From: Phycisphaerales bacterium
GTDB taxonomy: Bacteria; Planctomycetota; Phycisphaerae; Phycisphaerales; UBA1924
Assembly (NCBI GenBank): GCA_015487555.1
Contig: WFPK01000115.1
Coordinates: 1 to 64,000 of the forward strand
Length of the DNA stretch: 64,000 nt
Reading direction: 5' to 3'
Part shown: piece by piece, positions 1 through 64,000 of the stretch
Numbering within the stretch: the first letter of the stretch is position 1
Layout: each line of letters starts with the position of its first letter
Made by a program: the position numbers and the translations under genes
Notes under the pieces: model-generated
Database searches by the model: none
The model's input: the letters and a program-made list of their open reading frames with translations, nothing else
What the model was told of the DNA's origin: nothing

Positions 1-246
1 GTCGCATTCCAAAACGGAAACACCGGTGAAGTCTTCCGGCCTGGAGCGAAGGCCGACCAGATCAACTGGCACTTCGATGACAATGAGCTTGGTGTCTTGC
101 AGTTCGTCCGTGACCAGCTCGGCGGACTCACGCCGTCGGCAATCAGTGATCTGTCTCACAGCGAGACCGCTTGGAAAAACACGCCACCGAAAGAAGTGAT
201 CAGCTACGAGAAGGCGATGGAGTTGTCGCTTTCGATTCCGGACTGA
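1..246 (+). CDS. Partial CDS (5' end outside window), possible Panacea/SocA-like antitoxin domain C-terminus
   Basis: Open frame from base 1 to TGA at 244-246: ...WHFDDNELGVLQFVRDQLGGLTPSAISDLSHSETAWKNTPPKEVISYEKAMELSLSIPD. LSHSETAWK resembles the Panacea/SocA family. Confidence 0.4.
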   Translation, partial: VAFQNGNTGEVFRPGAKADQINWHFDDNELGVLQFVRDQLGGLTPSAISDLSHSETAWKNTPPKEVISYEKAMELSLSIPD

Positions 247-260
247 TAAGGAGGCCCGCC

Positions 261-497
261 ATGGCCAAGAAGAGCAACACACATCACGTGACCTACGACA
301 AGAATGAAGGGGACTGGAAAGTGCTGCGTGGAGGCGCCGACCGTGCGAGCGGTCGATACGACACCAAGCAGCAGGCGATTGATGCCGCTCGCCAGATCAG
401 CCGCAACCAGAACACTGAGCTCAAGATCCACAACAAGGATGGCAGGATTGCTCAGTCGGACAGCCACGGCAACGATCCGTTTCCGCCGCGAGGTTAA
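261..497 (+). CDS. DUF2188-like small protein
   Basis: MAKKSNTHHVTYDKNEGDWKVLRGGADRASGRYDTKQQAIDAARQISRNQNTELKIHNKDGRI; start set at the ATG at 261 after a GAGG motif. Confidence 0.7.
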   Translation: MAKKSNTHHVTYDKNEGDWKVLRGGADRASGRYDTKQQAIDAARQISRNQNTELKIHNKDGRIAQSDSHGNDPFPPRG

Positions 498-527
498 CTG
501 CGATCACTGGGCACTCATGTAGACTGC

Positions 528-956
528 TCACGCAATCTGCTTCGGAATTGCATCACGGAACCGCCGCCACGCCTTCCGCTGCTTGTTCCAGTCCATCTCC
601 GCCACGATCGCTCGGATATCGCGTTCGGTGATCGGATCGCGCCCTGACACCGTTCGCGGAAGGAACAGGATCTCCTCCTGGATATCGGGGGCCAGGTTGA
701 GCATGTTCATGATCTGCGTGACGCGGGCACGGGTCACATGTCCCAGTCGTGCGATGTCGGCGTAATCGACCACCTCGCCAAAGCGGATCAACTCTTCGAA
801 CCGGATCGCCAAGGCCATCAGCCTTGAGACGCGAGGAACATTGCCCGGTGGTGGCAATGGCATCGCTGGTTCCTCGGCTATTGATCCATCACGCAACTCG
901 CAACGATTGCCACGGTGCCGATGGACAGAAAACTCAACGGTCAGTCCGTCGCTCAT
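528..956 (-). CDS. Small HTH-containing protein coupled to the recombinase
   Basis: ORF overlaps the recombinase stop by 4 nt; VDYADIARLGHVTRARVTQIMNMLNLAPDIQEEIL is HTH-like. Confidence 0.5.
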   Translation of the reverse strand: MSDGLTVEFSVHRHRGNRCELRDGSIAEEPAMPLPPPGNVPRVSRLMALAIRFEELIRFGEVVDYADIARLGHVTRARVTQIMNMLNLAPDIQEEILFLPRTVSGRDPITERDIRAIVAEMDWNKQRKAWRRFRDAIPKQIA

Positions 957-2509
957 GCTGGGACTCCTCCTTTCGTCAGTGTCTTGATGCCGTCCGGGCG
1001 GAAGGTGATCGACACCGTGCCCTTCCCGCCGTCGTATTCAACCCGTCGGATCAACAGATGCATGATCCGGGCTTGTTCACGCGGACACAGCGCATCCCAC
1101 ACCGGGTCGAAAGCTGCCATCGCGGTTTCCATATCTTCGCGGGTGACGATCCGGCTTCGCGCCATTTCCAGTCGTTGATGATTCTGGGTATATCGCAACT
1201 CCTCGTTGCGCTGTTGATCCTGCAGATCGACGAGTCTCGCCGCAGCATGCGGATCGGCATCCGCATCCCTCACCACCGATCGGATATCCCGACTGAGGCG
1301 CTTCTGCTCACGCTCTGCCGCCCGGCACTCCTGTTCGAACTCACGAATCTGTGACTCCTCCTGTTCTCGGGCCTGGGCGAGTGTTTCCGACAGCAGCGAT
1401 GCGTCGCGACCGATGCACCGAATCCGTTCAACCACGAACCGCTCGATCTCGGGGGCGGGGAGCGACCGTGATGGGCACGAATGCCAGCCTCGCTTCTGCG
1501 CCTGCCCGCAGATGTAGTAGCGGTACATCGTCGAGTTGTTCTTCTTCGTATAGGTGTGCCCCATCGCAAGCCCGCACGGCCCGCAATACAGCAACCCCTT
1601 CAGCAACGCCCCGTGCTTGTTGCGGGCATGCGTCCCACCCGTTCGAGCGTTCTCCCGGAGCAGATTCTGAACGCGATCGAAGACAGCCGCATCGATGATC
1701 GCATCGTGCTCGCCTTCATACACATGCTCGTAGTGGCGTACCTTGCCGATATAGGCGACATTGGAAAGAAGATTTCTGACGCGACACTTGTTGAAGGGCA
1801 CGCCGCCGTGCACGATCCCCTTGCGGCTTGTCCATCGCTTGGTGTGCCATCCTCGCCGATCAAGCTCGGCAACGGTCTTGAGCAGTGATTCCTTCTTCAA
1901 ATACAACTCGAAGATTGCCCGTACTTGCTTCGCTTCCTTGTCATTGACCACAAGGTGCGGCCCGCTGCGGTCGATGTCGTAGCCGAGGATCGGACGCCCG
2001 CCAGCCCACTTGCCTTTGCGCCGCGATGCCGCGATCTTGTCGCGGGTCCGCTCCGAAACGAGCTCTCGTTCGAACTGGGCGAATGACAAGAGAATGTTGA
2101 GCGTCAGCCGTCCCATCGAATGCGTCGTGTTGAACTGCTGGGTGACGGAGACAAACGAGACGCTGTGCTTCTCGAATGTCGCCATCATCCGCGAAAAGTC
2201 CATCAGCGATCGACTCAGGCGATCCACCTTGTAGACCACCACGCAATCGATCCGCCCGTCCTCGATGTCGGCCATCATTCTCGCCAAGGCCGGCCGATCC
2301 ATATTCCCGCCGGTGAAGCCACCATCGTCGTAGCGATCAGGCAGGCACACCCACCCCTCGGCTTTCTGGCTTGCGATGTACGCCTCGGCGGATTCCCGCT
2401 GGGCGTCGAGTGAGTTGAACGCCTGGTCGAGCCCTTCGTCTGTACTCTTGCGTGTGTAGATCGCGCAGCGGATCTCCGATGCTGTGTTTGTGCCATTTCG
2501 TCCGTTCAT
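953..2509 (-). CDS. Large serine recombinase / resolvase family protein
   Basis: AIYTRKSTDEGLDQAFNSLDAQRESAEAYI, VVYKVDRLSRSLMDF, GRLTLNILLSFAQFERELVSERTRDK; recombinase zinc-ribbon region CGPCGLAMGHTYTKKN. Confidence 0.95.
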   Translation of the reverse strand: MNGRNGTNTASEIRCAIYTRKSTDEGLDQAFNSLDAQRESAEAYIASQKAEGWVCLPDRYDDGGFTGGNMDRPALARMMADIEDGRIDCVVVYKVDRLSRSLMDFSRMMATFEKHSVSFVSVTQQFNTTHSMGRLTLNILLSFAQFERELVSERTRDKIAASRRKGKWAGGRPILGYDIDRSGPHLVVNDKEAKQVRAIFELYLKKESLLKTVAELDRRGWHTKRWTSRKGIVHGGVPFNKCRVRNLLSNVAYIGKVRHYEHVYEGEHDAIIDAAVFDRVQNLLRENARTGGTHARNKHGALLKGLLYCGPCGLAMGHTYTKKNNSTMYRYYICGQAQKRGWHSCPSRSLPAPEIERFVVERIRCIGRDASLLSETLAQAREQEESQIREFEQECRAAEREQKRLSRDIRSVVRDADADPHAAARLVDLQDQQRNEELRYTQNHQRLEMARSRIVTREDMETAMAAFDPVWDALCPREQARIMHLLIRRVEYDGGKGTVSITFRPDGIKTLTKGGVPA

Positions 2510-3018
2510 GAGTCGCCTCCCTTCTTGGTCGGCGGCTGCAAACCGAAGAAGCGGTATCCATTCCAATGCCCGCCCGTGACGGCCTTGGCCACAGCCGACA
2601 GCGATCGGTACACCTCGCCGTTGTATTCAAACCCCCGGCGAAGAACCTGCACCAGCACGACGCGCCCCTTGTACTTGCGCGAAAGCACCGTGCCCGGCAT
2701 CGGCAGCCGCTCGTCGATCGGTACATCAAACTTGTCGCGCACGACAAGGTCGCCCTTGACCGGAACATTCGCCTCATTCACAGTCGGCGGCCGCAGACGC
2801 AGATCGGCATCCGCTGCCAGTTCCCTCGCTCGCCGCCGGGCTCGGACAGACAGATCACCTTCGTGCTGTGCTTGCAACCGCCAGGCGATGCGTTTGATGA
2901 GGTATTGCTTGTGGTGTGATCGCGTGCGTTCGCCAAAGACCTCGATGTACCGATCCTGAAGTTCTCGTACGGTCATTCCCTTGAGTGTCGCGATCATCGC
3001 GTTGAAGTTCATCGTCAT
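2506..3018 (-). CDS. DUF2924 domain-containing protein
   Basis: RELQDRYIEVFGERTRSHHKQYLIKRIAWRLQ..., PGTVLSRKYKGRVVLVQVLRRGFEYNGEVYRSLSAVAKAVTGGHWNGYRFFGL; family commonly found beside serine recombinases. Confidence 0.75.
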   Translation of the reverse strand: MTMNFNAMIATLKGMTVRELQDRYIEVFGERTRSHHKQYLIKRIAWRLQAQHEGDLSVRARRRARELAADADLRLRPPTVNEANVPVKGDLVVRDKFDVPIDERLPMPGTVLSRKYKGRVVLVQVLRRGFEYNGEVYRSLSAVAKAVTGGHWNGYRFFGLQPPTKKGGDS

Positions 3019-3251
3019 GCGTCGGCTCTCCGTTCTCCGGTTCCGTCAACCGGTTCGTCCATGAGGGCGTCGGCACGCGCAGGGTCAAGGCATGTTGCGG
3101 CAGGTTCTGGCGAGATTTCGCTCAATTTGCCCGAAGTCCGCCACTTGGCCACCAATCGGCGACAGCCCTGCGCGAAGATCGCAGCGATCTCTTCAAGACG
3201 CTCGTCGGATGTGAGTTCGTCGGGGTCAACGAGTCGGTGCGTTCTGGGCAT
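3015..3251 (-). CDS. Hypothetical protein in the recombinase operon
   Basis: MPRTHRLVDPDELTSDERLEEIAAIFAQGCRRLVAKWRTS; 4-nt overlap with the DUF2924 gene. Confidence 0.45.
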   Translation of the reverse strand: MPRTHRLVDPDELTSDERLEEIAAIFAQGCRRLVAKWRTSGKLSEISPEPAATCLDPARADALMDEPVDGTGERRADA

Positions 3252-3632
3252 GGCGATGGCCTTGGCGAGGAATGAGCCCACGCCAACCTGCGCTCTGCGC
3301 CCGGTCCATCGTCTGGCAATCTCAGGGTGTCGTTGGAGCCGCTCGAATCAGGCGGCCACTACTAATCACATACGCCACAAGAGTTCGAAATGACAACGGG
3401 GTGCGAACAACACCCCGCGTTTACCCGGCGGAGGGTGTAAACCAGAGACTCTGAGAGTTTGAGAGTTCAGGCCGGGATCGCGGTCAAACGGGCCGTGGTT
3501 CTGTTCGATGCCCGATGCTGGCGAATCCAGACCGAGAGCGCTGCGGATCTGGCCAATCGCCAGAAGCCTCGCTGGTGCGTGGATTTACAGCGATCTCTGT
3601 CCCCGAGCCCATGTGGTACTGGCTGTAAACAA

Positions 3633-3661
3633 AAACGCCACCGCGGTTTGCGATGGCGTTT
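3633..3661 (-). terminator. Rho-independent terminator downstream of tRNA-Asn
   Basis: Minus strand AAACGCCATCGC-AAACC-GCGGTGGCGTTT followed by TTGTTT. Confidence 0.75.
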
Positions 3662-3665
3662 GAAG

Positions 3666-3738
<73 letters not shown>

Positions 3739-4148
3739 TACGAATGCGAGACTAAGGCTAGCCTCGAACTCCCGTCGGTCAAGTCCTAGGCTCACTTCGA
3801 ATCCACTTTGAGATTCGTTTTTCAACCACCAAAGACCATCTTCCAAAGCTGATCGCCCAAACGCCCATAGAACCATATCGCGAGCCAACATCACAGGCCG
3901 CCTGTACGCCATTCGATTGCTGTCTGGATTTTGTCCCTGGCTGTGATCTGATGCCTGGCGTTGGCCTGTGCATTGGGGGGCGATCTGTTTCGGGTCGAGT
4001 CCGAGGCATACACCAGGCTTGGACGCAATCACCCCCTTATACGCTGATCGACATAGGACGCTCACCAGCGAGACCCGGATTGGATACCCTCAGCTCCGCA
4101 GCAATGATGGGCGAGGGGATTACTTGTTGCGTCCCTTATTTATGTCCC

Positions 4149-5273
4149 TCATTTGCGTCCCTTGATCTTCACTTTGCCCGAGCCCTTGACGATTTTGCCG
4201 ATGATATGCACCTTTTCGCCCGATTTGGTCAGTCTGCGCACCACAGCGTCGGCGAAGGTGGGGCGGACGATCAGGCAATACCCGATGCCCATGTTGAACA
4301 CCACCCGCATCTCGGCTTCGTCGATGTTGCCTTTGGATTGGAGCAGATCGAAGATCGGTGGGGGTGTCCACGCTCGTTCATCGATCACCGCATCGACCTG
4401 ATCGTGGATGGCCCGGTTGAGGTTGCCCTCCATGCCGCCGCCGGTGATGTGGGCCATGCCGGAGATGATCTTTTTGACCTTATAGGCCCGCAGGAGCTTG
4501 ACGATCGAGTCGGCATAGATGCGGGTGGGCTCGAGCAAGACCTCGCCGAGTGTTCGATCGGTGTCGAGTTCTCGATAGGTCTTGCCCAGCTTGAGCTTGG
4601 CGTGCTTGATGACCTTGCGGACGAGGGAGTACCCGTTGGAGTGGACGCCTGAGCTTTCGAGCCCGATGATGATGTCCCCGGGCTCAACCCGCAGCGGGTT
4701 CGTCGCCTTCTTGAGTTCAACAACCCCGACACTAAACCCGGCCAGGTCGTAGTCGCCTGGTTTGTAGAGATCGTTCATCTCGGCGGTCTCGCCTCCGATC
4801 AGTGCGCATCCTGCGAGCTTGCATCCTTCACTGATGCCCTTGACGATGGAGTAGAGGACATCCTGATCGACCGTGTTGACCGCGATGTAATCAAGGAACA
4901 ACAACGGCTCGGCCCCCTGCACAATCAGGTCATTGACATTCATCGCGACCAGATCAATCCCGACGGTATCGTGGATGCCCATCTCGATCGCCAGATGCAC
5001 CTTGGTGCCAACCCCGTCGGCGCAGGCGACGAGGACGGGGTCTTTGTGGTTGTGTTTGAAGAGCTGTTCGTTGTAGTCGAGCCGAAAGAGCCCAGCGAAC
5101 CCGCCGGGGTTGTCGATCACGCGTTGCCCGTGTGTTCTTCGGAGCAATGAACCGATCGAGCCTACGAACTTGTCGCCCGCCTCAATACTGACCCCCGAAT
5201 CGGCATAGGTGAGCCGACGCTTCGAGGCGGGTTTGGGCGAACGGGTCGATTTTCGCGTGGTTTTGGTGGGCAT
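4149..5273 (-). CDS. purM: Phosphoribosylformylglycinamidine cyclo-ligase
   Basis: LTYADSGVSIEAGDKFVGSI, CADGVGTKVHLAIEMG, HDTVGIDLVAMNVNDLIVQGAEPLLFLDYIAV, GGETAEMNDLYKPGDYDLAGFSVG, HITGGGMEGNL. Confidence 0.95.
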   Translation of the reverse strand: MPTKTTRKSTRSPKPASKRRLTYADSGVSIEAGDKFVGSIGSLLRRTHGQRVIDNPGGFAGLFRLDYNEQLFKHNHKDPVLVACADGVGTKVHLAIEMGIHDTVGIDLVAMNVNDLIVQGAEPLLFLDYIAVNTVDQDVLYSIVKGISEGCKLAGCALIGGETAEMNDLYKPGDYDLAGFSVGVVELKKATNPLRVEPGDIIIGLESSGVHSNGYSLVRKVIKHAKLKLGKTYRELDTDRTLGEVLLEPTRIYADSIVKLLRAYKVKKIISGMAHITGGGMEGNLNRAIHDQVDAVIDERAWTPPPIFDLLQSKGNIDEAEMRVVFNMGIGYCLIVRPTFADAVVRRLTKSGEKVHIIGKIVKGSGKVKIKGRK

Positions 5274-5306
5274 GAAAAGACAGTAGGGCCCGTTGTGCGG
5301 GTTGGC

Positions 5307-6569
5307 TCAGGGCTGAGCCACCAGATCGCGCATCTCGAACCTCCGGAGATACTTTTCGAGGCATCGGCTGTCTTCCTCATCCGCGATCCCGTCGCCATTG
5401 ATATCGGCTGGGGTCTGGATCAGAGTGTGGAGATCGTCGAGATCAATCCGTCCATCGGCATTGACATCGGCTGCGCATCCCCCGAGCCCCATCAGGAACT
5501 CCTGGTATCCGGGTTTGGGTGTCCCGTCGTTCCAGATCAGCCCCAGCGTGCCCAGATACTCAATAAACTCAGGCGTGTCGATCCCGTAATACTCACTAAA
5601 GTATGCAACCTGCTCATCGCTCCAGTCGCCGAGTGTCAGGAATGACCAGAACCGGATTTGTGGATGCGATGCCATCTCCGGGAAGAGGGTTTCGACGAAC
5701 TGGCGTTGGAGCTCGACCGAGCCGCCGATGGTCGTGTCGGTCGCCCACCCTGATGGGATGCCGATCTCCTGGAACAGAATCTGCTTTTCGCCAGCGAGGC
5801 CGACCAGATCGTCAAGCACCTGCGGGAAGAGCGAAGCCTCGAGCACGCCGGTCTCGTCGATGTGGTAATAGGTGTACGAGATCGCATCAGAGACATCGAG
5901 CACAGGCGTCCAGGTCTTTGGGCTGACGAGCACATTGCTCGTCAGCGTCGCCCCGACCGCCAGCTGGGGAGCAATGGACTGGATCCGCTCTTTGGCCGCT
6001 TGGACAAAGCTCGTGTAAGCTTCGATCTGATCGGGGCGCTGGGCAAGCCAGATATCGACCTCGTTGCCCACCGAGAGATAAAACCCGTCGTGCTCGATCA
6101 GAATTGGCACCACCACATCGAGCAGCTCGCCAAACCGAGCGATCATCTCAGGCGAATCAAACCGCATCCCCGGCGCAAGCTCTCGCTCGTCACCCGGATC
6201 ACGGTACTCCCAGGGCACTTGGAGGTTGTTGGTGTCAATCGTGGCGATCACCAGATATGGCGTGAGTCCCAAGACGGTGATGTTTTCGAGTGATTGGACG
6301 AGCTCAGCCGTATTGATCGACCCGTCCGCGTTGAGCATGTCTGCCCAGTTCACAAACCCGGCCAACCCGTGCATGCCACGATCCAGCAACTCAATATACG
6401 CCTCATCAATGGCGTCCTGGTGGGGCGGGTCGATCTGGGAATACAGGATGCCGATGGACTGCTGCGTATCGAGCAGTGGGAGCAGCCCCGGTGGAGTCTG
6501 GGCTGCGTGGGTTGTTGTGCTTATGCCAAGTATCGCCAAGGTGGCTGGGAGCGAACGCAGAGTTGACAT
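5307..6569 (-). CDS. Secreted glycoside-hydrolase-like protein with C-terminal dockerin/EF-hand-like repeats
   Basis: Signal peptide; TIM-barrel-like motifs (FYLSVGNEVDIWLAQRP, ILFQEIGIPSG); C-terminal DVNADGRIDLDDLHTLI...DINGDGIADEEDS. Confidence 0.65.
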   Translation of the reverse strand: MSTLRSLPATLAILGISTTTHAAQTPPGLLPLLDTQQSIGILYSQIDPPHQDAIDEAYIELLDRGMHGLAGFVNWADMLNADGSINTAELVQSLENITVLGLTPYLVIATIDTNNLQVPWEYRDPGDERELAPGMRFDSPEMIARFGELLDVVVPILIEHDGFYLSVGNEVDIWLAQRPDQIEAYTSFVQAAKERIQSIAPQLAVGATLTSNVLVSPKTWTPVLDVSDAISYTYYHIDETGVLEASLFPQVLDDLVGLAGEKQILFQEIGIPSGWATDTTIGGSVELQRQFVETLFPEMASHPQIRFWSFLTLGDWSDEQVAYFSEYYGIDTPEFIEYLGTLGLIWNDGTPKPGYQEFLMGLGGCAADVNADGRIDLDDLHTLIQTPADINGDGIADEEDSRCLEKYLRRFEMRDLVAQP

Positions 6570-6727
6570 CGAGACCTCCGATCAGACTCTTCACTCTTTG
6601 GGTATTGCAAGGCTCTGCTTTCAGCATTGATCGGCGATCTGGACGATTCCCTGAGCTAGAATCGCGGGTATAATCCGTTCATCCGAAACTATGACTGAAT
6701 CAATGGCCCCACACAAGGACCACCGCC

Positions 6728-7909
6728 ATGCCCGAAACCCAGCTCTTTACCTCCGAATCCGTCTCCATGGGGCACCCAGACAAGGTCTCCGATCAAATCT
6801 CAGACGCGATCCTCGACGCGATGCTTACCAATGACCCATTCTCCCGCGTCGCGGTTGAAACGATGGTCTCGACGGGCATGGCCGTCATCGCGGGCGAAGT
6901 GACCACCGAGGGGTATGTCGATATCCCCGAAATTGTCCGAGGCGTCATCCGAGACATCGGATACAACGACGGCGATATGCGCTTCGATGCCGAGTCCTGC
7001 GCCGTTATGGTCTCGATCAACCAGCAATCCCCAGATATCGCCCAGGGTGTCAACAAAGAAGGCGCAGGGGACCAGGGCATGATGTTCGGGTTCGCCTGCA
7101 AAGAAACCGAAGAGCTTATGCCTTTGCCGATCATGCTCAGCCATAAGCTCGTCGCTCAGCACGCCCATTGCCGAAGGCAGGACACCATCGCCGGGCTGCG
7201 CCCAGATGCCAAGAGCCAGGTGACGGTCGAATACGATCACGGCAAACCCGTCCGCGTCGATACCGTCGTCCTCTCTACCCAGCACGACAGCTCGTGGAAC
7301 GATCGTCAGGATCAGCTCGAACGAGAAGTCATCGAGCACATCATCAAGCCAGTTCTGGGCGAATGGTGGAACCCGGGCATCAAGGTCCATGTCAATCCCA
7401 CAGGGCGATTCGAAATCGGTGGGCCGCATGGCGATTGTGGATTGACGGGACGCAAGATCATCGTCGATACCTATGGCGGACGCGGACGGCACGGCGGGGG
7501 CGCATTTAGCGGCAAAGACCCCACCAAGGTCGATCGCTCCGCAGCCTACATGGCACGGTACATCGCCAAGAATGTCGTGGCTGCCGATCTGGCTGACGAG
7601 TGTGAGGTACAACTCTCGTATGCGATCGGTGTCGCCGAGCCCACGAGTGTCTACATCGACACCTTCGGCACCGCCAAGTGCGACGAGGACGCCATCTCGG
7701 CAGCGGTTCGCAAGATATTCCCATTGACCCCGCGAGGGATCATCGAGACTCTTGAACTTCGCAAACCGATCTATCGCAAGACTGCAAGGCACGGGCACTT
7801 TGGGCGCAAGGCGGTCGAGAAGAACGGGCTGAACTTCTTCAACTGGGAAAAGACCGACAAGGCCGAGGCACTCAAAGCCGAGTGCTGCCAGGCCTCGACT
7901 GGCGTCTGA
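6728..7909 (+). CDS. metK: S-adenosylmethionine synthetase
   Basis: [71 protein letters not shown]. Confidence 0.97.
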
Positions 7910-7920
7910 GCGTGAATCCT

Positions 7921-7960
7921 CTTGGGTGTATTGGCTCGGTGCATTGGCCGGGTGTATTGG
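7921..7960. repeat. Imperfect 13-bp tandem repeat, 3 copies
   Basis: cttgggtgtattgg / ctcggtgcattgg / ccgggtgtattgg immediately downstream of metK. Confidence 0.6.
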
Positions 7961-8106
7961 GGTTTGTTTGACCAGGCCGTCCCAAATGAAAGACGAGCTA
8001 CGCCCATGCCCTGGGCGTGAGTCCTTCTTTGTAGCCTTTTCTTTGTAGTCTTTTTATTGGCAACCTCTTTGTTGCTGGCGCAGACTTGGGGCTTGCGAGC
8101 GATTCA

Positions 8107-9117
8107 TCACCTGCCCGGCTCGTCCAAAAGCCGTTCGAGCGCCTGGCGGTAGTGGGCGAGGGCTTGGTCTTTGTTGCCTTGCGCTTCAGCGACTCGCCCG
8201 AGGTAGTAGTGCGTTCGTGCGGGGTCTGGGTTGAGTTTGAGTGCTTGGGTCAGCACCGCCTGGGCTTGTTCATCGTTGCCCTGACGAAAGAGCACGATCC
8301 CTTCGAGGAGCATCGCGTGCCGATGCCCAGCATCGACGCGTTGGACCTGCTTGATGTACGCGCTTGCCTCGTCGATTCGATCAAGGTGCAGGTACAGCTC
8401 GGCCAAATCCAAACGGACATCGAGACTCTGGGGGTCGAGCTCGAGGGCGCTGAGCAGCTCTTTCTCGGCAGCCTCGTCGAGCCCTTTCTCGCGCATGAGT
8501 CGGGCGACCGCCCGATGCCGTGCTGCCTGGCTCGCGGGTGAACTTGTGGGCAGCTGTCTGGCTTTGAGATATTCGCTCAGCCCGGCATCATCAAGTGTCC
8601 CCAATGCATGGCGGATGTATCCTTCGAGCACATAGGGGTAGTTGGGGCTGTGGGTCGAGAGCGCGTGAATCAGCTTGCCATCGGGATCAATAATCAGTGT
8701 CGATGGAAATGCGATCAGCCCCAGATCGGCATAGAGTGTGCGCTGGGGGTCAAAGCTCAGGGGCTCGTCAATTCCTTTCTCCTTCCAGAACTCGGCGAAG
8801 TAGTCTGCCTGATCGGTGTCGGCGGTCACAAAGACCAGATGGATCGGCTGATCCTTGAGGTCTTTGACGACTTTGCTCGCGTCGGCGATCGCCCGCTCGG
8901 ACCCGCGCTGCTTGGCGATGACATAGATCAGCACACGCACCTCGCCTTGGTGGGCATCGTGCTCGATGGGTTCTCCAGAGCGGGTGAAGAGCTGGTAGGG
9001 TGGGATGAGATCGCCGGGGATAATTTTTTTACCATCGCCTTGGGCAGAAGCCCCCCCGAGCAGTCCTGCGCAGACAAGGCAGCATCCCACCAGAGTGGAT
9101 TTTACGGTCCTATTCAT
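8107..9117 (-). CDS. Thioredoxin/TlpA-like domain plus TPR repeat protein
   Basis: Signal peptide; GDLIPPYQLFTRSGEPIEHDAHQGEVRVLIYVIAKQRGSERAIAD...FPSTLIIDPDGKLIHALSTHSP; C-terminal TPRs (LNPDPARTHYYLGRVAEAQGNKDQALAHYRQALE). Confidence 0.75.
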   Translation of the reverse strand: MNRTVKSTLVGCCLVCAGLLGGASAQGDGKKIIPGDLIPPYQLFTRSGEPIEHDAHQGEVRVLIYVIAKQRGSERAIADASKVVKDLKDQPIHLVFVTADTDQADYFAEFWKEKGIDEPLSFDPQRTLYADLGLIAFPSTLIIDPDGKLIHALSTHSPNYPYVLEGYIRHALGTLDDAGLSEYLKARQLPTSSPASQAARHRAVARLMREKGLDEAAEKELLSALELDPQSLDVRLDLAELYLHLDRIDEASAYIKQVQRVDAGHRHAMLLEGIVLFRQGNDEQAQAVLTQALKLNPDPARTHYYLGRVAEAQGNKDQALAHYRQALERLLDEPGR

Positions 9118-10645
9118 CTTCGGCCTCCTGTTGGCTTGATTGGGCGGGCTGGATAGGTTGGGGCGTATCGCCGATGCCGCCTTCGGGTCTTGGGGTGTAG
9201 ATCAGTGGGTTGCTTCTGCTGTATTGCAGGCTCTTGTGGCATCCCGATGCGCAGCTCCCGCCGTCGCCGATGCGCTGAAACTGGATGGGAAGCTTCCATC
9301 CACCGGGCCCAAAGGGAACCGCTTCATGGATATGCTCATCTCGTTTGGCAGCGTGGGCATCATGGCAGACCGAGCAGGTGCGTCCCTTGTGATCCCGATT
9401 GACATGGACAAAGTGCAGGTTTGTCTGCCCGTTGCGGAACCTGGTGGCGGTGGTTGTCTGCGCCTGGGTCGCCAGGGCTTGGTCGTGACACCCAAAGCAC
9501 AGGGCGTACTGGCCTTTGCTAAACGGTGCATAGAGCTTGCCCGAGTATGCCCGCACCAGGAGTCGGCTGTTGTCCCCGCCATGAATCTCATGGCAGGCGA
9601 CACAGTTCCCCGAAGCGACGGGCCCGTGCAGGCTTGTTCCGGTCTCGATGATTGCCTCGATATTGGCGATCCGTCTGCCATCATCGAGCACGATCTCCTT
9701 GTTGTGACATTCAAAGCACAGCGACTCTATATCGTTGCTCAAGAGCCTGGGGTGATCGCTGGCGTGGGGCGAATGGCAGTTGAGGCACGAACGCTCGGTC
9801 AAGAGGGCGCCGTGGGAGGTCTTTGCGTGCTCGACCGTTTGATGGATATCTTCGTGGCACTTCATGCACAAGGCTGCCGGCTCATCAAGAAGCAGCGAGG
9901 GATTGTCCGTTGCGTGGGGATTGTGACAAAGCTGACAATCGTTGAGCACGGGTTCGTGAACCACCCGGGCGGTTTCGATCTCGATATCGAGCGACACATG
10001 ACAACGCAGGCACATCGCCCGCCCATCGAGATCGAGGAGCATGCGCTCTTTCGATGCGTGGGGTTCGTGGCACGCCCCGCAGGCGCCCGCCGATGCCGGC
10101 CCATGGATCAGATTCCGTGTGCCCAGAAGATCATCGTGGCAGCTCAGGCACAGATCGCTGTAGTGATCGGATTTGAGCAGGCTCGGCGTATCCCCGCCGT
10201 GGGGGTTGTGGCAGGGCAGGCAGATGCCTTGCTCGAAGGGTTGATGAATCATCGCATCATGGTCAATATCAAACTCGTGGCAGAATACACAGAGCTTCTC
10301 GGGTGTTCTGGCGAGTTCATAGAGATGGGTCTTGGGTTCGCTGAGCACATGGCAGGTATCACAGGCATCAACAAACATCGGCCCATGGAGAAACGGATAC
10401 GCCTTCTTCCCCGGATGGCAATCCGTCGCCATGCACCCGGCGAACCGAGGCTCAATCGCACGAGACGCATCGCCTTGAGGGGCGCGTGGCGGGTTGTTCA
10501 TCAGGCGAACCGGTGCATCGTGTATCGGCTCGACAGGCTGAGGCTTTGGCATCGGGGCAAGGGCAACGATCCAGAGTGTCATCCCGAGCACCAGCGCGAC
10601 GACGATGACCGAGCGGAGAACCGATTGGAAGCTCATCGGATTCAT
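9110..10645 (-). CDS. Multihaem cytochrome c (13 CXXCH plus CX4CH and CX3CH)
   Basis: Motifs counted in the translation: CMATDCH, then CDTCH, CVFCH, CLPCH, CLSCH, CGACH, CLRCH, CQLCH, CMKCH, CLNCH, CFECH, CVACH, CFGCH, CSVCH, then CASGCH; N-terminal hydrophobic anchor. Confidence 0.9.
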   Translation of the reverse strand: MNPMSFQSVLRSVIVVALVLGMTLWIVALAPMPKPQPVEPIHDAPVRLMNNPPRAPQGDASRAIEPRFAGCMATDCHPGKKAYPFLHGPMFVDACDTCHVLSEPKTHLYELARTPEKLCVFCHEFDIDHDAMIHQPFEQGICLPCHNPHGGDTPSLLKSDHYSDLCLSCHDDLLGTRNLIHGPASAGACGACHEPHASKERMLLDLDGRAMCLRCHVSLDIEIETARVVHEPVLNDCQLCHNPHATDNPSLLLDEPAALCMKCHEDIHQTVEHAKTSHGALLTERSCLNCHSPHASDHPRLLSNDIESLCFECHNKEIVLDDGRRIANIEAIIETGTSLHGPVASGNCVACHEIHGGDNSRLLVRAYSGKLYAPFSKGQYALCFGCHDQALATQAQTTTATRFRNGQTNLHFVHVNRDHKGRTCSVCHDAHAAKRDEHIHEAVPFGPGGWKLPIQFQRIGDGGSCASGCHKSLQYSRSNPLIYTPRPEGGIGDTPQPIQPAQSSQQEAEDE

Positions 10646-12087
10646 GGCTGAGCCTCCAGAAGCTTGAGGATCATGGGGTCCTGCTCATCCTCAGCGAGCA
10701 CAAAGTGGCACGATTTGCAATCGTTCGTGATCCCGACCCCCTGTGCATCGACCAGCACCCCGTCATGACACCGGAAGCACGCCGAGGTGTGGGCGGTTGG
10801 GTGCCCGATGAGTGATGGGTAGGTATTCCATTGGATATTCATCTCCGGGTAGATGTAGGTGCTGTGGAGGTCTTGAAGGACCGGGACGATCTCCTCGAGC
10901 TTGTCGGCGTAGAGGTCCCAAGCAGCTTCAAACCGCTCATGGTACAAGGCTGGCAGCTGGGCGATCCCCTCCATCGCCTGCTCGTCTGATTCGTAGGTCT
11001 GTGTGATGAGCTCGTAGCTGAGCGAGCGGATCCAGGGGATTGTTGGGTCGATTGTTCCATCGGCGAGCAGGTCGTCGAGGGCTTTGTCGGGGGGGAGGAA
11101 GACATGGGTCGGGCGATTATGACAATCCACACAGTCCATCACACGCATATTTTGATGGTCATCTTGTTGTCCATCGTCTTGATGCCCATCGTCAGCCGGG
11201 GTGTGCGCAGATTCCGGGCGCGTCCATACCCGCTTTTGTCCATGCTCATCGGTGAGCTCGACCCGGATGACTTGTTCGCGTCGTCGATCGAGCGACCAGA
11301 ACCGGATTTCATGGTCTTTGCTGGCGTGCCAGTGAATCCCGCGCATGGTTTGATCTTCGTTTGAGGTTTCCCCAAGCTGAAGGTTGATGATGCTGAATGT
11401 TCGCGTGTTGTTCTCATCGGGTTCGTAGCGCTGGATGACTTTGACCCGATTGCCTTGATAGCTCTCTTCGCTGTGGCATTCGCCACAGATGTGCTCAGCG
11501 GGTCGCATGTTGTGGATGGGCGTTTCGATCGGTCTTGAGTAGTTGTCGAGGATCACGCCTGCGAGTTGCCGTGTCCCATCGAGCTTGGATTTGATGAGCC
11601 AACCCACCCCCGGGCCCACATGGCACTCGACGCAGGCAACCTCCGAGTGGTGCGAGCGTTGGTAGACGGTGTATTCGGGTGACATGACCTGATGGCAGGT
11701 GAGCCCGCAGAAGGTTGCCGATTCCATGAAATGGATGCTCCTGTACCCGGCAAAGGCGAAGATGATGAGGTTGATGAGGGTCAGAACCAAGATCAGCTGA
11801 AAGACATGTTTTCGTCGGACGCGTCGGATCAGCTTCCCGACAGGATCGCGGTGCGACTTGCGCATCACCAAGAGCATCCCGATGGGGATGAGCATCAATC
11901 CCGTCGCAGCCATTCCCGGGAATAGGACATAGGCGATGATCCCGATGTATGGGTTGCTCTCAAAGATGAGAAGTTCGCCGACGATGAGCAATGCGTCGGC
12001 ACCGATGGCTGTGGTGACGAGCACGGCGCCGAAGATGGCGAGTTTGCTCGTTGACAGAGCATCAAGAAAGGGCTTGATATGGAACAT
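10642..12087 (-). CDS. NapC/NirT-family membrane-anchored multihaem cytochrome c
   Basis: N-terminal TM helices; FCGLTCHQVMSPEYTVYQRSHHSEVACVECHVGPGVGWLIKSKLDGTRQL, then CGECH, CVDCH, CFRCH, CKSCH. Confidence 0.85.
   Translation of the reverse strand: MFHIKPFLDALSTSKLAIFGAVLVTTAIGADALLIVGELLIFESNPYIGIIAYVLFPGMAATGLMLIPIGMLLVMRKSHRDPVGKLIRRVRRKHVFQLILVLTLINLIIFAFAGYRSIHFMESATFCGLTCHQVMSPEYTVYQRSHHSEVACVECHVGPGVGWLIKSKLDGTRQLAGVILDNYSRPIETPIHNMRPAEHICGECHSEESYQGNRVKVIQRYEPDENNTRTFSIINLQLGETSNEDQTMRGIHWHASKDHEIRFWSLDRRREQVIRVELTDEHGQKRVWTRPESAHTPADDGHQDDGQQDDHQNMRVMDCVDCHNRPTHVFLPPDKALDDLLADGTIDPTIPWIRSLSYELITQTYESDEQAMEGIAQLPALYHERFEAAWDLYADKLEEIVPVLQDLHSTYIYPEMNIQWNTYPSLIGHPTAHTSACFRCHDGVLVDAQGVGITNDCKSCHFVLAEDEQDPMILKLLEAQP
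11152..11193 (-). repeat. 15-bp in-frame minisatellite inside the NapC-type gene
   Basis: Plus strand ttgatggtcatc / ttgttgtccatcgtc / ttgatgcccatcgtc; encodes DDGHQ-DDGQQ-DDHQ. Confidence 0.7.
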
Positions 12088-12186
12088 GGCCGACTTTCCA
12101 CCAAATTGAAATGCTCCAAACTGCGCATTTGCCTACCATATCCGGGAGCATCCAACACGGGGTTTGGCAGGGATCAACACCTGCGT

Positions 12187-13737
12187 ATGAACATGTCCTG
12201 CAAACGGCGCACCAACTTGTTTGCCACAACGAAAAGCCCGTTTCATATCTTGACGAGCCGACCGCTTTCTCGATATCTTCCCACGATCGACACATCTGCC
12301 ATCGTTTCGCTCGCCTGGACCTTGCTTGCATGGATCGGTGCAGCGGGCATGATTGGCATTGCCCTGTGCGCCTCGGGATGCGCCAGGGCCCAGGCGGAGT
12401 TTGAGCCCGGCTCGCCCGAGCCTGACATGTCCCGCCGGGGCGATGGAGCCGATTATTCAGCAGGGTGTTCAACCGTCGGGTGTCATCAACAACTCACCGA
12501 GACCAAATGGGTCCATGCGCCCGCTGCGACGGGCGCGTGTTCGGCGTGCCACCTGGCCTTTGGTCAACCCGATGCCCATCAGTTTGCGCTCATTGATGTC
12601 AATGGATCAAGCTGTGCTGCGTGCCATGCCTTCGATGATTCCTCCGGGTCGATCCACGAGCCTTTCGCGCTCGGGGCCTGCCACGATTGCCACGATCCCC
12701 ATGGCGGGGATCGCAAGAGCCTGATGATCGCCCAGACAACGCAGGATTTGTGCGCAACATGCCACGACCCGGTTGCCCACGAGTTCGCCCATCGTCCAAT
12801 CGCCCAAGGCGACTGTCTCACCTGCCACGATCCGCACCAATCTACCCACGAGAAGCTGTTGGTTCAAAGCAAAGAAAACCTCTGCCTCGGGTGTCACCAG
12901 GGGATGGATCATGGCGGGGTTCTGGGGGCCTTTTCTGATGGATCAGACCCGGCGTTTGTGCATGAGCCGGTGCTTGAAGACGGGTGCGTGGCGTGCCATC
13001 AGCCTCATGGATCAGATTATCGCGGGCTTTTGAATCAGACCCAGCGATCGACCTGCCTGGATTGTCACCAGGGGCTTGTCGATGATCTGCCCTTGGCCCA
13101 GAGTATTCATGGCGCGTTTGAATCTTCGCAGGCATGCACGCAGTGCCATTCACCTCATGCCAGCGATTTTTCTGGGCTCCTCGCTGAGCCTTTCAATACC
13201 TTGTGCCTGAGCTGTCATGACCAGACAATCGAATCACCCTCGGGCAAGGTGCTTCCCAACATGAAGAAACTGATCGAAGAATCGCCCGTGGTTCATCAGC
13301 CCGCTGCGCAAGGGGAATGTGTGAGTTGCCATGATCCTCATTTCTCCGCCGAGCATGCGCTGCTGCGATCGAGCTATCCTGATAAGGAATACGCCGAGTT
13401 TGATCCCCAGCACTACGCCATGTGCACCGCGTGCCATGATCCGATCCTGTTCGAGGATGAGATCACCACGCACACCGGGTTCCGCGACGGGGAGGTGAAT
13501 CTTCACTTTGTGCATGTCAATCGTGAGAAGGGGCGGGCGTGCGGGCTCTGTCATCAGCCTCACGCGGGCACGCGCCCCAAACTCATGCGCGAGGTGTTCC
13601 CATTTGGACCCGGGGGGTGGAACCTGCCGATCAACTTCGTCCAGTCCGACGCCGGAGGCTCATGCACGACAGCCTGCCATGAACCACGCAGTTATGACAA
13701 TACCTTCTCGCCGAGGAACGCGCCGGGCAGCCCATGA
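12187..13737 (+). CDS. Multihaem cytochrome c (13 CXXCH plus CX4CH and CX3CH), paralogue of 9110..10645
   Basis: CSTVGCH, CSACH, CAACH, CHDCH, CATCH, CLTCH, CLGCH, CVACH, CLDCH, CTQCH, CLSCH, CVSCH, CTACH, CGLCH, CTTACH; shares FVHVNR..KGR.C..CH..HA and VFPFGPGGWNLPI with the 9110 protein. Start uncertain (12187 or 12193). Confidence 0.88.
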   Translation: MNMSCKRRTNLFATTKSPFHILTSRPLSRYLPTIDTSAIVSLAWTLLAWIGAAGMIGIALCASGCARAQAEFEPGSPEPDMSRRGDGADYSAGCSTVGCHQQLTETKWVHAPAATGACSACHLAFGQPDAHQFALIDVNGSSCAACHAFDDSSGSIHEPFALGACHDCHDPHGGDRKSLMIAQTTQDLCATCHDPVAHEFAHRPIAQGDCLTCHDPHQSTHEKLLVQSKENLCLGCHQGMDHGGVLGAFSDGSDPAFVHEPVLEDGCVACHQPHGSDYRGLLNQTQRSTCLDCHQGLVDDLPLAQSIHGAFESSQACTQCHSPHASDFSGLLAEPFNTLCLSCHDQTIESPSGKVLPNMKKLIEESPVVHQPAAQGECVSCHDPHFSAEHALLRSSYPDKEYAEFDPQHYAMCTACHDPILFEDEITTHTGFRDGEVNLHFVHVNREKGRACGLCHQPHAGTRPKLMREVFPFGPGGWNLPINFVQSDAGGSCTTACHEPRSYDNTFSPRNAPGSP

Positions 13738-13794
13738 GCTCGGCAGCGGGGGATTCGGTGGCGTGTTCATATCCATATTCGTCTCAAATCAGGG

Positions 13795-13851
13795 TTGACT
13801 CTGCCGACTTGTAGCCTATGCTACAGGGCAGCGATTGTAGCCTCTGCTACA
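13795..13851 (+). promoter_or_regulatory. Promoter with two copies of a palindromic operator, probable DtxR-family autoregulatory site
   Basis: TTGACT (13795) - N16 - TATGCT (13817); TGTAGCctatGCTACA at 13810-13825 and TGTAGCctctGCTACA at 13836-13851, 26 bp apart. Confidence 0.7.
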
Positions 13852-13870
13852 TACCCCGTCCGAGGATACC

Positions 13871-14827
13871 ATGCTGAGTTGGCTCAGAAGAATCAAAGAG
13901 ACCAGGCGGCGTGTTCTTGTCGAGGATGCGCTCAAGTATTTGCACAAGTGCGATTGGGAGGGCACGGCATCGACCACGGCATCGGTCGGCGAGGCCCTTG
14001 GGGTATCGCCGAGCAAGGCGCAGTTGCTTTGGCAGCAGCTCCAAGCTCAGGGGTTGGTTGAAATCTCAGGAGACCATCTGCACATTACTCCGCTGGGCGA
14101 ATCGCTTGCCTTGCAGGTGATCCGGGCGCATCGGCTTTGGGAGAAGTATCTTGTTGATGAAGCGCGTGTGCCTTTGGCAGATGTTCATGCGATGGCGGAT
14201 CGGCGAGAGCACAATCGCAACCCCGAGGCGATGAGCGTGCTTGACGCCTCGATGGGGTATCCGGCAACTGATCCCCACGGCGACCCCATTCCAACCGCTG
14301 AGGGCGTTTTGTCGCAAACGGATTCCGTACCACTGACCCACTGGGCGATCGACCGTCCCGCGCGCATCGTTCATCTTGAAGATGAGCCCGTCGCGATCTT
14401 CGCTCAGATCGTCGCAGCCGGGGTGTATCTGGGGCAGCGGATCAAGGTGATTGAGTCCACCCCCAAGCGTATTGTCTTTACCGATCATCAAGAGACCTAT
14501 GTCTTGGCGCCGATCGTGGCGGGCAATGTGTTCCTCGTCGCATCTGAGCCGATGGGGCGCGAGGCTCCGCTGCCTCGGTTGACCACACTCGAGCTCGGTG
14601 CGTCGGCCAAAGTGCAGGGATTGGACGGCACGCTTCAAGGATACACCCGCAGGCGACTGCTCGATCTTGGGCTCACCAAAGGTGCCCAGATCACTGCAGA
14701 GTATCGCAGCTTTCTCGGCGATCCCGTTGCGTATCGCGTGCGGGGCTCGTTGATTGCGCTGCGCCAAGACCAGGCGCAGCATGTTTTGATTTCAACGAAT
14801 GAGAATCAGGAGCAAAATCATGTCTGA
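13871..14827 (+). CDS. DtxR/MntR-family metal-dependent regulator with C-terminal FeoA-like domain
   Basis: VEDALKYLHKCDWEGTASTTASVGEALGVSPSKAQLLWQQLQAQGLVEISGDHLHITPLGESLALQVIRAHRLWEKYLVDE; C-terminal SH3-like FeoA region before feoB. Confidence 0.9.
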   Translation: MLSWLRRIKETRRRVLVEDALKYLHKCDWEGTASTTASVGEALGVSPSKAQLLWQQLQAQGLVEISGDHLHITPLGESLALQVIRAHRLWEKYLVDEARVPLADVHAMADRREHNRNPEAMSVLDASMGYPATDPHGDPIPTAEGVLSQTDSVPLTHWAIDRPARIVHLEDEPVAIFAQIVAAGVYLGQRIKVIESTPKRIVFTDHQETYVLAPIVAGNVFLVASEPMGREAPLPRLTTLELGASAKVQGLDGTLQGYTRRRLLDLGLTKGAQITAEYRSFLGDPVAYRVRGSLIALRQDQAQHVLISTNENQEQNHV

Positions 14828-15638
14828 GTGTGGTTCGTGCTCGGCCTGTCCATCGTCGTCCCAGCTCGATCGCATGGGGCTTGATGTGGGCAAGTATGAT
14901 TATGTCGTTGCTCTGGCAGGCAATCCAAACACGGGCAAGAGCAGCGTGTTCAATGCGCTCACCGGGTTGCGCCAGCATACGGGCAACTGGCCGGGCAAGA
15001 CGGTGACGCGGGCCCAGGGCGGGTATAAGTTCAATGGGCATCGGTACAAGCTTGTCGATCTGCCCGGGACATACTCGCTGCTCTCGGCTGCCCAAGACGA
15101 AGAGATCGCGCGTAACTTCATCCTCTTTGGACGCCCCGATTGTACCGTTGTGGTCACTGATGCAACCTGCCTCGAACGGAACCTCAACCTCGCGTTGCAG
15201 GTGCTCGAGATCAGCAGCCGAGTCGTCGTGTGTGTGAATCTGATGGATGAGGCGAAGCGAAAAGGGATTCAGATCGACGCCCGCGCCCTTGGGCGCGATC
15301 TGGGTGTGCCGATCGTATTGACCAGCGCCAGGACCGGCGATGGGCTCGACGCCTTGCTTGTTGCCATCGAGCAAGTGGTGACGGGCAAGGTTGAACTTCA
15401 CCCGCACCGTGTGCTGCGTGATGGTCCGTTTCAGCGTGCGGTCGCCGAACTGGTGCCGATGGTCGAAGAGGTGGCGCCCGGGTTGCCCAATGCGCGATGG
15501 GTCGCGATGCGGCTTCTCGATGGTGATCACCGCGTCCGCCAAGCACTGCTCAGCGGCGAGCTCACCGAGATCGCATCAGCACAGAAGGTCTATGAAGAAA
15601 AGATACCAATGACGATTGCGCAAGGGGGGAGGGAATGA
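14820..15638 (+). CDS. feoB: FeoB N-terminal G-protein domain (stand-alone)
   Basis: VALAGNPNTGKSSVFNALTGLRQHTGNWPGKTV, VDLPGTYSLLSAAQDEEIARNF; ends before TM region. Confidence 0.9.
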   Translation: MSECGSCSACPSSSQLDRMGLDVGKYDYVVALAGNPNTGKSSVFNALTGLRQHTGNWPGKTVTRAQGGYKFNGHRYKLVDLPGTYSLLSAAQDEEIARNFILFGRPDCTVVVTDATCLERNLNLALQVLEISSRVVVCVNLMDEAKRKGIQIDARALGRDLGVPIVLTSARTGDGLDALLVAIEQVVTGKVELHPHRVLRDGPFQRAVAELVPMVEEVAPGLPNARWVAMRLLDGDHRVRQALLSGELTEIASAQKVYEEKIPMTIAQGGRE

Positions 15639-17032
15639 GCGAGCCAACGAATCCGGTCGATGCATTGCTCGATCGGGCCCAGGACCTTCGCCAAACGCTG
15701 GGGGGAAACTTCCGTGACGAGCTCGTTGAAGCGATTTATACCGATGCGCAGGCAATCGCAGATCGGGCATCGGTCAAATCAGATTCGGGCAGACTCGATT
15801 TCGATCAGCGCATCGACCGCCTGCTTACCGCGCCGATGCTGGGTTTGCCATTGATGCTCTTGATGCTGGGGGGCGTGTTCTGGTTGACGATTGCCGGGGC
15901 CAATGTACCCTCGCAGATGCTGATGAGCGGATTGTTCTGGGTTGAGGGCGCCGGGAGCAGACTCTTCGAGCATCTCGGTGCACCGTGGTGGCTGACGGGG
16001 TTTGTCTGGCATGGAGTGTATCGTGCTCTGGCGTGGGTGATTGCGGTGATGCTGCCTCCGATGGCGATCTTTTTCCCGATGTTCACGATGCTCGAAGATT
16101 TGGGATATCTTCCGCGTGTGGCGTTCAACCTTGACCGTTTGTTCAGCAAGGCCGGGGCGCACGGCAAGCAAGTGCTGACGATGAGCATGGGGTTTGGATG
16201 CAACGCTGCTGGTGTGATTGCGTGTCGAACAATTGACTCGCCTCGCGAGCGGCTTATTGCGATTCTGACCAATAACTTCGTGCCCTGCAATGGGCGTTGG
16301 CCGACGCTGATTCTTCTGGCGACGGTATTCATCGCTGCTGCTTTTCCGCCTGAGGTCGCCTCGGTTGCAGCTGCGGGGTCGGTTGCGATGGTCGCGGTGA
16401 TCGGGGTGCTCTTTACACTCGTGCTCTCAGCGATCCTCTCACGCACTGTGCTCAAAGGTACGCCCTCGGCCTTTACGCTCGAGCTGCCGCCTTATCGCAG
16501 GCCCAGTGTCGTCCGAATTCTCTACACATCGCTTATCGACCGCACCATGTTTGTGCTCTGGCGAGCGATCGTGTTTTCTGCGCCGGCGGGTGGGTTGATC
16601 TGGCTGCTGGCCAATATCACAATCTCCGGGCACTCGCTGGCATTTTACCTGACGGATTGGCTCGATCCTTTGGGGCACGCGATCGGGCTCGATGGCGTGA
16701 TCGTCTTGGCCTTTTTTATTGCCATTCCCGCCAATGAGATCGTGGTGCCCACCATTTTGATGCTGTATCTTGGAAACACGATGATGACCGAGGAGCTCTC
16801 ATCGAGCAGCAGTTGGCGGAGTTTGTTCGTCGGCGAGCATGATTGGACATTGCTCACCGCGGTGAATCTGATGCTCTTCTCATTGCTCCACAACCCATGC
16901 TCGACGACCATCTACACCATGTGGAAGGAGACTGGTAGCGCAAAGTGGACCGCCTTTGGAGCCCTGATGCCCTTGGCTGTTGGATTGGTGGTCACTTTTA
17001 CCATCGCGCAGGTGTGGTACCTCTTCACCTGA
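15635..17032 (+). CDS. feoB: FeoB C-terminal membrane permease domain (stand-alone)
   Basis: ATGA overlap with the G-domain gene; FPMFTMLEDLGYLPRVAFNLDRLFSKAGAHGKQVLTMSMGFGCNAAGVIACRTIDSPRERLIAILTNNFVPCNGRWPTL. Confidence 0.9.
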   Translation: MSEPTNPVDALLDRAQDLRQTLGGNFRDELVEAIYTDAQAIADRASVKSDSGRLDFDQRIDRLLTAPMLGLPLMLLMLGGVFWLTIAGANVPSQMLMSGLFWVEGAGSRLFEHLGAPWWLTGFVWHGVYRALAWVIAVMLPPMAIFFPMFTMLEDLGYLPRVAFNLDRLFSKAGAHGKQVLTMSMGFGCNAAGVIACRTIDSPRERLIAILTNNFVPCNGRWPTLILLATVFIAAAFPPEVASVAAAGSVAMVAVIGVLFTLVLSAILSRTVLKGTPSAFTLELPPYRRPSVVRILYTSLIDRTMFVLWRAIVFSAPAGGLIWLLANITISGHSLAFYLTDWLDPLGHAIGLDGVIVLAFFIAIPANEIVVPTILMLYLGNTMMTEELSSSSSWRSLFVGEHDWTLLTAVNLMLFSLLHNPCSTTIYTMWKETGSAKWTAFGALMPLAVGLVVTFTIAQVWYLFT

Positions 17033-17102
17033 GCGTGCTTGTCGATGAGTCGATCTATAACACCCGGTGCCAATGCTGCCAGCCCAGCAGCGGCAAGCAA
17101 GA

Positions 17103-18368
17103 TCATCCCTCGAGCCTGATGATCTTGGTTGCCAGTGGTTTGATCCAGCGCTTGTTGGTTGCCACAACCACAACCACAGGCCGATGCTGAGACTCGCGCT
17201 CAACCCATTGGGCGAGTCCCTCGATCTCGGTGCGCGTGAGCCCGATCTCAGGCTGATCGATCAGCAGGATCGGCGGATCATTGAGCATCGCGCACGCAAG
17301 GGCCACGCGGAGCCCGGCGCCGCCCGCAACATCGGGTCGCCATCCGGCACCAGCCGGTCGCCATGCGGTCGTCACCTCATCAAAGCTGTATCCCATGTCC
17401 GTGGTGAACTTGGCATTGTGCTCGTGCTCGGAGTAGTTGAGTCCCACCTCAACAAGGTTGAGGCTGGCGCTCGTTTCATCATCGCCATGAGCATACCGAG
17501 CAAAGAGCTCGGTCTTGTCATTGACAAAGATTCCGCCTTGGACCAAGAGTCCAAACCGATCCACACCCGGAGCGCCTTGCTCGTCGAACTGGCTTCCTAT
17601 CAAGGCGATGAAGCAGCTCGATCCTCCAAACTCAGCGGTCAGATCGACCGACCATGAGCGCGTCGAAGAGTCCATCGTTGCCGGGTTGGCCGGGTCCGAT
17701 TCGCGGTATCCGATCCCCGCGCCGATCATGGTTGCGGGCTCATCGGTGCGGAAGCTGGTGAAATCACTCATCGCCGATCGTGGCCCGCTGAGCATGAGTT
17801 CGCTGCGAATGATGTATTCCCAGACCTGATCGCCCGCGAACGATGCCTCGGCATCCATGGCCGATGCGGTGATGCGCAGCTGGTCTTTCCGGTACATCAG
17901 CGAGAGCCCTTGGGTGTAGGGCTGTCCAAAGGCCGAGGTGAGCAGCGAGCGCTCCGCGCCGAGTTGGTACTTGCTCGAGATCGCCTGCTCGCGCAATACC
18001 GTCGGGCGAAATTTCCCGACCCGAAGCGTCCAGTTGTCGGCGAGCTTGATACGCATATGGACATCTTCACTCGATGCAATCCAGGTGCTTCGGGAGAAGG
18101 CCATGGTGACGGTGTATCGGAAGCGCGGGTCGCCGAGTTTTCCAGCTGCTTTGATTTTGGTTCGGCGTGTTTCGAAGCTGTTGGTGATGGTGCCGTCGGA
18201 GATTCCGGTGCGTGCATTGAGGATGTATCGTGATTGAAGCTGCATACTGAGTTTGAGCGAGGATGCTTCGTTCTGTATCCATACCCGTTGTCCAGCATCG
18301 GCGAGAAGGGCGTTGGCGTAGGAGGCATAGGAACGCGCGGGGCGTTCTTCGTCTCCTGGTCGGCACAC
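17103..18368 (-). pseudogene. Chimeric ORF: porin without signal peptide joined in frame to the C-terminal part of an ABC ATPase
   Basis: Porin-like: SMQLQSRYILNARTG...WTLRVGKFRPTVLREQAISSKYQLGAERSLL...LFARYAHGDDE...FTTDMGYSFDEVTTAWRPAGAGW; then ABC-like GGAGLRVALACAMLNDPPILLIDQPEIGL...VVVVATNKRWIKPLATKIIRLEG. GTG start, no signal peptide back to the upstream in-frame stop. Confidence 0.55.
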
Positions 18369-18453
18369 GGCGCACCGAATGGAGGTGTCTATATGCAGAG
18401 CAACCCTGATGCCGGGTTGTCTTTGGGGGCAGGCAGGCGAATCATCTCAGGAG

Positions 18454-18702
18454 ATGCCAAGGTACACCATACTTTTGTTCGGGCCCGCCAGTGCTGCCAT
18501 TGGGCAGGATCGGGTTGTGCTCGAGTCGTCCGATCCGTGCACCAGCGATGAGCTCAAAGCACAGCTTGCCCAAGCGTTCCCTGCACTGGAATCGCATGTG
18601 CAGGTCGGGCGTCTGGCGGTGAATCAGGGGTTTGCCAATGCCGATGCATTGATTGACCCGGCAGCCGAGATCGCATTGATTACGATGGTATCAGGGGGGT
18701 GA
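18454..18702 (+). CDS. moaD: Molybdopterin synthase sulfur carrier subunit
   Basis: MPRYTILLFGPASAAIGQDRVVLE...LAVNQGFANADALIDPAAEIALITMVSGG (GG C-terminus); next to moaE. Confidence 0.85.
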   Translation: MPRYTILLFGPASAAIGQDRVVLESSDPCTSDELKAQLAQAFPALESHVQVGRLAVNQGFANADALIDPAAEIALITMVSGG

Positions 18703-19082
18703 GCATGGCTGTGCGCGTTCGATTGACTGATGGGCCCTTGGCCGAGATGATTCAAACCTCCTTTACCCCCGGGTGTGGGGCCCGGATTGTGTTCGATGGG
18801 GTGGTGCGTCCCGATGAAGATGGGCAAGCGATCACGGGGCTCGAATACGAGGCCTATCGCCCCATGGCCGAGCAACAGCTCGAACGGATTGGACGGGAAC
18901 TTGTCGAGAAATATGGGCTTCTTTCGATGGATATCGAGCACTCGACGGGGTTTGTCCCCAACTTTGCCTGCTCATTTCGGCTTGTGATCGAATCGGCGCA
19001 CCGTAAGGAGGGGCTTGGGGCGATGGATGAGTTTATTGATCGACTCAAGCAAGATGTTCCGATCTGGAAGTGTGCCAAGTAG
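18699..19082 (+). CDS. moaE: Molybdopterin synthase catalytic subunit
   Basis: GARIVFDGVVRPDEDGQAITGLEYEAYRPMAEQQLERI...AHRKEGLGAMDEFIDRLKQDVPIWK. Confidence 0.93.
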   Translation: MSMAVRVRLTDGPLAEMIQTSFTPGCGARIVFDGVVRPDEDGQAITGLEYEAYRPMAEQQLERIGRELVEKYGLLSMDIEHSTGFVPNFACSFRLVIESAHRKEGLGAMDEFIDRLKQDVPIWKCAK

Positions 19083-19232
19083 TTATGGGTCGGGGTTGTG
19101 CCAGGCAGGCAAGATTATTGCGAAATCGGACAAAAGATCAAAAAATACAAATAAACGGGCATGGCTCTTGCGATACAAGAAAAACGGGACTAGCATGTCC
19201 TGATTGATTTGTTTGAAAGCTGGAGATTTACA

Positions 19233-19481
19233 ATGGCCATAGTTGGTGCCTTTGCAAGGGTCGATTCGGAGCAAACCTCCTCGTGTCACAAGCTGATCGA
19301 CGAGCTTGTCGGCGTCAGCACCTTCGAGATTGATGACCCCGACAAAGTGGGGATTCTGGTCGAAGCGGATTCGCTCGATCAGGCCCATGCCATGGTTTCA
19401 AAGACGATACGGATGATCCCCGGGGTGCTGGGGGTATGGCCGGTGTATGTCAATACGGAAGACGAACAGGAACAGGACTGA
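19233..19481 (+). CDS. napD: NapD-like chaperone for periplasmic nitrate reductase
   Basis: Small protein just before napA; KVGILVEADSLDQAHAMVSKTIRMIPGVLGVWPVYVNTED is NapD-like. Confidence 0.75.
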   Translation: MAIVGAFARVDSEQTSSCHKLIDELVGVSTFEIDDPDKVGILVEADSLDQAHAMVSKTIRMIPGVLGVWPVYVNTEDEQEQD

Positions 19482-19540
19482 ATCCAGGCGATGATGCCGA
19501 GGCACGAGGCGTCGGCAATTGCCTAGAAAGGGAGCAAGAA

Positions 19541-21880
19541 ATGGATAACTCTCGACGAGACTTCATCAAAGCATCGGCCATGGCAAGCGTGGCGACGGTG
19601 GCTGTCGGAAGTACCGGGGTCGCTGCGGGCGAATCCAAAGGGGCGGGGCATGCTGCTGCCGAGCAGCAAGTCCAATGGACCAAATCTGTTTGCCGATTCT
19701 GCGGTACAGGGTGCGGGGTGATGATCGGACACAAGGATGATCAGATCGTCGCGATGCGTGGCGACCCAGAGCATCCAACGACCAAAGGGCTCGTCTGCGC
19801 CAAATCGCTCTTCCTTCCCAAGATTGTCCATTCCAAAGATCGACTCACGACCCCGATGGTGCGCAAGGATGGCAAGTTCGTCCCCATCAGTTGGGACGAC
19901 GCGATGGAGCTCATGGCGGACAAGTTTGCCAAGGCCATCAAAAAGCACGGGCCGGACTCCGTTGCCTACTACGGCTCAGGGCAGGCAATGACCGAGGAGA
20001 GCTACCTCTGTAACCGACTCTTCAAGGGCGGGATCGGGACCAACAATGTCGAAGGCAACCCACGCCTGTGCATGGCATCGGCGGTGGGGGGGTATGTCAC
20101 GACCTTTGGCAAAGATGAACCGATGGGGTGCTATGACGATATCTGGGAGGCCAATACGATTTTCCTTATTGGGTCGAACACCGCTGAGTGTCATCCGGTG
20201 ATCTTCGATCAGATTCTCGCAGCCAAACAGCAAAACCGAAGACTCAATATCATCGCGCTCGATCCACGCAAGAATCCGATCGTATCGGTCTCGCGGGTGC
20301 ATCTTGCCCCAGTTCCCGGGTATGACCTGGCGGTCTTGCATTCGATGGCCCATTGCATCATCCGTGATGGGAAGCACGACAAGGCCTTTATCGAGAAGAA
20401 CTGTCAGTTTAAGATGGTCAGGGATGGCAAGCCGATCAATGTCGGATTCGATGGGTATGTTGATTTCCTCAAAGACTTCACGCCCGAACGCACCGAGATG
20501 ACCACGGGTGTCCCCGCCAAGGATATCGAAGAGGCTGCCAAGCTCTTCTCGTATGGGCCAACGCTTTCGATCTGGACGATGGGGCTCAATCAGCGTACCC
20601 GAGGGGTCTGGGTGAACAATCTGATGCACAACCTGCATCTGATTACCGGCAACATCGGCAAGCCCGGGGCTTCGCCGTTCTCGATGACCGGGCAGCCCAA
20701 TGCCTGCGGCGGCGTCCGTGATACGGGTACGCTTTGCCATCTTCTTCCTTATGGGCGGTCTGTAAAGAAGGAGGAAGACCGCAAGTTCTTCGAGAAGTTC
20801 TGGGGCTCGAAACCCGGGACCATCAAGCCTAAACCCGGGCTTCATACTGTGGCGATGTTCCGGGCATTGGGCGAGAACAAGATCAAGGCGATGATCATGC
20901 TCACGACCAATCCTGGTCAGTCGATGCCCAATCTGCATCCGGTACGCGATGCGATTGGCAAGGATCGTAAGGATAAGCCATTTATTGTCGCGCTCGATAT
21001 CTTCCCGACACGGACGACCGAGTTGGCGGATTTGGTGCTTCCTGCTGCGATGTGGTCAGAAAAGACCGGCGTCTTCGGGATGTCCGAACGGCGATACCAG
21101 CTTCACCCACAGATCAAGAGCCCTCCTGGAGAGGCCCGCTCGGACTTTGACATCATGCTCGACTTTGCCGGTCGGCTTGAAGACAAGGGCGTGGTCAAGA
21201 AGGGGTACATCAAGGGCAAGTTCAAGACCACAGACGACATCTGGGACGAGATTCGGTTGGCGTCGAAGGACACGCCTTATGACTTCATGGGCATCACCCG
21301 CGAGCGGCTCCGCAAAGAACGGGGGCTGCGCTGGCCATGTCCGACAGAAGATCATCCTGGGACCGCCCGTCGATTTGTCAAGGGTGACGATCCGACGCTC
21401 GATCGCGGGAAGTATGCCGACGATACCTTGTTCCCGGGCGAAACCAAGTTTTATACAGCTCCCGACGATCGGGCGGTTGTCTGGCTCCGTCCAGCGCTTG
21501 GCCCGGCCGAGCCTGCCGATAAGGAGTATCCATTCGTGCTCTCGACGGGTCGCGTGATGGAGCACTGGCACACCGGGACGATGACGATGAAGGCGGAGGA
21601 GCTCCGCAGGGCGTATCCGCATTGCTTCATGGAGATCAACCCTAAGGATGCTCGTGAGATGGGGATTCGATCGGGCGATATGGTCAAGATCACCTCACGC
21701 CGAGGCGAGGCGAAGATTCGCGCCCGGGTGGTGGATATGCCTCAGCCCGGCATGGTCTTTGTGCCCATGCACTGGGAGGACAAGGACTCGTTGATTAACT
21801 TCGTGTGTATTGATGCGTTTGACCCGGGTTCGAAGCAGCCTGAGTTCAAGATGTGTGCTGTGAAACTCGAAAAGGTCTAA
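19541..21880 (+). CDS. napA: Periplasmic nitrate reductase catalytic subunit
   Basis: Tat signal SRRDFIKASAMASVATVAVG; VCRFCGTGCGVMIG...TTKGLVCAKSLFLPKI 4Fe-4S motif; ESYLCNRLFKGGIGTNNVEGNPRLCMASAVGGY; C-terminal molybdopterin dinucleotide-binding region. Confidence 0.93.
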   Translation: MDNSRRDFIKASAMASVATVAVGSTGVAAGESKGAGHAAAEQQVQWTKSVCRFCGTGCGVMIGHKDDQIVAMRGDPEHPTTKGLVCAKSLFLPKIVHSKDRLTTPMVRKDGKFVPISWDDAMELMADKFAKAIKKHGPDSVAYYGSGQAMTEESYLCNRLFKGGIGTNNVEGNPRLCMASAVGGYVTTFGKDEPMGCYDDIWEANTIFLIGSNTAECHPVIFDQILAAKQQNRRLNIIALDPRKNPIVSVSRVHLAPVPGYDLAVLHSMAHCIIRDGKHDKAFIEKNCQFKMVRDGKPINVGFDGYVDFLKDFTPERTEMTTGVPAKDIEEAAKLFSYGPTLSIWTMGLNQRTRGVWVNNLMHNLHLITGNIGKPGASPFSMTGQPNACGGVRDTGTLCHLLPYGRSVKKEEDRKFFEKFWGSKPGTIKPKPGLHTVAMFRALGENKIKAMIMLTTNPGQSMPNLHPVRDAIGKDRKDKPFIVALDIFPTRTTELADLVLPAAMWSEKTGVFGMSERRYQLHPQIKSPPGEARSDFDIMLDFAGRLEDKGVVKKGYIKGKFKTTDDIWDEIRLASKDTPYDFMGITRERLRKERGLRWPCPTEDHPGTARRFVKGDDPTLDRGKYADDTLFPGETKFYTAPDDRAVVWLRPALGPAEPADKEYPFVLSTGRVMEHWHTGTMTMKAEELRRAYPHCFMEINPKDAREMGIRSGDMVKITSRRGEAKIRARVVDMPQPGMVFVPMHWEDKDSLINFVCIDAFDPGSKQPEFKMCAVKLEKV

Positions 21881-21896
21881 GTGAAAGGAGTGTGAT

Positions 21897-22568
21897 ATGA
21901 AACTGCAATATATTCTCATCCCGCTCTCTTTCGGTTCAGTCGCGGCTTTGGCCGGGTGGATTGCCCTTGAACCGGGATACACCGAATCCACCGCTGCAGC
22001 GATCCCAACGGTCCCCGACTATGCCGATGATGATCGTCCGACGGTGGTGGTGGGTAAATCCGATATCGAGCTTGATCCCGAGACCGGATTCGCACTGGCT
22101 GCCTTCCCGCCGACGATCCCTGATCGAGCGTGGCACCAGGATGCCTGGTTTGTCAATGATTGCCTCAACTGTCATGAGACGGGGGTCGAGGATGCGCCGA
22201 TGATTCGTCATGTGGGGCTCCCTGAGATCGCCTTTGAATCCAAGTGCCGATCATGCCATGTCCTGATCCCCGGCGAGGCCAACTATGTGACTGATGTCCC
22301 CGAGTTTGATCCCGTGACGGGATTCGCATCGTGGGCATTCCCGCCGATGATGCCCAACAACGACAAGCACGAGCAGGCGTGGGGCAAGAGTAACTGCATG
22401 ATGTGCCACGAGGACGGCACCCGTGGGGCACCGATCGTCAAGCACAAGGGGTTGCCTCGGATTGCGCTTGTTTCGAAGTGTCGATCGTGTCATGTGCAGG
22501 TGCGCAGCGATGAGACTTCGCCCTGGCCTGAGGTTGATCTTGATTTCGATGACCCGCTTGATCGGTAA
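21897..22568 (+). CDS. NapB-like tetrahaem cytochrome c with internal tandem duplication
   Basis: Two similar halves: DPETGFALAAFPPTIP..CLNCH..DAPMIRHVGLPEIAFESKCRSCH and DPVTGFASWAFPPMMP..CMMCH..GAPIVKHKGLPRIALVSKCRSCH. Confidence 0.8.
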   Translation: MKLQYILIPLSFGSVAALAGWIALEPGYTESTAAAIPTVPDYADDDRPTVVVGKSDIELDPETGFALAAFPPTIPDRAWHQDAWFVNDCLNCHETGVEDAPMIRHVGLPEIAFESKCRSCHVLIPGEANYVTDVPEFDPVTGFASWAFPPMMPNNDKHEQAWGKSNCMMCHEDGTRGAPIVKHKGLPRIALVSKCRSCHVQVRSDETSPWPEVDLDFDDPLDR

Positions 22569-22611
22569 GGCTTGCCTTGTGAGTACCGGGGCAATCATCC
22601 AGATGCGTGAG

Positions 22612-22658
22612 AACGAGTCGCGGGCAACGCCTTTCTCCGGAGCGGTGCCTGACTCGTT
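22612..22658 (+). promoter_or_regulatory. Structured leader/hairpin upstream of moaA
   Basis: Inverted repeat AACGAGTC (22612-22619) / GACTCGTT (22651-22658), with inner GGGCA/TGCCT pairing. Confidence 0.5.
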
Positions 22659-22724
22659 GTCATGCGATGGGGTGTGCGGGGGGCGAGGGTGTTGTGTAGG
22701 GTTGCTTTGTGATAGGATTGTTGC

Positions 22725-23819
22725 ATGATGACATCGCTCCCCGTGCTTGCCAACAAGGCCCAGACGACCGGGCCCGATGTGCGCACACTCAACCCGGCGC
22801 TGCTGGCATCGGTCGGCGATGATCTGGGCAACGAGCTCGTCGATACCTACGGGCGGGTGATCCGCGATCTGCGGATCTGTGTCACTGACCGGTGCAACTT
22901 CCGGTGCCGATACTGCATGGATGAGGATGTGCGGTTCAAACGCAAGGTCGAGTTGCTGACCGATTCGGAGATCGTTCGGCTTGTCCGGATCGCCTCGAAG
23001 ATGGGCGTGCGAAGGATCCGACTCACCGGCGGCGAGCCGATGGTGCATCCGACACTCTCAGCGTTGATCCACGATCTGCGAGCACTCGATCTCGAAGACA
23101 TCGCTCTGACGACCAACGGGTCGCTCTCGACCAGGTCTGATCTCCAAGAACTCAAAGACAGCGGGCTCGATCGGATTACGGTGTCGCTTGACTCGGTGCG
23201 CGAAGATCGCTTTGCGCATATTACGCGATCAAGCACAACGGTGGCCCGTGTGCTGCAGACCGTGCAATGGGCCAAAGAGGTCGGGCTCAATCCCGTCAAG
23301 ATCAACGCGGTGATTATCAAGGGGTTCAACGACGATGAGCTCCCCGAGCTGGCGGATCTGGCGCGGACGATGGGTGTTGACATTCGGCTGATTGAGTACA
23401 TGCCTCTGGATTCGGGCAAGCGGTGGGAGATGGACAAGGTCTTCGCTGCCGACGAGATGATCGAGGCGATCAATGCCAAGCATGAGCTGATCCCGATCGG
23501 ACGCCCGCGCCCACATGCCCCCGCGACCGGATACCGGTTCGCCGATGGATCGCCAGGGCGGATCGGCGTGATCGCGACGGTGACGCGCCCGTTTTGCAAT
23601 GCGTGCTCGCGCCTGCGGGTGACAGCTGAGGGACGCGTGATGCCCTGCCTGTTCTCGACCGCCGAGTGGGATATCCGCTCACTCTTGCGAAGCGATGCGA
23701 GTGATCGTATGATTGCCAAAGCCTTGGTTGCCATTACGCTGCGCAAACAAGCTGGGCATCGTATTCATGACGAAGACTATCAACAGCCCGATCGCCCGAT
23801 GTCCGCGATTGGTGGGTAG
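22725..23819 (+). CDS. moaA: GTP 3',8-cyclase
   Basis: LRICVTDRCNFRCRYCMDEDVRF, IRLTGGEPMVHPTL, TRPFCNACSRLRVTAEGRVMPCLFS. Confidence 0.95.
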   Translation: MMTSLPVLANKAQTTGPDVRTLNPALLASVGDDLGNELVDTYGRVIRDLRICVTDRCNFRCRYCMDEDVRFKRKVELLTDSEIVRLVRIASKMGVRRIRLTGGEPMVHPTLSALIHDLRALDLEDIALTTNGSLSTRSDLQELKDSGLDRITVSLDSVREDRFAHITRSSTTVARVLQTVQWAKEVGLNPVKINAVIIKGFNDDELPELADLARTMGVDIRLIEYMPLDSGKRWEMDKVFAADEMIEAINAKHELIPIGRPRPHAPATGYRFADGSPGRIGVIATVTRPFCNACSRLRVTAEGRVMPCLFSTAEWDIRSLLRSDASDRMIAKALVAITLRKQAGHRIHDEDYQQPDRPMSAIGG

Positions 23820-23840
23820 CATCGGAGAGAAAGGAACCCC

Positions 23841-24155
23841 ATGTCGATCCCCAAGCCATACCTGGAGATGAAAGAACGCTTCCCTGATCTGGTCGGTTCG
23901 TACGAAGCTTTGGGTGATGCGTGCAAAGCTGCCGGGCCGCTCGATGAGAAAACTGTGGCGATGATCAAACTGGCGACCTCGATGGCTGCCGGACTCGAAG
24001 GTGCCGCCCATTCACACACACGCAAGGCCCTCCAGGCGGGATGCACACCCCAAGAGCTTGAGCATGTCGCCATGCTCGGCACGCCTACGATCGGGTTCCC
24101 GTCGATGATGCGGAACTTGTCTTGGGTGCGTGATGTGACGCAGAAGCAAGGCTAA
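23841..24155 (+). CDS. Carboxymuconolactone decarboxylase/AhpD-like protein
   Basis: LDEKTVAMIKLATSMAAGLEGAAHSHTRKALQAGCTPQELEHVAMLGTPTIGFPSMM. Confidence 0.8.
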   Translation: MSIPKPYLEMKERFPDLVGSYEALGDACKAAGPLDEKTVAMIKLATSMAAGLEGAAHSHTRKALQAGCTPQELEHVAMLGTPTIGFPSMMRNLSWVRDVTQKQG

Positions 24156-24157
24156 TC

Positions 24158-25384
24158 ATGTCGTGCTGCTCTGGGTCAAAGCATTCCCAGTTCGCGTTCG
24201 ACTCGCCCGCTTTAGCGCTGTCGGCCCTTACTGCGCAGATCAATCCGGTTGAGGCCGAGCCCGTCGCATGGAGCTGCGCGATGGGGCGCGTGATGGCGAG
24301 CGATGTATTGAGCGATCGCCCAAGCCCGTCGTGCGATGTCAGCGCGATGGATGGGTACGCGCTGCGCATGGCCGATTGCGTTGCTGGCACCATTGAAATC
24401 GCAGGCGAGATTCAGATCGGGCGAGAGCCTCAGGACATGCCCATCGGCAAGGCATTGCAGATCGTCACCGGCGCGCCGGTGCCCCAAGGCGCCGAGATCA
24501 TCATCAAACGCGAAGATATTTTTGAGCATGCCCAGTCGATCGAGCTCGATGCGCAACTGATCCAGTCGCTCAAGCCCGGCGCCAATATCCGCCGGGTCGG
24601 CGAGAACATGCCCGCCGGGACGAGCATCGCGTGCGCCGGGCGCATCATCACCGCGCCGATGATGGGCATGCTCACCGGGTTTGGCATCGACAGGCCGAGT
24701 GTTCGCAGGCAAGTTCGGGTCGGCATCATCACCACCGGCAACGAAGTCGTCCCGCCGCACCAAACCCCGGATCAATGGCAGCTTCGAGATTCCAACGCCC
24801 CGGCAATCATCGCTTTGTGCGATCAGTATCGCTGGATCAAAATCGAATCGCATATCCACGCCCGCGATACCATCGAAGGGATCAAGTCGGCTGCTCAAGA
24901 GCTTCTTGAGTCCTGCGATGCCCTCGTCTTCACCGGCGGCGTCTCGATGGGCGATCACGATCATGTCCCCGAAATTATCGAAGCGATCGGCGCGCAGACC
25001 ATCTTCCACAAACTCCCCCAGCGCCCCGGCAAGCCCGCGCTCGGGGCCGTGCTCGATGGCAAACCGATCTTTGGGCTGCCAGGCAACCCGGTTTCGGTTA
25101 TGGTGACGGCCCATCGGCTGATGATCCCGGCGCTGGCTGTTCGCGCCGGGGTGCACGCACCGATCCAGACGCCTCGGATGATGAAGATCGCCAACAGCGA
25201 CGACAAATCGCTCGGGCTGTGGTGGAGTCGGCTCGCTCGGATCGTCAGCGAAGACAGCATCGAACTCATCGCGTCCAAAGGCTCGGGCGATGTCCCCGCT
25301 TCGGCCTTGTCCGATGGGTTCGTCGAACTCGCGCCCGGTCAATCGGGCGAAGGGCCTTGGGCGTTCTGGTCGTGGTCTGGATGA
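24158..25384 (+). CDS. moeA: Molybdopterin molybdenumtransferase
   Basis: CDVSAMDGYALRMAD, IVTGAPVPQGAEIIIKRED, VFTGGVSMGDHDHVPE, GLPGNPVSVMVTAHRL. Confidence 0.93.
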   Translation: MSCCSGSKHSQFAFDSPALALSALTAQINPVEAEPVAWSCAMGRVMASDVLSDRPSPSCDVSAMDGYALRMADCVAGTIEIAGEIQIGREPQDMPIGKALQIVTGAPVPQGAEIIIKREDIFEHAQSIELDAQLIQSLKPGANIRRVGENMPAGTSIACAGRIITAPMMGMLTGFGIDRPSVRRQVRVGIITTGNEVVPPHQTPDQWQLRDSNAPAIIALCDQYRWIKIESHIHARDTIEGIKSAAQELLESCDALVFTGGVSMGDHDHVPEIIEAIGAQTIFHKLPQRPGKPALGAVLDGKPIFGLPGNPVSVMVTAHRLMIPALAVRAGVHAPIQTPRMMKIANSDDKSLGLWWSRLARIVSEDSIELIASKGSGDVPASALSDGFVELAPGQSGEGPWAFWSWSG

Positions 25385-26052
25385 ACGGGCTTTGGTGGGC
25401 GATTGGTAAGCGGGACAATCGAGATCGCGCTGGGTTCGACGGGGCAGGTGTTGACACAGATGCCGCACCCGGTGCAGATGTCCTGATCGACCGCCGGGAT
25501 TTTGCGCCAATCGTGTGCGATGGCGCCCTCGATCGGGCACACATCAATGCACAGCGTGCACTCTTCGCCAAAGTGTGATCGGCATGCGCTGCGATGGATC
25601 GTGGCGTGTCCCATGTTCATCGGCAGCAGCGCGTCGATGATGTCCACGCCCGCCTCAACGCACGCCTTGGCGCACGGGCGATCTTGGCACATCGTGCACC
25701 CGCCAAGATTCGGATCAATCACAGGCGTCCCAAAGGCCTTGCCAAATACGCCGGTCAAAGGCACGAGGGTCTTGGGCGGGCAGGCCTCGATGCAGGCGTT
25801 GCATTTGGTGCATTGGGCAGCGAACGAGATTTCATCAATCGCGCCCGGCGGACGAAGAAAGGCTGTGAACTCAGGTGCGGGGGGCGCGGGGGGTGTCGGC
25901 GGGATTGGATCGCGGATGGTTTTCTCGATGTGCCTGCGGACGCCGTGGGCTTGTCCGAGTGCATAGCCTATGGATTGCGCAAGCCCGAGCCCGAGCTTTT
26001 TTCGCATCATTTCTCGGCGAGAGATTGGATCTTTTTCATCCTTTTCGTCCAT
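25339..26052 (-). CDS. NapG/NapF-like polyferredoxin (four 4Fe-4S motifs)
   Basis: CTKCNACIEACPP, CTMCQDRPCAKAC, CTLCIDVCP, CTGCGICVNTCP. Convergently overlaps moeA by 46 nt. Confidence 0.8.
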   Translation of the reverse strand: MDEKDEKDPISRREMMRKKLGLGLAQSIGYALGQAHGVRRHIEKTIRDPIPPTPPAPPAPEFTAFLRPPGAIDEISFAAQCTKCNACIEACPPKTLVPLTGVFGKAFGTPVIDPNLGGCTMCQDRPCAKACVEAGVDIIDALLPMNMGHATIHRSACRSHFGEECTLCIDVCPIEGAIAHDWRKIPAVDQDICTGCGICVNTCPVEPSAISIVPLTNRPPKPVHPDHDQNAQGPSPD

Positions 26053-26073
26053 AGGCGCTCCACAGGGCAATGA

Positions 26074-26667
26074 TTGGGTATGCCTCGGATCATTGCTCAG
26101 TCCATTCTAGATCACATTCAACCCGTTGTGCTTGTTGGCGGGCGATCTTCACGATTTGGGCGCGACAAACTCATCGAGCCGATCGCAGGCGAGCCGATGG
26201 TCACGATCCCGATCAATGCGCTGCGAGGGGTCTTTGGCGATCGGGTCGCCATCGTTGGGCAATGTGATCCGCTCGTCGCCGAGCTTGGCGATGCGGTGAT
26301 TGATGATCCGTATCCCGGTCTTGGCCCGGTCGGTGGGGTCTGCGCTGCGCTCGAGCATGCCCGATCGGATATTTTCGTCTGTGCTGGCGATCTGATCTCG
26401 ATCGATCAAGAGACCATCATCGCCATCGTCGCTGCGTCGATCGAGCGCCCCGATGCGTTGGGCTGCATCGCTTACGATGGCCAGCGTCATCCGACGATTG
26501 GGCTCTACCGCGCCCGGTGCCTGCCGATGTTCGAGCAATCCATCGCCCAAGACAAACTCAAGCTCGGCATGGTGCTCGATCAAGCCCAGATCGCGCATGT
26601 GTCCGTTGCTTCGTCGGCCCTTCGCAATGCCAATCGTCCGGATGATCTTGCCGATCTGCGTGAGTAG
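26074..26667 (+). CDS. mobA: Molybdenum cofactor guanylyltransferase-like protein
   Basis: VVLVGGRSSRFGRDKLIEPIAGEPMV, VGGVCAALEHARSDIFVCAGDL. Confidence 0.87.
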   Translation: MGMPRIIAQSILDHIQPVVLVGGRSSRFGRDKLIEPIAGEPMVTIPINALRGVFGDRVAIVGQCDPLVAELGDAVIDDPYPGLGPVGGVCAALEHARSDIFVCAGDLISIDQETIIAIVAASIERPDALGCIAYDGQRHPTIGLYRARCLPMFEQSIAQDKLKLGMVLDQAQIAHVSVASSALRNANRPDDLADLRE

Positions 26668-27168
26668 TTAGTGCAGGTTGTCATCGCCTCGGAGTGCTTT
26701 GAGGGCGTGGGTCAAGATGGGTTCGATCGCTTCGATCTGTTCGATGGCACCCTTGGGCGAACCCGGCAGGGTGATGATGAGCGAGTTTTTCGCAGCCCCG
26801 GCGACGCCTCTCGAAAGATAGGCCAGCTCGGTGATCTCGGCGGTTTTCGAGCGGGCGAGTTCGAGGAGCCCGGGGTGCGGGCGATCAATCACCTGCATCG
26901 CAGCTTCGGGGGTGTGATCGCGTGGCGAGAGTCCTGTGCCGCCGGTGGTGAGGATCAGGTCGATGGCGGGGGACTGGTTGATCCATTGTTCGAGCTGCTC
27001 GACGATCTGGTCTTTCACATCGGGGATGCACGCCGAGGCGATGACTTGGCTAGCCAGTGAGTCTTGCACAAAGGCAACCAGCGCGGGCCCGGATTTGTCT
27101 TCGTACTCGCTGCGTGAAGCACGATCCGAAATCGTGAGCACCGCGCATCGGAACGCTGGTGCGGTCAT
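26668..27168 (-). CDS. MoaB/MogA-family protein
   Basis: CAVLTISDRASRSEYEDKSGPALVAFV, LILTTGGTGLSPRDHTPEA, LIITLPGSPKGAIEQIEAI; start at the ATG at 27168. Confidence 0.9.
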   Translation of the reverse strand: MTAPAFRCAVLTISDRASRSEYEDKSGPALVAFVQDSLASQVIASACIPDVKDQIVEQLEQWINQSPAIDLILTTGGTGLSPRDHTPEAAMQVIDRPHPGLLELARSKTAEITELAYLSRGVAGAAKNSLIITLPGSPKGAIEQIEAIEPILTHALKALRGDDNLH

Positions 27169-27671
27169 TGGGATGCTCCAGCTTTGAAGTGCCCGGATCG
27201 CCCGCCCCATTTTTCGATGAGCTCGATGCCTTCGATGACCATTGCTTTGTCGATCGCTTTGCCCATATCGACGATGGTCAACGCGGCGATGCTGACCGCG
27301 GTGAGCGCTTCCATCTCGATGCCGGTGCGTCCTGAGCACTTGGCCTGGGCCTGGATGTGCATGGTGGTGCCTTTGAGTTCGATCTCGACCGAGACCGAAT
27401 CGAGCCCGAGTGGATGGCACAGGGGAATCAGCTCGCCGGTTTTCTTGGCACCCATGATCCCAGCGAGCCGGGCGACATCGATCAGGTTGCCCTTGGCGAG
27501 ATCGTTGGCGTTGATCCGGTCGGCGAGCTGTTGGCTGATCTGCACGCGTCCTTGGGCGATCGCGCCGCGCGCGGTGATGGGTTTGTCCGAGACATCGACC
27601 ATCGAGGCGTGCCCGTGCTCATTGAGGTGCGTCAGGTGTGATGCCTGGTCTTCTTTGGGGTGATTATTCAT
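27165..27671 (-). CDS. moaC: Cyclic pyranopterin monophosphate synthase
   Basis: ASMVDVSDKPITARGAIAQGRV, ARLAGIMGAKKTGELIPLCHPLGLDSV, TGIEMEALTAVSIAALTIVDMGKAIDK. Confidence 0.95.
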   Translation of the reverse strand: MNNHPKEDQASHLTHLNEHGHASMVDVSDKPITARGAIAQGRVQISQQLADRINANDLAKGNLIDVARLAGIMGAKKTGELIPLCHPLGLDSVSVEIELKGTTMHIQAQAKCSGRTGIEMEALTAVSIAALTIVDMGKAIDKAMVIEGIELIEKWGGRSGHFKAGASQ

Positions 27672-28455
27672 CGTTGATCCCTTTCGATCGTACAAAGATC
27701 ATCAGGCACACGGTCATGAGAATCAACTGGGCCGAGATCAACAATGCCCGATCCATGTCGCTCTGGAGCGCCTGATAGATCGCCAGCGGGAGTGTCTGTG
27801 TGTGTCCTGGGCGGTTGCCTGCGAATGCGATTGTTGCGCCGAACTCGCCCAGCGCCCGTGCCCAGGTCAACGCTGCCCCCCCAACGATCGCCGGGCGCAG
27901 TCCTGGGAGGATAATCTTCCGGATCACCATCGCGCGCGACGCGCCGAGCACCTCGCCAGCGTGTTCCAATCGCCGATCGAGACTCCGCATCCCTGATTCG
28001 AGCGTGATAATCATGAACGGGCTGCTTACAAAGGTCACCGCCAGGATCGCCCCGGCCATCGAGAACGGCAGCCGAACCCCGACGAGATCGAGCAAACGCC
28101 CGATCGGCGAGTTGGCACCCAAGGCCGAGAGCAGCGCGACGCCGCCGACAATCGGAGGCAGCACCATCGGCATCAGCACCACGATCCGGATGAGGCGTGT
28201 CCACCGAGACGAACACCGCGTCATCACCCATGCGATCGGGAACCCATAGACGAGTGAGAGGGCGACAGCACTGAGTGAAACGATCAGTGAGATGCGCAGC
28301 GCATCCCATATTGCTCGTTGGGTGATGATTTCCGAGACTCGGCTCCAGGGCATCTCGAAGAGCAACGAGACCACCGGGACGACAAAGAAGAGCAATCCAA
28401 TCGCAGCCAGCGTGTACAACACCGTGTTGGTCAGGCGTTCGCCGGATCGTGTCAT
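27664..28455 (-). CDS. modB: Molybdate ABC transporter permease
   Basis: AIWDALRISLIVSLSAVALSLVYGFPIAW, VLGASRAMVIRKIILPGLRPAIVGGAALTWARALGEFGATIAFAGNRPGHTQTLPLAIY. Confidence 0.93.
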   Translation of the reverse strand: MTRSGERLTNTVLYTLAAIGLLFFVVPVVSLLFEMPWSRVSEIITQRAIWDALRISLIVSLSAVALSLVYGFPIAWVMTRCSSRWTRLIRIVVLMPMVLPPIVGGVALLSALGANSPIGRLLDLVGVRLPFSMAGAILAVTFVSSPFMIITLESGMRSLDRRLEHAGEVLGASRAMVIRKIILPGLRPAIVGGAALTWARALGEFGATIAFAGNRPGHTQTLPLAIYQALQSDMDRALLISAQLILMTVCLMIFVRSKGINDE

Positions 28456-29279
28456 GGGGATGCTTCCCGGGTGACAAAGCCCAGGTTCGCAAAGATCGCC
28501 TGGGATTGGGATGAGCTGGTGATGAAATCGGCTACGAGCGATCGGGGCGATTGCGCATCGAGTGTGTTGGCTCTTTGGGCGATCCAGGTCTGGGTCTTGA
28601 CCGAGATGCCCGGCGGGAACTCGATCATGCGGACTTTATCCTCGGCTCCTAGGGCATCTGTGCGATAGACAAACCCAAGGTCGCCCTGTCCAAACGCGAC
28701 CTTGCTCAGGACGCCTTGGGCTGCATGCTCATAGGAGACGATCTTGGGCTCGGCTGTTTCCCAGACGCCGAGCTCATCGAGCGCCCGGCGTGTGTAGCGC
28801 CCCGCGGGGACATCGCCTTGGGCGACAATAATCCGCGACGCACGCTCGATGGCGTCGGCGATGGTGCTCGCGGGTGATCCAGAAGGCACAATCGCGACGA
28901 GCTGATTTTCGACGAGCACGCTTGGAAGAGCAAACCCTTCGACGCGCTGCATCTGCTCGTCATCCGCTGAGAGAAAGAGATCGGCGGGTGCGCCAGCGTT
29001 GATCTGCATCGCCAGGGTGTTGGAGCCCGCGAAGATCAACTCGAGATCAATCGCAGGATGAAGGGTTTCAAACTCGGTTTCGATCAATCCAAGTGCCTGG
29101 GCCAGTGAAGAGGCAGCAAAGACGACCACGCGGTCCTGATGATCGCGCTCTGAGCAGCTGACGCTCGTTGCCATGATTCCGCCCAGAACAAGCCACTTTG
29201 CGAGGTATAGCGCAGGATGCCAAGGCCGATCGAGGCGATTTGGTTTCTGGAGCGTGATGCGGAATCCTGGCTTCTTCAT
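28452..29279 (-). CDS. modA: Molybdate ABC transporter substrate-binding protein
   Basis: VVFAASSLAQALGLIETEFETLHPAIDLELIFAGSNTLAMQINAGAPADLFLSADDEQMQRV. Confidence 0.93.
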   Translation of the reverse strand: MKKPGFRITLQKPNRLDRPWHPALYLAKWLVLGGIMATSVSCSERDHQDRVVVFAASSLAQALGLIETEFETLHPAIDLELIFAGSNTLAMQINAGAPADLFLSADDEQMQRVEGFALPSVLVENQLVAIVPSGSPASTIADAIERASRIIVAQGDVPAGRYTRRALDELGVWETAEPKIVSYEHAAQGVLSKVAFGQGDLGFVYRTDALGAEDKVRMIEFPPGISVKTQTWIAQRANTLDAQSPRSLVADFITSSSQSQAIFANLGFVTREASP

Positions 29280-29407
29280 GCTGATTCATTTTAGGCAATC
29301 GGGTTGAAATGATGGAGGATTCAAGTTTTCATCTCAGGATTCAAACACAACATTCGGGGAGAAGAATCAAGAAAAGAGCAATTCATTCAGAAATAGAAGG
29401 AGCAGAT

Positions 29408-29435
29408 TTGACAAATACCCGATACTGAATACACT
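29408..29435 (+). promoter_or_regulatory. Predicted sigma70-type promoter of the lysW operon leader
   Basis: TTGACA (29408-29413) - N16 - TACACT (29430-29435). Confidence 0.5.
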
Positions 29436-29443
29436 CACCCGCT

Positions 29444-29542
29444 ATGAACCAGTTCCACACCAACATGAAATCGACCAAATCGAAAGCCAAAGACGCCAAA
29501 CGCGTCTGGGTTGCGATGTTGGTCGAGGTGTGTATGAGCTAA
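29444..29542 (+). CDS. Candidate lysine-rich leader peptide (32 aa)
   Basis: Not in the ORF track (below 60 aa): MNQFHTNMKSTKSKAKDAKRVWVAMLVEVCMS*; five AAA Lys codons at positions 9, 12, 14, 16, 19. Confidence 0.5.
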   Translation: MNQFHTNMKSTKSKAKDAKRVWVAMLVEVCMS

Positions 29543-29574
29543 GTAAGTTCAACAACCAAGCCCAAGAACAAACG

Positions 29575-29604
29575 CACCCCTGACGCAGAATCAGGGGTGT
29601 TTTT
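29575..29604 (+). terminator. Intrinsic terminator/attenuator hairpin upstream of lysW
   Basis: CACCCCTGA-cgcagaa-TCAGGGGTG followed by TTTTT; perfect 9-bp stem. Confidence 0.85.
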
Positions 29605-29654
29605 CTGTATGTCCGTTTTACAAACTCGTTCCAAACCAATCAGGAGAATCAATC

Positions 29655-29852
29655 ATGAACCAAACAACAACCCAAGCCGAAACCATCGAAGCAACTTGCC
29701 CCGAATGTGACGCAGCGGTCGTCTTCGACCGCTCGCCACTCAACGGCGAGATCGCCAACTGCACCGACTGCACCGCCGAGCTCGAAGTGATCTGCGCCGA
29801 TCCCATCACCCTTGAACTCGCGCCCGAAGTCGAAGAAGACTGGGGCGAATAA
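29655..29852 (+). CDS. lysW: LysW-type amino-group carrier protein
   Basis: CPECDAAVVFDRSPLNGEIANCTDCTAELEVICADP...PEVEEDWGE; diagnostic EDWGE C-terminus. Confidence 0.95.
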   Translation: MNQTTTQAETIEATCPECDAAVVFDRSPLNGEIANCTDCTAELEVICADPITLELAPEVEEDWGE

Positions 29853-29893
29853 GCCTGTTTTTCTCGTGAAATACCCCCAAAAAGGACCACACC

Positions 29894-30781
29894 ATGCACA
29901 TCGCCATGACCTATACCCGATTGCGCACCGAAGAGCGGATGCTCCTTGATGCCTTCGAGCACCTCGGCGTGAACTGCACGCCGATTGATCTGCGGACAAT
30001 CGTTTTCAACCCACTGGTCCCCGGTGAGGGAGGGGGCCAGTGGGAAGATTACGATGCCGTCATTGATCGCTCGGTGAGCCTGACCAACACGCTGACTTCG
30101 GTCGCGATGCTCGAACACTTCGGCATCCGGTGCATCAACCCGCTCGGTGCGATCGAGATTTGTGCTGACAAGCTCGCTACCACGCTGGCGCTTGTTCGGG
30201 CGGGTGTGCCCACGCCTGCGATTCGTGTTGCGACCAATGCCCAGTCCGGGCTCGAAGCGATCGAAGCGATCGGATACCCAGCGGTCATCAAGCCAACGGT
30301 TGGGTCGTGGGGAAGGCTCGTCGCCCGGATCAACGATCGAGACGCAGCCGAAGCGATCCTCGAACACCGCGAGATACTCGGCTCTGTGCAACAAGGTGTG
30401 TTCTACATCCAGGAACACATCGACAAGCCAGACCGAGATATTCGCGTGTTCGTGGTTGGCGGCGAGCCCATCGCAGCGATTATGCGATCGAGCGCGCACT
30501 GGGTGACCAACACCGCCCGCGGCGCAACAGCGCAAGGCATGGAGATCACCGATGAGCTTCGGGAAATCTCGATCAACGCAGCAGCTGCGACGGGGGGCGA
30601 CATCGTGGCGGTCGATCTGCTCGAATGTCCTGATCGTGGGTTGTTGGTCAACGAGCTCAATCATTCGATGGAGTTTCGCAACTCGACCGAGACCACAGGC
30701 GTCAATATCCCCGAACTTGTCGCCCGCCATGTGGTGCGGATCGCTGAAGAGGCACGAGTTGAATCGGAGATTTTGGTATGA
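29894..30781 (+). CDS. lysX: LysX/ArgX-type ATP-grasp ligase
   Basis: YPAVIKPTVGSWGRLVARINDRDAAEAILEHRE, RDIRVFVVGGEPIAAIMR, LLVNELNHSMEFRNS. Confidence 0.9.
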   Translation: MHIAMTYTRLRTEERMLLDAFEHLGVNCTPIDLRTIVFNPLVPGEGGGQWEDYDAVIDRSVSLTNTLTSVAMLEHFGIRCINPLGAIEICADKLATTLALVRAGVPTPAIRVATNAQSGLEAIEAIGYPAVIKPTVGSWGRLVARINDRDAAEAILEHREILGSVQQGVFYIQEHIDKPDRDIRVFVVGGEPIAAIMRSSAHWVTNTARGATAQGMEITDELREISINAAAATGGDIVAVDLLECPDRGLLVNELNHSMEFRNSTETTGVNIPELVARHVVRIAEEARVESEILV

Positions 30782-31806
30782 CGACTCGCATCTCCATCGT
30801 CGGCGGCTCAGGCTACACCGGAGGCGAACTCCTGCGTCTGCTGCATATGCACCCGCAGACCCAGATCGCCCAGGTCTCGTCGCGCAGGCTCAAGGGTCAG
30901 CCGATCCATCGTTCGCATCCAAACCTGCGCGGGCATGTCGATGTGTTGTATTGCACGCCCGACGAGATCGAGCCCTGCGATGTGCTCTTTCTGTGCATGC
31001 CTCATGGCAAGGCTGCGGGCGAGATTGATCGTTGGCGAGCGCTCGCCCCGTTGGTCATCGACCTCTCCGCCGACTTTCGGCTGCGCGATGCCGGCAACTA
31101 TCAATCGTGGTATGGCGAGTCCCACCCATCACCTGAAACCCTCGCCGAGGCGACCTACGGGCTCCCCGAAATCGCCCGCGATCAACTCAATGATGCAAGT
31201 TTGATCTCAGGCGTCGGATGCAACGCCACCGCGATGACCCTCGCGCTGCTGCCACTGGCACGGGCCGGGCTGATCAAGCGGGCGATTGCTGATCTCAAGG
31301 TCGGCTCATCCGAAGCCGGGGCCGAGTCCAGCGCAGGTTCGCACCATCCTGTCCGCGCTCGGACGGCGAGAACCTACTCGCCAGCGGGGCATCGCCATCT
31401 CGCCGAAGTCTTCCAATCACTCGGCCAGTTCGACCTCGACGCCACCATCACCGCCATCGACATGGTGCGAGGCGTGCTCTGCACCGCCCACATCGAACCC
31501 ACCGAGCGCCTCGAAACCAAAGACCTCTGGAAACTCTATCGCCAGGCCTATACCAACGAACCCTTCGTTCGCATCGTCGCCGATCGTTCTGGGCCTAATC
31601 GGTTTCCCGATCCGCGCATCGTCGTCGGGTCAAACCACGCCGATGTCGGGTTTGCGATCGACGAACGATCGGGCCGAATCATCGCCCTGTGCGCCATCGA
31701 CAACCTCGTCAAAGGCGCAGCCGGCTCGGCGGTCCAATCCATGAACATTGCACTGGGCTTCAACGAAACCGCCGGGCTCACCTTCCCCGGACTCCACCCC
31801 GCATAA
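30778..31806 (+). CDS. N-acetyl-gamma-glutamyl/aminoadipyl-phosphate reductase (LysY/ArgC)
   Basis: ISIVGGSGYTGGELLRLLHMHPQTQIAQVSSR, DLSADFRLRDAGNYQSWYG, SGVGCNATAMTLALLPL, NLVKGAAGSAVQSMNIALGFNETAGL. Confidence 0.93.
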   Translation: MTTRISIVGGSGYTGGELLRLLHMHPQTQIAQVSSRRLKGQPIHRSHPNLRGHVDVLYCTPDEIEPCDVLFLCMPHGKAAGEIDRWRALAPLVIDLSADFRLRDAGNYQSWYGESHPSPETLAEATYGLPEIARDQLNDASLISGVGCNATAMTLALLPLARAGLIKRAIADLKVGSSEAGAESSAGSHHPVRARTARTYSPAGHRHLAEVFQSLGQFDLDATITAIDMVRGVLCTAHIEPTERLETKDLWKLYRQAYTNEPFVRIVADRSGPNRFPDPRIVVGSNHADVGFAIDERSGRIIALCAIDNLVKGAAGSAVQSMNIALGFNETAGLTFPGLHPA

Positions 31807-31816
31807 GGATATTTCA

Positions 31817-32659
31817 ATGACCACTACCCACACCCCCCACACCATCGTCATCAAGGTCGGAGGCGGCGAGGGCATCGACCCGACTGCCCTCACCGCCGAA
31901 ATCGCCGAGCTTACCAATGCCGGCAGCCGTGTTGTGCTTGTGCACGGTGGATCGCACGAAACCAATCAACTCGCCGACGCACTCGGGCATCCGACCCGGA
32001 CCATCATCAGCCCCAGCGGCAATCAATCCCGACGAACCGATCGGCAGACCCTCGACATCTTCAAGATGATCTACTGCGGCAAGGTCAACAAGACCATCGT
32101 CGAACACCTCCGAAGCGCAGGCGTCGATGCGATCGGACTCTCGGGGATCGACGCGGGCATCTGGATCGGCTCGCGCAAGTCGGCCATCCGCGCGGTCGAA
32201 GACGGGCGCACGATCATCATCCGCGATGACCTCTCGGGCAGGGTCGAATCGGTCGATGCTGATTTTCTCAATCTGCTCCTTGATGCCGGGCGTATGCCGG
32301 TGTTGACGCCGCCGGCGATCACGCCCGAGGGCATCGCGATCAATGTCGATGCCGATCGGGCCGCCTCGGCGACGGCACGGGCATTGCGGGCCGATGAACT
32401 CTTGCTGCTTTCCAATGTTGCGGGCTTGCTGCGCGATCATACTGATCCCGATTCATTGATTGAAACCGTCGAGCATTCCACGCTCGAAGATGCACAAGGT
32501 GCTGCCAAGGGGCGGATGAAGAACAAGGTGCTCGCTGCCCAAGAGGCCATCATCGGCGGCGTCCCCCGCGTCACCATCGGCTCGGCCGGTGGCATTCGCC
32601 CCATCGAACGGGCCCGCAACGGTGCAGGAACAACCTTTGTGCAGGGAGTCGCGCCATGA
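31817..32659 (+). CDS. lysZ: LysZ/ArgB-type amino acid kinase
   Basis: IVIKVGGGEGIDPTAL, VVLVHGGSHETNQLADALGHPTRTI, INVDADRAASATARALRADELLLLSNVAGLL. Confidence 0.9.
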   Translation: MTTTHTPHTIVIKVGGGEGIDPTALTAEIAELTNAGSRVVLVHGGSHETNQLADALGHPTRTIISPSGNQSRRTDRQTLDIFKMIYCGKVNKTIVEHLRSAGVDAIGLSGIDAGIWIGSRKSAIRAVEDGRTIIIRDDLSGRVESVDADFLNLLLDAGRMPVLTPPAITPEGIAINVDADRAASATARALRADELLLLSNVAGLLRDHTDPDSLIETVEHSTLEDAQGAAKGRMKNKVLAAQEAIIGGVPRVTIGSAGGIRPIERARNGAGTTFVQGVAP

Positions 32660-33744
32660 ACCAAGAAGTCCAGTTTTTGTTCGATCTGGTCAGCGCCCAG
32701 AGTTTCTCAGGCAGCGAACAACCCGCAGCTGCGGTCTTTGTGCGCCATGCAGATTCATTTGGATTCGACACTGAGATTGACCAGGTCGGCAACGCCATCG
32801 CCCATCGCGGCGCATCGGCGGATGATGCCGATATTCATATCGTCCTGCTCGGACACATCGACACCGTCCCCGGCGACATCCCCGTCCGCATCGACGCCGG
32901 CATCCTGCACGGTCGAGGCGCGGTCGATGCCAAAGGCCCGCTCGCCGCGATGCTCATCGCCGCGTCGCGCGCAGAGTTGCCCAGTGGCGTTCGATTGACG
33001 ATTGCCGGGGCAGTGGGGGAGGAAGCTGCGGGCTCGATCGGTGCTCGCCATCTCGTTGAGCAATGGCGACCCGACGCCTGCATCATCGCCGAACCCAGCA
33101 GCGCCCAAGGCGTGACCCTGGGATACAAAGGACGACTCCTCGCCAGAGCGGTCGCCTCATGCCCGAACACCCATTCCGCAGGCAAAGACCCGTCGGCCAG
33201 CGACGAGCTCATCGCATGGTGGGGCGCGGTGCAGCGGCATGTCGATGCGTTCAACGCTCGTCCAACCCGCGGGTTCGATCAAATCCAGGCGAGCATCGAG
33301 CGGATGAGCTCGTCATGCGACGGGCTCACGCAGCGGGCGATCCTTGAAACCGGGTTTCGGCTCCCGCCGACGATGGGCCCTGATGAGCTTATTGCGCTGC
33401 TTGAATCGTTGCCCGCCGAGCGCATCACGATCGAGTTCTCCGGGGCCGAGCATGCCCACGCGACCACGCGCAACGACCCTGTTGTTCGCGCACTTTCCTC
33501 CGCCATCCGATCGCTCGGGTTCACGCCTCGCCCCAAGCTCAAGACCGGCACCGCCGATCTCAATGTCGTCGCGCCGATCTGGCAATGCCCCATCGCCGCC
33601 TATGGCCCCGGCGACAGCAGCCTCGATCACACCCCCAACGAGCACCTGCATCTCGAAGAGTATCAAAGCTCAATCCAGGTGCTCACGCGGGCGATCGCGT
33701 CGCTTGCGACCGAGCTTATCGGGGTAGAGGCTGCAAGCTGCTGA
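32656..33744 (+). CDS. lysK: LysK-type [LysW]-lysine/ornithine hydrolase (M20 family)
   Basis: IVLLGHIDTVPGDIPVRIDAGILHGRGAVDAKGPLAAMLIAA, KLKTGTADLNVVAPIWQCPIAAYGPGDSSLDHTPNEHLHLEEY. Confidence 0.9.
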   Translation: MNQEVQFLFDLVSAQSFSGSEQPAAAVFVRHADSFGFDTEIDQVGNAIAHRGASADDADIHIVLLGHIDTVPGDIPVRIDAGILHGRGAVDAKGPLAAMLIAASRAELPSGVRLTIAGAVGEEAAGSIGARHLVEQWRPDACIIAEPSSAQGVTLGYKGRLLARAVASCPNTHSAGKDPSASDELIAWWGAVQRHVDAFNARPTRGFDQIQASIERMSSSCDGLTQRAILETGFRLPPTMGPDELIALLESLPAERITIEFSGAEHAHATTRNDPVVRALSSAIRSLGFTPRPKLKTGTADLNVVAPIWQCPIAAYGPGDSSLDHTPNEHLHLEEYQSSIQVLTRAIASLATELIGVEAASC

Positions 33745-33746
33745 AC

Positions 33747-35423
33747 TCACTCGGCAGCAGCGATGTGTTCATCCGATCGTATCTTTTTTCGCAATCGAGC
33801 AGCCAGGCGGATGCCGACGAGTTGTTCCTCGTCGATGACTTCATGGGCTCCGCCAGCGCGTATGTCCTCGAAATATCGGTGATACCGAGCGCGGGCGATG
33901 ATGTGGACATCGGGTGCCAGCGAGCGCACCAGCTCGACGATCGCGCAGGCAGCTGCCGGGTCGGGGACGGTGACGATGATTGCCGCTGCCGAGGTGACAC
34001 CGGCGTGTTCGAGCACATCGGCCTGCGTCGCATCACCGATCGTTCCCTTCAATCCAAGCTGACGCGAGAGCCCCGGCGTGCTCGGGTTGAGATCAATCAC
34101 CGAAACACGCTCGGCGATCTGGCTCAGCGATTGCCCGACCACCTGACCCGCAGGCCCAAACCCGATGATGATGATGTGGTTCTCAATCGGAGAAACCTGG
34201 TCATCGGCACGCGTCAGCCCAGGGTCAATCAGCTTGAGTTTGCCCAGGAACTCGACGATGAAGACCGAGAGCCGAGGCGCCAATGCGACCAAGTAAGGCG
34301 TGAGGAAGAGCGTGGTGATCGTCGCCGAGATGATGAGCGTGAAGAGCTCTTCGCTAATCACCGTCCCTCGTCCGACCGCTGCGAGCACAAACGAGAACTC
34401 CCCGACCTGTCCCAGGCAGATCCCGGCTGCGAGCGCATTGGTGTGGGTAAGCCGGAAGGTGCGAAGAATCACCCAGATAATCAGCGCCTTGCCCACGACA
34501 ATCGCAGCGACCAGGGTGAGCACCGCGGGGAGGTGATTGGCGAACCACGCCGGGTCGCCGAGCATACCGATCGAGCTGAAGAACAAGGTGACCAACAGCG
34601 TGCGGATCGACCCGATATCGGCACGAATCTGCGTGGCAAACGGCGATTCCGCCAAGATCATGCCCGCGATAAACGCGCCCAGCGCCGGCGAAAGCCCCAG
34701 CTGGTGCGATCCCCATGCCGATCCGAGCCCCGTCACAATCGCAAGCAGAATCGGCAAGTCCCGATTGCGGTGAAGCGACTCGAACTCAAGCACACGCGGG
34801 ACCACCCATTTGAGGGCGATGTACAGAATCGCGATCAGAATAACCGCCCAAAAGAGTGATTTGAAAATATCAACGCCGACTTGTTCGATCGACCCCTGCT
34901 CGCCCAGCACCGTTACCAAAAGCACCAAAGGCACCACCGCGATGTCCTGCATCAACAAGATGCCCAAGGCGTGGCGCCCGTGGTTGCTTTCGATCTCCGC
35001 CCGCGAGACCAAAAGCCGAAGCACGCAGGCGGTGCTGCTCAGCGCGACCAACGCGCCGATCGCGATCGCCGAGTGCAACGACATCCCAAAGAGCATGGCG
35101 ACCCCTGCGCCGATCCCCAGCGTGACGAGGACTTGGGCGCTTCCGCCTCCGAGTGCTGCCGGACCGAGTTTGCGCAGCCTCGACCATGAAAACTCGAGCC
35201 CGATCGTAAAGAGCAGCAGCGCCACGCCGAGCTCGGCGATGTCGCTCACTTGCGAGGTATTGGAGACAAACGAGAGGGCGTTGGGGCCCAGCAGCGTCCC
35301 CGCAGCAAGGTACCCGAGAATCGGGCTTTGGCGAAGGCGTTCACAGAGGGCCCCGAGCACCAAGGCTGCGAGGAGGAGAATCAGGATATCTAAGAGCACA
35401 TTCCACAAGTCCAACTTGAACAC
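33747..35423 (-). CDS. CPA2-family cation:proton antiporter with TrkA-N domain
   Basis: LGYLAAGTLLGPNALSFV, LGVALLLFTIGLEFS, FIAGMILAESPFATQIRADI, IIIIGFGPAGQVVGQSL (Rossmann). Confidence 0.92.
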   Translation of the reverse strand: MFKLDLWNVLLDILILLLAALVLGALCERLRQSPILGYLAAGTLLGPNALSFVSNTSQVSDIAELGVALLLFTIGLEFSWSRLRKLGPAALGGGSAQVLVTLGIGAGVAMLFGMSLHSAIAIGALVALSSTACVLRLLVSRAEIESNHGRHALGILLMQDIAVVPLVLLVTVLGEQGSIEQVGVDIFKSLFWAVILIAILYIALKWVVPRVLEFESLHRNRDLPILLAIVTGLGSAWGSHQLGLSPALGAFIAGMILAESPFATQIRADIGSIRTLLVTLFFSSIGMLGDPAWFANHLPAVLTLVAAIVVGKALIIWVILRTFRLTHTNALAAGICLGQVGEFSFVLAAVGRGTVISEELFTLIISATITTLFLTPYLVALAPRLSVFIVEFLGKLKLIDPGLTRADDQVSPIENHIIIIGFGPAGQVVGQSLSQIAERVSVIDLNPSTPGLSRQLGLKGTIGDATQADVLEHAGVTSAAAIIVTVPDPAAACAIVELVRSLAPDVHIIARARYHRYFEDIRAGGAHEVIDEEQLVGIRLAARLRKKIRSDEHIAAAE

Positions 35424-35693
35424 CTCGATTCATTTTCTGTTACGCTGCTGATGTTAGCTCCTGCGAAGCAGGGATTGGATGCCGATTCTTTCTCCGGCTC
35501 AATGAGTTGTCCGCTTGGAGGGGCGTGATGTCTGGTAAGGGTAGTGCCCGGAAGACTTTGAAGCACCGTTCGGAATTCTCGGCGTTATCCCCCGTTTCCT
35601 CGGAGGTCGAAAAAACATTCTGATTCAACAAGAATTTGCGAATAATCCGATATATTTATCCCTAAACAGTAGAAATTCTCGTCGGACTAGAAG

Positions 35694-35731
35694 TATAATG
35701 GCGATAAAGGTATCCGGAATAGGTCTTCCGG
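35694..35731 (+). promoter_or_regulatory. Consensus -10 box followed by palindrome upstream of the HAO-like operon
   Basis: TATAAT at 35694-35699; CCGGAA-N6-TTCCGG at 35714-35731. Confidence 0.5.
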
Positions 35732-35756
35732 GCTCAATTTTGGAGGTTTATCCACG

Positions 35757-36461
35757 ATGGCCAAATCAGATGCATCAGCAAGCAGGTCGCCGGTTGCGGG
35801 ATACTTTGTGGGGGTCGGCTTTTTGATTCTCGCGAGCGTCTTCCTGTTGGGAAAGTCATCGGTTGAGATTCCGTTGACCGAGCAACCCCCAGTTCGTGCC
35901 GAGCAGATCATGCCTGGTGCCTTTCGTGTTGCGCTGGCCGACCCTCCGATGGTGAATATCGGGACTTACGACCAGCGCTGCAACGATTGCCATGGGCTCT
36001 TTGAAAATACACGCCCCGAGTATCGTGAGCTGACCCAGCACACCAACATCATCCTCGATCATGGGATCAACGATGGGTGCCTCAACTGCCACGATAAGGG
36101 GGATCGCGAAAAACTTACACTCCGTGGCGGGGGGACGGTCGGGTTCGATCAGGTCGCCCAGCTTTGCGCCCAGTGCCACGGGCCGATCTACCGGGATTGG
36201 CAAAAAGGATCGCACGGCAAGACGATCGGGTATTGGGACACCGATCTGGGCGAGGCGACCAAGCTGACCTGCTCGCAATGCCATGATCCGCACAGCCCGT
36301 CCTTCAAACCAATGCCACCCTTGCCCGGGCCTCATACATTGCGGATGGGTAAGCATTATGCAGATCATGGCGATCTGGTGGACGACAAGAACCCGCTTCA
36401 GCGTTGGCGTCTCGATGAGCACGCCGAATCAGACAGTGCCGAGCAGGGGGGGGACCACTGA
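35757..36461 (+). CDS. Membrane-anchored tetrahaem cytochrome c
   Basis: N-terminal TM; CNDCH, CLNCH, CAQCH, CSQCH. Confidence 0.88.
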   Translation: MAKSDASASRSPVAGYFVGVGFLILASVFLLGKSSVEIPLTEQPPVRAEQIMPGAFRVALADPPMVNIGTYDQRCNDCHGLFENTRPEYRELTQHTNIILDHGINDGCLNCHDKGDREKLTLRGGGTVGFDQVAQLCAQCHGPIYRDWQKGSHGKTIGYWDTDLGEATKLTCSQCHDPHSPSFKPMPPLPGPHTLRMGKHYADHGDLVDDKNPLQRWRLDEHAESDSAEQGGDH

Positions 36462-37495
36462 TGCAGCTACCCATCATGACGAACACAACGAACGAGGATG
36501 GATGCCCAACACGCCAGTACGCCTCTCGCCCTGGGATGACCCGCCGGAGCTTTCTTCGCCGAGGCACCGCAGCGACTGGAGCGGTGGCTGCGATTGCCGC
36601 TTCGCTGAGCCCGCTGCGTGAGCTGGCCGATACCGATGAGTTCACCGTCGCCAACTTCATCCAGAAGCACTACAAGGAGATGGATGGGCAGGATATGGCC
36701 AAGGCCCTTGAGCGTATCTCGGCTCAGGTGGAGAAGCGATACGATATTCGTCCCAACATCCGCGATATCAAGCCGATGGATGGCGTGGAGTTCGTCTACG
36801 CGCTCAACCTCACGCGGTGCATCGGGTGTCGAAAATGTGTCCACGCATGTGTCGCAGAGAACAATCAGTCTCGAAGCCCCGAGATCCAATACATCCGTGT
36901 GCTTGAGATGCCCCGAGGCACCAACGATATCGAGCAAGGTAACCACCACTACCAACGCGCCACGGTGCCCTCGGAAGATCACTACTACATGCCGATTCAG
37001 TGCCATCAGTGTGCAAGTCCGCCTTGTGTCAAGGTCTGCCCGGTCGAGGCGACCTGGCAAGAGCCCGATGGGATCACGGTTATTGACTACGACTGGTGCA
37101 TCGGGTGTCGGTATTGCGAAGCGGCGTGTCCATACTGGGCCAGAAGATTCAACTTCTCCAAGCCTTCGATCCCGAACGACAAAATCAACCCGAACATGAG
37201 CTACCTCTCGAACCGTCCGCGTTCCAAAGGCGTGATGGAGAAGTGCACCTTCTGCCTCCATCGCACCCGCGAGGGCAAAATGCCTGCATGTCTTGAGGTC
37301 TGTCCGACGGGGGCTCGCAAGTTCGGCAATATCCTCGATCCAGATTCGGATGTACGCAAGATTCTCGAATCCAAGCGGGTCTTCGTGCTCAAGCAGGACT
37401 TGGGTACGCTGCCAAGGTTCTTCTACTACTTCGATGAACGCGATCCGATCAATGAAAAGGTTCCCACAGGTACTCCAAGCGGGGGTGACGCATGA
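36461..37495 (+). CDS. Tat-exported 4Fe-4S ferredoxin subunit (NrfC/PsrB-like)
   Basis: TRRSFLRRGTAATGAVAAIAA; CIGCRKCVHACVAE, CHQCASPPCVKVCP, CIGCRYCEAACPY, CTFCLHRTREGKMPACLEVCP. Confidence 0.92.
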   Translation: MQLPIMTNTTNEDGCPTRQYASRPGMTRRSFLRRGTAATGAVAAIAASLSPLRELADTDEFTVANFIQKHYKEMDGQDMAKALERISAQVEKRYDIRPNIRDIKPMDGVEFVYALNLTRCIGCRKCVHACVAENNQSRSPEIQYIRVLEMPRGTNDIEQGNHHYQRATVPSEDHYYMPIQCHQCASPPCVKVCPVEATWQEPDGITVIDYDWCIGCRYCEAACPYWARRFNFSKPSIPNDKINPNMSYLSNRPRSKGVMEKCTFCLHRTREGKMPACLEVCPTGARKFGNILDPDSDVRKILESKRVFVLKQDLGTLPRFFYYFDERDPINEKVPTGTPSGGDA

Positions 37496-38808
37496 GCGGC
37501 GATACGAAAACTCTCTTCCGTGAATATCCTCGGTTCCTCTGGAGGTGCTTCCAGCTCAGTTTCGTCGGGGACTGGAAATACTACACATGGATGTTCTTCC
37601 TCTCGGTGGTGGCGCTCTTCGGGCTCAATGCCTACGCCAAGCAGTTTGTGCAGGGGCTCATCACCACCGGGATGACCGATCAGGTCTCGTGGGCGCTCTA
37701 CATCGCCAACTTTACCTATCTCGTCGGGGTGGCTGCGGCTGCGGTGATGCTGGTGATCCCGGTGTATATCTATAAAAACAAGGATTTGCACAATCTTGTG
37801 ATCTTTGGCGAGTTGCTCGCGGTGGTCGCGATCATCATGTGCCTGCTCTTTATCACTGCAGACCTGGGGCGTCCAGATCGGTTCCATCACTTGTTTCTCC
37901 GGTTTAACTTCCCGATGTCGATTCTGACCTGGGATGTGATTGCCCTCAATGGGTATCTGCTGCTCAATCTGCATATCTGCGGGTACCTGATCTACTGCGC
38001 CTACAACAACCGCAGGCCAACTCGGAAGTTCTATATTCCATTCGTGTTCGTCGCCATCGTCTGGGCGATCAGTATCCATACGGTGACAGCGTTTCTTTAC
38101 TCCGGTCTCGGTGGGCGTCCCTTCTGGAATAGTGCGGTGATCGCCCCTCGGTTCCTCGCCTCGGCCTTTGCTGCTGGTCCTGCGTTGATTATCTTGACGC
38201 TTCAGGTTATCAAGGCAAGTACGGGATATCCGGTTTCGGAGAAGGCGATCTCGACGCTCAAGGGGATTGTCACGGTGGCGCTGGGCATCAATATGTTCCT
38301 TTTGATTTCAGAGGTCTTTACCGAGTTCTATACGGGAACGACACACGCCGCTTCGGCCCGTTATCTCTTCTTCGGGCTTCACGGATACTCGGCCTTGGTG
38401 CCCTGGATCTGGACCGCGATCGGGCTCAACAGTTTCGCGCTCATCGTCTTGCTCACGCCTGCGGGCAAAAAACGCTGGGTGCTCAATGCTGCCTGCGTGG
38501 CGATGATTGTTGGGATCTGGATCGAGAAGGGCATGGGGTTGATTGTGCCTGCCTTTATCCCCTCGCCGCTCGGTGAGATCGTCGAGTATGTCCCGACGCT
38601 CAATGAGATTCTCGTCTGCACGGGGATCTGGGCGTTCGGGCTTTTGATCTACACGATTCTCGTTCGGGTGACGATCCCAGTGTTGTACGGCGAGTTGACA
38701 GTGGACACGGTGTATCACACTGATCCGGAAAAGAAGTTGAAGCAGAGGCAGGCGACAAAAGAGGCAACGAAGGAAGCAATGAAAGAATCGGCGAGCGTAT
38801 CGCTGTAG
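37492..38808 (+). CDS. NrfD/PsrC-family integral membrane quinone-interacting subunit
   Basis: Multi-TM protein following an NrfC-like gene with ATGA overlap; LGRPDRFHHLFLRFNFPMSILTWDVIALNGYLLLNL. Confidence 0.9.
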   Translation: MSGDTKTLFREYPRFLWRCFQLSFVGDWKYYTWMFFLSVVALFGLNAYAKQFVQGLITTGMTDQVSWALYIANFTYLVGVAAAAVMLVIPVYIYKNKDLHNLVIFGELLAVVAIIMCLLFITADLGRPDRFHHLFLRFNFPMSILTWDVIALNGYLLLNLHICGYLIYCAYNNRRPTRKFYIPFVFVAIVWAISIHTVTAFLYSGLGGRPFWNSAVIAPRFLASAFAAGPALIILTLQVIKASTGYPVSEKAISTLKGIVTVALGINMFLLISEVFTEFYTGTTHAASARYLFFGLHGYSALVPWIWTAIGLNSFALIVLLTPAGKKRWVLNAACVAMIVGIWIEKGMGLIVPAFIPSPLGEIVEYVPTLNEILVCTGIWAFGLLIYTILVRVTIPVLYGELTVDTVYHTDPEKKLKQRQATKEATKEAMKESASVSL

Positions 38809-38822
38809 TAAAGGAGACGGTC

Positions 38823-40265
38823 ATGAGACGAAAACAGCTGTTGTTGGTCGCGGGAGTTTGTACCTTAGCCTCATCGGCGATGGGACAAATCTTCGCTCCG
38901 GCAGAGATGTCACGCCAGTCCAGTGAATGTCTGGAGTGCCATCAGAAGTTGAACCCGAGTCTGTATCAGCAGTGGGGTTCGAGCAAACATTATCGTGGGA
39001 ATGTCGGGTGCTACGAATGTCACCAGGCGGACCGAGATGATGCGGATGCCTTCAAGCATGAAGGGTTCACGATCTCCATTCTTGTCACACCCAAGGATTG
39101 TGCCCGGTGCCATTCCAAGGAAGTTGAAGAGTTTGCAGGGTCGCATCACTCCAAAGCCGGTCGGATTCTTGGATCGCTTGACAATGTCCTCGCCGAGGTT
39201 GTCGAAGGCAACAGCGGATTGGTGACGCAGGGATTCCCCGAAGGTGTCTCGGCAGCAGCCGTCAACGGGTGCTGGCAATGTCATGGCTCGGAGGTCAAAG
39301 TGCTCCCCGGCGGCAAGCTCGATCCGGCAACCTACCCCAACTCGGGGATCGGGCGTCTGAACCCAGATGGTTCGGAAGGTTCGTGCAATGCGTGTCACAC
39401 ACGCCACGACTTCTCGGTCGCCCAGGCCCGTCACCCGGACACCTGCGGCAAGTGCCACCTTGGTCCTGACCACCCGCAAAAGGAAATCTACGAAGAATCC
39501 AAGCACGGTATCAACTTCTTCTCGAAGGTTGATGAGATGAATATGGATAACGAAAAATGGATTGTTGGTGAAGATTATTGGGCAGCGCCAACCTGTGCGA
39601 CATGCCATATGTCAGAAACCAAGAATCAGCCCGTCACCCATGACATCGGGATGCGGATCAGCTGGAACAACCGTCCAGCCGTTTCGATCCGTCCTGAAGT
39701 TTCCGACGCCAAGATGGGGCTTCCCGGCGCCAATGTGCCTTGGCAGGTCCGGCGTGACAACATGAAGGATGTCTGCCTGAGCTGTCACCAGACGCAGTGG
39801 GTGGATAACTTCTATGTACAGTACGATGCGCTCATCGAGCTCTACAACGAGAAGTTTGCCAAACCCGGGATCGAGTTGATGAAGTACGCCAAGCCGCTCA
39901 AGAGCTCGGTACCTTTTGCCAACAAGATCGACTTCACATGGTTTGAGCTCTGGCATCACGAAGGTCGCCGTGCCCGCCACGGGGCAGCGATGATGGCGCC
40001 CGATTACACCCATTGGCACGGGACTTACGAAATCGCTCGCAACTTCTACTCGAAGCTCATCCCTGAGCTGAGAGAGCTCGTTGAAGATGGTCTGCGTTCG
40101 GGTGATAAGGATCTTGTCGATGCAGCCAAGGCGCTCGATGCCAAGATCGAAGAGGTGCTCAATACCGACGATCACAAGTGGTACTTGGGCAAGATGGACC
40201 CGGCCGAGGCGGCCAAACGCAAGAAGGCCGCTCAGGATTTCAAGAATCGTTACAACGAGGATTGA
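38823..40265 (+). CDS. Octahaem cytochrome c of the hydroxylamine oxidoreductase (HAO) family
   Basis: Eight CXXCH: CLECH, CYECH, CARCH, CWQCH, CNACH, CGKCH, CATCH, CLSCH; HAO-like IGRLNPDGSEGSCNACHTRHDFSVAQAR, CGKCHLGPDHPQKEIYEESKHG, FELWHHEGRRARHGAAMMAPDYTHWHG. Confidence 0.92.
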   Translation: MRRKQLLLVAGVCTLASSAMGQIFAPAEMSRQSSECLECHQKLNPSLYQQWGSSKHYRGNVGCYECHQADRDDADAFKHEGFTISILVTPKDCARCHSKEVEEFAGSHHSKAGRILGSLDNVLAEVVEGNSGLVTQGFPEGVSAAAVNGCWQCHGSEVKVLPGGKLDPATYPNSGIGRLNPDGSEGSCNACHTRHDFSVAQARHPDTCGKCHLGPDHPQKEIYEESKHGINFFSKVDEMNMDNEKWIVGEDYWAAPTCATCHMSETKNQPVTHDIGMRISWNNRPAVSIRPEVSDAKMGLPGANVPWQVRRDNMKDVCLSCHQTQWVDNFYVQYDALIELYNEKFAKPGIELMKYAKPLKSSVPFANKIDFTWFELWHHEGRRARHGAAMMAPDYTHWHGTYEIARNFYSKLIPELRELVEDGLRSGDKDLVDAAKALDAKIEEVLNTDDHKWYLGKMDPAEAAKRKKAAQDFKNRYNED

Positions 40266-40330
40266 TCGAATATGACCGACCGAGGAATCGGTCTCCACTC
40301 AACGGATGAATACCTCAAAGGACCCTGTCA

Positions 40331-40804
40331 ATGGCTCGTCATCTGACCGAACAAGATGCACAGATCGCGCTCAAGGATCACCTTGGCGACAAAGCGATGA
40401 ACGCCCGGCTTGCGCATGGGATGTACATCGACGCCGAGACGATTCTCAAGATGCTCGATGATGCGACCTTCGTTCGGTATCCGGTGAGCATTCGCTTCGA
40501 CGCTGAGCATTTAGAGCCCGGCGAGTTCGCGATGCCCATCGCCCTTGGCGATCATCCATCGGCGGGGTTCTGCTTATTCATTCATCCCTATTTCGAGCAT
40601 CAGCCAGAAGCCTGGCCGTTGCTCATTGCGTACCACATCCCCTCGATCAACTATGGGGAGATTGTCTCGCATGCGGACGCCGAGCATTTCGGGGCCACCC
40701 TTGTTGGGCTCGATGTGGATACCTATTACCAAGCGCTGTGTGAGCTTGCAGACTCGATCCCCGGTGCATCTGGGGACTCAGGTTGTGGCGGAGGATGTTC
40801 ATGA
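40331..40804 (+). CDS. Hypothetical protein with CGGGC C-terminal motif
   Basis: Intact ORF between HAO-like and resB genes; ends SGDSGCGGGCS; stop overlaps the resB start. Confidence 0.7.
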   Translation: MARHLTEQDAQIALKDHLGDKAMNARLAHGMYIDAETILKMLDDATFVRYPVSIRFDAEHLEPGEFAMPIALGDHPSAGFCLFIHPYFEHQPEAWPLLIAYHIPSINYGEIVSHADAEHFGATLVGLDVDTYYQALCELADSIPGASGDSGCGGGCS

Positions 40805-42744
40805 AACCTCGATATGACTGGCACAAAACACCTTTGGGGCGTGCGATTCTTTTCTTCGGCTCGATCAAGTTCGCGGTGCCGATTTTGGTTTTGGCAACGC
40901 TTGCGCTGTGCTATGGCACTTGGCTTGAAGCAACAACCAACGCAACCCATGCCAAGATTGTGGTCTATGGGTCGTGGTGGTTCGTTGTCTTGATGGCATT
41001 GATCTGCGTCACACTCATCCTTGCGGTTGTCACGCGATACCCCTGGCGGAAAAAACACACCGGGTTCATCATCGTCCACGCGGCCCTCATCACGATCATC
41101 GTCTCCGGATTCGTCACCTTCTTTACCAAGGTCGAAGGTACCATGTCGCTCGAAGAAGGGATGCGTGCCGATGCGCTGCGGGGGCAGACTAACGAGCTCC
41201 AGATACTCACGCACAACGCTGGGGAGTTCGAGATACTCGATGCGCAGATCATCCGGGCTCCAGGAACAATCTCACTCAACGGCATCGAGATCGAGGTGCT
41301 CGAACGATGGGACAACTCGGCGCAAGAAACAGTCGTCCTCAATGATGGCATGAACCTGCTCCACGCCATCGAGCTCAAGTTTGGCGCTGGCGATGAGGGG
41401 CACTGGATCGGGCAGCTTCAAAATGGTGAAACCCCACCGGTCCTTCACGAGGTCGAGGTGCGCGTCTTGCCCCAAGGGCAGGCATGGTCGCCCGAAACCA
41501 TCGGTCAGCAATCCCGCCCGGTGTTTCGACACCGGAACAAGGAGGGCTTGATCGACCTCGAAGAAGTCGGGCAGGTGGTCGATACCGGGTGGGCCATCGA
41601 ATCCATCAGACGCTTCAAACACGCGATGGTCGGGCCTGAGGGGATGATCGAAGGCGATGAATCACGCGATAACCCGGCAGTTGAAGTGACACTTGTCCAT
41701 GAGAATGGATCGCGCGAACGACACGCTGCCTTCGATCGGTTCCGAGGTTCAATCAACAAAAAACAGGTCGATGGCGAGGATTTCTCCGAGCTGGTGCTCG
41801 AATATGTCGGGCACGGGCTCGATCGTCCGACGCTGGTTTTTACCCGCGATGAATCGGCGACTACTGCCCACTTCGCATCGCCCGATGGACACCGCATCGA
41901 GCAGGTGCTCGATGGGCAGGCTCCGTGGACGATCGACCTGGGCGATGGAAGCGAGTGCATCATTCTCGAAGCATTCTCCAACGCCCGAGGCACAACCAAG
42001 CTCGTCAAGGCGCCGCAAGGCGAAGAAAACATGCCTGCGCTGGTGGTGCGGATTCATGGGACAGCTGCCGATGGCACCGCTTCGCATGAACCGATGATCC
42101 TCGCGTGGGGAGCACGCTCGATGATTCAAGTCGGTGATGAGTTTCTGGGGATTTCCTATACCCCCTCGATGACTCGGGTTCCCTTTGCGATTGAGCTGGT
42201 CGACTTCCGTAAGGTGGACTACCCCGGATCATCCATGGCGATGGCCTACGAGTCCGATGTCATCTTTACCGACGAGCACGGCAACACGCATGAGCAGACC
42301 ATCTGGATGAACAATCCGCTCGAGTATCAAGGGTGGAAGGTCTATCAATCAGGATTCGTCGGCTCGGATGTCTCGATCTTCCAAGTGACCAAAGACCCCG
42401 GGTTGCTCGCAACCTACATAGGGTGCATCTTCCTCTGCTTGGGGATCTTGGTGATGTACTACTCCAAGGCATATTCACACGGACACCCCGGTATGCCCAA
42501 GGTGTTCGATTCAAAGAAGAAAAGGAGCTCAAACCATGCGTTTGCTGAGCGTACTTCTGATGTCGTTGATGGCGATCGCCATGATCTCCCCCCAAGCACA
42601 AGCGTCGCAACCGCCTCGCCCGGATCAGGACTGGAAGTCCAAGTTTGCATCGATTCCGATCCAGGATCGCGGACGCACGATGCCGATGGACACCTACGCA
42701 AGACGCGTGGCCGTCGCGATCACCGGACGCACACAGTGGGGTGA
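40801..42744 (+). CDS. ResB-like cytochrome c biogenesis protein
   Basis: Four TM regions, periplasmic domain; GFIIVHAALITIIVSGFVTFFTKVEGTMSLEEG, NNPLEYQGWKVYQSGF...DPGLLATYIGCIFLCLGILVMYYSK. The last ~70 residues overlap ccsA and are doubtful. Confidence 0.85.
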   Translation: MKPRYDWHKTPLGRAILFFGSIKFAVPILVLATLALCYGTWLEATTNATHAKIVVYGSWWFVVLMALICVTLILAVVTRYPWRKKHTGFIIVHAALITIIVSGFVTFFTKVEGTMSLEEGMRADALRGQTNELQILTHNAGEFEILDAQIIRAPGTISLNGIEIEVLERWDNSAQETVVLNDGMNLLHAIELKFGAGDEGHWIGQLQNGETPPVLHEVEVRVLPQGQAWSPETIGQQSRPVFRHRNKEGLIDLEEVGQVVDTGWAIESIRRFKHAMVGPEGMIEGDESRDNPAVEVTLVHENGSRERHAAFDRFRGSINKKQVDGEDFSELVLEYVGHGLDRPTLVFTRDESATTAHFASPDGHRIEQVLDGQAPWTIDLGDGSECIILEAFSNARGTTKLVKAPQGEENMPALVVRIHGTAADGTASHEPMILAWGARSMIQVGDEFLGISYTPSMTRVPFAIELVDFRKVDYPGSSMAMAYESDVIFTDEHGNTHEQTIWMNNPLEYQGWKVYQSGFVGSDVSIFQVTKDPGLLATYIGCIFLCLGILVMYYSKAYSHGHPGMPKVFDSKKKRSSNHAFAERTSDVVDGDRHDLPPSTSVATASPGSGLEVQVCIDSDPGSRTHDADGHLRKTRGRRDHRTHTVG

Positions 42745-44254
42745 GGGGCGAGGCCCAGCGGGATACTCAGGGAGAGATCACATCGACCTGATCGCCGATC
42801 TGCTCTTCAAGCCCGACGAGATGTTCCGCGAAGAGCTCATCCCACTTGGGCGCAAGAAGCTCAAAGCCGAGTTCGGGCTCGATCCCGATGCCAAGTTCTT
42901 CGCGCCCGGCGAGCTGATGCTCAACGAGGGGCTCCATCGACTCTCGGGCGAGGTCCGCACGAAGATGGATCGCAACAACAAGTATCGCCCATCGCGCGAC
43001 GAGCAGGCGGTGATTGATGCGCAGAACAAAATGGCGACGCTGTCGTTCTTTATGACCGGGCAGGGGATCGCCATTGTTCCGATCGAAGGCACCGAGACAT
43101 TCGCCTCGGCAGGGATCAAACACACCGATCATGGCACCGAAGAGGTCCAGCGGGCGCTGCTGGCGATGCAGGAGGCCTATCTCAACGACGGCGATATGAA
43201 CGCGGCGGTTGATACACTCATCAACGCGATCAATGCCAACACCCAGCACCCCCAGACGCTTGCATCCAAGATCAACATGGAGCTGCTCTACAACACGCAC
43301 AAGCCCTGGCGGATGGCAGCCATCGCCACTGTGCTCGCGCTGCTGTTGTTGATTGCGCGGTGGATTGTTCGTTCCAAGGTCATCACTGTGCTCATCGCGC
43401 TGGCGATTCTCTGGGCAATGGCCGAGCAGGCCTTTGGGCTCTGGCTCCGCGTGGCGATCCTCGAGCGCGCTCCGGTGTCCAATACCTACGAGTCCCTGCT
43501 CTGGATGGGGATCGTCGCGGTGATCCTTGGGATCGTCGGCCAGCTGCTCTCGCCGAGGAGCTGGTACCTCGCAGCGGGTCTGAGTGCATCGGTGCTTTCG
43601 ATTCTCTTTGCGATGCTTGTTCCGCTCCAAGATCAGACCAACTCGCTGCCCGCGGTGCTGCGTTCAAACTACTGGTTGATTGTCCATGTGCTCACCATCG
43701 TCGCTTCGTACGGCGCACTGCTGCTGGCTGCGGTCTTGGCCCATGTCTATCTCTTCAAGGATGTGCTCTTGCGCCGGCCTTCTGAGAAGTCGGAGCGGAT
43801 CGTTGTGCAGGTCTACCGTATGATGCAGATCGGGGTGATTTTGCTCACCGCGGGTACCATCCTCGGGGGCGTCTGGGCAGCCGACTCATGGGGACGATTC
43901 TGGGGATGGGATCCAAAAGAAACATGGTCGCTCATCTCGATCCTGACTTACTTTATCCTCCTCCATGCCCGGTATGTGGGATGGATTCGTGATTTCGGGC
44001 TCGCCGTCTCGGCGATCGTTGGATTCCTCGCCATCGTCTGGACTTTCTATGGCGTGAACTATGTCATGGCATCAGGGCTCCACTCGTATGGATTCGGTTC
44101 CGGCGGCGAAATATGGGTCGCGATCTGGGCGTTGGCGGAGGTCGTATTCGTGGCGATCTGCCTGTGGAGAAGACCCAGCAAGCCCTCACGCTCTCGGAGA
44201 AAATCAGGGACGAATCGTTCAACTGTTGCGCACAAATCGGCAGCGGTAACATAA
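42536..44254 (+). CDS. CcsA/ResC-like cytochrome c assembly protein with N-terminal secreted extension
   Basis: VSNTYESLLWMGIV, VHVLTIVASYGALLLAAVLAHVYL, GGVWAADSWGRFWGWDPKETWSLISILTYFILLHARY (tryptophan-rich haem-handling motif). Confidence 0.93.
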   Translation: MRLLSVLLMSLMAIAMISPQAQASQPPRPDQDWKSKFASIPIQDRGRTMPMDTYARRVAVAITGRTQWGEGRGPAGYSGRDHIDLIADLLFKPDEMFREELIPLGRKKLKAEFGLDPDAKFFAPGELMLNEGLHRLSGEVRTKMDRNNKYRPSRDEQAVIDAQNKMATLSFFMTGQGIAIVPIEGTETFASAGIKHTDHGTEEVQRALLAMQEAYLNDGDMNAAVDTLINAINANTQHPQTLASKINMELLYNTHKPWRMAAIATVLALLLLIARWIVRSKVITVLIALAILWAMAEQAFGLWLRVAILERAPVSNTYESLLWMGIVAVILGIVGQLLSPRSWYLAAGLSASVLSILFAMLVPLQDQTNSLPAVLRSNYWLIVHVLTIVASYGALLLAAVLAHVYLFKDVLLRRPSEKSERIVVQVYRMMQIGVILLTAGTILGGVWAADSWGRFWGWDPKETWSLISILTYFILLHARYVGWIRDFGLAVSAIVGFLAIVWTFYGVNYVMASGLHSYGFGSGGEIWVAIWALAEVVFVAICLWRRPSKPSRSRRKSGTNRSTVAHKSAAVT

Positions 44255-44430
44255 ATGTATGGATATAACCGCATTGCGAGAAGATCGTAATACGGAGGAC
44301 GGATTGCTTTGACGATGAATACACATGCCCAAATGATGGGATAGACAATATACATCGCCTGCAAGGTGACAGCGCCGAGTGTTCGGCGTGTACCGTGCGG
44401 GATTCAATATTGGCAGGCCTGGAGGCTTCA

Positions 44431-45915
44431 ATGACACGCATGACGCACAATGGAAAAGACAAGAGAAAAGAAGGACGAGCACTGACCACTGTTGCACTTG
44501 CAGGGACGATCACGCTCGTCTCCGCTGCCGGTGTGGCTTTGGCAGAGGATCAAACAGACCAAAGCGACGCACCCGCTGTTACCTACCCCAAGTTCAAGAC
44601 CCTCCGCTTTGACGAAGACTGGTCCGGGTTTGATTCAGAAAATGGGGACGACTACTGGGACGATCTCAAGCATATCAAGCTCAGCGATGATGGTTCATCA
44701 TGGGTCAGTGTCGGCGGGTCGCTTCGGCTTCGTTCCGAAGCGTGGCAATCCTTTGGGTTCTCCCCGGCCACCACCGCGGATGATTCATTTGCACTCTCAC
44801 GCCTCCAACTTCACACCGACTGGAACTTCGGCGAGAACTTCCGCGTGTTCATCGAAGGCGAGAGCGCACTTTCAACCGATCGCGATTTGGCAGGTGGCGT
44901 GCGTGGGCTCGATGCCGATGCGCTCGATCTCCAGAACGCATTCGCCGATATCATCCTCCCCTTCGGCGAGGCCGACGACAAAGTCACCCTCCGCATTGGT
45001 CGCCAAGGACTCCTCTTTGGCAAACAACGCCTCGTTTCGACACTCCCCTGGGCAAACTCCCAGCGATCATGGGACGGCGGACGAGTCATCGTCGAAATGA
45101 ACGGGTGGCGCGCCGACGCCTTCTACACCCGCTACACGCCTGTCGAGAAATACAACTTCAACGATTGGAATGCCGGCCCAGACTTCTGGGGCATCTACGC
45201 CACGGGTAAAATCGGAGGCGATCACAACATCGGGGTCGATCTCTACTACCTCGGACTTGAAACCGATGGCTCAGTGACCTTCAACGGCACCACCGGCATC
45301 GAAGAACGCCATACCGTCGGGGCACGCCTCTTCGGCAAGTTCGGCGACTCAGGGTTCGGCTATGATGTCGAGGGCGCCTACCAGTTCGGCGATGTTGGCA
45401 GCGCCGATATCAGCGCCTACATGTTCGCATCGCAGGTCTACTACGCATTCGATTCCGAATGGAAACCAAAGGTCTACCTCGGGTTTGATATCTCCTCGGG
45501 TGACGACACCGCAGGCGATGCCGATGTCGAAACCTTCAATCAGCTCTTCCCGCTCGGGCATGCCTACAACGGGTTCATGGACTTGATCGGGCGTCAGAAC
45601 ATCACCGATCTCTCTGCGGGTGTCTCGTTCAAGCCTCACAAGAAGTTCCTCGTCAAGGCTGACTTCCACAACTTCACACGGACGAGCGATTCCGACTCAG
45701 TCTACAACGCTGGCGGGGGCGTCTTGCGCCCAACTGCTGCTGGCGCATCGAGCTCCGTCGGACAAGAGTTTGACCTGACCGTCAAATACTTCGCCAACCG
45801 CAACTTGACCATCCAAGGCGGCTACTCACACTTCTTCGCAGGGGATTTCTTCACCGATACCGGATCAGATGAAGACATCGACTGGTACTACTTCCAAGGC
45901 ACCTACACCTTCTGA
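44431..45915 (+). CDS. Outer membrane porin, alginate-export/AlgE-like family
   Basis: Signal peptide; VGGSLRLRSEAWQSFGF, VTLRIGRQGLLFGKQRLVSTLPWANSQRSWDGGRV; ends with aromatic WYYFQGTYTF. Confidence 0.8.
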   Translation: MTRMTHNGKDKRKEGRALTTVALAGTITLVSAAGVALAEDQTDQSDAPAVTYPKFKTLRFDEDWSGFDSENGDDYWDDLKHIKLSDDGSSWVSVGGSLRLRSEAWQSFGFSPATTADDSFALSRLQLHTDWNFGENFRVFIEGESALSTDRDLAGGVRGLDADALDLQNAFADIILPFGEADDKVTLRIGRQGLLFGKQRLVSTLPWANSQRSWDGGRVIVEMNGWRADAFYTRYTPVEKYNFNDWNAGPDFWGIYATGKIGGDHNIGVDLYYLGLETDGSVTFNGTTGIEERHTVGARLFGKFGDSGFGYDVEGAYQFGDVGSADISAYMFASQVYYAFDSEWKPKVYLGFDISSGDDTAGDADVETFNQLFPLGHAYNGFMDLIGRQNITDLSAGVSFKPHKKFLVKADFHNFTRTSDSDSVYNAGGGVLRPTAAGASSSVGQEFDLTVKYFANRNLTIQGGYSHFFAGDFFTDTGSDEDIDWYYFQGTYTF

Positions 45916-45960
45916 TTGGCAGGTGCGGAGCACATACGCTTTGTAAAACTCCTCTATTGC

Positions 45961-45989
45961 GACAAGGCCCTGCACTGCGGGGCCTTGTC
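45961..45989 (+). terminator. Hairpin terminator after the porin gene
   Basis: GACAAGGCCC-tgcactgcg-GGGCCTTGTC, perfect 10-bp stem; T-tract weak (attgttc). Confidence 0.6.
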
Positions 45990-46316
45990 ATTGTTCAGGG
46001 CAATGGCAGGATTTGAAGAAAAAGGCATCGCGACAAGGACAAGGGCAAAGATGAGGATGCACCCACACCGGTCTCCCGACGGGAGGCGTGTCGTCTACAT
46101 CCCGATGCCAAAGGCATCATCGAAGGCCTGGGGCATCCATTGAAGATTCGCCCGAGGACAAAGCGAGCGGGGAGGTGTTGCAAGATTTCTGCACAAGAGG
46201 TATCGGTATGCGATGAAACTCCTCGCTGGGGGATATAGGATACAGGTGTTCATGGTCATTTGAATCGTGGAGTTCTCCATCTTTTCTTTGGTCAGCAGTG
46301 CGTCGGAAGGTGTACG

Positions 46317-48740
46317 ATGAACCAGAAAGAGCGATCAACCGCCCCGGGCTCACTTGCAGGCGAGCAAGTCGGTCTGAGCGAGGATCAGGTTGCTCAACGC
46401 CGTCAGGAGTATGGATACAACGAGATTGTCGAGCACGAAGAGTCGCTCTTCCGTCGCCTGGCACGCCGACTCTGGGGACCGATTCCATGGATGATCGAGA
46501 TCGCAGCGATTCTCTCAGCTGCGGTTCAGAAATGGGAAGACTTTACGATTATCCTTATTCTTCTTGTTGTCAATGTATACATTGATTTTCATCAAGAATC
46601 CAAGGCCCTGAGCGCCCTCAAAGCAATCAAAACGAAGCTTGCCAAGCAAGCACTGGTCAAGCGAGACGGGCAGTGGAAAGAAATCCCGGCCCGCGAGCTG
46701 GTCCCCGGAGATCTGATTCGGCTTCGGCTTGGGAATCTTGTGCCCGCCGATGCGAAGTTGATCGATGGCTCGACCCTTGAGATTGATCAATCTGCACTCA
46801 CAGGTGAATCCCTCCCGGTGTCCAAATCGGCTGGCGACCTGGTCTACAGCAACTCGATCGTCCGTAAAGGAGAAACCGAGGCCGTGGTCAGTGGGATTGG
46901 TTCGCAAACCTACTTCGGCAAGACCGCATCGCTGGTTGTTCAAGCGGCACGAATGGAAAGAAGCCATTTTCAGAAAGCAATTATCAAGATAGGCAACTTT
47001 CTAATCACGATTGCAAGTGTGATGATTGTGCTTATTGTGGTGGTCTCGCTTGTCCGAGGGGATCCATTGCTTGAGATTCTTCGGTTCTCCATGGTGCTTG
47101 CGATCGCATCAATCCCGGTGGCATTGCCTGCGGTGCTCTCGGTGACGATGGCGGTGGGGGCGCTCCATCTGGCCAAGCATCAGGCGGTGGTGAGTCGATT
47201 AGTTTCCATCGAAGAGCTCGCTGGTGTTGATGTGCTTTGTTGCGACAAGACCGGGACGCTGACCAAGAACGAGATGACTTTGGGAGAGATCATCTGCTTT
47301 GGTAAGACGAGCAAGCACGAGGCGTTGTTGTATGCTGCTCTGGCAAGTCGGCGAGAAGACAATGATCCAGTCGAACGCCCGATCTTTGAAGCCCTGGATC
47401 AGGCAGGGCTTCGTGCGCAGATTCAAGCATACACGCTCGATTCGTTTACACCATTTGATCCGGTGAACAAGCAGACCCGCTCACGCGTCCATCGTGATGC
47501 AGAAGTCCAGATGGAGTTGATCAAGGGAGCCCCTCAGGCGATTCTCGCCGAGTGCGATGCATCAGGTGATGACCTTCAATCCGTTGAATCGCATATCGAC
47601 GCATTGGCACGAGAGGGGTATCGCACGCTCGGGGTCGCGGTTCGCTACGACAATGATTCCGCATTCCGGTTTGTTGCGCTCATTCCAATGTTTGACCCGC
47701 CCCGCGATGATTCGGCGAGCACAATCGCCCAGGTCAAAGACCTCGGGGTCGATCTCAAGATGGTCACGGGGGACAACCTTGCGATTGCCAAGCAAGTTGC
47801 ACGGATGGTAGGGCTCCGCGATACCATCCGTGTTGCTGCAGAGCTCGATGCCCATGAGGGGGCTTCACAAGATGATGATGGGCTCGAAGACTCGGCGGGG
47901 TTTGCGGAGGTATTCCCTGAGCACAAGTTTGAAATCGTCAGCAGGCTCCAACAGCGCGGGCATATCGTCGGGATGACTGGCGATGGCGTCAACGATGCCC
48001 CCGCCCTGCGCAAGGCAGATGCCGGGATCGCGGTATCGGGGGCGACCGATGCTGCGCGGGCAGCTGCGGATTTGGTGTTGATGGCGCCGGGGCTCGCGGT
48101 GATTGCCCAGGCCATCCGTGAGGCAAGGCAGATCTTTGGACGGATGATGAGCTACTCAATCTTCCGGCTTGCCGAGACGATGCGCGTGATCTTCTTCATG
48201 ACCCTTGCGATCGTGGTGTTCAACTTCTATCCCGTTACGCCGATTATGATTATTTTCCTGGCGTTGCTCAACGATATCCCGATCATGGCGATTGCCTATG
48301 ACAACGCACGCATCGAGCCCAAACCTGTGCGGTGGGATATGCGAGAGGTCATCACGGTCGGTGGCGTGCTGGGTGTGATGGGGGTGCTCTCTTCGTTCTC
48401 GCTCTTCTTTATTGTTCAGTCGATGGGATTTGAGCGCGAGTTGATCCAGTCGATGATCTTTCTCAAACTCAATGTGGCGGGACATTCCACCATCTTTGTC
48501 TGTCGAACACGAGAAAAACACTTCTGGGAACGCCCGTATCCATCGCGCAAGTTCCTCATCCCAGCATTTGGTACACAGCTCGTCGCGCCATTTGTGGTCT
48601 ACTTCGGGCTATTCATGGAGCCCATTGGATTCATGCCCATCGTCTACATCTGCCTCTATGCATTCGCATGGTTTTTGGCCAATGACTTTGTGAAAGTCTG
48701 GACCTATCGCCTCATAGGAAAGAAAGCAGATAAAGCGTGA
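46317..48740 (+). CDS. Plasma-membrane-type (P3A-like) proton-efflux P-type ATPase
   Basis: ALTGESLPV, DVLCCDKTGTLTKNEMTLGE, MVTGDNLAIAKQVARMVGL, GMTGDGVNDAPALRKADAGIAVSGATDAARAAADLVL. Confidence 0.92.
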   Translation: MNQKERSTAPGSLAGEQVGLSEDQVAQRRQEYGYNEIVEHEESLFRRLARRLWGPIPWMIEIAAILSAAVQKWEDFTIILILLVVNVYIDFHQESKALSALKAIKTKLAKQALVKRDGQWKEIPARELVPGDLIRLRLGNLVPADAKLIDGSTLEIDQSALTGESLPVSKSAGDLVYSNSIVRKGETEAVVSGIGSQTYFGKTASLVVQAARMERSHFQKAIIKIGNFLITIASVMIVLIVVVSLVRGDPLLEILRFSMVLAIASIPVALPAVLSVTMAVGALHLAKHQAVVSRLVSIEELAGVDVLCCDKTGTLTKNEMTLGEIICFGKTSKHEALLYAALASRREDNDPVERPIFEALDQAGLRAQIQAYTLDSFTPFDPVNKQTRSRVHRDAEVQMELIKGAPQAILAECDASGDDLQSVESHIDALAREGYRTLGVAVRYDNDSAFRFVALIPMFDPPRDDSASTIAQVKDLGVDLKMVTGDNLAIAKQVARMVGLRDTIRVAAELDAHEGASQDDDGLEDSAGFAEVFPEHKFEIVSRLQQRGHIVGMTGDGVNDAPALRKADAGIAVSGATDAARAAADLVLMAPGLAVIAQAIREARQIFGRMMSYSIFRLAETMRVIFFMTLAIVVFNFYPVTPIMIIFLALLNDIPIMAIAYDNARIEPKPVRWDMREVITVGGVLGVMGVLSSFSLFFIVQSMGFERELIQSMIFLKLNVAGHSTIFVCRTREKHFWERPYPSRKFLIPAFGTQLVAPFVVYFGLFMEPIGFMPIVYICLYAFAWFLANDFVKVWTYRLIGKKADKA

Positions 48741-48794
48741 GGCCTCGATGGACATGGCACTCACGCGACTTGTAGAAAAAGGAAGGAGGGCGAG

Positions 48795-49160
48795 ATGCCC
48801 ATCGAAGTTCATACAAATGAAGAGACCCATGTGATCGACATGATCATCACCGGCACACTGACCAGGGACGACTATGCACAGTTTGTTCCGATTGCCGAAG
48901 AAGCAATCCGCCGATTTGGAAAGGCGAGTATCTACTTTGAGATGCACGACTTCACAGGCTGGACGCTCGGCGCTTCATGGGAAGATCTCAAGTTCGATAT
49001 CAAACACTTTGCCGATTTTTCTAAAATCGCGATCGTGGGTGATCGAGCATGGGAGCACGCGATGGCAACGCTGCTCAAACCATTCACCAAGGCTAAGGTT
49101 CGCTACTTCGATCGGTCCGAGTCCGACCAGGCCCGGGCGTGGTTGCTCGGGGATCAATAA
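48795..49160 (+). CDS. SpoIIAA-like (STAS/SEC14) domain protein
   Basis: GTLTRDDYAQFVPIAEEAIRRFGKASIYFEMHDFTGWTLGASWEDLKFDIKHFADFSKIAIVGDRAWEHAM. Confidence 0.8.
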   Translation: MPIEVHTNEETHVIDMIITGTLTRDDYAQFVPIAEEAIRRFGKASIYFEMHDFTGWTLGASWEDLKFDIKHFADFSKIAIVGDRAWEHAMATLLKPFTKAKVRYFDRSESDQARAWLLGDQ

Positions 49161-49304
49161 AGCCCAGTATGCATCTACCAGTATGCATCGATGAAAAGCA
49201 ATGGCGGAAGAGCCATTGGGCGCTGGCGAGGTTGAAGATCCCATCGCCAACATGCCTCGGCCCCGCCTCAGGCCCATGCCTCGGACCCTAGAAGGAGTTT
49301 GCCA

Positions 49305-49958
49305 ATGGACAGTGCAGTCGCACTCGTACGAAGCTACCTCAAAATCAATGGCTACTTCGTCATCACCGACTACCCCATCGTCGAGGTCTTTGACCACAAC
49401 GAGGTCCGTTCGATTACCGATCTCGACATCCTCGCCGTCCGCTTTCCCGGAGCAGGGCGTCTTGTGCCTCATGGGAATCAAGGGGCGATGATCGGAAAGG
49501 TCGATCCCGAACTCGGAGCAAGCGATGAGCATGTCGAGTTCATCATCGGGGAGGTGAAGCAGGGAGCTGCCCGTCTCAATCGAGGGGCCCATGACCCCGT
49601 AGTTATCCGAACGGCACTGGCACGGTTCGGATCATGCCCGCACGAGCACACGACCCCGGTGGTCGAGAAACTGCTCGAAACAGGGCACGCAAGAACGCCA
49701 GATGGACACCATGTCCGGATGATGGCCTTCGCGTCCTATATCGAGAAACAACCTAAGCATGGCGTCCATGTGATTACCCTTGGACATATGGAGCACTTTG
49801 TCACCACCTACCTCCGCCAACACTGGCACACCCTCCATGAGACCCAGTTCAATGACCCGGCGATGAACTTCCTGATGATGCTCGAAAAAACGAAACGCCA
49901 CTCCGCCAACCCGCAATCTGCCTCGAAGCATGGGCATGGCATCGCCAAAAAACAATAG
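49305..49958 (+). CDS. Hypothetical protein, possible PD-(D/E)XK nuclease-like fold
   Basis: ITDLDILAVRFPG ... EFIIGEVKQG resembles a D...ExK active-site pattern. Confidence 0.5.
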   Translation: MDSAVALVRSYLKINGYFVITDYPIVEVFDHNEVRSITDLDILAVRFPGAGRLVPHGNQGAMIGKVDPELGASDEHVEFIIGEVKQGAARLNRGAHDPVVIRTALARFGSCPHEHTTPVVEKLLETGHARTPDGHHVRMMAFASYIEKQPKHGVHVITLGHMEHFVTTYLRQHWHTLHETQFNDPAMNFLMMLEKTKRHSANPQSASKHGHGIAKKQ

Positions 49959-49999
49959 AAAACCACCCGTTTGACCAACGCAAGGCACCGCGGAGGCGT

Positions 50000-50033
50000 C
50001 CAAAAACAACCAAACCCCGTCAAAAAACGGGGT
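50000..50033 (-). terminator. Intrinsic terminator downstream of tRNA-Arg
   Basis: Minus strand ACCCCGT-TTTTTG-ACGGGGT followed by TTGGTTGTTTTT. Confidence 0.6.
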
Positions 50034-50041
50034 CTGAGAAG

Positions 50042-50115
50042 CACGCGCGGAAGGATTCGAACCCTCAACCTCCTGATCCGTAGTCAGGTGCTCTATCCAG
50101 TTGAGCTACGCACGC
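50042..50115 (-). tRNA. tRNA-Arg(ACG)
   Basis: Cloverleaf on minus strand GCGTGCGTAGCTCAACTGGATAGAGCACCTGACTACGGATCAGGAGGTTGAGGGTTCGAATCCTTCCGCGCGT; anticodon loop CTACGGA. Confidence 0.93.
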
Positions 50116-50270
50116 GTCGGCCGATTGCTCAGCGGCATATAGGGTAAGCTGGGTCGTCACAAATAGCAAGTTCATCATGCCTCAGAGGTTGATTTCTTGG
50201 ATTTACAGGCAACAATATCCTCCCAAGGGGCTGACTCCCCCAGATTGACTTTTACAGGAACAAAGACCAT

Positions 50271-50540
50271 ATGGCCCACTCCAACTCCGCGAAAAAACGC
50301 ATCCGCCAGAATATCACCAGCAGAGCCCGCAACCGCTGGCGCATCAAGAATATGCGCGCAGCCATCAAAGGGTTCGAGGACGCACTCGCTGAAGGATCAA
50401 ATGAGCAGGCAACCACCGCATTTCGTAGTGCTGCCGCTTTGGTTGACAAAACCGCTCAAGCGGGTGTGATCCATGCCAACCAGGCTGCGAGACGCAAGAG
50501 TCGCATGAACGCTCGGCTCAAAGCCAAAGTGCAAGGCTGA
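50271..50540 (+). CDS. rpsT: 30S ribosomal protein S20
   Basis: MAHSNSAKKRIRQNITSRARNRWRIKNMRAAIKGFEDAL...GVIHANQAARRKSRMNARLKA. Confidence 0.95.
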   Translation: MAHSNSAKKRIRQNITSRARNRWRIKNMRAAIKGFEDALAEGSNEQATTAFRSAAALVDKTAQAGVIHANQAARRKSRMNARLKAKVQG

Positions 50541-50674
50541 GCAAGGCAATAATGCACAGAGGCCTTGGCACAGAACTTTGAAGAAGAGAACGATTTCGGC
50601 TCGACCATCCCCGGTCGAGCTTTTTCGTCTCGACGCCGAGTTTTCCCCCTAAGGATCGGGCGGCTGAGGGGACT

Positions 50675-51481
50675 ATGAACCATCGACAGAAACATCAACC
50701 CACAGTATTGCCCACGCAGACCCGATCCGGGGTTGGGTTTGCCAACACAGGCTACTTCGAGCTCTCCTCGCGACCATTGCACACCCTGATCTTCCTTCTC
50801 CCAATCATCGGCTTCTATGAGATCGGATCCATGGGGCTCTTGGGCTCAGGTGAGGTCGCCAAGCTCGAAGCACAGGATATGCTCGTGCGATTCTTCGATC
50901 TCTTCGGCACCCTCGGGCTCCACCTGCCCGCCTTTGCACTGATCGTCACGCTCTTGCTCCAGCATATCTTGAGCAAAGATACCTGGCGGATTGTGCCCAT
51001 CGTGCCCTTTGCGATGATTGTTGAATCCGCGTTCTTGACTTGGCCTTTGATTATCCTTGTGGTCATCCTCAATCCCCAAGCATCGGGCATGATGATCCAA
51101 GGGGAGGGCGGGGTGCCTGCGCACACCTTCTGGGAGGGGCTCTACCTCTCGTTTGGAGCCGGGCTCTACGAAGAAATGCTTTTTCGTCTGGTGCTTATCA
51201 CCATCTTGCACTTCCTGATTACCGATGTGCTGAGTTTCAAAGACCGAACCGGGAAGATCGCAGCCGTCCTTCTCTCGGCCCTTGCCTTTGCCTGGCTCCA
51301 CGATGGGGTGTATATCCCCGGCTCGGGGCTCAACTTCCGTCTCGCAGCCTTCTACACCCTCGCCGGGGTGTATTTCGGGATTCTGTTCCTCATGCGTGGA
51401 TTGGGATTGGCGGTGGGGGCCCATCTGATGTATGACCTGCTCGTCTTTGTCGTGATGCCGGGGATTCAGGATCAATCCTGA
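50675..51481 (+). CDS. CPBP-family intramembrane metalloprotease
   Basis: Multi-TM; AGLYEEMLFRLVLITILHFL, AFAWLHDG, GLGLAVGAHLMYDLL. Confidence 0.85.
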   Translation: MNHRQKHQPTVLPTQTRSGVGFANTGYFELSSRPLHTLIFLLPIIGFYEIGSMGLLGSGEVAKLEAQDMLVRFFDLFGTLGLHLPAFALIVTLLLQHILSKDTWRIVPIVPFAMIVESAFLTWPLIILVVILNPQASGMMIQGEGGVPAHTFWEGLYLSFGAGLYEEMLFRLVLITILHFLITDVLSFKDRTGKIAAVLLSALAFAWLHDGVYIPGSGLNFRLAAFYTLAGVYFGILFLMRGLGLAVGAHLMYDLLVFVVMPGIQDQS

Positions 51482-51639
51482 GCACCGATCTGAAGACCGA
51501 TTGGGGCAGAATTAATTCCCATCCGCCCGCATGATCCAGAATGATCCAGATTCCGTGTGTAGATCGGGGCGCACGATCCCTTCTCATCTGGTATAGTGCC
51601 CGCATCGACTCCTGTCCTTCCATGTCATGGAGATGCCCG

Positions 51640-51960
51640 ATGCCGGACCTTGGTTTCGCTCTTGATGGCTTATACGCCTGTGGCTGGTGGCCAGGCGATG
51701 GTGATCGATGTCTCCAGTATACCGACGGACGATGGTATCCAGACGAATCCATGGTCCTTGAATCCTTCGCCGAGCTGGACACCTTTGCCGATATCCGGAA
51801 ACCGACCTCGTCCATTGCCGTCGAGGTGGTCTGGCGTTCGCCCAGACGCGGGCGACAATCGGTGCTCGGGCGATCGCGGGAGGAGGCGTTGATCCTCGCC
51901 TTTACCAACCTGTATCTGGAAATACATACTTGCTCGGGCGATTGGTTGAGCAAACCGTGA
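51640..51960 (+). CDS. Hypothetical protein
   Basis: Intact ORF MPDLGFALDGLYACGWWPGDGDRCLQYTDGRWYPDESMVLESFAEL; no family recognised. Confidence 0.4.
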   Translation: MPDLGFALDGLYACGWWPGDGDRCLQYTDGRWYPDESMVLESFAELDTFADIRKPTSSIAVEVVWRSPRRGRQSVLGRSREEALILAFTNLYLEIHTCSGDWLSKP

Positions 51961-52056
51961 TTAGGCGATATTTTGCATGAAAACATGCCTCGCCGGGAAC
52001 CCCTCTGCTTGACGATGCACATCGCAGGCGTACTATTGCCCCTGACAACCGTCCTT

Positions 52057-52131
52057 GGCCCCATCGTCTAGCCAGGTCCAGGACACCAGGTTTTCATCCT
52101 GGTAACGCGGGTTCAAATCCCGCTGGGGTCA
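52057..52131 (+). tRNA. tRNA-Glu(TTC)
   Basis: GGCCCCATCGTCTAGCCAGGTCCAGGACACCAGGTTTTCATCCTGGTAACGCGGGTTCAAATCCCGCTGGGGTCA; anticodon loop TTTTCAT. Confidence 0.95.
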
Positions 52132-52134
52132 TTG

Positions 52135-52168
52135 ACCAGAGGTTCTTGAGTGAGCCTCTGGTTTTTTT
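52135..52168 (+). terminator. Intrinsic terminator of tRNA-Glu
   Basis: CCAGAGGTTC-ttgagt-GAGCCTCTGG followed by T7. Confidence 0.9.
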
Positions 52169-52183
52169 ATTATGCCGGGTTTT

Positions 52184-52900
52184 TTATGTTGATTTGAGAT
52201 TCAGCTCGTCAACCACCGTCTGGATCACATCAAAGTCAAATCCCCGCCGGGCAAGCCGACCCGTGATTCGCCGAATCCGAACCTCAGGCTCGTGCCGATC
52301 CGAGATCGACCGCGCAGCCGACTGTGCCAGTTTGCGAGCATCGGCCACCGCGTCGCGCTCTTCGAGCGCCTCGTCGAGCACCTGTTGGATAATCTCCCCG
52401 CAGATTCCCTTTTCACGCAGCTTGCCTTCGAGCAACCTTCGCCCCGCCGGCTTTCGGCTCAGCTGACTCCGCACGACCATCCGGGCGTAGTTCTCATCAT
52501 CGAGCACCTGCAGCTCGGTCAGCCTTTGGATCGTCCACTCGATCGCCTGAGGCTCGTATCCATATTCCTTGAGCTTGCGCCCCAGCTCCTTGCCCGATTT
52601 GGCCCGCTTGGTCAGGATGCGAATCCCCGCTCGGTAGGCATTGCCCCGGGCGAGTTCATCCGCGAGTGAAGCGGCCAAATCTGCTGTCCAAGCCATACCG
52701 ACTTCAAGTTTGAGATCGGCTTTGGTGTCGAGCAGAATCCGCCCGAGTCTTCGCCGATCCACAAAGAGCGTCACCCGCGCCGGGTCGTCTTTGCAAGGGT
52801 GCAAGGAGGTGATGCGAGCCGACCCATCGAGCAGCAACGGCTCGAGTTCTTTCTTGGGATATCGACTCCTGCCATACGAGTTGCGCCCAGAGGTGCTCAT
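52184..52900 (-). CDS. recX: Regulatory protein RecX
   Basis: RAGIRILTKRAKSGKELGRKLKEYGYEPQAIEWTIQRLTELQVLDDENYARMVVRSQLSRKPAGRRLLEGKLREKGI. Confidence 0.85.
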   Translation of the reverse strand: MSTSGRNSYGRSRYPKKELEPLLLDGSARITSLHPCKDDPARVTLFVDRRRLGRILLDTKADLKLEVGMAWTADLAASLADELARGNAYRAGIRILTKRAKSGKELGRKLKEYGYEPQAIEWTIQRLTELQVLDDENYARMVVRSQLSRKPAGRRLLEGKLREKGICGEIIQQVLDEALEERDAVADARKLAQSAARSISDRHEPEVRIRRITGRLARRGFDFDVIQTVVDELNLKST

Positions 52901-53205
52901 GCCAGAGATTCTAACAGCTCCACCAACTCAGATGCAGCGTGCCCGTCGTTGATCTGCCTGGCAGCCTCGATTCCTGCCTGAATCACCCGCCTGGCCTCGT
53001 CCGATTGTCCGAGCTCGTCGAGCGTTTGCCCCTTGAAGTAGTACGCGTAGCAATAGGTCGGGTCGAGTTCGATGGCCTTGGTATAGCAGGCAAGGGCTTG
53101 GTCGAGTTTGCCAGCCTTGGCGAGCTCTTGCCCGAGCCCATAGTGCACAAACGGGTCATCGGGGTCGATCGAGAGCAATTTTTCGAGTTGGTCAATCGTG
53201 GGCAT
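52897..53205 (-). CDS. TPR repeat protein
   Basis: DDPFVHYGLGQELAKAGKLDQALACYTKAIELDPTYCYAYYFKGQTLDELGQSDEARRVIQAGIEAA. Confidence 0.85.
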   Translation of the reverse strand: MPTIDQLEKLLSIDPDDPFVHYGLGQELAKAGKLDQALACYTKAIELDPTYCYAYYFKGQTLDELGQSDEARRVIQAGIEAARQINDGHAASELVELLESLA

Positions 53206-53306
53206 GGGACAGACCTTTTCAGGAAGTGGGTCAAGTCGCAGCCCTCAAGCGACCGGGGAAAACCAAAGTGCGGGGAGCTCATCTGCCCCCGTCCCTCCTG
53301 CCGATT

Positions 53307-54167
53307 TTATTTCGAATAATCAAACACGCCGCGACCGGTCTTGTCGCCCAGTCGCCCCGCAACCACCAGCTGCTTGAGCAACGGACACGCGCGGTACCGA
53401 TCGTTGTTGAGCCCGTCGGCCAGCACATCCATGATGTGCACGCAGGTATCGAGCCCAATAAAGTCCGCCAGACGCAACGGGCCCATTGGATGTGCCATGC
53501 CCAGCTTCATAATCTCATCAATATGCTCGGGCTCAGCGACGCCTTCCATCCACGCATAGAACGCTTCATTAATCATCGGCATCAGCACCCGATTCGACAC
53601 AAACCCCGCCCGGTCGTTCGCTGGCACCGCGACCTTGCCCATCGCCTCGGCGAGGGCAATCGTCCGCTTGGTCGTCTCTTCGCTCGTCGCCAACCCATTG
53701 ATGACCTCAACGAGTTTCATCACAGGCACCGGGTTGAAGAAGTGCATCCCGATGAACCGATCCGCCGCATCGCCCACACTCGTCGCCAACTCCGTAATCG
53801 AAATCGACGAGGTGTTCGAGGCGAGGATCTGATTCTCCGTAAACTTATCCGCGAGCCCCGCGAAGATCTTCTTCTTCACATCGACATCCTCAACCACCGC
53901 TTCGATCACGATGTCGGCGTCGCTCAGGTAGTTCAGATCGGTGACATAGGTCAGTTTGTCTTTGGCGCATTTGAGTTCATCATCGCTCATGCGTCCTTTT
54001 TCGACTGCGCGAGCGAGGAGTTTGTCGTGGAGCCCTTCGCACCGGATCAGCGCATCGGAGTCGAGGTCATAGACGACGGTTTCAAACCCGTTGACCGCCG
54101 AGATTTGGGCGATCCCGCCGCCCATTTGTCCGCTGCCGATGATCGCGACTTTGTTGATTCCGTGCAT
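53307..54167 (-). CDS. hbd: 3-hydroxybutyryl-CoA dehydrogenase
   Basis: KVAIIGSGQMGGGIAQISAVNGF, ASNTSSISITELA, GMHFFNPVPVMKLVEVI, DRAGFVSNRVLMPMINEAF, MGPLRLADFIGLDTCVHIM. Confidence 0.93.
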   Translation of the reverse strand: MHGINKVAIIGSGQMGGGIAQISAVNGFETVVYDLDSDALIRCEGLHDKLLARAVEKGRMSDDELKCAKDKLTYVTDLNYLSDADIVIEAVVEDVDVKKKIFAGLADKFTENQILASNTSSISITELATSVGDAADRFIGMHFFNPVPVMKLVEVINGLATSEETTKRTIALAEAMGKVAVPANDRAGFVSNRVLMPMINEAFYAWMEGVAEPEHIDEIMKLGMAHPMGPLRLADFIGLDTCVHIMDVLADGLNNDRYRACPLLKQLVVAGRLGDKTGRGVFDYSK

Positions 54168-54336
54168 CGTCTATCTCCTGTATGTCTGATGGAAAGGGGG
54201 CCCGAACTGGGTCAAAATCATAGACGGGAGACCCGATATTGTCGCCCGGATCGCACCAATCCATCCGAGCAAATCCACGATTTCACGCATAGAATCTCAC
54301 CCGTCCGACGATCCATTGCCTCACAAGGATTCACCC

Positions 54337-55497
54337 ATGGCCCATCAACTCGACGCTGCGACCAGTGCCTTTGAAAAACTCGACCGGTGCGCCGATCTCG
54401 ACCACCGCCCTCGCGTGCTGCTGGGCAAGATGGGGCTCGACGGGCACGACCGAGGCGTCAAGGTCATCGCCCGCGCCCTGCGAGACAGCGGCGTCCATGT
54501 CATCTACTCCGGGCTCTGGCAGACCCCGGCCTCGCTGGCGATCTCTGCCCGCGACGAGGATGTCGATGTCATCGCTGCCTCGATGATGTCCAACTCCCAC
54601 CTGGTGCTCGGCAAGCGCCTCGTCGATTCGATGAACGAGGTCGGGCGTCCGGATATTCCGGTGCTCATGGGCGGGATTCTGCCTCAGGAAGATATCGTCA
54701 AGCTCCTCGACATGGGCATCCGCGAATGCTTCCCGACGGGCACCGGGCTCATTGACATCGTCAACGCGGTCAAAGCAACCGTGCATCCTCAATCTCAGCT
54801 CATCGAATCCGCCCACCCCAGCGCTCAGCTCGCCCGCGACATCTCGCTGATGCACAACGAAAAAGCGATGCGACCCGATGCAACCAAGAGACGCCCCAAT
54901 CGCGTCATCGGCTTCACCGGCTCGCCAGGCGCAGGCAAGAGCACCCTCGTCGCCCAGCTCGCCCGCGAACACTTTGTGCGTGCCCAAGAAGATCCGTCCA
55001 TGGGACGCTGCGCGGTGCTCGCGTTCGATCCCAAGAGCCCGATCACCAGCGGCGCACTGCTCGGCGATCGCTTGCGTGTCGATTTCAACAACATCGGCGA
55101 GCATGTCTACTACCACTCGCTGGCGATCCGAGGCGAGGACTACCACGGCTTAAACGACATCATCGAACTCATCGGCGGCTCATGCACCGGCAACGATCGC
55201 TATGACACCCTTTATGTCGAAACCGTCGGCGCTGGACAGAACGAAACCATGATCCGCGACTTTGTCGATACCACCGCGGTCGTCCTGACCCCGGGCATGG
55301 GCGATTCGGTCCAGATGGACAAAGCCGGGATTTTGGAGATCGCCGATATCTTTGTCTGCAACAAGGCTGATTATCCTGGCGAGGATGATCTCGTCCGTGA
55401 TCTGCGTGATATTGCAGGATCAACCCCGATCGTCGAAACCGTCGCCACCCACGCCAAGGGCATCCCCGAGCTCTTCGATACACTGATGGGCTCATGA
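54337..55497 (+). CDS. B12-binding domain (mutase small-domain type) fused to MeaB/ArgK-like GTPase
   Basis: VLLGKMGLDGHDRGVKVIARALRDSGVHVIYSGLWQTP (DxHDxG B12 motif); VIGFTGSPGAGKSTLVAQLARE, GQNETMIRDFVDTTAVVLTPGMGDSVQMDKAGILEIADIFVCNKAD. Confidence 0.92.
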   Translation: MAHQLDAATSAFEKLDRCADLDHRPRVLLGKMGLDGHDRGVKVIARALRDSGVHVIYSGLWQTPASLAISARDEDVDVIAASMMSNSHLVLGKRLVDSMNEVGRPDIPVLMGGILPQEDIVKLLDMGIRECFPTGTGLIDIVNAVKATVHPQSQLIESAHPSAQLARDISLMHNEKAMRPDATKRRPNRVIGFTGSPGAGKSTLVAQLAREHFVRAQEDPSMGRCAVLAFDPKSPITSGALLGDRLRVDFNNIGEHVYYHSLAIRGEDYHGLNDIIELIGGSCTGNDRYDTLYVETVGAGQNETMIRDFVDTTAVVLTPGMGDSVQMDKAGILEIADIFVCNKADYPGEDDLVRDLRDIAGSTPIVETVATHAKGIPELFDTLMGS

Positions 55498-56057
55498 CCA
55501 GTGCCGATCCCATTCTACCTGATCCCATTTTGCCTTTGGTGATCGAAGCTGCCGACCTGCTCGGCGAGAAGCGCCTGACCCTCTCCACCGTCGAGAGCTG
55601 CACCGGAGGCATGGTCGGCGCTGCCCTGACCGCATTGCCGGGCATCTCGGATGTCTATCTTGGCGGGTACATCACCTATTCAAACATGGCCAAGCAGATG
55701 GCTGTGGGGGGCAAGCCGCGGACACTCGCCCAGCACGGCGCGGTGAGTTCGCAGGTTGCGATCGAAATGGGTAGAGGCGGCCGTCGCAAACTCCTGACGA
55801 CCCACACCATCGCCATCACCGGCATCGCCGGCCCCGACGGCGGCTCCGATGACAAACCCGTCGGCACAGTCTGGATTTGCGTGCTGAGCCACTGTGAAGA
55901 GGTTGATTGCCGACGGTTCATCTTCCCGGGCAACCGAGCCGCCGTTCGTACTCAGGCCGTCATCTCCGCCCTCTCGATGCTGATCCAGAATCTCACCGAG
56001 GTGTATCGGCAACTCGACCATCAGCATGAGCAGGTTTGGGAGCGATCCGAGCCATAG
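55494..56057 (+). CDS. CinA-like C-terminal (nicotinamide-nucleotide amidase) protein
   Basis: LTLSTVESCTGGMVGAALTALPGISDVYLGGYITYSNMAKQM, TIAITGIAGPDGGSDDKPVGTVWI. Confidence 0.93.
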   Translation: MTSADPILPDPILPLVIEAADLLGEKRLTLSTVESCTGGMVGAALTALPGISDVYLGGYITYSNMAKQMAVGGKPRTLAQHGAVSSQVAIEMGRGGRRKLLTTHTIAITGIAGPDGGSDDKPVGTVWICVLSHCEEVDCRRFIFPGNRAAVRTQAVISALSMLIQNLTEVYRQLDHQHEQVWERSEP

Positions 56058-56065
56058 ACTCTGCC

Positions 56066-56266
56066 ATGATCTGCACTGTCAACGCCCAACCCAAAGAACT
56101 CCCCGAAGGCACCACCGTCGAAGGGCTCATCGAACTCCTCGGGCTCGCCGGGTCGATCTGTGCTGCCGAGGTCGATAAAAAAATCGTCCCCAAACGGGAA
56201 CGATCGGAAACGATACTCAAAGAAGGCCAATCCATCGAAATCGTCACCCTCGTTGGCGGCGGATGA
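56066..56266 (+). CDS. thiS: Sulfur carrier protein ThiS
   Basis: MICTVNAQPKELPEGTTVEGLIELLGLAGSICAAEVDKKIVPKRERSETILKEGQSIEIVTLVGGG (GGG C-terminus). Confidence 0.88.
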   Translation: MICTVNAQPKELPEGTTVEGLIELLGLAGSICAAEVDKKIVPKRERSETILKEGQSIEIVTLVGGG

Positions 56267-56282
56267 CCGATTCCTCTTCGAT

Positions 56283-58328
56283 TTATCCCTCGCTGGATTC
56301 CTCAGCAGATTCTGACTCATCAGCACCAGCTTCCTTGGCCTTGTCCTCATCGAGCCAGGTCAAGCCGTACCGGGCAGCCAAGGCTTTGAAGGAGAACGGG
56401 TCTTCGAGATCACGCGAAGCTTGGGCGAGTTCCTGTTGTCCAGCTGTCGCCACCACCCCATTTGACAAGGCTCTGAACTCCTCGATGCTTACTGGGCGAG
56501 GTGCAACCACGCGTGAGATTGCAACCGAACGCGACTCGGGGAGTGCAACCACCACCGCGATCGGATCGGCCGCGACGGCTTGGGGGGTTGCCAATGGGTC
56601 GATACCCGCAGCTGCCGCGATGACCGCCGTCCGGAACGACTCGACATTGAGACTCGGTTCAACAAAGCTGGTCAATCGTCCACGATCAATCGAATCTCGC
56701 CGAACAAGAATATTCCGTTTCACATCGGGCGTACGGATCGACTCGGGATTCGGCACCAGCGAGGTCGCCAGCTCGATCGCTGGGGCAAGATCACCACCCG
56801 ATTCGATCGCCGATTTGAACTCCTCGATCCGAGCACTGAGCAGCTTGAACCCCTCGACCGACTTGTAATCGGCGACCACCCGCTCGCGGGTGACATCATC
56901 AACAGACTCGGCCGGGCCTTGCTGGCGAACATCAAGGATCACCGCGTAGTACCGATTGCCGAGCTGATCTTCCGCAGCCGGGTCGACGATCGGCAATCCG
57001 ACCTGCACATCGAGCCCAAGGGTGTTGGGTTCTTCGAGCTCAAAGAACTGAGGCAGGGTGTAGGTGGGGAGCTGGCGTGATCCAATCCGATAGGTCGAGC
57101 TGCCATACCCCGGAAGCGAGGCAATATCGTTGCCCGTGAGCCAACGATCGCCGATGATGGTGATTTGTGGAGTTGGGAGCAACACCGAGAATCGTTCATT
57201 GATTCGTTCAACAACGAGTCTCGCGATATCTTCGAGTTTGGGTCGGCGTGATTCCCAGTCATCGGGGAGGGTGAGGATGCCGTTGGTTTTGGACAAGCCC
57301 TTGGTTGCGGTGATGATCTGTGCCCGGATGATGCGGTCGGCGTCGATCATCATGTCGGTAGCGATGCGCTCGCGGTATTGGGCTTCGAGATTGAATTTCT
57401 CGACCGGGAACTCCTCGGGGTACTGATCGCGGTTCTGGCTCCAGAGTTTGTGAAGCTCAACCCGATCGACCTTGACGGCGTTCATAAACACATTCTTATC
57501 GAGTGTCAGCCATCCAAGGGCAATACGCGTGGGCTGGGTGTATCCGATGCGATATTCGTTGTCCTCAGGCGACTGGGCCTTGTAGGTGTCAAAGAAGGCT
57601 TGGAGTTGCTCATCGGTCGGCTCGGCAACCGCAGCAGCAGCCAAGTTCGAATCGAGCAATGCCGCATTGATCGCCACCGCGTCGAGTGCTTCGTGGGCCG
57701 CGTGGATGGCGTTGACATCGCTGAATGAGGGCATGGTTTGCATTGCAGAGAGCAGACGGTAGACGCCTCGGGCCTGGGCAAGGATCCGGTATACATCATC
57801 GAGCGTGCTCCGCGCCATCCCGGCCGAGCGTGATGCGTTGGTGTGCATGGTGTTGCTGATCTGGTTGGCCAACTCCGCGAGCCTCTGTTCGGCCTGGGCA
57901 TTGTTGGTGATGAGCCCCTGCTGAGCTTCGGAGATCACGATCACCCGTGCTTCCATCTGGGCAAGCTCGTCGATCCAGGAAACCCCATCACCCGCTTCGC
58001 CCACAAGCCCTGCCATCTCGGCCTGCTTGACCAACAAAAGCCAGTGCAAGGCCATACTCGATTCGTTCGATGGATCAAGCCCGATCCCCCCGACAGAGCG
58101 AGGCCCGAGCGCACGCGGATGCACCCGCCGGAGCAGGCTGATCGCAACATTGGCCCGTTGGGTATCAGCGCGAGTGAAGTTTGTACCATCTTCAAGCTTG
58201 GCGACCTTGGCCTTCATCGGCGATGGTGCAAGACGCGTGAGGACCGGCTCGAGCAAGAACACGATCATCAACAGCGACCCGCCAATGACAAGGATAAAAA
58301 GCTGATATTTCCGGATGAACCTGAGCAT
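56283..58328 (-). CDS. Large membrane-anchored PpiD/SurA-like protein
   Basis: N-terminal single TM (MLRFIRKYQLFILVIGGSLLMIVFLL) with a long periplasmic region, PpiD-like layout; no clear PPIase motif recognised. Confidence 0.5.
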   Translation of the reverse strand: MLRFIRKYQLFILVIGGSLLMIVFLLEPVLTRLAPSPMKAKVAKLEDGTNFTRADTQRANVAISLLRRVHPRALGPRSVGGIGLDPSNESSMALHWLLLVKQAEMAGLVGEAGDGVSWIDELAQMEARVIVISEAQQGLITNNAQAEQRLAELANQISNTMHTNASRSAGMARSTLDDVYRILAQARGVYRLLSAMQTMPSFSDVNAIHAAHEALDAVAINAALLDSNLAAAAVAEPTDEQLQAFFDTYKAQSPEDNEYRIGYTQPTRIALGWLTLDKNVFMNAVKVDRVELHKLWSQNRDQYPEEFPVEKFNLEAQYRERIATDMMIDADRIIRAQIITATKGLSKTNGILTLPDDWESRRPKLEDIARLVVERINERFSVLLPTPQITIIGDRWLTGNDIASLPGYGSSTYRIGSRQLPTYTLPQFFELEEPNTLGLDVQVGLPIVDPAAEDQLGNRYYAVILDVRQQGPAESVDDVTRERVVADYKSVEGFKLLSARIEEFKSAIESGGDLAPAIELATSLVPNPESIRTPDVKRNILVRRDSIDRGRLTSFVEPSLNVESFRTAVIAAAAGIDPLATPQAVAADPIAVVVALPESRSVAISRVVAPRPVSIEEFRALSNGVVATAGQQELAQASRDLEDPFSFKALAARYGLTWLDEDKAKEAGADESESAEESSEG

Positions 58329-58464
58329 GTTGGCTCCGTGTGAGAGGCGTGGGGGGGATTGGATCGAAAAATGAAAAAACGAATCCACAGGGGTAATCCC
58401 GAGGATTCGCTTGGCTCATCCTCGGCGTGGCGCCCAGCAGAGGCCACGCGAGGTCAGATTGGAT

Positions 58465-59064
58465 TTAGCGATAGAATTCAATAATCAGGTTCGTGTTCAC
58501 ATCGAACGGAATCTGATCCGAAGTCGGTAGCGACGAGATCGTCGAGTTGAGCTCCGATGGGTTGAACGAAATCCAACCCGGAACCTCATGCCCACCCATC
58601 GACTCCATGTTCTCGCGTGCGAGCTTCTGGATCCCGGGCTTGAGCGAGATCACATCCCCGACCTTGACGCGGTACGACGGGATATCCACCTTTTTGCCGT
58701 TGACGAGCACATGCCCGTGATTGACCATCTGGCGTGATGCCCAGATCGTGCGGACAACACCCATACGACGGACAACATTGTCCAGACGAAGCTCGAGGAG
58801 CTGCATCAGGATGTCGCCCGAGTTGCCGGGTCGGCGTTTGGCTTCGTCAACAGTTCGGCGGAACTGCTTTTCGAGGATGTTGTAGTGGTACCGGAGTTTT
58901 TGCTTTTCTTGCAAACGGATGCCGTAGTCACGCAAGCGACGCCCGCGATGCCCGTGCATACCCGGTGCATTGAGCATCCGCTTGGAGGTGTGCTTGGGGA
59001 TATCCGCGATGGGTACTCCAACGCGGCGAGAAAGACGAACCTTGGGTCCTGTATATGTTGCCAT
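58465..59064 (-). CDS. rpsD: 30S ribosomal protein S4
   Basis: MATYTGPKVRLSRRVGVPI, RDYGIRLQEKQKLRYHYNILEKQFRRTVDEA, LELRLDNVVRRMGVVRTIWASRQMVNHGHVLVNGKKVDIPSYRVKVGD. Confidence 0.97.
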   Translation of the reverse strand: MATYTGPKVRLSRRVGVPIADIPKHTSKRMLNAPGMHGHRGRRLRDYGIRLQEKQKLRYHYNILEKQFRRTVDEAKRRPGNSGDILMQLLELRLDNVVRRMGVVRTIWASRQMVNHGHVLVNGKKVDIPSYRVKVGDVISLKPGIQKLARENMESMGGHEVPGWISFNPSELNSTISSLPTSDQIPFDVNTNLIIEFYR

Positions 59065-59264
59065 TTGGCGATTCCTTTTCATCCGTCCGCAGAGCGAGCG
59101 ATTGGCCCTTCTGCGGTGCTACTTCTTTTTGTAGCGACCATGCCGGGTGGCCCAGACTTGGGTCCGGCGCGTGTTGGCCCGGGCACAATGCCAGGGAAGA
59201 GCGGATTCAAGCCCGCAAGGGGCGATTTGTCAACCCGATTCTGAATCAGTTTGGGAGACATTCC

Positions 59265-59347
59265 CAACGAGCCACGACCGTCAGGGAGTGGTCTTCATTC
59301 GGGCAATGACACCCAAACCCCCACTTCCTGACGGTCGTGGCTCGTTG
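59265..59347. repeat. Long hairpin-forming inverted repeat (27-bp arms, one mismatch)
   Basis: CAACGAGCCACGACCGTCAGGGAGTGG (59265-59291) and CCACTTCCTGACGGTCGTGGCTCGTTG (59321-59347), 29-nt loop, between rpsD and the HD-domain gene. Confidence 0.85.
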
Positions 59348-59359
59348 AAGATGGGGCTG

Positions 59360-60358
59360 TCACTCCGCCAGCGGATCCGGACGATAGAGCTTGACACCCA
59401 ACGCCCAGTTCTTCTCGGTGAAGTTCCCGCCCAGCGAGAACTGTTCATCCCGGTCAGGACGGGCAGCGGACAAGGCCATGATGGTTTTGGCGTCGAGGTT
59501 GTCGATCAGCGAGACGAGTACCGCTTCTGGGGATGATGGCATTTTTGCTGAGCCATATTCGGGTTTTTCGTGGTGCGAGATGATGATGTGCTGAAGGATC
59601 GTCAACGCGCCTGCGGGCAGGCGGGTTCCCGTCTCGGCCATCATCTGCTGGGCTTTGTCGTGGAGCATGATCGCCCCTTCGACCAGATGCCCGATGAGTT
59701 CGCCTCGGTCGGAGTATCCAAATCCACGATCAAAGAACAGCTCGCGGGTCTTGCCCAGATCGTGAAGGAACAGCCCCATCATCACGATATCGCGGTTGAT
59801 CTTGGGATACAGCGGGCAGATCACATCGCAGAGCTGCATGAGTGTCAGGGTGTGTTCGAGCAATCCGCCGAGGTACGCATGGTGGAGCCGAACCGCAGCC
59901 GGGGCGGTGCGGAACCCGTCCATCAAATGCTCGTCAGCGAGGTAAGTCTTGGCCAGTGCTTGCATTGCGGGGTGCTTGAGTGTGTCGAGCAGCGCGACAA
60001 CTTGCTCGAACATCTCCTTTGGATCGCGCGAGGACGATGGGAGGATGTATCGGAGTTCGTCGGGGGTGGGTTCGTGTGGATCAATCCGGTGGATGATGAT
60101 CTGCAACTCACCTTGATACGCCTGCGTCTCGCCTTCGACCCAGACGAATCCGTCGGTGGGGAGCCGACGGAAGGTCGCTTCATCAATCGACCACATCCGA
60201 CCGGCAGCCGACCCTGACGAATCGCCGAGCAAACACCGGAGGTAGGGCTTGCCCTTCTGGGTGGTTCCGAGCTGGGCATTGGCGATGGAGTAGATTCCAT
60301 CGAGCCGTTCTGCGGGTTTCATCTCGGCGAGGGTGCGTCTGGCGGTGTGTGTACTCAT
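59360..60358 (-). CDS. OB-fold plus HD-domain protein, YhaM-like 3'-5' exoribonuclease family
   Basis: KGKPYLRCLLGDSSGSAAGRMW; VRLHHAYLGGLLEHTLTLMQLCDVI, GLFLHDLGKTRELFF (HD motif). Confidence 0.85.
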   Translation of the reverse strand: MSTHTARRTLAEMKPAERLDGIYSIANAQLGTTQKGKPYLRCLLGDSSGSAAGRMWSIDEATFRRLPTDGFVWVEGETQAYQGELQIIIHRIDPHEPTPDELRYILPSSSRDPKEMFEQVVALLDTLKHPAMQALAKTYLADEHLMDGFRTAPAAVRLHHAYLGGLLEHTLTLMQLCDVICPLYPKINRDIVMMGLFLHDLGKTRELFFDRGFGYSDRGELIGHLVEGAIMLHDKAQQMMAETGTRLPAGALTILQHIIISHHEKPEYGSAKMPSSPEAVLVSLIDNLDAKTIMALSAARPDRDEQFSLGGNFTEKNWALGVKLYRPDPLAE

Positions 60359-60491
60359 AGAGGGAGCATAGTTCTGCCGGGATTGATTCTCCATCTTCAC
60401 CAGCACCGATCTCCGATGGGGTACACTAGTGGCTCAGATTTGGTGATTCAGATTGAGGACCGGAATACGCACAGGAAGGACAGAAGAGTGC

Positions 60492-63400
60492 ATGGCTGAG
60501 GCGCGAGGCAGATACCAACTTGGGATTCGGTTGATCGCGGCCCTCGCCGGGTCGTGTCTGGCGATGGGTGCACAGGCCTGGGCTGCCAACTCGATCAAAT
60601 CAGGCTCGGCCAGTCGTCAGCCCGATGCTGCCGAGCGCACCTTCGATCAGATCGACTTCCCCATCGAAGCCGTTGCCGGGCAGATCATCCTCAGCGCCCA
60701 GGCCGGGTGGGTCTGGAAAGAAGGGCAGACCCATCGCATCGTGCTCGATCGTGATGTCGATGTCGTGCTCGGCGATCACCGCTTCCTCGCAGCCTCGGCG
60801 AACCTTTGGCTCCGCAAGCTCGCGTCGGACCCCGATCGCCAGGCTACCCGATACCAGGTCTATGCGATCTTCACCGACATGCGATCCGCGGACGGCACGA
60901 TCACCATGAAGGCCCAGCAGCTGCCCGTGCGGGGGGTGATCGAGATCGACGAGCCGCTCACCATGACGCTCGATGCCCGGTTCGATGATCGCCCCGATCC
61001 CAAATCAAGGGTCGGCGCGTTCCTCGGGAAGACCAACGCGCTCTACGCCCAGCGTGTGCTTGGCGAACCTGCCCCTGCGTCCGAGCCTCAGGCGGTGCGC
61101 CCGTGGACACCTGATTGGGTGCCGCCTCAACCCGAAACGCTCGGCGAAGAGCAATCCGCATCGCTCGCGGACGCAAGAGGTGAGCCCCGAGGCCCGATCT
61201 TCCACCCTAGCGGCGTGTTCTCCGTGTCCATCGGCGGGCGGATCGTCATCGACGGCGCATCATCAGGCACCGGCTCGGTCATCACCGCCGACGGCGGGGT
61301 GATGATCCAATACCAGGACCACGCCAATCAGCGACGGATCGACTTCAAAGCCCAGCGTGTCGTGATCTACACGGCAGGCAATGAACCAATCACCGGCGTC
61401 TCTGAGCTGGGCACCAACCAGATCGAAGGTATCTACCTCGAAGGCGGCGTCTTCGCAGGCGATGACCAATGGTCGATCCGCTCGCCTCGGATGTACCTCG
61501 ATGTCAAAAACAACAAGGCGCTGATGCTCGATGCGGTGTTCTGGACAACGGATCAGAAAACCGCGATGCCGCTCTATGTCCGTGCCCAGAGCATCCGCCA
61601 GACCGCCCAGCGCGAGTTCGCTGCCACGAAAGCCAAAATATCCAACACCGCCTTTTTCGAGCCCGATCTTACCATCGGGGTCTCGGACATCAAGGTGACG
61701 CTCAATGAGCCGAGGGATCCGCAAGCGGGCGATTCACGCCCGAATGTCACCATCGAGGGGAAAAATGTCACCCTCAACGCCGGGACGATCCCGGTGCTCT
61801 GGCTCCCGGGGTTCAAGGGCGATCCGAGTTCTTTCCCGCTCAAACAGTTCACGGTCGAGGATACCAATCGTTCGGGCACCGCAATCAAAACCCGATGGAA
61901 CGCCTTCTCGCTCTTGCAGCTCGAAGCCCCCCCCGGCATCAAGGTCGATCTGAATCTTGACTACTACGCCGACCGTGGATTCGGTATCGGCGTGGTGAGC
62001 GATTGGATGACCCGCGAGCATCGCGGCGGGGTGTTCTCCTACCTCCTCTTCGACGACAACGGCACCGATATTCCCGCATCAGGGCGACGCATCCCGCGCA
62101 ACGGCGAAACCCGAGGCATCTTTACGCTGAGCGATATCTGGGAGTTTACCAATGCCTGGACGATGATTACAGAGCTGAGCTACATTTCCGATGCTGCTTT
62201 CGTCTCGTCCCTGTTCGATCAACGCGGACGCGCCACCGAGGACTTTCGCAATCGACTTCAGCTCGAACGGCTCAGCGACGATACCTACTTTGCGCTCGAG
62301 CTGAGCACCACCGCCAACGATTTCATCGTCCCCGAGCACCTGCTCCAATCGCCGGGGTATCAGGTCAACAAACTCCCCGAAGCCCGGTTCGTCTCGCTGG
62401 GCAAAGACCTCCTGCCCGACTTTGAGCCCGGGTTGCTGACCTACTCCTTTGAAGCCCGCGCCGGGATGCTCCGCCTGGCATTCTCCGAGGTCGCAGCGAG
62501 CGCGTACGGGTTTGACACCAACTCACTGGCTGACGACGCCTTTGGCACCGGCGCGACCGATTCGCTCGGCGATGTGTTCCGCGCGATGGGGCTCGATGAA
62601 TCCGCGGTTGCTCGTGTAGACATGCGCCATGAACTCGCTGCCAGGTTCGACCTGGGCCCGATCCGGGTGGTGCCCTTCGTCGTTGGTCGAGCCACCGCCT
62701 ACGACAGCTCGTTCGACGCCTTCTCCCCGGGACAAAGCGACGAAATCCGATTCTGGGGCAGCGGCGGCGTGACGCTCTCGACCACGATCTCCAAGATCAA
62801 CAACAACGCCCAGAGCCGATTCTTCGATATCCATCGGCTGCGCCATGTCATCGAGCCTTCGATTACATTCTGGGGCAGCGACTCGAACTTCGACACCAAC
62901 GATGTGCCGATCTTCGACGATGATGTCGAAGGCTTGCTCACGGGCACCTCGCTGCGCGCCGCGATCGACCAGACCTGGCAGACCAAGCGAGGCGGGATCG
63001 GACGATGGCGCGATGTCGATGTGCTCAAACTCCGCACTGAATATGTCGCCACAAGCGATCGGGCGGGCAAAAGCGTCATCCCCGAATACTTCTCGTCACG
63101 CCCCGAACTCTCCAACCCCGGCGACTACTTCGGCGCCAGCGCCATCTGGAAACCCACCGAGGTGCTCGCCTTTGCGGGCGAAATCATCTACGACCTTGAT
63201 CTCGACCAGACCGCCAGAGCAAGCGTCGGGGCGATCATCGAACACCGCCCGGGGTTCACGACCTCGGTGGAGTACCGGGAGATTCAGGCGTTGGATGCGA
63301 CCTTCGCCTCCTTGCGCGCACGGTATCGGCTCAGCGACAAGTACGCACTCAACACCGGGCTCAACTACAACTTCGATCTCAACGACTTCCAGACCTTCAA

Positions 63401-63548
63401 CGCCCAGATATTGAGGCGCTTCCAGATCGGCACACTGGGCGCGATCATTCGATACAACAACATCCGAGGCGAAACCAGCTTCGGGTTCGTCTTCCGCCCG
63501 TCGGGTTCACGAGGTGATCTGACTTTCGATCCTTCATGGGGCGGCTAG
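60492..63548 (+). CDS. LptD/OstA-like outer membrane protein
   Basis: Signal peptide, OstA-like N-terminal region (GGVMIQYQDHANQRRIDFKAQRVVIY), INGVLWLPGFKGDPS-type motif (TIPVLWLPGFKGDP), C-terminal beta-barrel. Confidence 0.8.
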   Translation: MAEARGRYQLGIRLIAALAGSCLAMGAQAWAANSIKSGSASRQPDAAERTFDQIDFPIEAVAGQIILSAQAGWVWKEGQTHRIVLDRDVDVVLGDHRFLAASANLWLRKLASDPDRQATRYQVYAIFTDMRSADGTITMKAQQLPVRGVIEIDEPLTMTLDARFDDRPDPKSRVGAFLGKTNALYAQRVLGEPAPASEPQAVRPWTPDWVPPQPETLGEEQSASLADARGEPRGPIFHPSGVFSVSIGGRIVIDGASSGTGSVITADGGVMIQYQDHANQRRIDFKAQRVVIYTAGNEPITGVSELGTNQIEGIYLEGGVFAGDDQWSIRSPRMYLDVKNNKALMLDAVFWTTDQKTAMPLYVRAQSIRQTAQREFAATKAKISNTAFFEPDLTIGVSDIKVTLNEPRDPQAGDSRPNVTIEGKNVTLNAGTIPVLWLPGFKGDPSSFPLKQFTVEDTNRSGTAIKTRWNAFSLLQLEAPPGIKVDLNLDYYADRGFGIGVVSDWMTREHRGGVFSYLLFDDNGTDIPASGRRIPRNGETRGIFTLSDIWEFTNAWTMITELSYISDAAFVSSLFDQRGRATEDFRNRLQLERLSDDTYFALELSTTANDFIVPEHLLQSPGYQVNKLPEARFVSLGKDLLPDFEPGLLTYSFEARAGMLRLAFSEVAASAYGFDTNSLADDAFGTGATDSLGDVFRAMGLDESAVARVDMRHELAARFDLGPIRVVPFVVGRATAYDSSFDAFSPGQSDEIRFWGSGGVTLSTTISKINNNAQSRFFDIHRLRHVIEPSITFWGSDSNFDTNDVPIFDDDVEGLLTGTSLRAAIDQTWQTKRGGIGRWRDVDVLKLRTEYVATSDRAGKSVIPEYFSSRPELSNPGDYFGASAIWKPTEVLAFAGEIIYDLDLDQTARASVGAIIEHRPGFTTSVEYREIQALDATFASLRARYRLSDKYALNTGLNYNFDLNDFQTFNAQILRRFQIGTLGAIIRYNNIRGETSFGFVFRPSGSRGDLTFDPSWGG

Positions 63549-63602
63549 ACACGGCTAGACGCTGGGTGCGGACGCTCATCTCAATGCATCAATCCGAAAC
63601 GA

Positions 63603-64000
63603 TCAGCTGGTCTTGAACATGCTCATCTGCGATTTCGTCGCCACCTCGCACGCGACGGGGTGGTCAATGTCCACGCGGTAGTCGCCTGAGAAGCACCCGG
63701 TGCAGTAGTGCTCGGGGCTTTGGTTCATCACGCTGAGCATGCCTTCCTGGCTCAGAAAGTGCAGCGAATCCACGCCTAGGAAGTCGCAGATTTCGTCGAT
63801 GCTGCGGTTGTGGGCGATGAGCTGATCCCGGTCGGCGAAGTCCACACCGAAATAGCACGGGTGTTTGATCGGCGGGCATGAGATCCGCAGATGGATCTCC
63901 TTTGCGCCCGCCTGGCGGAGTTGGATCATCTTGAGCCGGGTGGTGGTGCCTCGGACGATCGAGTCATCGACGATGATGAGCCTCTGGTCGCGGACGACCT
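63603..64000 (-). CDS. purF: Amidophosphoribosyltransferase, C-terminal part (continues outside window)
   Basis: Minus-strand frame LIIVDDSIVRGTTTRLKMIQLRQAGAKEIHLRISCPPIKHPCYFGVDFADRDQLIAHNRSIDEICDFLGVDSLHFLS. Confidence 0.95.
   Translation of the reverse strand, partial: VVRDQRLIIVDDSIVRGTTTRLKMIQLRQAGAKEIHLRISCPPIKHPCYFGVDFADRDQLIAHNRSIDEICDFLGVDSLHFLSQEGMLSVMNQSPEHYCTGCFSGDYRVDIDHPVACEVATKSQMSMFKTS

Follow-up and report, generated by a model that had tools for sequence, protein, structure and literature searches.

In attenuators of the trp, his and leu type the supply of an amino acid is read through a short run of its own codons. The stretch of Phycisphaerales DNA analysed here (64,000 nucleotides, called the window; contig C115 of genome G000, which is 2.64 Mb and 93% complete) raises the question of whether a lysine operon is read in this way. 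Its lysW gene is preceded by a lysine-codon-rich open reading frame (ORF) and an intrinsic terminator, which a sequence-only reading had put forward as a candidate transcription attenuator. We ask here what these elements are, whether relatives keep them, which RNA helices could form a switch, and where else the same leader occurs.

The leader, the terminator and the operon behind them

These elements lie ahead of lysW:

29408-29435, + strand: predicted sigma-70-like promoter, TTGACA-N16-TACACT (consensus match)
29444-29542, + strand: leader peptide ORF of 32 codons with five AAA Lys codons (Lys enrichment; almost every relative has a Lys-rich ORF at this position)
29468-29500, + strand: Lys codon cluster, the presumed stall site of a starved ribosome
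29574-29604, + strand: intrinsic terminator, GCACCCCTGA-loop-TCAGGGGTGT followed by a T run (terminator scan; covarying helix)

The promoter matches the consensus at 10 of 12 positions, where 0.5 such matches would be expected by chance in the scanned region. Since the leader ATG lies only 8 nt downstream of the -10 hexamer, the leader mRNA is probably leaderless; among the other loci described below, about 35 of 82 have 6-13 nt between the best predicted -10 and the first in-frame ATG. The ORF translates as MNQFHTNMKSTKSKAKDAKRVWVAMLVEVCMS, with AAA at codons 9, 12, 14, 16 and 19, that is, five Lys within 11 positions. The terminator stem has ten pairs (29574-29583 with 29591-29600), with T at 29600-29604, and ends 50 nt before lysW. 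Both the 32-codon ORF with its five AAA codons and a perfect terminator at this distance from lysW had been read from the letters of the window, and both are borne out. The 233-nt stretch as a whole folds much more strongly than its shuffles (z -3.98). The window's Lys cluster, taken alone, is only mildly unusual, being matched by 62 of 2000 dinucleotide shuffles (3%), and for this reason it is the comparison across genomes, not the window, that carries the claim.

Five genes follow on the same strand:

29655-29852, + strand: lysW, amino-group carrier protein, 65 aa (TIGR01206, over cut-off)
29894-30781, + strand: lysX (TIGR02144, over cut-off; nearest solved structure 3vpd)
30778-31806, + strand: lysY/argC-type reductase (TIGR01850, over cut-off)
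31841-32659, + strand: lysZ, [LysW]-aminoadipate kinase (NF010659, over cut-off; start approximate, mechanical ORF from 31748)
32656-33744, + strand: lysK, [LysW]-lysine hydrolase (NF003367, over cut-off)

LysX, LysZ and LysK all exceed the cut-offs of lysine-specific models, and LysX scores 278 bits against 3vpd, which we take to be the Thermus LysX structure, versus 164 bits against 3vpb, presumably the Sulfolobus ArgX structure. On these grounds an ArgX-type role in arginine synthesis was rejected. Consistent with this assignment, lysA was not found in the window genome and is anti-correlated with lysW across the family, occurring in 14 of 92 genomes with lysW versus 36 of 71 without it (Fisher P 1e-6). 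In two relatives (G026 and G085) a homocitrate synthase gene follows lysK in the same operon. Weighing against the assignment, no recognisable homocitrate synthase was found in the window genus itself. Further along the window (35757-37495), a multihaem-cytochrome-like protein is encoded and after it a DsrO/QrcC-like iron-sulfur protein; the two probably belong to a respiratory complex.

Conservation of the leader and its codons

The relatives compared were 163 genomes of the same family, in 92 of which lysW was detected. Nearly all of these 92 have a short Lys-rich ORF ahead of lysW, usually with a terminator after it, so that the comparison of lysW upstream regions in relatives proposed in the sequence-only reading, once run, returned a conserved K-rich ORF and terminator. 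Both elements were recovered at 82 loci from 40 genus-level groups; loci without both reflect contig ends or a failed terminator scan (for example L022, L133, L137, L150, L155, L166, L168 and L171), and most of them still have the Lys-rich ORF. Of 88 lysW upstream regions, 69 hold at least four Lys within 11 codons, a density reached by 2.1% of dinucleotide shuffles, by 2 of the 88 reverse complements and by none of 38 lysX segments. Within the leader ORFs, AAA triplets occur 323 times in frame versus 40 and 37 times in the other two frames. The Lys codons stay in frame across genera even though their spacing and the surrounding sequence vary, and the peptide apart from them is poorly conserved. 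In distant genera the RNA sequence of the leader has diverged almost fully, and what persists is the Lys codons and the complementarity of the strands described below. Judged by sequence, then, the leader is enriched in codons for the predicted end product of the pathway that follows it, as is typical of attenuators, and its conservation would mark the operon as belonging to the lysine and not the arginine pathway.

The choice between the two lysine codons is itself distinctive. With lysX genes and the window operon as the baseline for codon use, the 82 leaders contain 323 AAA and 36 AAG codons (90% AAA), compared with 17 AAA and 134 AAG (11% AAA) in lysX of the same genomes. The window genome carries both tRNA-Lys(UUU) and tRNA-Lys(CUU). 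By the wobble rules AAA is read solely by tRNA-Lys(UUU), which may therefore be the isoacceptor that the leader senses. A-rich codons may instead be preferred because they leave the path of the ribosome free of structure.

Alternative helices and the proposed switch

Three strands from the fourth Lys codon to the terminator loop can pair in mutually exclusive ways:

29492-29496, + strand: strand 1 (GACGC), immediately 3' of Lys codon 16, the fourth of the five, and partner of strand 2 in hairpin 1:2 (folding, alignment)
29502-29510, + strand: strand 2, GCGTCTGGG, 5' side of the antiterminator (pairs better with its own strand 3 than with those of other genera)
29578-29586, + strand: strand 3, CCCTGACGC, 3' side of the antiterminator, overlapping the 5' arm of the terminator and its loop (pairing tests, folding)

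The conserved antiterminator is GCGUCUGGG with CCCUGACGC, the latter lying across the terminator 5' arm and loop. In an alignment of 36 leaders, hairpin 1:2 (29492-29496 with 29502-29506) is paired in 99.4% of cells and, being nearly invariant, adds little covariation, and the terminator helix covaries, with changes on both sides in 8 of its 10 pairs. The antiterminator was tested without an alignment, by pairing the 60 nt that follow the final Lys codon with the terminator 5' half at one locus per genus. Duplexes between a leader's own strands average -27.5 kcal/mol, versus -22.3 (sd 0.56) with permuted partners, a z of -9.4 that is not an exact probability, the genera being related; the control regions do not show such an effect (z +3.1 before the Lys codons, z +0.6 after the terminator). 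Ungapped scoring against the terminator 5' arm and loop gives the same picture, 21.6 versus 17.5 for permuted partners (sd 0.5; maximum 19.5 in 10,000), over 61 distinct strand 2/strand 3 pairs. Pairs as different as GGGTGTCCGGG/CCCGGACACCC (L024), AGCGTCCAAGG/CCTTGGATGCT (L126) and GATCTCCGGCG/CGCCGGAGATC (L039) illustrate how far the strands have changed.

Folding of the RNA ahead of a ribosome placed along the leader connects these helices to the Lys codons. When the A-site is set on Lys codons 9, 12, 14 or 16 of the window and the RNA extends to the terminator loop, the antiterminator forms with P 0.86-0.94; with the A-site after codon 18 it does not form. Without a ribosome, the leader RNA of the window folds into a long 1:2 hairpin and the terminator (P 0.98). 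Across the 82 loci, the fraction of the terminator 5' arm held by upstream RNA falls from 0.80 with the ribosome at the first Lys of the cluster to 0.67 at the last Lys and 0.32 at the stop codon; RNA without any ribosome holds 0.67 of the arm, and the prediction for that state is therefore mixed. This mixed prediction and two further features of the folding weigh against the model. In the window, a complete terminator is favoured at equilibrium in every state (P 0.96-0.98), so the switch would need kinetic capture, with the antiterminator forming first. Moreover, the stop codon of the window leader is 30 nt beyond strand 2, and because a ribosome there leaves strand 2 uncovered, the model relies on hairpin 1:2 re-forming behind it.

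What these comparisons and foldings establish by computation is that the anatomy is that of an attenuator and is conserved, that terminator and antiterminator covary, and that the Lys codons are placed to suit the helices. As predicted by folding and alignment, the terminator stands between the ORF and lysW, the antiterminator excludes it, and the 1:2 hairpin lies over the Lys codons. From this anatomy we infer that the leader ORF is translated, that ribosomes stall in it, that transcription terminates behind it and that the operon responds to lysine. Transcription would begin very close to the leader ATG, and a ribosome would then enter the Lys-rich ORF and start to translate it. With lysyl-tRNA plentiful, the ribosome would reach the stop codon, strand 2 would not be free for strand 3, the terminator would form and the operon would be off. 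With lysyl-tRNA scarce, the ribosome would pause at the AAA codons and mask strand 1; strand 2 would then pair with strand 3 ahead of the synthesis of the terminator 3' arm, and with the antiterminator in place RNA polymerase would read through into lysW-lysX-lysY-lysZ-lysK. Leader and terminator together almost certainly make up a switch that would allow transcription of the operon only when lysine is scarce. That the switch is a ribosome-mediated transcription attenuator, sensing charged lysyl-tRNA and controlling the LysW lysine operon, we hold to be very probable, and conservation and covariation strongly support the leader-peptide attenuator that the sequence-only reading had proposed.

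The antiterminator named in that reading was a different one, GGTGTGT (29527-29533) with ACGCACC (29572-29578). This helix can form in the window, with one G-U pair, when the ribosome is at codons 2-6 or 20-24 (P 0.76-0.93 at 20-24), but its P is 0.00 for an A-site at Lys codon 9, 12, 14 or 16, and among 15 loci checked it occurs only in the window (L002) and its closest relative (L003). We therefore rejected it and regard it as extremely unlikely to be the antiterminator; in the simulation a ribosome on the Lys codons does free a terminator-blocking helix, as the earlier proposal expected, but that helix is 29502-29510 with 29578-29586.

Three further readings would remove or add to the role of the stalled ribosome. 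A leader working without translation, as a metabolite-binding riboswitch or a protein-bound RNA with an incidental Lys-rich ORF, would accord with the extensive structure of the region (the shuffle z-score given above) and the strong conservation of hairpin 1:2. Neither the lysine riboswitch (RF00168) nor the T-box covariance models match in the leader, however, and its identification as a known RNA family was rejected, as no Rfam family reaches its gathering score (the best sub-threshold match is sraL, E 0.86). The Lys codons, moreover, keep their frame while spacing and flanks vary between genera, and they and the strand pairing are retained where nearly all of the RNA sequence has diverged, all of which makes a translation-independent leader very unlikely. 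Action of the leader peptide in trans, beside or in place of attenuation, has a precedent in the trpL leader peptide of Sinorhizobium meliloti (PMC7298713), but a peptide so poorly conserved between genera outside its Lys codons makes this highly improbable here. As for a plain intergenic terminator next to a chance ORF, without lysine control, an equally dense Lys cluster does arise in 3% of window shuffles; the conservation of Lys-rich ORF, terminator and covarying alternative helices over 40 genera, and the re-use of the leader unit ahead of other lysine-linked genes, leave coincidence scarcely credible. The preferred reading is thus the attenuator with strands 2 and 3 as its antiterminator.

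Leader copies away from lysW and relation to known systems

Used as a search probe, the leader turned up two genes away from lysW, for an unlinked homocitrate synthase and for a citrate-synthase-like protein. In G097 (locus L230, on the minus strand of G097:C38, upstream of 3265) the homocitrate synthase gene has its own terminator and its own leader, which ends ..ESKLSKAKGP before the stop codon. A covariance model of the leader found further copies away from lysW; in G110 and G111 (98 and 95 bits) they precede a citrate synthase family protein (PF00285), whose nearest solved structure is the citryl-CoA lyase 6hxp (90 bits):

G110:C11:37986-38855 (L264): citrate-synthase/citryl-CoA-lyase-family protein
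G111:C3:7018-7872 (L265): citrate-synthase/citryl-CoA-lyase-family protein
L308-L316: further members

The subfamily has 11 strong members in 11 genomes. Its gene lies directly after lysK in G033, G153, G154 and G064, and is preceded by a Lys-codon ORF and terminator in G110, G111, G177, G080, G081 and G121; the ORF ahead of it in G018 contains just two Lys. A clear HMGL-family homocitrate synthase over cut-off is present in only 4 of 61 sampled family genomes, and because most thus have none, we regard the citrate-synthase-like protein as a candidate non-orthologous homocitrate synthase, one that could supply the missing first step of lysine synthesis. In the window genus neither LeuA nor an HMGL-family homocitrate synthase was found; the search returned only one HMG-CoA-lyase-like protein per genome. 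The window genome likewise yielded no member of the citrate-synthase-like subfamily, and has two ordinary citrate synthases. We propose tentatively, with slightly more doubt than confidence, that the leader marks a Phycisphaerales lysine regulon in which the citrate-synthase-like member replaces the HMGL-family enzyme and lysine is read via AAA, a Lys codon rare in the lysX genes of these genomes. Two other copies (L266, G009:C15:13990-14126; L267, G015:C36:151944-152081) comprise a Lys leader, MTLKQFKSKQSKGIKHARAIVLALNGWV, and a terminator ahead of a glycosyltransferase-like gene, which is no obvious lysine gene. Matches below about 30 bits (L268, L270-L275) were discarded, being mostly unrelated terminators with no convincing Lys leader.

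Chloroflexota lysW genes also have leaders (L075, L092-L119), in which a short ORF with a dense Lys motif, KKAKK or KKVKK, is followed by a terminator-pairing strand and then lysW. In one example MSYASKKAKKTRTH ends at its stop codon and is followed immediately by GTATGGGC, which pairs with the terminator at GCCCATAC. Their own pairing is modestly stronger than permuted pairing (-13.9 versus -12.5, sd 0.36; z about -3.9), and their Lys codons are 100 AAG and 12 AAA. They bear no sequence resemblance to the Phycisphaerales leaders, strand 2 comes right after the stop codon, and covariation is weaker. Three of the Chloroflexota loci (L071, L078 and L093) have a tandem pair of Lys-leader and terminator units before lysW.

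The conserved leader would indicate, from genome data, that the LysW operon of mostly uncultured bacteria answers to lysine, and the many diverged leaders offer a natural data set on how attenuator function is kept under sequence change. The literature searched held nothing relevant on the Thermus leader, on LysW together with attenuation or on LysW in Planctomycetota, and no account of lysine genes under amino-acid attenuation in either Planctomycetota or Chloroflexota; one match applies the name lysW to an unrelated NhaC-type transporter. The lysine attenuator is new for this clade, but its kind is already known. Tsubouchi et al. 2005 (J Biol Chem) reportedly described a lysine leader-peptide attenuator at the LysW-type lysine cluster of Thermus thermophilus, whereas the sequence-only reading knew of no described example. 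That system reportedly shares with ours a Lys-codon leader peptide, a LysW-pathway cluster and transcription attenuation. It belongs to another phylum, and the leader described here comes directly ahead of lysW, is probably leaderless and has AAA for most of its Lys codons.

The enterobacterial trp, his and leu attenuators have in common with the window leader a run of amino-acid codons in a short ORF and the set of 1:2, 2:3 (antiterminator) and 3:4 (terminator) helices. Unlike them, the window leader would sense Lys, has no room for a Shine-Dalgarno sequence before its ATG, extends strand 3 into the terminator loop and places its stop codon well past strand 2. The lysine riboswitch (L box, RF00168) also controls lysine genes via a terminator, whereas here the proposed sensor is a Lys-codon ORF. 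Closest in the start of the transcript are the leaderless attenuators of S. meliloti trpL (PMC7298713) and C. glutamicum ilvBNC (PMC11857589), whose transcripts begin on the leader ATG or 1 nt away from it. The window leader is predicted to resemble them in starting near its ATG, and differs from them in amino acid, operon and phylum.
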